A stretch of 20,002 nt of DNA from positions 1 to 20,002 of IMG/VR virus record IMGVR_UViG_3300009488_000017, one strand, 5' to 3'. How positions within the stretch are numbered: the stretch's first letter is position 1; the number at the start of each line of letters is the position of its first letter. This DNA comes from a virus. Shown piece after piece: positions 1-20,002 of this stretch. Position numbers and translations under genes: made by a program. The notes below the pieces were generated by a model. The model did no database searches. It had not been told where the DNA came from and saw nothing but the letters and a program-made list of their open reading frames with translations.

Positions 1-123
1 TGCTTATGGTAATCTAGCTTTACAAGTATTATATAAACTAGGACAAGCATGGGACTTATACCACGAAGAACAATTTGAAGAGGCAAAACAAGAAAAAATC
101 GATGATTTACAAGCAGAAATAAA
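1..123. repeat. Terminal direct repeat, left copy
   Basis: The first 123 bases are identical to 19880-20002. The repeat lies inside one open reading frame that starts at 19605 and reads across the junction into 1-157 in the correct frame. This is what an assembler leaves when it closes a circular or circularly permuted genome. A true short terminal redundancy is the alternative. Confidence 0.97.
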
Positions 124-157
124 GAGATTACAAATTGAAATAGCTAATAAAAATTAA
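1..157 (+). CDS. 3' part of two-helix membrane protein (joins 19605-20002)
   Basis: This is the continuation of the gene that begins at 19605; the first full codon in the window is at base 2 and the stop TAA is 155-157. It encodes the soluble C-terminal tail, rich in Glu, Lys and Gln with heptad-like spacing (ending LQAEIKRLQIEIANKN), probably a short coiled coil. The stop codon abuts the stop of the convergent leftward gene at 158-265 with no base between them. Confidence 0.85.
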   Translation, partial: AYGNLALQVLYKLGQAWDLYHEEQFEEAKQEKIDDLQAEIKRLQIEIANKN

Positions 158-265
158 TTAATCTTTTTTTTTATCTCTTTTTAACCATTTTATTTTTAAT
201 CCTAAATGTATAAGTGATACTACTAATGTTATAATCACACATATTAAGATCACTATCTCAGTCAT
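158..265 (-). CDS. Small single-pass membrane protein, 35 aa
   Basis: I do not recognise the family. The product has one hydrophobic helix (about residues 4-22, ILICVIITLVVSLIHLGL) after a short acidic N-terminus, and a strongly basic tail (KIKWLKRDKKKD), so the positive-inside rule puts the C-terminus in the cytoplasm. The ATG at 265 follows a perfect Shine-Dalgarno sequence, AAGGAGGTGA, at the usual distance, which makes the gene credible despite its size. It is the last gene of the leftward operon and is convergent, end to end, with the membrane protein gene that closes the structural operon. Two small membrane proteins meeting here could both act on the envelope at egress, but that is inference from position. 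Confidence 0.65.
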   Translation of the reverse strand: MTEIVILICVIITLVVSLIHLGLKIKWLKRDKKKD

Positions 266-290
266 TTGTTCACCTCCTTTTTTTTATTTT

Positions 291-452
291 TTAATACCAA
301 TATGTTTTAGTATCTAGTTCTTTTATCCTTACACTATATCTATGGATTGCAAAAGTATATTTCTCCACACTTCTTCTTATAACTGATCCATCTTTAAAGA
401 CTACACAATATTGGATTTTATTATAATGTTCAGAAATCAATTTAATTCTCAT
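291..452 (-). CDS. Unknown small protein, 53 aa
   Basis: I do not recognise this. The protein starts MRIKLISEHYNKIQYCVVFKDGS and is basic, with alternating hydrophobic residues that suggest a small beta-sheet fold (strand, strand, helix). The ATG at 452 overlaps the end of the upstream gene by 11 bases and is preceded by GAGGTAGAAAAG, a ribosome-binding stretch that recurs, slightly changed, before other genes in this operon (around 4026 and 4315). No domain or catalytic motif is visible. Confidence 0.55.
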   Translation of the reverse strand: MRIKLISEHYNKIQYCVVFKDGSVIRRSVEKYTFAIHRYSVRIKELDTKTYWY

Positions 453-885
453 CTTTTCTACCTCTTAGTTTTGCTACTTTAGTTTTATATTCATTCATAA
501 CATCCATAAAGATAGGTGCTTGTTTTTTCTTCAAAATCTGAACTATATCTAATTCTTGATCTCTTTCTTGAACATCTCTTTTTAGACTTTCTACTGAACC
601 CCGATGTACCTTATCGAATCGTGCATGATACCAAGTGCGTTTTGTCTCTAATCTATCACACCAAATCCAATAGGTCTTAGGCATATTATTGAAGTCAATA
701 GCGGGTTTCGAGGAGGAGATCTCATGCGGTGAACCATCACTTACGCTTGATGCTTGGGGAATCGAACCCACACACTCCTCTTTCTCGCTCACTATTGGTT
801 TAGGATCCATCGGAGGATGTAACCTAGAAATAGAAATATCTTGCATCTTACCAAATTTCTTTCTAATATCTTCCTCTAATGACAT
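442..885 (-). CDS. Unknown 147-aa protein with helical basic C-terminus
   Basis: I do not recognise the family. Residues 1-15 form an acidic-basic helix, 20-60 are low in structure and rich in Pro, Ser and Glu (a linker), and 65-147 look folded, with aromatic residues (TYWIWCDR, WYHARF) then a long charged helix (ESLKRDVQERDQEL). The ATG at 885 is three bases after the stop of the RHH gene upstream, with a weak GGAATGA ribosome site. The linker-coding part has a different codon flavour from its neighbours (tcg, agc, ccg, ccc) and contains a 13-base match to a tRNA T-arm (see findings), which may mean that the segment was acquired. Confidence 0.7.
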   Translation of the reverse strand: MSLEEDIRKKFGKMQDISISRLHPPMDPKPIVSEKEECVGSIPQASSVSDGSPHEISSSKPAIDFNNMPKTYWIWCDRLETKRTWYHARFDKVHRGSVESLKRDVQERDQELDIVQILKKKQAPIFMDVMNEYKTKVAKLRGRKDEN

Positions 886-888
886 GAT

Positions 889-1023
889 TCATTCCAAATA
901 AATTTTAATTATTAATCTCAATAACTTAGATAGGTCTGTATCATGTTCTTTTACCTTTAATTTGAGCTTTTCCAAATGCTTACTTGGTAAATCAAAACTA
1001 ATTTTTTCGTAACCTTCTATCAT
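889..1023 (-). CDS. Ribbon-helix-helix protein, 44 aa
   Basis: The product is a minimal RHH (MetJ/Arc/CopG type) DNA-binding protein: one beta strand (about residues 5-11, YEKISFDL), a first helix (13-27, with Leu at regular spacing) and a second helix (30-43, DLSKLLRLIIKIYL). RHH proteins act as dimers that insert the paired strands into the major groove, usually repressing their own promoter. No Shine-Dalgarno sequence precedes the ATG at 1023, but an ATAAAG box lies about 25 bases upstream, so the message may be leaderless. The start codon lies within the first unit of a 29-bp tandem repeat, a natural candidate for its operator. Family call is from the pattern; target is inference. Confidence 0.75.
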   Translation of the reverse strand: MIEGYEKISFDLPSKHLEKLKLKVKEHDTDLSKLLRLIIKIYLE

Positions 1024-1090
1024 AATTATATTCGTCAATTTCTTTATATCATAATTATATTCGTCAATTTCTTTATTGCATAATTATAAT
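1018..1090. repeat. 29-bp tandem repeat over the promoter of the RHH gene
   Basis: Two full units with period 29 begin at 1018 and 1047, and a third partial one begins near 1076. The core CATAATTATA occurs at 1021, 1050 and 1079. Each unit also carries TTCGTCAATTTCTTTAT in the first two copies. On the minus strand each unit reads as an ATAAAG box followed about 25 bases later by ATG; only the last ATG opens a real gene, the others meeting a stop within two codons. Confidence 0.85.
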
Positions 1091-1127
1091 AATACTCAAT
1101 ATTATTTAATATTATCCACTTAAATAA

Positions 1128-1226
1128 TTATCTACCATATTTGTTTTTTAATACAATTTTCATATACTCGAATGGTCTAAATAAGACTAGATGATAACAC
1201 ATGAGAAACCAGTACCAATCATCCAT
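1128..1226 (-). CDS. Possible 32-aa hydrophobic peptide
   Basis: The ATG at 1226 overlaps the TAA of the ASCH-like gene upstream (TAATG), the same linkage used by many genes in this operon. The product (MDDWYWFLMCYHLVLFRPFE then a basic tail) is aromatic and could lie on or cross a membrane. A weak purine stretch, but no clear ribosome site, precedes it; an in-frame ATG at 1238 is an alternative start. I do not recognise it, and it could be spurious. Bases 1024-1127 downstream are very AT-rich and hold only the tandem repeat. Confidence 0.35.
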   Translation of the reverse strand: MDDWYWFLMCYHLVLFRPFEYMKIVLKNKYGR

Positions 1227-1543
1227 TATCTCGGGCATACTATAGAGTCCTCTTTCTTTAAATAATAAATATAAAACTTCTCATTCTTAAAATCAATAGG
1301 TTTCTTATAGAATGATTGAAACAATCTATATGCTTCCCCTCTTGAATTACAATCTGTATCAAACATTAATTCTGTTAAGTAAATATCGGCTAAAGCTCTC
1401 TTCTCAATTCTAATAATCTTAGCTAAATGTGATCCTGATGGATAATTTTCTTTAATTATGTCACCAACTTCCCCCTTAGAATATCTTCTTATAGTTGTGT
1501 AATTTGAAACCCTTAATTTTGCATAATTATGACTATACTTCAT
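1226..1543 (-). CDS. ASCH-like (PUA-superfamily) domain protein, 105 aa
   Basis: The pattern is that of small archaeal ASCH-domain proteins: an N-terminal basic segment with YTTIRR (about residues 15-20), a Gly turn (KGEVGDII), a strand around HLAKIIRIEKRALADI, an acidic segment LMFDTDCNSRGEAYRLFQSFY, and a closing strand FYIYYLKK. ASCH domains are PUA-related beta barrels thought to bind RNA or modified nucleotides; viral copies have no settled role. It is separated from the upstream gene by 104 bp with unusual GC-rich inverted repeats, so it may have its own promoter (CATATTA about 26 bases upstream of ATG). No nuclease motif is visible. Family call moderate. Confidence 0.62.
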   Translation of the reverse strand: MKYSHNYAKLRVSNYTTIRRYSKGEVGDIIKENYPSGSHLAKIIRIEKRALADIYLTELMFDTDCNSRGEAYRLFQSFYKKPIDFKNEKFYIYYLKKEDSIVCPR

Positions 1544-1552
1544 ACTCTAGAG

Positions 1553-1650
1553 CCCGCCAAGTAATATGTCAAAAACAGTAAGAAATATAAAAAACTTATG
1601 AAAAAATATGTTGCCCTGGCGGGATTCTCCGTGGTTGCGAAATGCAACTA
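1553..1650 (-). promoter_or_regulatory. GC-rich inverted repeats upstream of the ASCH-like gene
   Basis: CCCGCCA (1553-1559) and TGGCGGG (1617-1623) are complementary across 57 bases, and a second hairpin, TGGTTGC-GAAAT-GCAACTA (1632-1650, 7 bp with one G-U), overlaps the stop codon of the gene at 1648. Between the arms lie runs of six T on the transcribed minus strand. The segment could be a terminator for the long operon, an mRNA leader structure that hides the start region of the ASCH-like gene, or both. Confidence 0.5.
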
Positions 1651-1791
1651 TTTACTCTCAAATTTACTACATTTATCACAATGATCATTTATTATTCTTC
1701 TAACCATCCTACAATATGGTAGCTCCTCCATTAAATCAGTTATATTGTTTTTAACTCTAGCTTTCATAAACCATTTACAATGATTCTTCAT
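1648..1791 (-). CDS. Small Cys/His protein, possible zinc binder, 47 aa
   Basis: I do not recognise the family. Cysteines at 5, 27, 38 and 41 with nearby histidines (H4, H37) give a HC...C...HC-x2-C arrangement that could hold one zinc. The rest is a basic helical protein (ARVKNN, MVRRIINDH). The ATG at 1791 overlaps the stop of the upstream gene (ATGA), with AGGAGG 13 bases upstream inside that gene, so translation is probably coupled. Its stop codon lies in the base of a hairpin (1632-1650). Confidence 0.6.
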   Translation of the reverse strand: MKNHCKWFMKARVKNNITDLMEELPYCRMVRRIINDHCDKCSKFESK

Positions 1792-1907
1792 TCTTTTAGT
1801 TTAGCCTCCTCAGGATATTTTTTAAAGAACTTTTCCTCACAATCCTTTGAGCAAAAACCCCTATAGATTGAGATTTGCTCATTACACATTATACATTTAT
1901 GTTTCAT
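1788..1907 (-). CDS. Zinc-ribbon miniprotein, 39 aa
   Basis: The protein has C5-x2-C8, ten residues, then C19-x3-C23 followed by a helix (EEKFFKKYPEEAKLKE). This treble-clef-like arrangement (CxxC ... GFCSxxC) resembles short zinc ribbons such as the DUF2116/MYM-type miniproteins common in archaea. Both ends use ATGA overlaps with the neighbouring genes. The last 20 or so bases, including GCTAAACTAAAAGAATGA, nearly match the end of the gene upstream (GGTAAACTAAAAGAATGA), so this stop-start module seems to have been duplicated. Function unknown; such proteins often bind DNA, RNA or another protein. Confidence 0.7.
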   Translation of the reverse strand: MKHKCIMCNEQISIYRGFCSKDCEEKFFKKYPEEAKLKE

Positions 1908-2104
1908 TCTTTTAGTTTACCCTCCCATTTCTCTTCTAATTCTTTAGGGTATTTATCATAACACCTAATATCATGTAGGAACTTCTCGATTTGTCTTTTT
2001 TTTGCTCTCTCTATTAAAACATTACAGGGGGCCACTTTTTCAAGATAATCCTTTTCCGTTATATCTCCTCGTTTAATCAATGCCTTCCAATAATTAGGAA
2101 TCAT
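1904..2104 (-). CDS. Unknown 66-aa basic protein
   Basis: I do not recognise it. It is an all-helical, charged protein (MIPNYWKALIKRGDITEKDY at the N-terminus, then a helix containing RAKKRQIEKFLHDI, ending KWEGKLKE). The two cysteines (27 and 48) are too far apart to suggest a metal site. The start overlaps the upstream stop (ATGA) and the stop overlaps the downstream start (ATGA). A GGAG lies 13 bases before the start. No motif indicates activity. Confidence 0.65.
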   Translation of the reverse strand: MIPNYWKALIKRGDITEKDYLEKVAPCNVLIERAKKRQIEKFLHDIRCYDKYPKELEEKWEGKLKE

Positions 2105-2256
2105 TCCTTTTTATCAGCTCCTTTTATCGATAGTTCAGAATATTTTACATCACATTTTTCACATTCGTAAAACCATATAATTCCCAAGTATTGGGTAATT
2201 CTATTGTCGTATTTTAAGATACTACCACATTCAGGACATTTCTCAATATCACTCAT
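2101..2256 (-). CDS. Zinc-ribbon protein, 51 aa
   Basis: A classical two-knuckle zinc ribbon: C7-PE-C10-G, then a strand-loop-strand, then C32-EK-C35. The two CxxC pairs 21 residues apart resemble the ribbons of archaeal transcription factors and of many viral small proteins, and suggest nucleic-acid or polymerase binding, but no partner can be named. It is linked by ATGA overlaps on both sides. Its own ribosome site, AAAGGAGATAAGGA, lies in the 3' end of the coiled-coil gene upstream. Confidence 0.72.
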   Translation of the reverse strand: MSDIEKCPECGSILKYDNRITQYLGIIWFYECEKCDVKYSELSIKGADKKE

Positions 2257-2807
2257 TCCTTATCTCCTTTCAGATATTTCTTTATTAATTCATTCCATTT
2301 TTGTTTTGGTGAATTAGATTTTAAATTATCAAATAACCATTTGAGGTCTGCCTTCTTAATGGGTATAAACTTCTTAGGGTTTAAACAGTATCCATCAGCA
2401 CTTAAAACATAATCTTCTGGCGGCTCTTCTAATGGTTGAGCCTTTCTTTTGTTTATCTTTGCCATTAATTCTTCGTTAAAAAGCATTATTTCATCATCAG
2501 TCATTTTAGGTTTCGATGGTGCCGGCTCTGGTTCGTCTGGTGATATCCCATGAACACTCTTATAAATACCTTCTACACGTTCTTTCAGCTCGGTTATTTG
2601 ATTTTGAAAGCCAACTTCCCAACCTCTATCAATATGTTTATTAAAATCATCTCGAAGCGAGGAAATCTTTTCATGCTCTTTTCTATGTTCTTCTGAATTA
2701 ATAATATCATCGACTTTCTTTTCCAAACTCTCGATTTTCTTTACAACTGTACTCATATTATGCTTATTTGGTGTAAATATATCCCCTACTTTCTCATCTT
2801 CAGCCAT
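2253..2807 (-). CDS. Coiled-coil protein, 184 aa
   Basis: I do not recognise the family. Residues 20-90 form a long heptad-patterned coiled coil (VKKIESLEKKVDDIINSEEH onward), followed by a Pro-rich hinge (DEPEPAPSKPK, about 90-100) and a C-terminal folded segment (about 130-184) with YVLSADGYCLNPKKF and a final basic helix. It is one of the two longest leftward genes and could be an oligomeric scaffold for neighbouring miniproteins. The ATG at 2807 is preceded by GGAGGAGATGATG and overlaps the TAA of a 14-codon ORF (TAATG). Function unknown. Confidence 0.7.
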   Translation of the reverse strand: MAEDEKVGDIFTPNKHNMSTVVKKIESLEKKVDDIINSEEHRKEHEKISSLRDDFNKHIDRGWEVGFQNQITELKERVEGIYKSVHGISPDEPEPAPSKPKMTDDEIMLFNEELMAKINKRKAQPLEEPPEDYVLSADGYCLNPKKFIPIKKADLKWLFDNLKSNSPKQKWNELIKKYLKGDKE

Positions 2808-2851
2808 TAGTCATCATCTCCTCCAAAAATTATAAATGTAAGACCGATCAT
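2807..2851 (-). CDS. 14-codon micro-ORF coupling two genes
   Basis: ATGATCGGTCTT... encodes MIGLTFIIFGGDDD. Its start overlaps the stop of the gene upstream (ATGA) and its stop overlaps the next start (TAATG); its codons GGA GGA GAT also are the ribosome binding site of the coiled-coil gene. It fills the gap so exactly that translation through it probably couples the two neighbours. Whether the peptide itself matters is unknown; chance is possible. Confidence 0.35.
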   Translation of the reverse strand: MIGLTFIIFGGDDD

Positions 2852-2988
2852 CCCCAATACCCCCCAAGATAATTTATAGTATCATGAAAAGTCTCATAGA
2901 ACTCATCATCCGACATAAACCATGCGATTTCATTTAAGATTACTACTAGTTTCATTTTTAGTCTTATTATGTTTTCATCGTCAGTCAA
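2848..2988 (-). CDS. Unknown acidic 46-aa protein, TTG start
   Basis: I do not recognise it. The reading begins at TTG (2988), which overlaps the previous stop as TTGA and has GGTGA six bases upstream, so the alternative start is well supported; the first ATG would be 11 codons in. The product (MTDDENIIRLKMKLVVILNE, then AWFMSDDEFYETFHDTINYL) is two amphipathic helices rich in acidic and aromatic residues. Confidence 0.6.
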   Translation of the reverse strand: MTDDENIIRLKMKLVVILNEIAWFMSDDEFYETFHDTINYLGGYWG

Positions 2989-3224
2989 TTTAACTCACCC
3001 CGTATATCAATTGGCTCAGGTTCCCTATAATCTTTATAACTCTCTTCACGACATTGATCCCTAAACGGACAGTCTTTTAAATCTAAATACTTAAAAAAAG
3101 CTTGTTTAGTTAGATTCTGAGCTGAGAGAAAGTTCATATCCATATTATCTTCTCCTTCTAATAGGTCTGTGGCTAACCTTAGTAGTTGCTTTCTTGCCGT
3201 ATTCATCTCTTCTTGGGTTGCCAT
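2985..3224 (-). CDS. Unknown 79-aa protein with CPFRDQC motif
   Basis: I do not recognise the family. The N-terminal half is helical (MATQEEMNTARKQLLRLATD), and a CPFRDQC motif (about residues 52-58) is followed by an acidic Pro-containing tail. CPxxxxC pairs of this sort occur in small metal-binding or iron-sulphur-linked proteins, but a single pair is not decisive. The start overlaps the stop of the RHH gene upstream (TAATG). Confidence 0.62.
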   Translation of the reverse strand: MATQEEMNTARKQLLRLATDLLEGEDNMDMNFLSAQNLTKQAFFKYLDLKDCPFRDQCREESYKDYREPEPIDIRGELN

Positions 3225-3505
3225 TAGTATTCCAACCTCCGTAGTATTTGAACTGGCTTATTACCGTTATAACCAGGTATCTTAATAAAATTTTTATTAT
3301 CTATAGTTGTTTCAATAACCTCTTCCACATATCTCTTAGTTTCATTATCCCTTTCTATCTGATTACCTACAGCACGTCTTATATATTCCGAACGTGAAGG
3401 CACTATACCCCAATCCATTAGTTTCTGAACATATTTAAGATGTTCTAAGGGTATATTGCAGGTAATTATCTTTAGTTCTCCATGCTTTGCAGTATTATAA
3501 GTCAC
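3224..3505 (-). CDS. Ribbon-helix-helix regulator, 93 aa, GTG start
   Basis: Residues 10-48 fit a CopG/VapB-type RHH: strand LKIITCNIPLEHL, helix 1 EHLKYVQKLMDWG, then PSRSEYIRRAV as the start of helix 2, where the S-R-S-E-Y-I-R-R signature is nearly canonical. The 45-residue C-terminal extension may set dimer contacts or bind an effector. The start is GTG at 3505, overlapping the upstream stop as GTGA. RHH proteins of this sort are the commonest archaeal virus regulators, so it probably tunes early versus late transcription; the operator is not identified. Confidence 0.8.
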   Translation of the reverse strand: MTYNTAKHGELKIITCNIPLEHLKYVQKLMDWGIVPSRSEYIRRAVGNQIERDNETKRYVEEVIETTIDNKNFIKIPGYNGNKPVQILRRLEY

Positions 3506-4026
3506 TTCTTAACCACCAACTTATCCCATGATTTCTCATGTATCCATTTCTCTCCATTCGGAGTTAGCTCGATATCTTTTAAATATTTACCCTCTCCCAA
3601 TGGGACCCCAGATTCTATTGCACTTAAGGGAACCCATTTCTGAAAACCCTTCTTGGTGAACAAAACTGCTTTTTCTGTCATAACCATAACAGTCACCTCT
3701 TTAAGATCCATTAGAACCTCCTCACTTATTTCTAAATTTTCCTTGTTAAACTGTGGTTCTGGCAATGTCTTCGCAACATTATCAACAGCTTCCTTAAACT
3801 CTCTGTCTTCCTCCAAGCCAATAATATCAATAACATCCCGACACCTTGATTGCTCTCCTATTTCAAGGGATGCAAGTTCAGATACGGCCCTTTTTATCAT
3901 ATCCTCAACAGTATCTTTTACAGCTGTACCCTCGATCGTAATACCTACATGGTAGTCAACCGATTGATAATTCTGAGAATACTTTCTACCTCTTCCAATA
4001 CTTATTTCTTTAACCTTTACTACCAT
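3502..4026 (-). CDS. Two-domain conserved unknown, 174 aa
   Basis: The N-terminal part (about 1-60) has the pattern VKEISIGRGRKYSQNYQSVD followed by a strand and an amphipathic helix, which recalls a widespread family of phage and archaeal unknowns with the signature S(I/V)GRxxxxxNYxSVxVE. The C-terminal part (about 105-174) has VTVMVMTEKAVLFTKKGFQK then WVPLSAIE, like the EKAxLxxxxxxxWIPxSxI pattern in the second half of some of the same proteins. In phages such genes often sit near recombination or ssDNA-handling genes, which is suggestive only. Upstream GGGGGTAGAAATTAAAA serves as ribosome site, and 17 bases overlap the zinc-ribbon gene. Confidence 0.6.
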   Translation of the reverse strand: MVVKVKEISIGRGRKYSQNYQSVDYHVGITIEGTAVKDTVEDMIKRAVSELASLEIGEQSRCRDVIDIIGLEEDREFKEAVDNVAKTLPEPQFNKENLEISEEVLMDLKEVTVMVMTEKAVLFTKKGFQKWVPLSAIESGVPLGEGKYLKDIELTPNGEKWIHEKSWDKLVVKK

Positions 4027-4315
4027 TTTTAATTTCTACCCCCTTAAAACTCTTCTTTGATATCTCTAATATTTGTTTATAGAGTTTTTCTGTGTTTTCC
4101 ATATTACTGATTACTGATTCTAATGCTACCCAATATCCTTTGTCGAAACCTTGATGCCATTTCGCTTGTAAAAGGAATGATTTATGATCCTCCGCAAAGC
4201 TCCATGTACATTTTCGACAAATAAACAAATTTTCGCTCTTTTTATATGAAATTCGCTTCTCACCACAATTAGGGCAATCCATCAAATCTCTATATTTTTT
4301 TACAATTTCAATCAT
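4010..4315 (-). CDS. Zinc-ribbon protein, 101 aa
   Basis: An N-terminal zinc ribbon with C14-PN-C17-G and C33-RK-C36 resembles the ribbons of DNA primases and topoisomerases, but no catalytic domain follows: residues 40-101 are a helical segment (WHQGFDKGYWVALESVISNM, then a Lys-rich tail). I chose ATG 4315 over the TTG at 4321 because GGAGGT is 11 bases from the ATG, the same spacing as in the near-identical module before the gene at 4026. The gene probably binds nucleic acid; role unknown. Confidence 0.68.
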   Translation of the reverse strand: MIEIVKKYRDLMDCPNCGEKRISYKKSENLFICRKCTWSFAEDHKSFLLQAKWHQGFDKGYWVALESVISNMENTEKLYKQILEISKKSFKGVEIKNGSKG

Positions 4316-4661
4316 TTTCAATTTCTACCTCCTCTTTTTTATATTCTAACCATTCATTTATCTTACCCAACCAACGTAATAAAGCATCAGAGGGGTAATA
4401 ATACGCATCAAGTCCATACATTTTAAATGAATATTTCAATTCTCGATATGTATGGCTCCCATCAGCCAATAGTATAGGACCGCCCATAACATTAATATCC
4501 TTAGTTATATCGGTGCCACATGCAAAAGTAAGGTTAGGATGTAATTTCTCAAATTTCTCAATCTTATTCTTTAACCTGAATTGTTGCGTATCTTTGAATC
4601 TAAAATTAAATTTTAACCATTCTGGCTCTTCAAAGGCATCCTCATACGGTATTCTACTCAT
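4308..4661 (-). CDS. Unknown 117-aa protein
   Basis: I do not recognise the family. From the chosen start it reads MSRIPYEDAFEEPEWLKFNF, then a basic helix (RLKNKIEKFEKLHP), a segment with ACGTDITKDINVMGGPILLA and HTYRELKYSFKMYGLDAYYY, and an acidic tail. The alternating strand pattern in the middle suggests an alpha/beta fold. The frame is open to 4682, but ATG 4661 follows GGAGATCTCAACCG at good spacing and overlaps the upstream stop by 8 bases, so the seven extra residues are probably untranslated. Confidence 0.62.
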   Translation of the reverse strand: MSRIPYEDAFEEPEWLKFNFRFKDTQQFRLKNKIEKFEKLHPNLTFACGTDITKDINVMGGPILLADGSHTYRELKYSFKMYGLDAYYYPSDALLRWLGKINEWLEYKKEEVEIEND

Positions 4662-4866
4662 CGGTTGAGATCTCCTTCGCAAATTCTATGAGTGATCTTT
4701 GAGGATCTTTATAACGGAATATAATTTCTCCTCCAACTTGTTCAACTTCTTGAACTTCTTCATTTTCTTCTTCAACAAGTTTTATAGATGTACCATGATT
4801 CTCACCATCACAAGAGCATTTACAAATCAACCCTTTAGCATACTTACATTTATTTGTGCAAACCAT
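4654..4866 (-). CDS. Cysteine-cluster protein, 70 aa
   Basis: The N-terminus carries C3, C7, C15, C17, C19 and H24 in the pattern C-x3-C-x7-C-x-C-x-C-x4-HG. Similar compact CxCxCxGxxHG motifs occur in small archaeal and phage proteins and probably bind zinc or a cluster. Residues 28-45 are acidic (a Glu/Val-rich linker) and 46-70 look folded. GGAGGG lies just upstream, in the end of the preceding gene. Function unknown. Confidence 0.66.
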   Translation of the reverse strand: MVCTNKCKYAKGLICKCSCDGENHGTSIKLVEEENEEVQEVEQVGGEIIFRYKDPQRSLIEFAKEISTDE

Positions 4867-4871
4867 CTCTC

Positions 4872-4985
4872 TCAGCCCTCCATTTCCTTTATAAACTTAA
4901 TAGTTTCTTCCACATATTTCTTTAATTCTTCCAATTCTCCTAAATCTACCATATTATCAACTATATCAATTAGTTCTTGCTCCAT
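4872..4985 (-). CDS. Acidic helical miniprotein, 37 aa
   Basis: The product (MEQELIDIVDNMVDLGELEE then KKYVEETIKFIKEMEG) is a pair of acidic amphipathic helices with heptad spacing. The ATG at 4985 follows GGAGGGTGATTAAAAA, a strong ribosome site. It follows the previous stop by three bases. I do not recognise it; size and charge would fit a protein-binding inhibitor or a helper subunit, which is speculation. Confidence 0.62.
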   Translation of the reverse strand: MEQELIDIVDNMVDLGELEELKKYVEETIKFIKEMEG

Positions 4986-4988
4986 TTT

Positions 4989-5117
4989 TTAATCACCCTC
5001 CAACCTCTTTTTCTCATTCTCTTCAATAAATTTAAATAAACTACAATTTTTAGAAAAATTACCCTGGCCATAATAAGGTCTTAATTTCTCCTGGAATTCT
5101 TTAAAATCTTTATACAT
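4989..5117 (-). CDS. Unknown 42-aa protein
   Basis: The protein (MYKDFKEFQEKLRPYYGQGN, then FSKNCSLFKFIEENEKKRLEGD) is mainly helical and charged. The ATG at 5117 follows AAGGAGGGATTAAAAA, a strong ribosome site that lies in the end of the upstream gene, which it overlaps by 8 bases. I do not recognise it. Confidence 0.6.
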   Translation of the reverse strand: MYKDFKEFQEKLRPYYGQGNFSKNCSLFKFIEENEKKRLEGD

Positions 5118-5313
5118 TTTTTAATCCCTCCTTATTATTTAATAAATCAAAATTCTTTTCTTTAAAAATTTCTAACTGCGTTCTGAACTCGGAACGTGGC
5201 AGAGAAGCTAAAGGATATAATTCTTCTTTAAAGACTTGATGCCTCTCGGTGTTATACTGTGCAGTCTCTTTTCGAGACCAGTAAGCAACTTTATTATGCC
5301 AGATCTTAGGCAT
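5110..5313 (-). CDS. Unknown 67-aa basic protein
   Basis: I do not recognise it. It begins MPKIWHNKVAYWSRKETAQY and continues with a helical segment rich in Lys and Glu. The aromatic-basic N-terminus could bind nucleic acid. It starts on TAATG with the upstream RHH-like gene and has GGAGG about 12 bases upstream. No catalytic motif is visible. Confidence 0.6.
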   Translation of the reverse strand: MPKIWHNKVAYWSRKETAQYNTERHQVFKEELYPLASLPRSEFRTQLEIFKEKNFDLLNNKEGLKNV

Positions 5314-5483
5314 TAGGTCTTGGCCTCCTTTCGTCTCATCGCTTCTTTATATAAAATATCTATGATATGCCTAAAAATAGCAGAATTACTAGAATCACCT
5401 GCGGCACTCATAAATTTTTCTTTCAAAGCTTTAAATTTCTTCTGATATTCCTTAATTTCAGTACCTAAGTAAAAAGTCATCAT
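5313..5483 (-). CDS. RHH-like DNA-binding protein, 56 aa
   Basis: The order is a short strand (MMTFYLGTE), a long basic helix (IKEYQKKFKALKEKFMSA), a turn (AGDSSNS), and a second helix (AIFRHIIDILYKEAMRR), as in RHH proteins; the turn SSNSAIFRHII sits where the usual SRSEFIRRAI is found. I therefore call it a divergent RHH regulator. The first of two adjacent ATG codons (5483) has GAGGTTGA upstream and follows the stop of the first operon gene by three bases. It is the second gene from the leftward promoter, a fitting place for an early regulator. Confidence 0.55.
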   Translation of the reverse strand: MMTFYLGTEIKEYQKKFKALKEKFMSAAGDSSNSAIFRHIIDILYKEAMRRKEAKT

Positions 5484-5486
5484 TTC

Positions 5487-5690
5487 TTAATCAACCTCAT
5501 AGATAGTATTTAATATATCAACTGCGAATGAGTCAACACACCTATTAACTGGGTCTCGAACATTATTACTAATCTTTCTAACGATATTCATGTAGGTTGT
5601 TCTCTCTAACGGTTCTAAATCATATCCAAGTGCATCATCAATCATAGTTAAAATCACATTCAATTCCGAATTATTTAGTTTTAAATCCAT
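5487..5690 (-). CDS. First gene of leftward operon, unknown, 67 aa
   Basis: I do not recognise the family. The product (MDLKLNNSELNVILTMIDDA onward) is all-helical, with an acidic middle and one cysteine. The frame is open from a TTG at 5702, but I chose ATG 5690 because an AT-rich box (TTAAATATATTTAA, 5707-5720) is centred about 24 bases upstream, suited to a leaderless archaeal message, and no ribosome site serves the TTG. As first gene of the operon it is probably among the earliest expressed. Confidence 0.65.
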   Translation of the reverse strand: MDLKLNNSELNVILTMIDDALGYDLEPLERTTYMNIVRKISNNVRDPVNRCVDSFAVDILNTIYEVD

Positions 5691-5702
5691 TTTTTTTATC
5701 AA

Positions 5703-5741
5703 CTCTTTAAATATATTTAATTATATCTTAATATATAATAT
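5703..5741 (-). promoter_or_regulatory. Probable promoter of the leftward operon
   Basis: A perfect 14-bp palindrome TTAAATATATTTAA (5707-5720) and a further TATA-rich tract (ATATATAATA, 5731-5740) lie upstream of the ATG at 5690. An archaeal TATA box about 25 bases before the transcription start fits the first. No other likely promoter is seen in the 4 kb of coupled genes that follow. Confidence 0.55.
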
Positions 5742-5798
5742 CGAATAGAGTATTTAAAGGTATCGATTGGCGTTTATTGAATCCTATCGAATCCTATC
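5739..5798. promoter_or_regulatory. Cluster of TATCGAWT motifs and a 10-bp tandem repeat
   Basis: TATCGAAT (5739-5746), TATCGATT (5761-5768) and TATCGAAT (5785-5792) are spaced 22 and 24 bases apart, about two helical turns. GAATCCTATC is repeated directly at 5779-5788 and 5789-5798. The cluster lies between the two divergent promoters, where a regulator could act on both. Operator function is inferred from position and spacing. Confidence 0.5.
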
Positions 5799-5816
5799 CC
5801 CAATCTATAATTTACA

Positions 5817-5839
5817 AGAGAATATTTTAAATATTCTCT
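5817..5839. promoter_or_regulatory. 23-bp palindromic operator over a TATA box
   Basis: AGAGAATATT (5817-5826) and AATATTCTCT (5830-5839) are perfect inverted repeats with a TTA centre. The middle, ATTTTAAATATT, is a TATA-like box centred about 26 bases before the ATG at 5855, where a leaderless archaeal promoter should be. A dimeric protein bound here would block TBP. The RHH protein encoded right downstream is the likeliest ligand. Confidence 0.7.
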
Positions 5840-5854
5840 AAGATTTAGATTTTT

Positions 5855-6031
5855 ATGAAAGAATCGCAAATGGACAATCAAGGAAGAACGGTCATAAATG
5901 CAAGATTAAAAGAGAAAAATCAAGAAATGTTTCTAAAGCTTAAGGAAAAATATAATCTTAAATATAATATCGAGGTATTTCATATTATTTTAAGAAAAGC
6001 TTATGTTCTAGAATTTGAGACAACAGAATAA
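5855..6031 (+). CDS. Ribbon-helix-helix regulator, 58 aa
   Basis: After a polar N-terminus the strand RTVINARL (residues 11-18) leads into helix 1 (KEKNQEMFLKLKEKYN) and helix 2 (NIEVFHIILRKAYVLEF), the RHH order. The ATG at 5855 has no ribosome site but has a TATA box 26 bases upstream, so the transcript is probably leaderless; ATG 5870 (MDNQGR) is an alternative. The palindrome covering its own TATA box suggests negative autoregulation, and the divergent placement against the leftward operon resembles a repressor-type switch. Which promoter it controls is inference. Confidence 0.75.
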   Translation: MKESQMDNQGRTVINARLKEKNQEMFLKLKEKYNLKYNIEVFHIILRKAYVLEFETTE

Positions 6032-6385
6032 TACCTATAGTTATATGAAAGTACGTAGAACATCAATTATGCGATTCTCGTGGCGTTTCTTAAACCTCAA
6101 TAGACTCATACAAATCCTAATATTATCTGTATGTCTAGTTAAATAGAGTCTCCATTTTCTTGAGAAAAACTTCCTGAAAACCCCTTCTAGATGTTATTAT
6201 TATGAAAACCCCTTACAACAGTGGATAATAAACTAATATATAAATCTATTAAGATCTTTAATATTTTTATGAGTGTTATTAGACGCTATTACAACCTAAA
6301 AAATAAATATCACTTTAATTAAACATACAACTAATAATGTTAATCATAGTAATACTTATAAGAGTGGGAATCGTATTATTATATA
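6032..6385. other. 354-bp non-coding region, candidate origin/control region
   Basis: No supported gene is seen on either strand. It holds a 12-bp direct repeat TGAAAACCCCTT (6175-6186 and 6203-6214), a near-palindrome ATTAAGATCTTTAAT (6248-6262), a TATA-like box TATATAAAT (about 6236-6244) that could drive a short transcript from about 6265, and TTATAA (about 6354-6359) serving the gene at 6386. Together with 5.7-5.85 kb it is the only extended non-coding sequence, so it is the best place for a replication origin, but nothing proves it. Confidence 0.4.
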
Positions 6386-6526
6386 ATGATGTCTGAAAAT
6401 ATGTCCTTTCAGGAATGGTTTCTTAATACCAAAGATAAGTTAGACTCTCAAGGATGGGAGTTAGTAGGAACTAAAGATATAGATTCAGATATTTATATGT
6501 TAATCAGGGAAAAAAAGAAAGAATAA
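6386..6526 (+). CDS. DUF4177-like miniprotein, 46 aa
   Basis: The protein (MMSENMSFQEWFLNTKDKLD then SQGWELVGTKDIDSDIYMLI) has a helix followed by GWELV and a strand, the core of the DUF4177 family of small phage and bacterial proteins whose function is unknown. A TATA-like box centred about 29 bases before the ATG suggests a leaderless start; ATG 6389 is an alternative. Its stop overlaps the next start (TAATG). Confidence 0.6.
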   Translation: MMSENMSFQEWFLNTKDKLDSQGWELVGTKDIDSDIYMLIREKKKE

Positions 6527-6678
6527 TGAAAATAATAATGAATAAAGAAAGAAAAGCAAAAATTAATGCACTTGTTAGATTAATAAATGATTATTTGGAT
6601 CTATTAGAGAATTTAAATGAGGAAGCTAAATTAGAAGCTATTAGAAAACTAATTTCAACATTATTAAATTGGTATTAA
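6526..6678 (+). CDS. Helical miniprotein, 50 aa
   Basis: I do not recognise it. It is a basic N-terminus (MKIIMNKERKAKINALVRLI) followed by an amphipathic helical hairpin with Leu/Ile heptads (NDYLDLLENLNEEAKLEAIR). It starts on the TAATG overlap with the DUF4177-like gene; ATG 6538 is an alternative. It probably forms a dimeric helical bundle. Convergent with the leftward gene at 6714. Confidence 0.58.
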   Translation: MKIIMNKERKAKINALVRLINDYLDLLENLNEEAKLEAIRKLISTLLNWY

Positions 6679-6710
6679 TAAATCACTTTAACTAGTTAAA
6701 ATAAATCACT
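6677..6710. repeat. Palindrome between two direct repeats in a convergent gap
   Basis: AATAAATCACT occurs at 6677-6687 and 6700-6710, flanking and touching the perfect 14-bp palindrome TTTAACTAGTTAAA (6687-6700). The block sits exactly between the ends of two convergent genes. It may be a bidirectional terminator or a protein-binding site. Confidence 0.6.
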
Positions 6711-6713
6711 AAT

Positions 6714-6968
6714 TTATTTTTGATTATTATCATCGTATAACATTTTACAAACGGGGCAATACCATCCTATTGGTTTCCATTCGGTTTTTCCGTATTTGGT
6801 CGTTTTAATATAAGCTCTATGAAGTCTGGTCGCCCTCAGGTATCCACTCTTAAGCCTCTCACGGCAATTCGAATTAATACATCTTTTTACAATTCCTGCT
6901 ACTGGCATAATAATTAATAATATGGTATACCATATAAACTTTTTCAATAAATCATACCTCTCATGCAT
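6714..6968 (-). CDS. Membrane-anchored zinc-binding protein, 84 aa
   Basis: One hydrophobic helix near the N-terminus (about residues 11-26, FIWYTILLIIMPVAGI) is followed by a basic domain with C30-x4-C35 and C71-PV-C74, a likely split zinc ribbon with a 35-residue insert rich in Arg, Lys and Tyr. The open frame extends to a TTG at 6974; I prefer ATG 6968. It is divergent from the terminase gene and its promoter probably shares the AT-rich gap 6969-7043. It could hold a complex at the membrane, but I do not recognise the family and the ATG at 6911 (soluble form) cannot be excluded. Confidence 0.58.
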   Translation of the reverse strand: MHERYDLLKKFIWYTILLIIMPVAGIVKRCINSNCRERLKSGYLRATRLHRAYIKTTKYGKTEWKPIGWYCPVCKMLYDDNNQK

Positions 6969-6994
6969 AAACAAATTTATTAATATGCAAAAAC

Positions 6995-7012
6995 AATATA
7001 TTATATAAAGAT
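6995..7012 (+). promoter_or_regulatory. TATA region of the structural (rightward) operon
   Basis: CAATATATTATATAAAG at 6994-7010 contains a strong TATATAA box. It lies about 36 bases before the terminase ATG (7044), so the message would have a short leader of about 10 bases. The same tract, read on the other strand, could serve the divergent gene at 6968. Confidence 0.5.
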
Positions 7013-7043
7013 CTCTATATCATAAATTTTTTAATGACATAAC

Positions 7044-8681
7044 ATGGGTAGACCGTCTCGTTTCCCAGACATTAAGAAGAGTAAGCAAGAACATCCTAGA
7101 TGGAGTGATGAGAAAATAGCATTAAATATAGGTTGTAGTATGAGAACTATCCAACGCTATAATGCTAGTATTAAAGGGGAAAATATTGTCATTGATGACA
7201 AAACTAGTGTCAAAAAAATAACCAAATCTAACCTAAAAACCAATACGGAGACCAAGGGGGGAGTATCCACCTCCTCCTTAACAAAGGATATCTCTGGCAT
7301 TATAGAGCTTCCTAATCACCCTGAACTCTTACTCGATGAGTCAGCCCCTTCTAAATCGTTAAGTATGGTTGGGTTAATAGAAACTAATCTCAATCGGATA
7401 TTACAACAAGGTACTAATGATGCTAGGATACTTAATACCGCAATCTCATTCTCAGATAAAACAAGCAAATTCATAGTAAAAGATGAATCTGAAAACAGTA
7501 AGGGATTTGTTGATTATCAGGTTATTACAGAAAAGCTCACGGATAAACAATTAAACATATTTAATGCCATGATCCGGGATGGTTGGGTATCACTACTCGG
7601 TTGTCGTAAGACCGGTAAGACATTTCTAATGTCTAACGCAATCTGTTATTTGGGTTCAAGAGAGGAATTGGAGATCCATGTCCTTTCAAGCAAGAAGGAT
7701 ACTGCAAGTCATATTATCACTCAAGTTATACAAATTGATTCAAAACATAAACTTAATCTTTTTGATAGGCCTGCAAAAGAGCAAATTATTTTTAATAATA
7801 AAACCAGGATAAAAGTTCACAGTAATACGTTAGCAGATACCGGCACGTATGAGGCTGATATTCTCGTAATTGATGAAGCTCAAGAAGTTGATGAGTTAGT
7901 ATGGAGTAAGATCGTTCCACAGTTATTAACTGGACGCAAAATGCGAGTATGGATATTCGGCACAGCTAAGGCGGGAACGCCATTCTACAATTTCTGGTTC
8001 GGTCTAAATCCTAAATTTAAGAAATTTGAGTTAGGAGAAGAAGATGCTACATGGGTCCCACCAGGGTCATTTGATGCAGTTAAATCCCTGATGTCTGATA
8101 GGATGATTAGACAAGAACTAAAAATGGAATGGGTAGAACCTGAAGGGGCGTTCTTTAGGTCCGAAGATATAGAAGCCGCATTCGAGTCATATCCAGAGGG
8201 TTTTAGAAGGGATTATTTAGAAATTATATGTGGTATGGATTTTGGACAAGGTCATGAAACAGTTATGGGTAATATGGCATACAGAAAAGAACAGATATAT
8301 GAGATTGAGTCATGGGGTATGTTCAATCCTACAAGCGATATGATTCTCGCAAAAGTTAAAGAATATCATAATAGATATGCTTCTAAGTTTATCATGGAAG
8401 GATCACCATTAGGAGGTTTTGTAAGAAGGGATGTTGCAGATTTACGAGTTAAATTTAAAACCTCTAATTTTTCAGTTCATAAGGATAGATATTGGTTCGC
8501 ATTAAATTTTCTTTTAAATAATCATCTAATCCATCTTAAGACTCAAACACTAAAACAACAATTACTTCAATATGATGGGACTAAGATTGACGATGATTGG
8601 GTTGATATGTTATTACATGCAGCCTATTACTATTTTAATAAATATTACAAAAATAATGAGAAGTGGGTGTTTAATAGATGA
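7044..8681 (+). CDS. terL: Terminase large subunit with N-terminal HTH
   Basis: The packaging motor. Residues 8-45 form a helix-turn-helix (SDEKIALNIGCSMRTIQRYN) fused in front of the motor. The ATPase has Walker A GCRKTGKT (186-193), Walker B ILVIDE with D277-E278, and a coupling motif FGTAKAG (from 305). The nuclease is RNase H-like, with probable metal-binding acids D399 (GMDFGQGHE), E452 (IMEGSP) and D518 or D521 (DDDWVDMLLHAA). The length, 545 aa, is usual. No separate small terminase is seen next door, so the N-terminal HTH may recognise the packaging site, or a small gene nearby does so. The stop overlaps the next start (ATGA). Confidence 0.93.
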   Translation: MGRPSRFPDIKKSKQEHPRWSDEKIALNIGCSMRTIQRYNASIKGENIVIDDKTSVKKITKSNLKTNTETKGGVSTSSLTKDISGIIELPNHPELLLDESAPSKSLSMVGLIETNLNRILQQGTNDARILNTAISFSDKTSKFIVKDESENSKGFVDYQVITEKLTDKQLNIFNAMIRDGWVSLLGCRKTGKTFLMSNAICYLGSREELEIHVLSSKKDTASHIITQVIQIDSKHKLNLFDRPAKEQIIFNNKTRIKVHSNTLADTGTYEADILVIDEAQEVDELVWSKIVPQLLTGRKMRVWIFGTAKAGTPFYNFWFGLNPKFKKFELGEEDATWVPPGSFDAVKSLMSDRMIRQELKMEWVEPEGAFFRSEDIEAAFESYPEGFRRDYLEIICGMDFGQGHETVMGNMAYRKEQIYEIESWGMFNPTSDMILAKVKEYHNRYASKFIMEGSPLGGFVRRDVADLRVKFKTSNFSVHKDRYWFALNFLLNNHLIHLKTQTLKQQLLQYDGTKIDDDWVDMLLHAAYYYFNKYYKNNEKWVFNR

Positions 8682-9091
8682 GTGAGTTCTACGGAGAGAA
8701 GGGACCAATCACCAGGGGTGATTATGTAAAGGGAGAAGCTAAGGGTAGAGAATATATAACTCAAACGAAATTAGAAAAGCCTTATAAATATTTACTCAAA
8801 GTCCCAATTATAATGCATAATGTTTCGAGTTCTAATGTATCAAGGATCGGTTATGATCCCTCTTCAAATATCCTTCAAGTTGAGTTCCTTCCGAGTGGTA
8901 AGAAGGGATATAGAATGTATCGTTATTTTAGAGTACCGAGAGAAGTATGGAATGCCTTTACTGATGCTCATTCAAAAGGAACATTCCTATGGAAATTCAT
9001 TAGAGGTAATTATGCTTATAAAGAGGTATCTGCAGCCACATTATGGGGAACTATTGCACGATTTATAAAAAGAGTAACGAGGTACACATAA
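8678..9091 (+). CDS. KTSC-domain protein, 137 aa
   Basis: Residues about 50-118 match the KTSC pattern: SSNVSRIGYDPSSNILQVEF, then a strand-turn (GYRMYRYFRVPREVWNAFTD) and AHSKGTFLWKFIRGNYAYKE, where the ordinary family has GYDxxxxxLxVxF...YxYxxVPxxVYxxLxxAxSxGxYFnxxIxxxYxY. KTSC domains occur in many phage and bacterial proteins with no agreed function. Here the gene is locked between the terminase (ATGA overlap) and the portal (start immediately after its stop), so it is likely a head or packaging component. The C-terminal basic tail (ARFIKRVTRY) could touch DNA. Confidence 0.78.
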   Translation: MSEFYGEKGPITRGDYVKGEAKGREYITQTKLEKPYKYLLKVPIIMHNVSSSNVSRIGYDPSSNILQVEFLPSGKKGYRMYRYFRVPREVWNAFTDAHSKGTFLWKFIRGNYAYKEVSAATLWGTIARFIKRVTRYT

Positions 9092-10246
9092 ATGGGATTC
9101 TTTAACCGGGATAGAAGCAGCAAATATGCGGAAAATGTATATGTGCCTTCTCTACTTAAAATGGCTGCGGTTGATTACTCTAAGCCGGAGCATAGGGTAG
9201 CGAGACTTGATGAAGATCCAATTGCCGGAAATCTAGTTCTAAAGACCGCAGAGTTAATTACTGCAAGACCTCCTATATTTCTTGATGAGAATGATAATGA
9301 ACTTGAGGAGACCAGGAATACATGGGAAGACAATCAATATAACGAATTATTGAAGGAAGCTATTGAATCAACCCGAACACATGGTTATATTGCTTTAGAA
9401 CCTCTCAAGAAACCCATCAATGATAGGGGATGGATTATCCATGATTCCTCAGATATTCAAACAATTAGATATCGAGATTTAAAAATAGAACTTTATAGAA
9501 TATTACCTATAATTGAAGGTGGGACCGAAACCTCAATTATAGATTCACCAGTACAAAGAGATCTATTACCTAAGGAAGTTATCCATTATTATGTTGGTAG
9601 ATATGATAGATCATTACAAGGATTAGGTATTATAAAACGATGTTGGCATGCTTTAGTTAGATTTACAGAGATATTTGAGTCTATGGCTATGTATGATTCA
9701 AGAATAGGAAATGGAATTTTATTAATTATTGTAGATCCGGAGCAATATACCTCCGAATTAAACTCATTACATAATGCTGTAAGAAACCTCAATGATCGAA
9801 GATATATGATTCTAAAAACTGGGGCAGAGGGGAACCCTCCGGATATGAAATTCCTAGGTTCTACATCTCCAGTAGATTTCTCTACTGATCTAGAGACTTG
9901 TCTAAAGGTTATTGCGGGAGCAAGTGGTTTTCCGGTTCGATATTTAATAGGTGATCCTAAAGGTGCATTGAGTGCAGCAGGAGAAGATACTATTGCAGTA
10001 TGGGAAAATCTTAAGTCTATATTTGGAGAGTATAAAGATTTTATTAGAAAGGTTATTTCTTGGCAAGAAGATGGAGAAGTCCTAAATGAAAAGATTGCCA
10101 AGATTGAATTTGATGATGGCGGACACCTTCCCGAAGAGGGAGAGATGCCTGAAGTAGAAGAAGAGGAAGGAGCATTTAAAGAGAAAGCAGCTCTTACTTC
10201 TACTGATATTATTAGACAACAAAAAGAATTAAGAGGTATTAAATAA
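9092..10246 (+). CDS. Portal protein, 384 aa
   Basis: The dodecameric portal through which DNA enters and leaves the capsid. The place directly after the terminase, the acidic N-terminal clip/stem segments, the long helix around GLGIIKRCWHALVRFTEIFE (about 180-200) and the crown-side motif ASGFPVRYLIGDPKGALSAA (about 275-295), followed by GEDTIAVWENLKSIFGEY, fit the portal family with a G-x-P-x-x-x-L-x-G...G-x-x-x-x-G-E signature, as in DUF1073-type portals. It is on the short side for portals. The ATG immediately follows the stop of the KTSC gene. Confidence 0.85.
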   Translation: MGFFNRDRSSKYAENVYVPSLLKMAAVDYSKPEHRVARLDEDPIAGNLVLKTAELITARPPIFLDENDNELEETRNTWEDNQYNELLKEAIESTRTHGYIALEPLKKPINDRGWIIHDSSDIQTIRYRDLKIELYRILPIIEGGTETSIIDSPVQRDLLPKEVIHYYVGRYDRSLQGLGIIKRCWHALVRFTEIFESMAMYDSRIGNGILLIIVDPEQYTSELNSLHNAVRNLNDRRYMILKTGAEGNPPDMKFLGSTSPVDFSTDLETCLKVIAGASGFPVRYLIGDPKGALSAAGEDTIAVWENLKSIFGEYKDFIRKVISWQEDGEVLNEKIAKIEFDDGGHLPEEGEMPEVEEEEGAFKEKAALTSTDIIRQQKELRGIK

Positions 10247-10247
10247 A

Positions 10248-10382
10248 TTGACTGAAAAAAGAAATGAATGGATTAGATGTTGTATGAAAAAACACGTTAA
10301 AGAACTTGGCGGGGATGGTTCTATGACTAAGGACCAATGCCTAGCTGCAGCCTATGAGAAGTTTGGAGGCGGTAGAAAATAA
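10248..10382 (+). CDS. Small SKxxAxxxCY-type virion-module protein, 44 aa
   Basis: From TTG 10248 the product reads MTEKRNEWIRCCMKKHVKEL then GGDGSMTKDQCLAAAYEKFG. The pattern, a Cys helix, a Gly turn, then MTKDQCLAAAYEKF, resembles the short CxxxxK...SKexAxaICy element that phages place near portal and protease genes, free or fused. The start overlaps nothing but follows the portal stop by one base, and its stop overlaps the next start (TAATG). Function unknown; a virion-assembly role is inferred from place. Confidence 0.62.
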   Translation: MTEKRNEWIRCCMKKHVKELGGDGSMTKDQCLAAAYEKFGGGRK

Positions 10383-10804
10383 TGCCCGATGAGGAAGAAC
10401 AACCACCAGAAGGAGATTCGGGTGGTGAGGAAGAACGAGAGCGGGATGAAAGTGGCAAATTCAAGAAGAAGCCACCAGAAACTCCAGAGGAACCTAAAAA
10501 GAAGGAGGAACCCGAAGGAGAGATAACAGAAATCTCCGATGAGGAAATTACAGAATATTTCAAAAAAGCTCAGGAGAAAGAAAAAGATTATCAAGGATTG
10601 TTAACCTTTAAACAAAATAGAATGAAGGAGATTGATGATTATGAGGCAAGACTAAAGGCACAGAGGACTAAAGAGGACCAAAAGCTAAAGGGTTTTAAAG
10701 AAGAGAAGAAATCCGAAGGTGACAAAACTGTAATTGCACCTTTATATAAGAAAATGTCTTTTAAAAATCTTACAGAAACATCTAAGAAAATGAGGAAAAA
10801 ATAA
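10382..10804 (+). CDS. Charged scaffold-like protein, 140 aa
   Basis: Residues 1-50 are acidic and Pro-rich (disordered), then a helical stretch (EISDEEITEYFKKAQEKEKD) and a long Lys/Glu helix, and a basic C-terminus ending KKMRKK. Scaffolding proteins of tailed viruses are typically this sort of charged, helical, low-complexity protein placed between portal and capsid genes, with a basic C-terminus that binds the capsid protein. No protease domain is seen nearby, so the scaffold would leave uncleaved or be removed by a host protease. Confidence 0.55.
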   Translation: MPDEEEQPPEGDSGGEEERERDESGKFKKKPPETPEEPKKKEEPEGEITEISDEEITEYFKKAQEKEKDYQGLLTFKQNRMKEIDDYEARLKAQRTKEDQKLKGFKEEKKSEGDKTVIAPLYKKMSFKNLTETSKKMRKK

Positions 10805-10983
10805 TGACAGATATTAAAGTGTATAGAGTAGACATTACAGTTTCAGAATATAATGCAAATGATGAAGGCTTTTATATAATTAAAGATAATACAGAAGTTG
10901 TGAAAGATCCTAAATATGTAATAAAGACGCTTGAATCTGTATATTTTAATACACTCAAATATCTTGAAAAGAGGTTAAAATAA
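10804..10983 (+). CDS. Unknown 59-aa protein in head module
   Basis: The product (MTDIKVYRVDITVSEYNAND onward) looks like a small alpha/beta protein: strand, strand (EGFYIIKD), then a helix (LESVYFNTLKYLEKRLK). It starts and ends on TAATG overlaps. I do not recognise it; its place between scaffold and capsid genes implies a minor head or assembly role. Confidence 0.58.
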   Translation: MTDIKVYRVDITVSEYNANDEGFYIIKDNTEVVKDPKYVIKTLESVYFNTLKYLEKRLK

Positions 10984-11072
10984 TGTTTATTATTAATCAT
11001 AGGGAGAAGACAGCCCTTAAACCCATGATGGGAGCAAATTTAAGAGAAGATTATCATGGCAACAAAAATTAG
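10983..11072 (+). CDS. Possible 29-aa peptide
   Basis: The ATG overlaps the previous stop (TAATG) and the frame (MFIINHREKTALKPMMGANL, then REDYHGNKN) ends 17 bases inside the decoration gene. There is no other occupant of this gap, and the repeated TAATG linkage supports translation. It is basic and unrecognised; it may serve only to couple translation of the decoration protein. Confidence 0.4.
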   Translation: MFIINHREKTALKPMMGANLREDYHGNKN

Positions 11073-11475
11073 TGAAATATCTGAAGGAGGAGTAGCATTA
11101 GGAGAAAATAAGTTCAAAGAATCTCAATTACTAGATAACCCTATTAAGGCGGGACAGATTGTAAAGTACACTGCAACCGGAATAGAATTAAGCGATTTAA
11201 TAACTGGAGAGTATGGAGGAGTAATGAAGGAGCATGAAGAAGTTGATTTAGATACAGCTATAGCAGCAGCAAAACATGGAGACATAGTCAGCGAAGGATA
11301 TTGTGCGGTATTCATTGTTAATCCCGCAGCTACTAAATATCCCGGCACATTGTTATTTGGAATTCTTGCAACACCCGGAAGCCTAAGCATTACCCCAGCC
11401 GGTCAAGCAATTGCGGTATTAGAAAGAACTGTTGTCACCGGGGACACTGTAGCCATAGTTAAACTCTTGAGGTAA
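11056..11475 (+). CDS. Capsid decoration (cement) protein, 139 aa
   Basis: The sequence is Gly/Val/Thr-rich with alternating strands: KAGQIVKYTATGIELSDLIT, GEYGGVMKEHEEVD, HGDIVSEGYCAVFIVNPAAT, and an end AVLERTVVTGDTVAIVKLLR. This is the beta-barrel pattern of head decoration proteins (DUF2190/gpD-like) that bind capsid three-fold or quasi-three-fold sites and stiffen the shell. It sits directly before the major capsid gene, as usual. Family call from fold pattern and synteny. Confidence 0.75.
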   Translation: MATKISEISEGGVALGENKFKESQLLDNPIKAGQIVKYTATGIELSDLITGEYGGVMKEHEEVDLDTAIAAAKHGDIVSEGYCAVFIVNPAATKYPGTLLFGILATPGSLSITPAGQAIAVLERTVVTGDTVAIVKLLR

Positions 11476-11480
11476 TCATC

Positions 11481-12431
11481 ATGGTAGAAATTAGAGGTGT
11501 CACCGAGAGAGAATGGAAGGGAATTGATAAACAAGTAGCTCAATTGATGCGAGAGCCTATTGTATATCGAAGCCTTCCAAGTGGTCTACAAATAGGTAAG
11601 GGAAAGAATAAAGCGGAGTACTTTCAAGCAACTGATGTCTTTTATGTAAATGAAGGCAAAAGATTTGCTTATGAGGACAGAAATATAGGAGCAAGAAAAA
11701 CTAGAGATAATGCAATTACATATTTAACACTCCCAATTCATGTTGACGAAAAGGATATTGATGCTTCCAGTGGCGAAGGTATCACTCCTTTATTAGTGCA
11801 ACATGAAATAGAATGTAGAGCTAAGATGCAAGAGAGAATTCAGAAAGTTGTTCTTCATGGAAGCGATAAATCAGGCGGGCGTGGAATATGTACTTTCCAA
11901 CAAGATGAGGAGACAACCTATGCATTTGCAGCTGCAGGGGGAGTTTGGACAACTTCCGGCAATTTCCTCACGGACTTAGAATCGGCGAGAGAGCTTCTAA
12001 GAAAGGCTCACATAATGCCTCCCTACAAATTATGGATGACTCCCGGAATCTCTCCAACTCTGAGGGCGATCTTCAATGCAGTTAGTGGAATATCAGATTG
12101 GAGAACTTTTCTACAGAATTGGATGCATTTCGGAGTAATTACTGGTGAAGCGGGAAGTCAACCATTAATCCCTGCAATTAACCAAGTTATAGAAACTGAT
12201 GCACTTTATGATGGGATCTTAACCAATGCTCTACAAGCCTTCCTACTATGGAAGGATGATATTAATTGCAACTATGTATCAGAATCCTATCAAATCCACA
12301 GAGCGAATATTCCAAATAAACCATTTGAGGGTGATATAGATTATGCCCTTCGATGGGCAGGAGCCTTTATTCCTAAATCTCCTAAAGGGGCAGTTTATTG
12401 CCACACTGGAACGACAACCACAGCTTACTAA
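11481..12431 (+). CDS. Major capsid protein, HK97 fold, 316 aa
   Basis: The shell subunit. Size and order (N-arm, E-loop-like segment around residues 40-80, spine helix near LLVQHEIECRAKMQERIQKV, about 115-135, P-domain, and A-domain with a hydrophobic helix LESARELLRKAHIMPPYKLW) fit the HK97 family, near the encapsulin-like branch used by many archaeal tailed viruses (compare GSDKSGGRGI with their G-x-G-x-x-x-G-I motif). There is no obvious scaffolding delta domain at the N-terminus, in line with a separate scaffold gene. A GAGGT precedes the ATG. A hairpin and T-run follow the stop, isolating the gene for high expression. Confidence 0.85.
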   Translation: MVEIRGVTEREWKGIDKQVAQLMREPIVYRSLPSGLQIGKGKNKAEYFQATDVFYVNEGKRFAYEDRNIGARKTRDNAITYLTLPIHVDEKDIDASSGEGITPLLVQHEIECRAKMQERIQKVVLHGSDKSGGRGICTFQQDEETTYAFAAAGGVWTTSGNFLTDLESARELLRKAHIMPPYKLWMTPGISPTLRAIFNAVSGISDWRTFLQNWMHFGVITGEAGSQPLIPAINQVIETDALYDGILTNALQAFLLWKDDINCNYVSESYQIHRANIPNKPFEGDIDYALRWAGAFIPKSPKGAVYCHTGTTTTAY

Positions 12432-12446
12432 GAATATTATCTAAAT

Positions 12447-12477
12447 AGTGGTTTGAGAGCCACTTTAAACTTTTTTT
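12447..12477 (+). terminator. Hairpin plus T-run after the capsid gene
   Basis: AGTGG (12447-12451) pairs with CCACT (12460-12464) around an 8-base loop, followed by a run of seven T (12471-12477). This fits an archaeal poly-T terminator with a stabilising hairpin and would uncouple the abundant capsid message from the tail genes. An AT-rich box (AATTTAAAAT, about 12492-12501) downstream may restart transcription. Confidence 0.6.
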
Positions 12478-12537
12478 AAGTCTCAAAATTTAATTTAAAA
12501 TTAATTCAAATAAAAAAATAATAGGTGAATAAAAAAA

Positions 12538-12975
12538 ATGACCAATAGAACGGATTTAAATGAATGTTCTGCTCAGATTAAAATCATAAAACAATTAATA
12601 ACCCAACCTGAAACTTTTGAACTTGATAAAATATTAATAGAACTCGAAACCAAGAAAAAACTTTTGATAAAATTCATGCCAAGAGATTATGCAACTATTG
12701 TTAAAGGCTTAGAATCTGGAATATTTAAACATCCTGGAGATTGGGTAAAACCCCCTAAAATAAGGGAAGAGAAGAAAGAAGAATCAAGACCAGAGAAGAT
12801 AGAGGAACCAGAACCAGAGAGGATTAAAAGGGAAGCCGAAGAGAAAGCCGTCTTAGAGATGGAACTTCAGGCAACAAAAGATAAACTAGCAAAATTAGAA
12901 GCCTTAAAAGAATTAGAGAAAGAAGAAGAAACCGAGATTAAAGAGGAAGCAGCGAAAGAAGCAGAAGGTGAATAG
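12538..12975 (+). CDS. Unknown 145-aa protein with acidic coiled coil
   Basis: Residues 1-75 are folded (MTNRTDLNECSAQIKIIKQL; MPRDYATIVKGLESGIFKHPGDW), then a Pro/Glu/Lys linker and a Glu/Lys coiled coil to the end. The gene follows the capsid gene, where viruses often have a head fibre, connector or capsid-associated protein, and the coiled coil could form a spike. I do not recognise the family. GGTGA nine bases before the ATG is the ribosome site. Confidence 0.62.
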   Translation: MTNRTDLNECSAQIKIIKQLITQPETFELDKILIELETKKKLLIKFMPRDYATIVKGLESGIFKHPGDWVKPPKIREEKKEESRPEKIEEPEPERIKREAEEKAVLEMELQATKDKLAKLEALKELEKEEETEIKEEAAKEAEGE

Positions 12976-12977
12976 TA

Positions 12978-13304
12978 ATAGCCAACTATGCAGATGCAGC
13001 CGATGTACAAGCAGAAGTACCATTTACACTTGATACTAATTCCAAGCCTACTCTAACGGAGGCGGGATTGATTCAGGGCATTGCAAATGGTCTTATCAAT
13101 GATAAGATTGGCGGTGCAAAAACTGATGCAGGTGGTCTTAAAGCATTGGAAGTCAAGATTACAGTAGAGAAAATCAAGGCTGTACATGAAAAAAGAGCAG
13201 AAAATTTAAAGGATATTTGGATAGAATATAGAAGTATAATAGATAATTATAGAGAAATAGTTTCCATAGGAAATTTTCACTTCGGAAGAAATGACAGTTA
13301 TTAA
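12978..13304 (+). CDS. Head-tail connector (adaptor) protein, apparent ATA start
   Basis: The frame reads (I)ANYADAADVQAEVPFTLD, then SKPTLTEAGLIQGIANGLIN, the typical N-terminus of head-tail adaptors (M-x-Y-A-T-x-x-D-V-Q..., then pT...I...I......ID), followed by a long helix (ITVEKIKAVHEKRAENLKDI). The first ATG/GTG/TTG in frame is the TTG at 13068, which would delete this whole conserved part. A good ribosome site, GAAGGTGA (12964-12971), lies six bases before ATA 12978, so I annotate that ATA as the start (108 aa). A sequence error or real variant turning ATG to ATA is the alternative. Neighbours (tail terminator, tail tube) support the call. Confidence 0.68.
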   Translation: MANYADAADVQAEVPFTLDTNSKPTLTEAGLIQGIANGLINDKIGGAKTDAGGLKALEVKITVEKIKAVHEKRAENLKDIWIEYRSIIDNYREIVSIGNFHFGRNDSY

Positions 13305-13680
13305 TGATATTATTAGCCATTTGGATACCAATTGGAATATTGGTATAACGGCAAAACCGGCATTTATCGATGGCCATAAAGTTATCGGTGAGATTAAAGG
13401 ATTAAACTATATTCAGATATTTGATACTGGACAAGATAATGAAGATGCCGATTGTTCTGGAGCATATCAAGATGAGGAATATTCTACTCTATTACTCGTA
13501 GGTTCAAGAGATACGAAAGCGAAGCGGGATCTTATGATTACAGAAGTTAAGAGGATTTGTAAAATAATTTTAACTGGATATGATTATAATAAAATTGCGG
13601 GTAAATTAGACTTGGATCAATCCGATCTATGGCAAACTAATATTATATTTGAATTAATAAAATTTATGATAACAAAATAA
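13291..13680 (+). CDS. Tail completion/terminator-like protein, 129 aa
   Basis: The product starts MTVINDIISHLDTNWNIGIT and has an alpha-beta-beta...alpha layout with YSTLLLVGSRDTKAKRDLMI and a final helix-strand, as in tail-terminator and neck proteins. It lies between the connector gene, which it overlaps by 14 bases, and the tail tube gene, exactly where such proteins are encoded. The family call rests on layout and synteny more than on motifs. Confidence 0.62.
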   Translation: MTVINDIISHLDTNWNIGITAKPAFIDGHKVIGEIKGLNYIQIFDTGQDNEDADCSGAYQDEEYSTLLLVGSRDTKAKRDLMITEVKRICKIILTGYDYNKIAGKLDLDQSDLWQTNIIFELIKFMITK

Positions 13681-13698
13681 AATTAGAGGTAAAAAATT

Positions 13699-14742
13699 AT
13701 GGTTTATCAAGGAAAAAGTAGTTATGCGTATTGGGGTATAGAGGCAGGAGGTTTCGGACTTGGAGATACGACAAGCGATATCCACATACCATTTAACCCA
13801 ATAATAAAATTATCAATTCCAAGACCGGAATATGTAATTACAGAAGAGAAATTATGCAATGCTCTCGAAACCGGTATGGTCTATTCTGAGGAATTAAAAC
13901 CTGATGAGATCGAAATTGAAACAATATTTAGGGATCCATTTTTACTCTGTGCAGCTTTTCCTAACAAAACAGTTGCTAATCCCTGGACCGGGACCGATGA
14001 TGTAATTACCGGAGACTTTACTGTAGAACTTGATAATGATTATATTTGGGCACATTATTATATATACCATGCGACGGCACCAATTGAGAAAACTCTGAAA
14101 GGCGGCAAAATAATTTCTTATAGATTATTAATTGTAAGAAATAAGCCTATAAAAGAGATCGTAAAAATCAAATTTGCTACTATTACTGACGAGTCTGACG
14201 CAATGGATTGTGCAACTGCATTTCATGATGATTTCATTAGTGCTACTTGTGGTTGGGCATTCTGGGCAGCTAAGCGATATTATTCTCCTACTGGTGCAAG
14301 TATTAGTGTTGCAACAAGTTATATTGCGGATCCAAAAATGAAGTATGATGAGATCGAGTTTATTATCAATGTCCTAGATACTTTCGAATATGATATTAGT
14401 TCGAAAAGTGCAGCTTATACCTATCATGAGAGTAGAGAGTATATGGCTCGAATAAAAGGTAAAATAGAAGATGAGATATTGGAGACCGAGATTGAATTAG
14501 ATCCCGCTTCGAGAGTTAGAGATAAAACATTTAGACTAACTTTTGCTACTGGGATGTATCTACAATTTACTAATGCTATGTTGTTTAGTTTAACAAAAAT
14601 TGGTGATGTTGTGGCGGGAAAAGCTATAGAGCAAGAAGCGATATATAAGGGTATGCCAACACTTCTAGGAGTAGTTTCTGCATGTACGATGTCTCTAACC
14701 TATTCAATCGCACAGGATCCCGATACTATGATAACAGATTAG
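13699..14742 (+). CDS. Major tail tube protein, 347 aa
   Basis: The tube subunit. The N-terminus (SSYAYWGIEAGGFGLGDTTS) and strand-rich pattern are those of siphovirus tail tube proteins of archaeal viruses, and it precedes the chaperone frameshift pair and tape measure. The length is above the common 180-250 residues, so an additional surface domain is likely, perhaps around residues 170-230 (rich in Ala, Ser, Tyr). There is no sheath gene, so the tail should be non-contractile. Confidence 0.72.
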   Translation: MVYQGKSSYAYWGIEAGGFGLGDTTSDIHIPFNPIIKLSIPRPEYVITEEKLCNALETGMVYSEELKPDEIEIETIFRDPFLLCAAFPNKTVANPWTGTDDVITGDFTVELDNDYIWAHYYIYHATAPIEKTLKGGKIISYRLLIVRNKPIKEIVKIKFATITDESDAMDCATAFHDDFISATCGWAFWAAKRYYSPTGASISVATSYIADPKMKYDEIEFIINVLDTFEYDISSKSAAYTYHESREYMARIKGKIEDEILETEIELDPASRVRDKTFRLTFATGMYLQFTNAMLFSLTKIGDVVAGKAIEQEAIYKGMPTLLGVVSACTMSLTYSIAQDPDTMITD

Positions 14743-14754
14743 GAGGTGAAATAG

Positions 14755-15000
14755 ATGGAAAATATAGAGTATAAATTCGAAGAGAAGTTTATTGTAATGG
14801 ATTTAATAAAGGACGCAAACCCTACAATCCGTGAAGCTCTAAGAATGCAGATTAGGATGATCTCAAGAAAATTGACTGAGCCCAAGTTATCTGTGGACCA
14901 GATTAATCAAATGGACGTTAGTGAATTCAATAAACTCCAAGAAAAATTTAGTGACCAATATAACATTAAATCTGAATTGGGTTTTTTAGGGAAGAAGTAA
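14755..15000 (+). CDS. Tail assembly chaperone, short form (gpG-like), 81 aa
   Basis: The zero-frame product of the tail chaperone pair: an acidic helical protein (MENIEYKFEEKFIVMDLIKD onward) that in phages coats the tape measure during tail assembly. The perfect ribosome site GGAGGTGAAATAG precedes the ATG. Near its 3' end TTTTTTA occurs in the frame T-TTT-TTA (14982-14988), so a fraction of ribosomes should slip -1 into the longer form (14755-14988 + 14988-15245). In gpG/gpGT systems both forms are needed in a fixed ratio. Confidence 0.82.
   Translation: MENIEYKFEEKFIVMDLIKDANPTIREALRMQIRMISRKLTEPKLSVDQINQMDVSEFNKLQEKFSDQYNIKSELGFLGKK
14982..14988 (+). promoter_or_regulatory. -1 ribosomal frameshift site TTTTTTA
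   Basis: Codons GGT TTT TTA place the heptamer as T TTT TTA, the classical X-XXY-YYZ pattern. The -1 frame is open from here to 15245, whereas the zero frame ends at 15000. The tail-chaperone location is where such shifts are expected in tailed viruses. No strong downstream stem is obvious, which would imply a moderate rate. Confidence 0.82.
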
Positions 15001-15245
15001 TAAAGGCATTTAGAGAGGAATATTATCCCATAGATTTGGTACTCTTGGAAAATACATCTATTACTCTCAGAGAGTTAGATGAGATGGATTCAGAAAGAAA
15101 AATGGAATATTACTTTTTCATAGTAGAAAAACAGAAAAAAACTAGGGAAGAAATGAATAAAGAGGGTAAGAAAAAAGATACTTATAAATTTGTTAGTGAG
15201 TTTGATATAGAAGATGGAGTCATTTCAGGATCTAAAACCAGCTAA
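14988..15245 (+). CDS. Frameshift extension of tail chaperone (gpT part)
   Basis: The -1 frame continues with REEVIKAFREEYYPIDLVLL, a charged helical segment ITLRELDEMDSERKMEYYFF, and ends SGSKTS; charge pattern and Leu spacing are those of gpT-like extensions. No start codon with a ribosome site exists in this frame before the first in-frame TTG (15036), and that lacks a ribosome site, so production by frameshifting (total 163 aa) is more likely than a separate gene. It overlaps the tape measure start by 32 bases. Confidence 0.78.
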   Translation, partial: REEVIKAFREEYYPIDLVLLENTSITLRELDEMDSERKMEYYFFIVEKQKKTREEMNKEGKKKDTYKFVSEFDIEDGVISGSKTS

Positions 15246-15993
15246 GGTTGAGAAAGCCGCAAAAGAAACTAAAGGGATGTTCCAATCCATGATAGGGGCA
15301 TCATCGATGGGATCAGTACAAGCCATCATGAAGCTTATTGAACAAATAAAACCTCTCATGGCTATAATAAATATCTTTGAAGGATTAATGAAGCTACTAG
15401 CGGGAGAGGCATTCAAACCCTTAATAGAGGTTTTAAAACCAGTTTATGATATTATAATTTCCTTCATGCCACTTTTCGCAGCACTCGGCAAGATAATAGG
15501 AGTCCTTATGAGTTTCGCATTAACACCCCTTATAGCTGTTTTTAAATTATTGGATATTTTTCTAACACCTCTTATCCCCTATATTGAGGATTTCGCTGAT
15601 CTTATGGATGAATTAATGATATATATAGATCCCCTAGTAGATCTTATAGAATTGGGACTTATAGCTGCGATTGAATGGCTTGGAGAGGCGATTGAAAACC
15701 TTATCGGGTGGTTTAAAGATTTAGGTGATGCAATAGGTGGTTGGTGGGAGGATCTATGGGGGGGTGTAGGTGATTGGTGGGGGGATCTCTGGGGGGGCGT
15801 GGGTGATTGGTGGGAAGATCTATGGAGTTTTCAACATGGTACAGATTACGTTCCGCATACTGGACCATATATATTACATGAAGGAGAGAAGGTCTCAACC
15901 GCATACGAGAGTAGGGAGATGATTGGTTTATTACAAGAAATATCAAATTCTAATAGAAGAATATTAAAAGATAAGGAGTTCCGGCATAGATAA
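15214..15993 (+). CDS. Tape measure protein, very short, 259 aa
   Basis: The tail-length ruler. Residues 40-175 are long hydrophobic helices (IIISFMPLFAALGKIIGVLM and similar), residues 175-204 are a Trp-rich repeat GDWWxDLWGGV, and the C-terminus has HGTDYVPHTGPYILHEGEKV, a motif typical of tape measure C-termini (GTDYVPxTGxYxLHxGExV). At about 1.5 angstroms per residue the tail would be of the order of 40 nm or less, unusually short for a siphovirus. The ATG lies inside the chaperone extension, with no strong ribosome site, so coupling is likely. Confidence 0.85.
   Translation: MESFQDLKPAKVEKAAKETKGMFQSMIGASSMGSVQAIMKLIEQIKPLMAIINIFEGLMKLLAGEAFKPLIEVLKPVYDIIISFMPLFAALGKIIGVLMSFALTPLIAVFKLLDIFLTPLIPYIEDFADLMDELMIYIDPLVDLIELGLIAAIEWLGEAIENLIGWFKDLGDAIGGWWEDLWGGVGDWWGDLWGGVGDWWEDLWSFQHGTDYVPHTGPYILHEGEKVSTAYESREMIGLLQEISNSNRRILKDKEFRHR
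15736..15825 (+). repeat. 33-bp tandem repeat coding for Trp-rich units
   Basis: Two full units and one of 24 bases (15736-15768, 15769-15801, 15802-15825) encode GGWWEDLWGGV, GDWWGDLWGGV and GDWWEDLW. The DNA strand has G-runs at 15758-15764, 15779-15784, 15791-15797, 15801-15803 and 15812-15814, a strong potential G-quadruplex in an otherwise AT-rich genome. Confidence 0.85.
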
Positions 15994-16415
15994 TGGCTAC
16001 TCTAATAGATAATGGTTGGTTATATCTAACTAATGCTGTCGATATAATGAAAGTATATACTAAAAGAATTGTTATAGATGATAATCATCTTGATCCTTTT
16101 ATAGATCATTATGCCGGAGGTTATAATATGGGTTTTTGGTTGGGTGAGAGACAAATTATAGTAAAAGCATTAGACTTAATGTTCATAACCCAAGCTACTG
16201 CAGAAAAGTTTATTGAAAAATTAAATGCGTGGGATTATGCAGGAGCATATACGTTAAAGATTATCGTTTCGGCAACACCAACCTATTTTAAGATTGACGG
16301 AGTGAATGATTCAATTAGCGTTCTTTCTTACGGAGCTAAAGAAGCTGAGAAAGTGGAGAGAGGAGCCGGAACTAAATATAAAATTGCAATGGTAAAATTT
16401 GAAAATGCGGGATGA
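15993..16415 (+). CDS. Distal tail-like protein, 140 aa
   Basis: The product begins MATLIDNGWLYLTNAVDIMK and continues with strands (RIVIDD, RQIIVKALDLMFI) and a closing beta segment. Its place right after the tape measure and before the large adhesin is that of a distal tail or baseplate-hub component, which joins tube and fibre. The family is not recognised from motifs, so the call is positional. The start overlaps the tape measure stop (TAATG). Confidence 0.55.
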   Translation: MATLIDNGWLYLTNAVDIMKVYTKRIVIDDNHLDPFIDHYAGGYNMGFWLGERQIIVKALDLMFITQATAEKFIEKLNAWDYAGAYTLKIIVSATPTYFKIDGVNDSISVLSYGAKEAEKVERGAGTKYKIAMVKFENAG

Positions 16416-16424
16416 TTATAAACA

Positions 16425-16535
16425 ATGTTCAAAAAAATAAAAGTTGGTGATGAAATTAAAGAAAAATTATTGTTGGATTATAATATTATTTTTTCTGATG
16501 TTATTTTTTCCAACTATTTTGGAGGAAGATCCTGA
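16425..16535 (+). CDS. Small 36-aa ORF before the tail adhesin
   Basis: MFKKIKVGDEIKEKLLLDYN then IIFSDVIFSNYFGGRS follows the distal tail stop by nine bases and ends just before the adhesin start. Its last codons (TTT GGA GGA AGA TCC) form the ribosome binding site of that gene, as with the 14-codon ORF at 2807. It is a plausible translational coupler; an independent function is uncertain. The alternative reading of the same bases, as an N-terminal hydrophobic extension of the adhesin, is less likely. Confidence 0.42.
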   Translation: MFKKIKVGDEIKEKLLLDYNIIFSDVIFSNYFGGRS

Positions 16536-16536
16536 T

Positions 16537-19455
16537 ATGAAACTATATAGATATAAAGATTTAGGAATTACAAGTTCAGTCAAACCAAATGACACACATT
16601 TAATAATAGAGGGAAGAGGAATTTATAATGGTAATTTATATATAGGAAAAGATAATATGATAAAAAAATCAATTGATAAAGGAAGTTCATGGACTACCCT
16701 TCTAACTCTTGCCTATAATTTCAAAATATGTTATCCGGATCATAACAATAATAAAATCTATTGGTCTACTACTACTGGATCAGTCAGGGAACATAATCTA
16801 GCAGATGATAGTATGGATAATCCCGGAGCATTTGGTGATTTTATGATAGATCTTTTTGGTGCTGATAGTAATATTTATACAATATTTGTAAAGAATAATG
16901 CAGATGCTATAATTCATATTTATAAGCGAGTTACTTTACTTAATTATCAAGTATTGGTAAATGATAAGAATATGGGTACTATTGGAGCAAGAAGTTATGA
17001 AGTCTCTTATATTACTGTTGCAGGAAATTATGCATATTTCTTATGGAAATGGTCAGATGAGAATGTGAAATTATGGCGATGGACAATTGACGGGGTTGGT
17101 GGAGCAACAATAGTGGAAATGGAGGATTGTGGGGCAAATACAGAATTACCTCCCCAAAATCAACGTGCAATAGCTTATGATAGTTTAGATACACTCTATT
17201 TTGTTTTACAGGATACTTCAGATTCTAAATATTATTTATATACTTATAAAATTTCTACTGATACATTAACTAAAAAAGGAGAATATAATATTGCTTTAAT
17301 GTTAGAACGTAATTGCTCTGGTGTGACACCTAATGAAGAGGAAAAGGCTTTTGGAATTGTGAATAAGATTGTCTATAAAATCAAACCTATAAAAAGTACA
17401 TTAATTCAATTACAAGATTGTTCAGATTTAAGCGATGCAAATATTATTGCAATTACTGATACTTTTTTTATGAATAATGATGGGGATATGTTTGAATATA
17501 CCAATATTAGTTCCGACATTATACATCCCTCGAGTTTTATTGAGTGTCCTATTAGAGATTATCATAGAGCAGAGTTTATGGGTAAGGGAACATGGATACC
17601 CCATAAAAATGATACTATTATAATCTATGATTATTTTACATCAAACGGTTCTTCTGTGGCAGATCAGATAATATTTGAGGGTACTATTATAGATTATGAA
17701 TTAACTTCCACAAGAAAGATCTGGTGTGATTCAAGAGCAAGAAATGATTTAGATGAATTCAGACCTTCTGGAGACTATAACGGTGATTTGGATTCAAACC
17801 ATATTAAAACCTTAATTGCAGAATGCTCCTATATTACCGAAGGAACTATTGATGCTACTGAAGGCAATACCGATAATACATTCAAGGGAGACAAGACCTT
17901 TAGAACTATATTAAATGATTGGGCGGATAAGCATTATAAACATTGGTATTTATCACCTACCGGAGCATTGACTTTTAATGATGCTGATGTGGATTCTGGA
18001 GTAATTCTTTTCCATCATAAAGCGACATATAACTTCAAGGATGATGCAGTAGGTTCTGCCCCAAGTGGTTGGTCAGATATGGGTAGTGGTTCAACAAGTT
18101 CCACTATTATTGCTTCATTAAATGGGCATAGGAAGGTCTTACAATTTGCGGATGATGATGCGGCAACTATAGCATGGGTTCGAAGAACTTTCACACAAGG
18201 ATTAAATACTGTAATAGAGTTTTATATAACAAAGGATTCTATTGCTATCAACACTGTTGGATATTTATTGATAGAGGAAGAAACGACAGATATTATTAAA
18301 TTAAGATTTAGCGGCAGTAATCTCGATTATCTAGCCGGAGGCTATATATCTATTAAGGATGCTTTCTTAGTGGTAAATATTTTCGATCATATTAAACTTG
18401 TTTTAGATGATACAGCAAATACATTTGATTGTTATATAAATGGAATATTAGAAGGGAATGATCTCCCCTATCTTAACAATACTGTTTCAGGAGTGAGTAG
18501 AATTGATTTCCGTACAGATGTTGGAGATACGGGATATAAAATGTTTATAGACGCAATTGGTATTTCCACGGACACAGATTATAACATCGGCGATAATCTT
18601 AAAGGACAATTATTCCATTGTTGGAATGTTAAACCCAAAAAGCATGTAGATGCAATTAATTGGGTTATGTTATTGGGTGCAATTGTTGCAGGTACTCAAA
18701 TATCCACAGAATCTAAGGATCAAGCTTCCATAGATCAATTGGGAGCAAAAATTTATAAGGACACTTATGCTTTTATAAAAGACGAGACAGAATTAGGGAA
18801 AACCGCAGATAATCTAAGAACGAGAGAGCAATTACTTCCCTTAGCAATTAATCTATGGTCCTATGAAGCAAATAGAGGTTTAATCCAAGTATGTGAATGT
18901 GTATGGATTGCACATGATAAGGGAAATCCGAATATCAGTCCGAGACAAGTAATTATCAATAAGATAAAATACCGATTTCTCTCAGGGCATACCGATTTAC
19001 AAACAACCGATGGGATTGCTTTCAAGAAAGATAAGGATGCATCATTACCTCAAGAAAATTCTCTATTGATTCAACAAAATACAGAAGCTACAGCAGCAAT
19101 TACAGCATTGCCAATTGGATTCATTGCTATATATTCGGGGACTTGGGAAGATAATGTTACAATACCAGGTTGGTATAAATGCGATGGAAATAACGGGACT
19201 ATTAATCTTGTAGATAAATTTGTACGTGGGGGAGCTACTTCTGGAGCCACTGGGGGCTCTGATGATGCTGTTGTTGTTGAGCATAATCATATAGTCTATC
19301 TTTCGGGGATTGGGACTCAAAAGCCTGTTGTTTTAACTGAATTCTCCTCAAATATAGATACACTTCCTTTAGTAACGACAACTACAGGCGAGTCTGGAAC
19401 TGGAAAAAACATTCCCGCATATTATACATTAATATTTATTCAGAGGATAAGTTAA
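16537..19455 (+). CDS. Tail hub/adhesin fusion, 972 aa
   Basis: One polypeptide appears to hold several tail-tip functions. Residues 1-300 have repeated strands with Trp/Tyr turns (beta-propeller-like: MIKKSIDKGSSWTTLLTL and others). About 310-470 looks like a hub/baseplate-type domain (ECPIRDYHRAEFMGKGTWIP ... FEGTIIDYELTSTRKIWCDS), 480-670 like a LamG/concanavalin domain (NFKDDAVGSAPSGWSDMGSG ... FDCYINGILEG), a hub-like return follows to about 850, and the C-terminus is a phage tail-collar/microcystin-dependent-type domain (LPIGFIAIYSGTW, GWYKCDGNNGTINLVDKFVR, HNH, NIPAYYTLIFIQRI), which binds receptors. The chosen ATG has GGAGGAAGAT upstream; the longer reading from 16444 adds a hydrophobic stretch. 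Confidence 0.75.
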   Translation: MKLYRYKDLGITSSVKPNDTHLIIEGRGIYNGNLYIGKDNMIKKSIDKGSSWTTLLTLAYNFKICYPDHNNNKIYWSTTTGSVREHNLADDSMDNPGAFGDFMIDLFGADSNIYTIFVKNNADAIIHIYKRVTLLNYQVLVNDKNMGTIGARSYEVSYITVAGNYAYFLWKWSDENVKLWRWTIDGVGGATIVEMEDCGANTELPPQNQRAIAYDSLDTLYFVLQDTSDSKYYLYTYKISTDTLTKKGEYNIALMLERNCSGVTPNEEEKAFGIVNKIVYKIKPIKSTLIQLQDCSDLSDANIIAITDTFFMNNDGDMFEYTNISSDIIHPSSFIECPIRDYHRAEFMGKGTWIPHKNDTIIIYDYFTSNGSSVADQIIFEGTIIDYELTSTRKIWCDSRARNDLDEFRPSGDYNGDLDSNHIKTLIAECSYITEGTIDATEGNTDNTFKGDKTFRTILNDWADKHYKHWYLSPTGALTFNDADVDSGVILFHHKATYNFKDDAVGSAPSGWSDMGSGSTSSTIIASLNGHRKVLQFADDDAATIAWVRRTFTQGLNTVIEFYITKDSIAINTVGYLLIEEETTDIIKLRFSGSNLDYLAGGYISIKDAFLVVNIFDHIKLVLDDTANTFDCYINGILEGNDLPYLNNTVSGVSRIDFRTDVGDTGYKMFIDAIGISTDTDYNIGDNLKGQLFHCWNVKPKKHVDAINWVMLLGAIVAGTQISTESKDQASIDQLGAKIYKDTYAFIKDETELGKTADNLRTREQLLPLAINLWSYEANRGLIQVCECVWIAHDKGNPNISPRQVIINKIKYRFLSGHTDLQTTDGIAFKKDKDASLPQENSLLIQQNTEATAAITALPIGFIAIYSGTWEDNVTIPGWYKCDGNNGTINLVDKFVRGGATSGATGGSDDAVVVEHNHIVYLSGIGTQKPVVLTEFSSNIDTLPLVTTTTGESGTGKNIPAYYTLIFIQRIS

Positions 19456-19456
19456 C

Positions 19457-19633
19457 ATGACCAAGAGGAAGCCTAAACCAATGACTACAGACCTAGATAC
19501 AGCTAGGGTATTAAGAGGTGTTTTTGGAGTTAAGATCATGAATGATATTACGATTATGGACAATAAGATATTTGTATCAACTACAGAGAACGGAGGTGAA
19601 AAGGATGGGAGCAAAAGCGACTCAAACGTATGA
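19457..19633 (+). CDS. Unknown 58-aa protein downstream of adhesin
   Basis: MTKRKPKPMTTDLDTARVLR then GVFGVKIMNDITIMDNKIFV and a polar tail. The start follows the adhesin stop by one base. The end overlaps the membrane protein gene by 29 bases, and carries that gene's ribosome site (GGAGGTGAAAAGG) within codons for NGGEKD. I do not recognise it; it may assist adhesin folding or be a minor tip protein. Confidence 0.55.
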   Translation: MTKRKPKPMTTDLDTARVLRGVFGVKIMNDITIMDNKIFVSTTENGGEKDGSKSDSNV

Positions 19634-20002
19634 CTGGTTAAAAGCTACCAAGCTTACACCACTCCAGCTAATCTATGTATTTATAGCTATAATTGCGTTC
19701 ATATTTATGGCTACTGATATATTCGAAGAATTACCCGCTATAATCAAGGTTGTAGTATATGGTAGTACTATTGTTATTGGTGTACTTTTAGGTGTTTCGT
19801 TCGTAAACATTAAGAAGCTAGCTGAAGAAATGAAAGCCATTTATATAGATAATAGTATGAATGCAGAGCAGAAAGTTAATGCTTATGGTAATCTAGCTTT
19901 ACAAGTATTATATAAACTAGGACAAGCATGGGACTTATACCACGAAGAACAATTTGAAGAGGCAAAACAAGAAAAAATCGATGATTTACAAGCAGAAATA
20001 AA
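19605..20002 (+). CDS. Two-helix membrane protein, possible holin (joins 1-157)
   Basis: With the continuation at 1-157 the gene encodes 143 aa. After a polar N-terminus there are two membrane helices (about residues 20-38, LQLIYVFIAIIAFIFMAT, and 45-66, IIKVVVYGSTIVIGVLLGVS), then a charged C-terminal region with a short coiled coil. Small two-helix proteins at the end of the tail operon are often holins, but no endolysin is seen, so a role in egress or in virion-membrane contact is only a suggestion. The ribosome site GGAGGTGAAAAGG is close to perfect. The gene crosses the junction between the window ends. Confidence 0.72.
   Translation, partial: MGAKATQTYDWLKATKLTPLQLIYVFIAIIAFIFMATDIFEELPAIIKVVVYGSTIVIGVLLGVSFVNIKKLAEEMKAIYIDNSMNAEQKVNAYGNLALQVLYKLGQAWDLYHEEQFEEAKQEKIDDLQAEI
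19880..20002. repeat. Terminal direct repeat, right copy
   Basis: Exact copy of bases 1-123. Removing one copy gives a 19,879-bp unit. A repeat in the middle of a coding sequence, with the reading frame kept, favours assembly overlap over a functional terminal repeat. Confidence 0.97.

Follow-up and report, generated by a model that had tools for sequence, protein, structure and literature searches.

One start codon, two predicted tail assembly chaperones: a probable T TTT TTA frameshift site in an unstudied group of tailed viruses

Few recoding events in tailed phages are conserved as widely as frameshifting in tail chaperone genes, and the slip site of lambda is G GGA AAG. HIV-1 gag-pol uses U UUU UUA, accompanied by a strong stem-loop stimulator. 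To our knowledge, proven cases of frameshifting in archaea are few, namely a single host gene and those reported for viruses of haloarchaea. Work on lambda gpG/gpGT has shown that the short chaperones are many and the extended ones few, that they bind the tape measure protein, and that the extension binds the tube protein (PMC5009743). In phage P2, a TTTTTTG slip site gives rise to gpE and gpE+E', proteins of 91 and 142 aa (PMC3091744). Among tailed viruses of haloarchaea, -1 frameshifting in the tail chaperone gene has been reported for HVTV-1 and HCTV-1/2/5 and predicted for Hardycor1 (PMC8211752, PMC7911831, PMC5009743).

The viral DNA analysed here, a stretch of 20,002 nt referred to below as the window, carries a gene from whose single start codon two tail assembly chaperones are very likely made, by a predicted -1 frameshift at T TTT TTA, a site best read as a programmed frameshift of the gpE/E+E' or gpG/gpGT type. 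Most ribosomes would stop at position 15000 and release a chaperone of 81 aa, expected to coat the tape measure protein. On a minority of ribosomes, both tRNAs would slip back one base on U UUU UUA, with the Phe and Leu tRNAs re-pairing on UUU UUU, and these ribosomes would read on in the -1 frame to produce a fusion of 163 aa, the added domain of which should serve to recruit subunits of the tail tube. How many copies of the 81-aa product there are for each 163-aa product would set up tail assembly around the tape measure protein. We infer the slippage and its rate in the window, and the roles of the two products are proposed by analogy with lambda gpG/gpGT and P2 gpE/E+E'.

The slip site, its two reading frames and the surrounding genes

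The ORF of the short chaperone (81 aa, gpG- or P2 gpE-like) occupies 14755-15000 on the + strand, and its ATG at 14755 is preceded by a good Shine-Dalgarno sequence, GGAGGTG. Near its end the codons read TTG GGT TTT TTA GGG AAG AAG TAA TAA, with the stop at 14998-15000. Since the zero frame reads GGT TTT TTA, the heptamer T TTT TTA at 14982-14988 (+ strand) sits in the X XXY YYZ phase of tandem -1 slippage; a second site of this type, G GGT TTT at 14979-14985 (+ strand), overlaps it. The zero and -1 frames overlap by only 24 nt, with the heptamer inside the overlap. Counted over the window's genes, classic X XXY YYZ heptamers fall in phase at a rate of 0.0048 per codon, so that about 0.04 would be expected in the overlap, and T TTT TTA itself is found in phase nowhere else in the window among 3,684 codons counted.

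The -1 extension (the T or E' part) spans 14988-15245 on the + strand. Its frame is last closed upstream by the TGA at 14973-14975 and then stays open until the TAA at 15243-15245, which gives 85 codons after the slip and a predicted fusion of 163 aa, made up of 78 zero-frame and 85 -1-frame residues. With stops at a frequency of 10.2% in off-frames, the probability that 86 codons in a row stay open is about 1e-4. Codon usage in the stretch is coding-like, scoring +0.195 bits/codon on a scale where the listed genes of the window mostly fall at 0.10-0.36 and off-frames reach at most 0.06; the other two frames score -0.11 and -0.12 and contain 8 and 10 stops. The first codon of the ATG, GTG or TTG kind in the -1 frame is the TTG at 15036, codon 17 of the extension. 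The sequence-only reading had placed TTTTTTA in this phase, with the zero frame stopping at 15000, the -1 frame open for 85 codons and a 163-aa fusion as the product; its coordinates, counts, phase and stops were all confirmed when the sequence was re-read.

Profile searches offer a suggestive likeness to Phage_TAC_7 (PF10109), the P2 gpE chaperone family, of which membership is not claimed. The 81-aa protein matches this Pfam family weakly (E 0.009), and the 163-aa fusion (E 0.005, 17.2 bits) and the corresponding fusion of the relative L015 (E 0.0014, 19.0 bits) both lie under the gathering score of 25 bits, while the fusion of the relative L016 gave no match to this family. The L015 fusion also matches the tail protein family PHROG 166 (E 9e-5). 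An AlphaFold model of the zero-frame part (helical, pLDDT 78) found no confident structural match in the PDB or among viral models.

The placement of the chaperone gene between tail tube and tape measure, proposed from the beginning, holds up with the tube identified by Foldseek, the tape measure by PHROGs and their adjacency read directly from the sequence; the order of tube, chaperone pair and tape measure is the same in L015 and L016. Directly upstream, the 347-aa product of 13699-14742 (+ strand) is very probably the major tail tube protein, because the best PDB matches of its AlphaFold model, itself of low confidence (pLDDT 47, pTM 0.54), are tail tube or tail tip proteins (T5 pb6, P74-26, DT57C, SH-Ab15497; E down to 1e-6). 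The L015 homologue gives a weak match to Phage_tube_2 (E 0.011). Downstream, the gene at 15214-15993 (+ strand), which begins before the -1 extension has ended, encodes a 259-aa protein that matches the PHROG tape measure families phrog_58 (best, E 3.5e-7), phrog_1535 and phrog_305, and its C-terminus aligns with the longer tape measures of L015 and L016. At 259 aa, as opposed to 507 and 636 aa in these relatives, the tape measure suggests a very short tail of about 40 nm, the usual ruler being 0.15 nm per residue. Near the end of this protein lies a tandem W-rich repeat, GGWWEDLW / GDWWGDLW, at 15737-15825. Terminase and portal genes are located upstream in the window, as is the major capsid protein gene (11481-12431), whose product matches the encapsulin models encap_f1 (E 1.1e-5) and Linocin_M18 (E 5e-5) under their cut-offs. 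No gene for a contractile tail (sheath) was recognised in the window.

Relatives sharing the tail module and the rival explanations

A terminase profile search of viral contigs recovered distant relatives, among which L014, L015 and L016 share the tail module of the window, with tail tubes 25-36% identical. L014 ends within the tube gene, leaving L015 and L016, both from one metagenome and with tubes 25-35% identical to that of the window, as the informative relatives. Searching viral contigs with one protein at a time, be it the tail tube, the product of the 140-aa gene or the tape measure, yielded no true relatives, the candidates L005 and L006 from these scans being chance matches. A capsid-profile scan of viral contigs added no contigs to the relatives already found, and tblastn searches of cultured phages with tube, capsid and fusions returned nothing useful.

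In L015, the ORF after the tube ends GTT TTT TTA GAT TAG, with T TTT TTA in phase at 12122-12128, and in L016 it ends GCT TTT TTA TAG, with T TTT TTA in phase at 8530-8536. Among 7,367 further codons counted in the window, L015 and L016, the heptamer does not recur in phase. The three zero-frame (G) parts are homologues (Smith-Waterman z 5.4-10.3 relative to shuffled sequences) and share the motif KLQE. After the heptamer, the -1 frame is coding-like in both relatives, running for 107 codons at +0.135 bits/codon in L015 and 94 codons at +0.284 in L016, and homology between the two -1 parts is clear (z 28). To these, the window's own -1 part has no detectable similarity (z 0.4 and below), and hence its conservation is one of position, frame and coding character only. 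An alignment of related genomes had been proposed as the test of the frameshift, and L015 and L016 do keep T TTT TTA together with a homologous zero-frame part; among the relatives found in which this region holds the same tail module, none lacks the slip site or carries an in-frame fusion. We regard this conservation as the decisive evidence for the predicted frameshift. The tape measure ORF of L015 aligns with that of L016 (L015 12379-12565) well upstream of its first ATG, GTG or TTG, where an ATT after AAGGTGG is a possible non-standard start.

Both relatives also have a hairpin that begins 7 nt past the heptamer and is stabler than dinucleotide shuffles (z -3.3 in L015 and -2.1 in L016). 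Downstream of the heptamer in the window, RNA folding is no better than in shuffles (z 0.1 to 2.1). This missing hairpin is no strong objection, because no downstream hairpin accompanies the TTTTTTG of P2 and its relatives (PMC3091744).

These comparisons bear on three other explanations. The one that survives best, very improbable as we judge it, is that RNA polymerase slips on the T run, so that the frame already changes during transcription. The homopolymers present (6 T in the window and L016, 7 T in L015, and the A10 of L002 described below) could permit this, but the conserved unit is a codon-phased T TTT TTA instead of a long run, and the hairpins of L015 and L016 are set 7 nt away, as is typical for frameshifting by ribosomes. 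Moreover, six T is short for productive polymerase slippage.

Less probable still is an independent gene in the -1 frame, translated by re-initiation at the ATA at 15000-15002, which overlaps the stop (TAATA), or at the TTG of 15036 or 15045. An AGGG/GAAG stretch does lie upstream of the ATA at 15000 and the two TTGs are present, yet no ATG, GTG or TTG precedes codon 17 and the TTGs are without a well-placed Shine-Dalgarno sequence. In the relatives, the first ATG, GTG or TTG of the -1 frame stands at 12221 (L015) and 8623 (L016), deep within a frame that is nonetheless conserved from near the slip site, and re-initiation would leave the conserved heptamer unexplained. The weakest explanation is that the T6 run was misread or misassembled and the gene is truly a single in-frame ORF: homopolymers are error-prone and the source is a metagenome contig, but the same two-frame layout at the same heptamer in three contigs with about 30% protein identity, and the closing of the zero frame by a double stop (TAA TAA), make it highly improbable. 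Standard gene callers would overlook the -1 extension in these genomes.

Tail-module exchange and the host

The close relatives by head genes, L002, L003 and L004 (portal 86-89% identical), carry other tail genes. For instance, the head proteins of L002 are 83-89% identical to those of the window, whereas its tail proteins are not detectably related. The tail modules compared lie at 12976-16415 in the window, 6054-10149 in L002, 6107-9358 in L003 and 5764-8321 in L004. The presence of quite different tail modules beside capsid and portal proteins that are 78-90% identical suggests wholesale exchange of tail modules among these viruses.

L002 has a 139-aa ORF just before a tape measure-like gene, with an A10 run at 8482-8491 in which A AAA AAG stands in phase; after it comes a 78-codon -1 frame that ends at 8726-8728, one base before the ATG at 8730. 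Codon usage of this extension is weakly coding-like (+0.01), and the chaperone parts of L002 have no detectable homology to those of the window, L015 or L016. The stretch 8482-8728 is a probable -1 frameshift site of its own; if it is real, the frameshift arrangement came with two different tail modules. No chaperone pair was seen in the tail modules of L003 and L004.

The sole host lead for this virus group is JAUWWH010000199.1 (L007, positions 1-3266), a contig with terminase and portal genes that is binned in a Candidatus Bathyarchaeota MAG and whose portal and terminase are 85% and 81% identical to those of the window; at 3.3 kb, it is short enough for a binning error to be possible. A search of 257 genomes of the class Bathyarchaeia turned up no longer provirus. 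Searching the same 257 genomes gave spacer-sized matches to the window in 34 other Bathyarchaeia genomes, and a check for flanking repeats placed none of the 19 such loci examined in a CRISPR array, so that the matches were counted as chance. The capsid profile found weak matches only across 398 genomes of the phylum to which Bathyarchaeia belong. A tetranucleotide likeness to the Bathyarchaeota MAG (r 0.66) was given no weight, since it lacks a bacterial comparison at similar G+C. With one short contig that may be mis-binned, no longer provirus and none of the examined matches in a CRISPR array, an archaeal host is plausible, not established.

It had been suggested that, given such a host, the window would be evidence of functional -1 frameshifting in an archaeal virus. 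The host part of this suggestion stays plausible through the one binned contig; the slippage itself is something we infer, and a precedent exists in haloarchaeal tailed viruses. That a tandem -1 frameshift on T TTT TTA is conserved in tailed viruses of Bathyarchaeia (Thermoproteota) is accordingly put forward as a tentative proposal, somewhat short of probable. If true, chaperone frameshifting in archaea would extend past the haloarchaeal viruses, and it would suggest that the ribosomes of this archaeal branch slip on the heptamer of HIV. Were the host confirmed, the site would offer a clean short sequence for testing whether ribosomes of Thermoproteota slip like bacterial and eukaryotic ones.

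Comparison with known systems

No description of this virus group was found in the literature, and reports on viruses of Bathyarchaeia (PMC10848311, PMC11705971) do not mention frameshifting. The haloarchaeal tailed viruses HVTV-1, HCTV-1/2/5 and Hardycor1 resemble the window in having a -1 frameshift in the tail chaperone gene, but they have other hosts, and the slip site of Hardycor1 is G GGA AAT; tblastn of the window's tube and fusion against a phage collection found no relation to them. Because chaperone -1 frameshifting in haloarchaeal viruses has already been reported (PMC8211752, PMC5009743), the window would not be the first archaeal case even with an archaeal host.

The heptamer is identical to that of HIV gag-pol (U UUU UUA), as the sequence-only reading also pointed out. 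Virus and genes are nevertheless unrelated, and the strong stem-loop of HIV contrasts with the window, where none is significant. Lambda gpG/gpGT differs in its slip heptamer and has no sequence similarity that we found to the window pair, but it shares the same organisation and the same inferred role. The window departs from P2 gpE/gpE+E' in that the Z base is A instead of G, the extension is longer (85 codons), the Pfam score is under the cut-off and no sheath gene is recognised. The two are alike in a gene located between tail tube and tape measure, in short and extended products, in a heptamer of the T6 type, and in Phage_TAC_7 being Pfam's weak best match for the fusions of the window and L015. 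What this unstudied virus group very probably carries is a known kind of recoding, common in tailed viruses.
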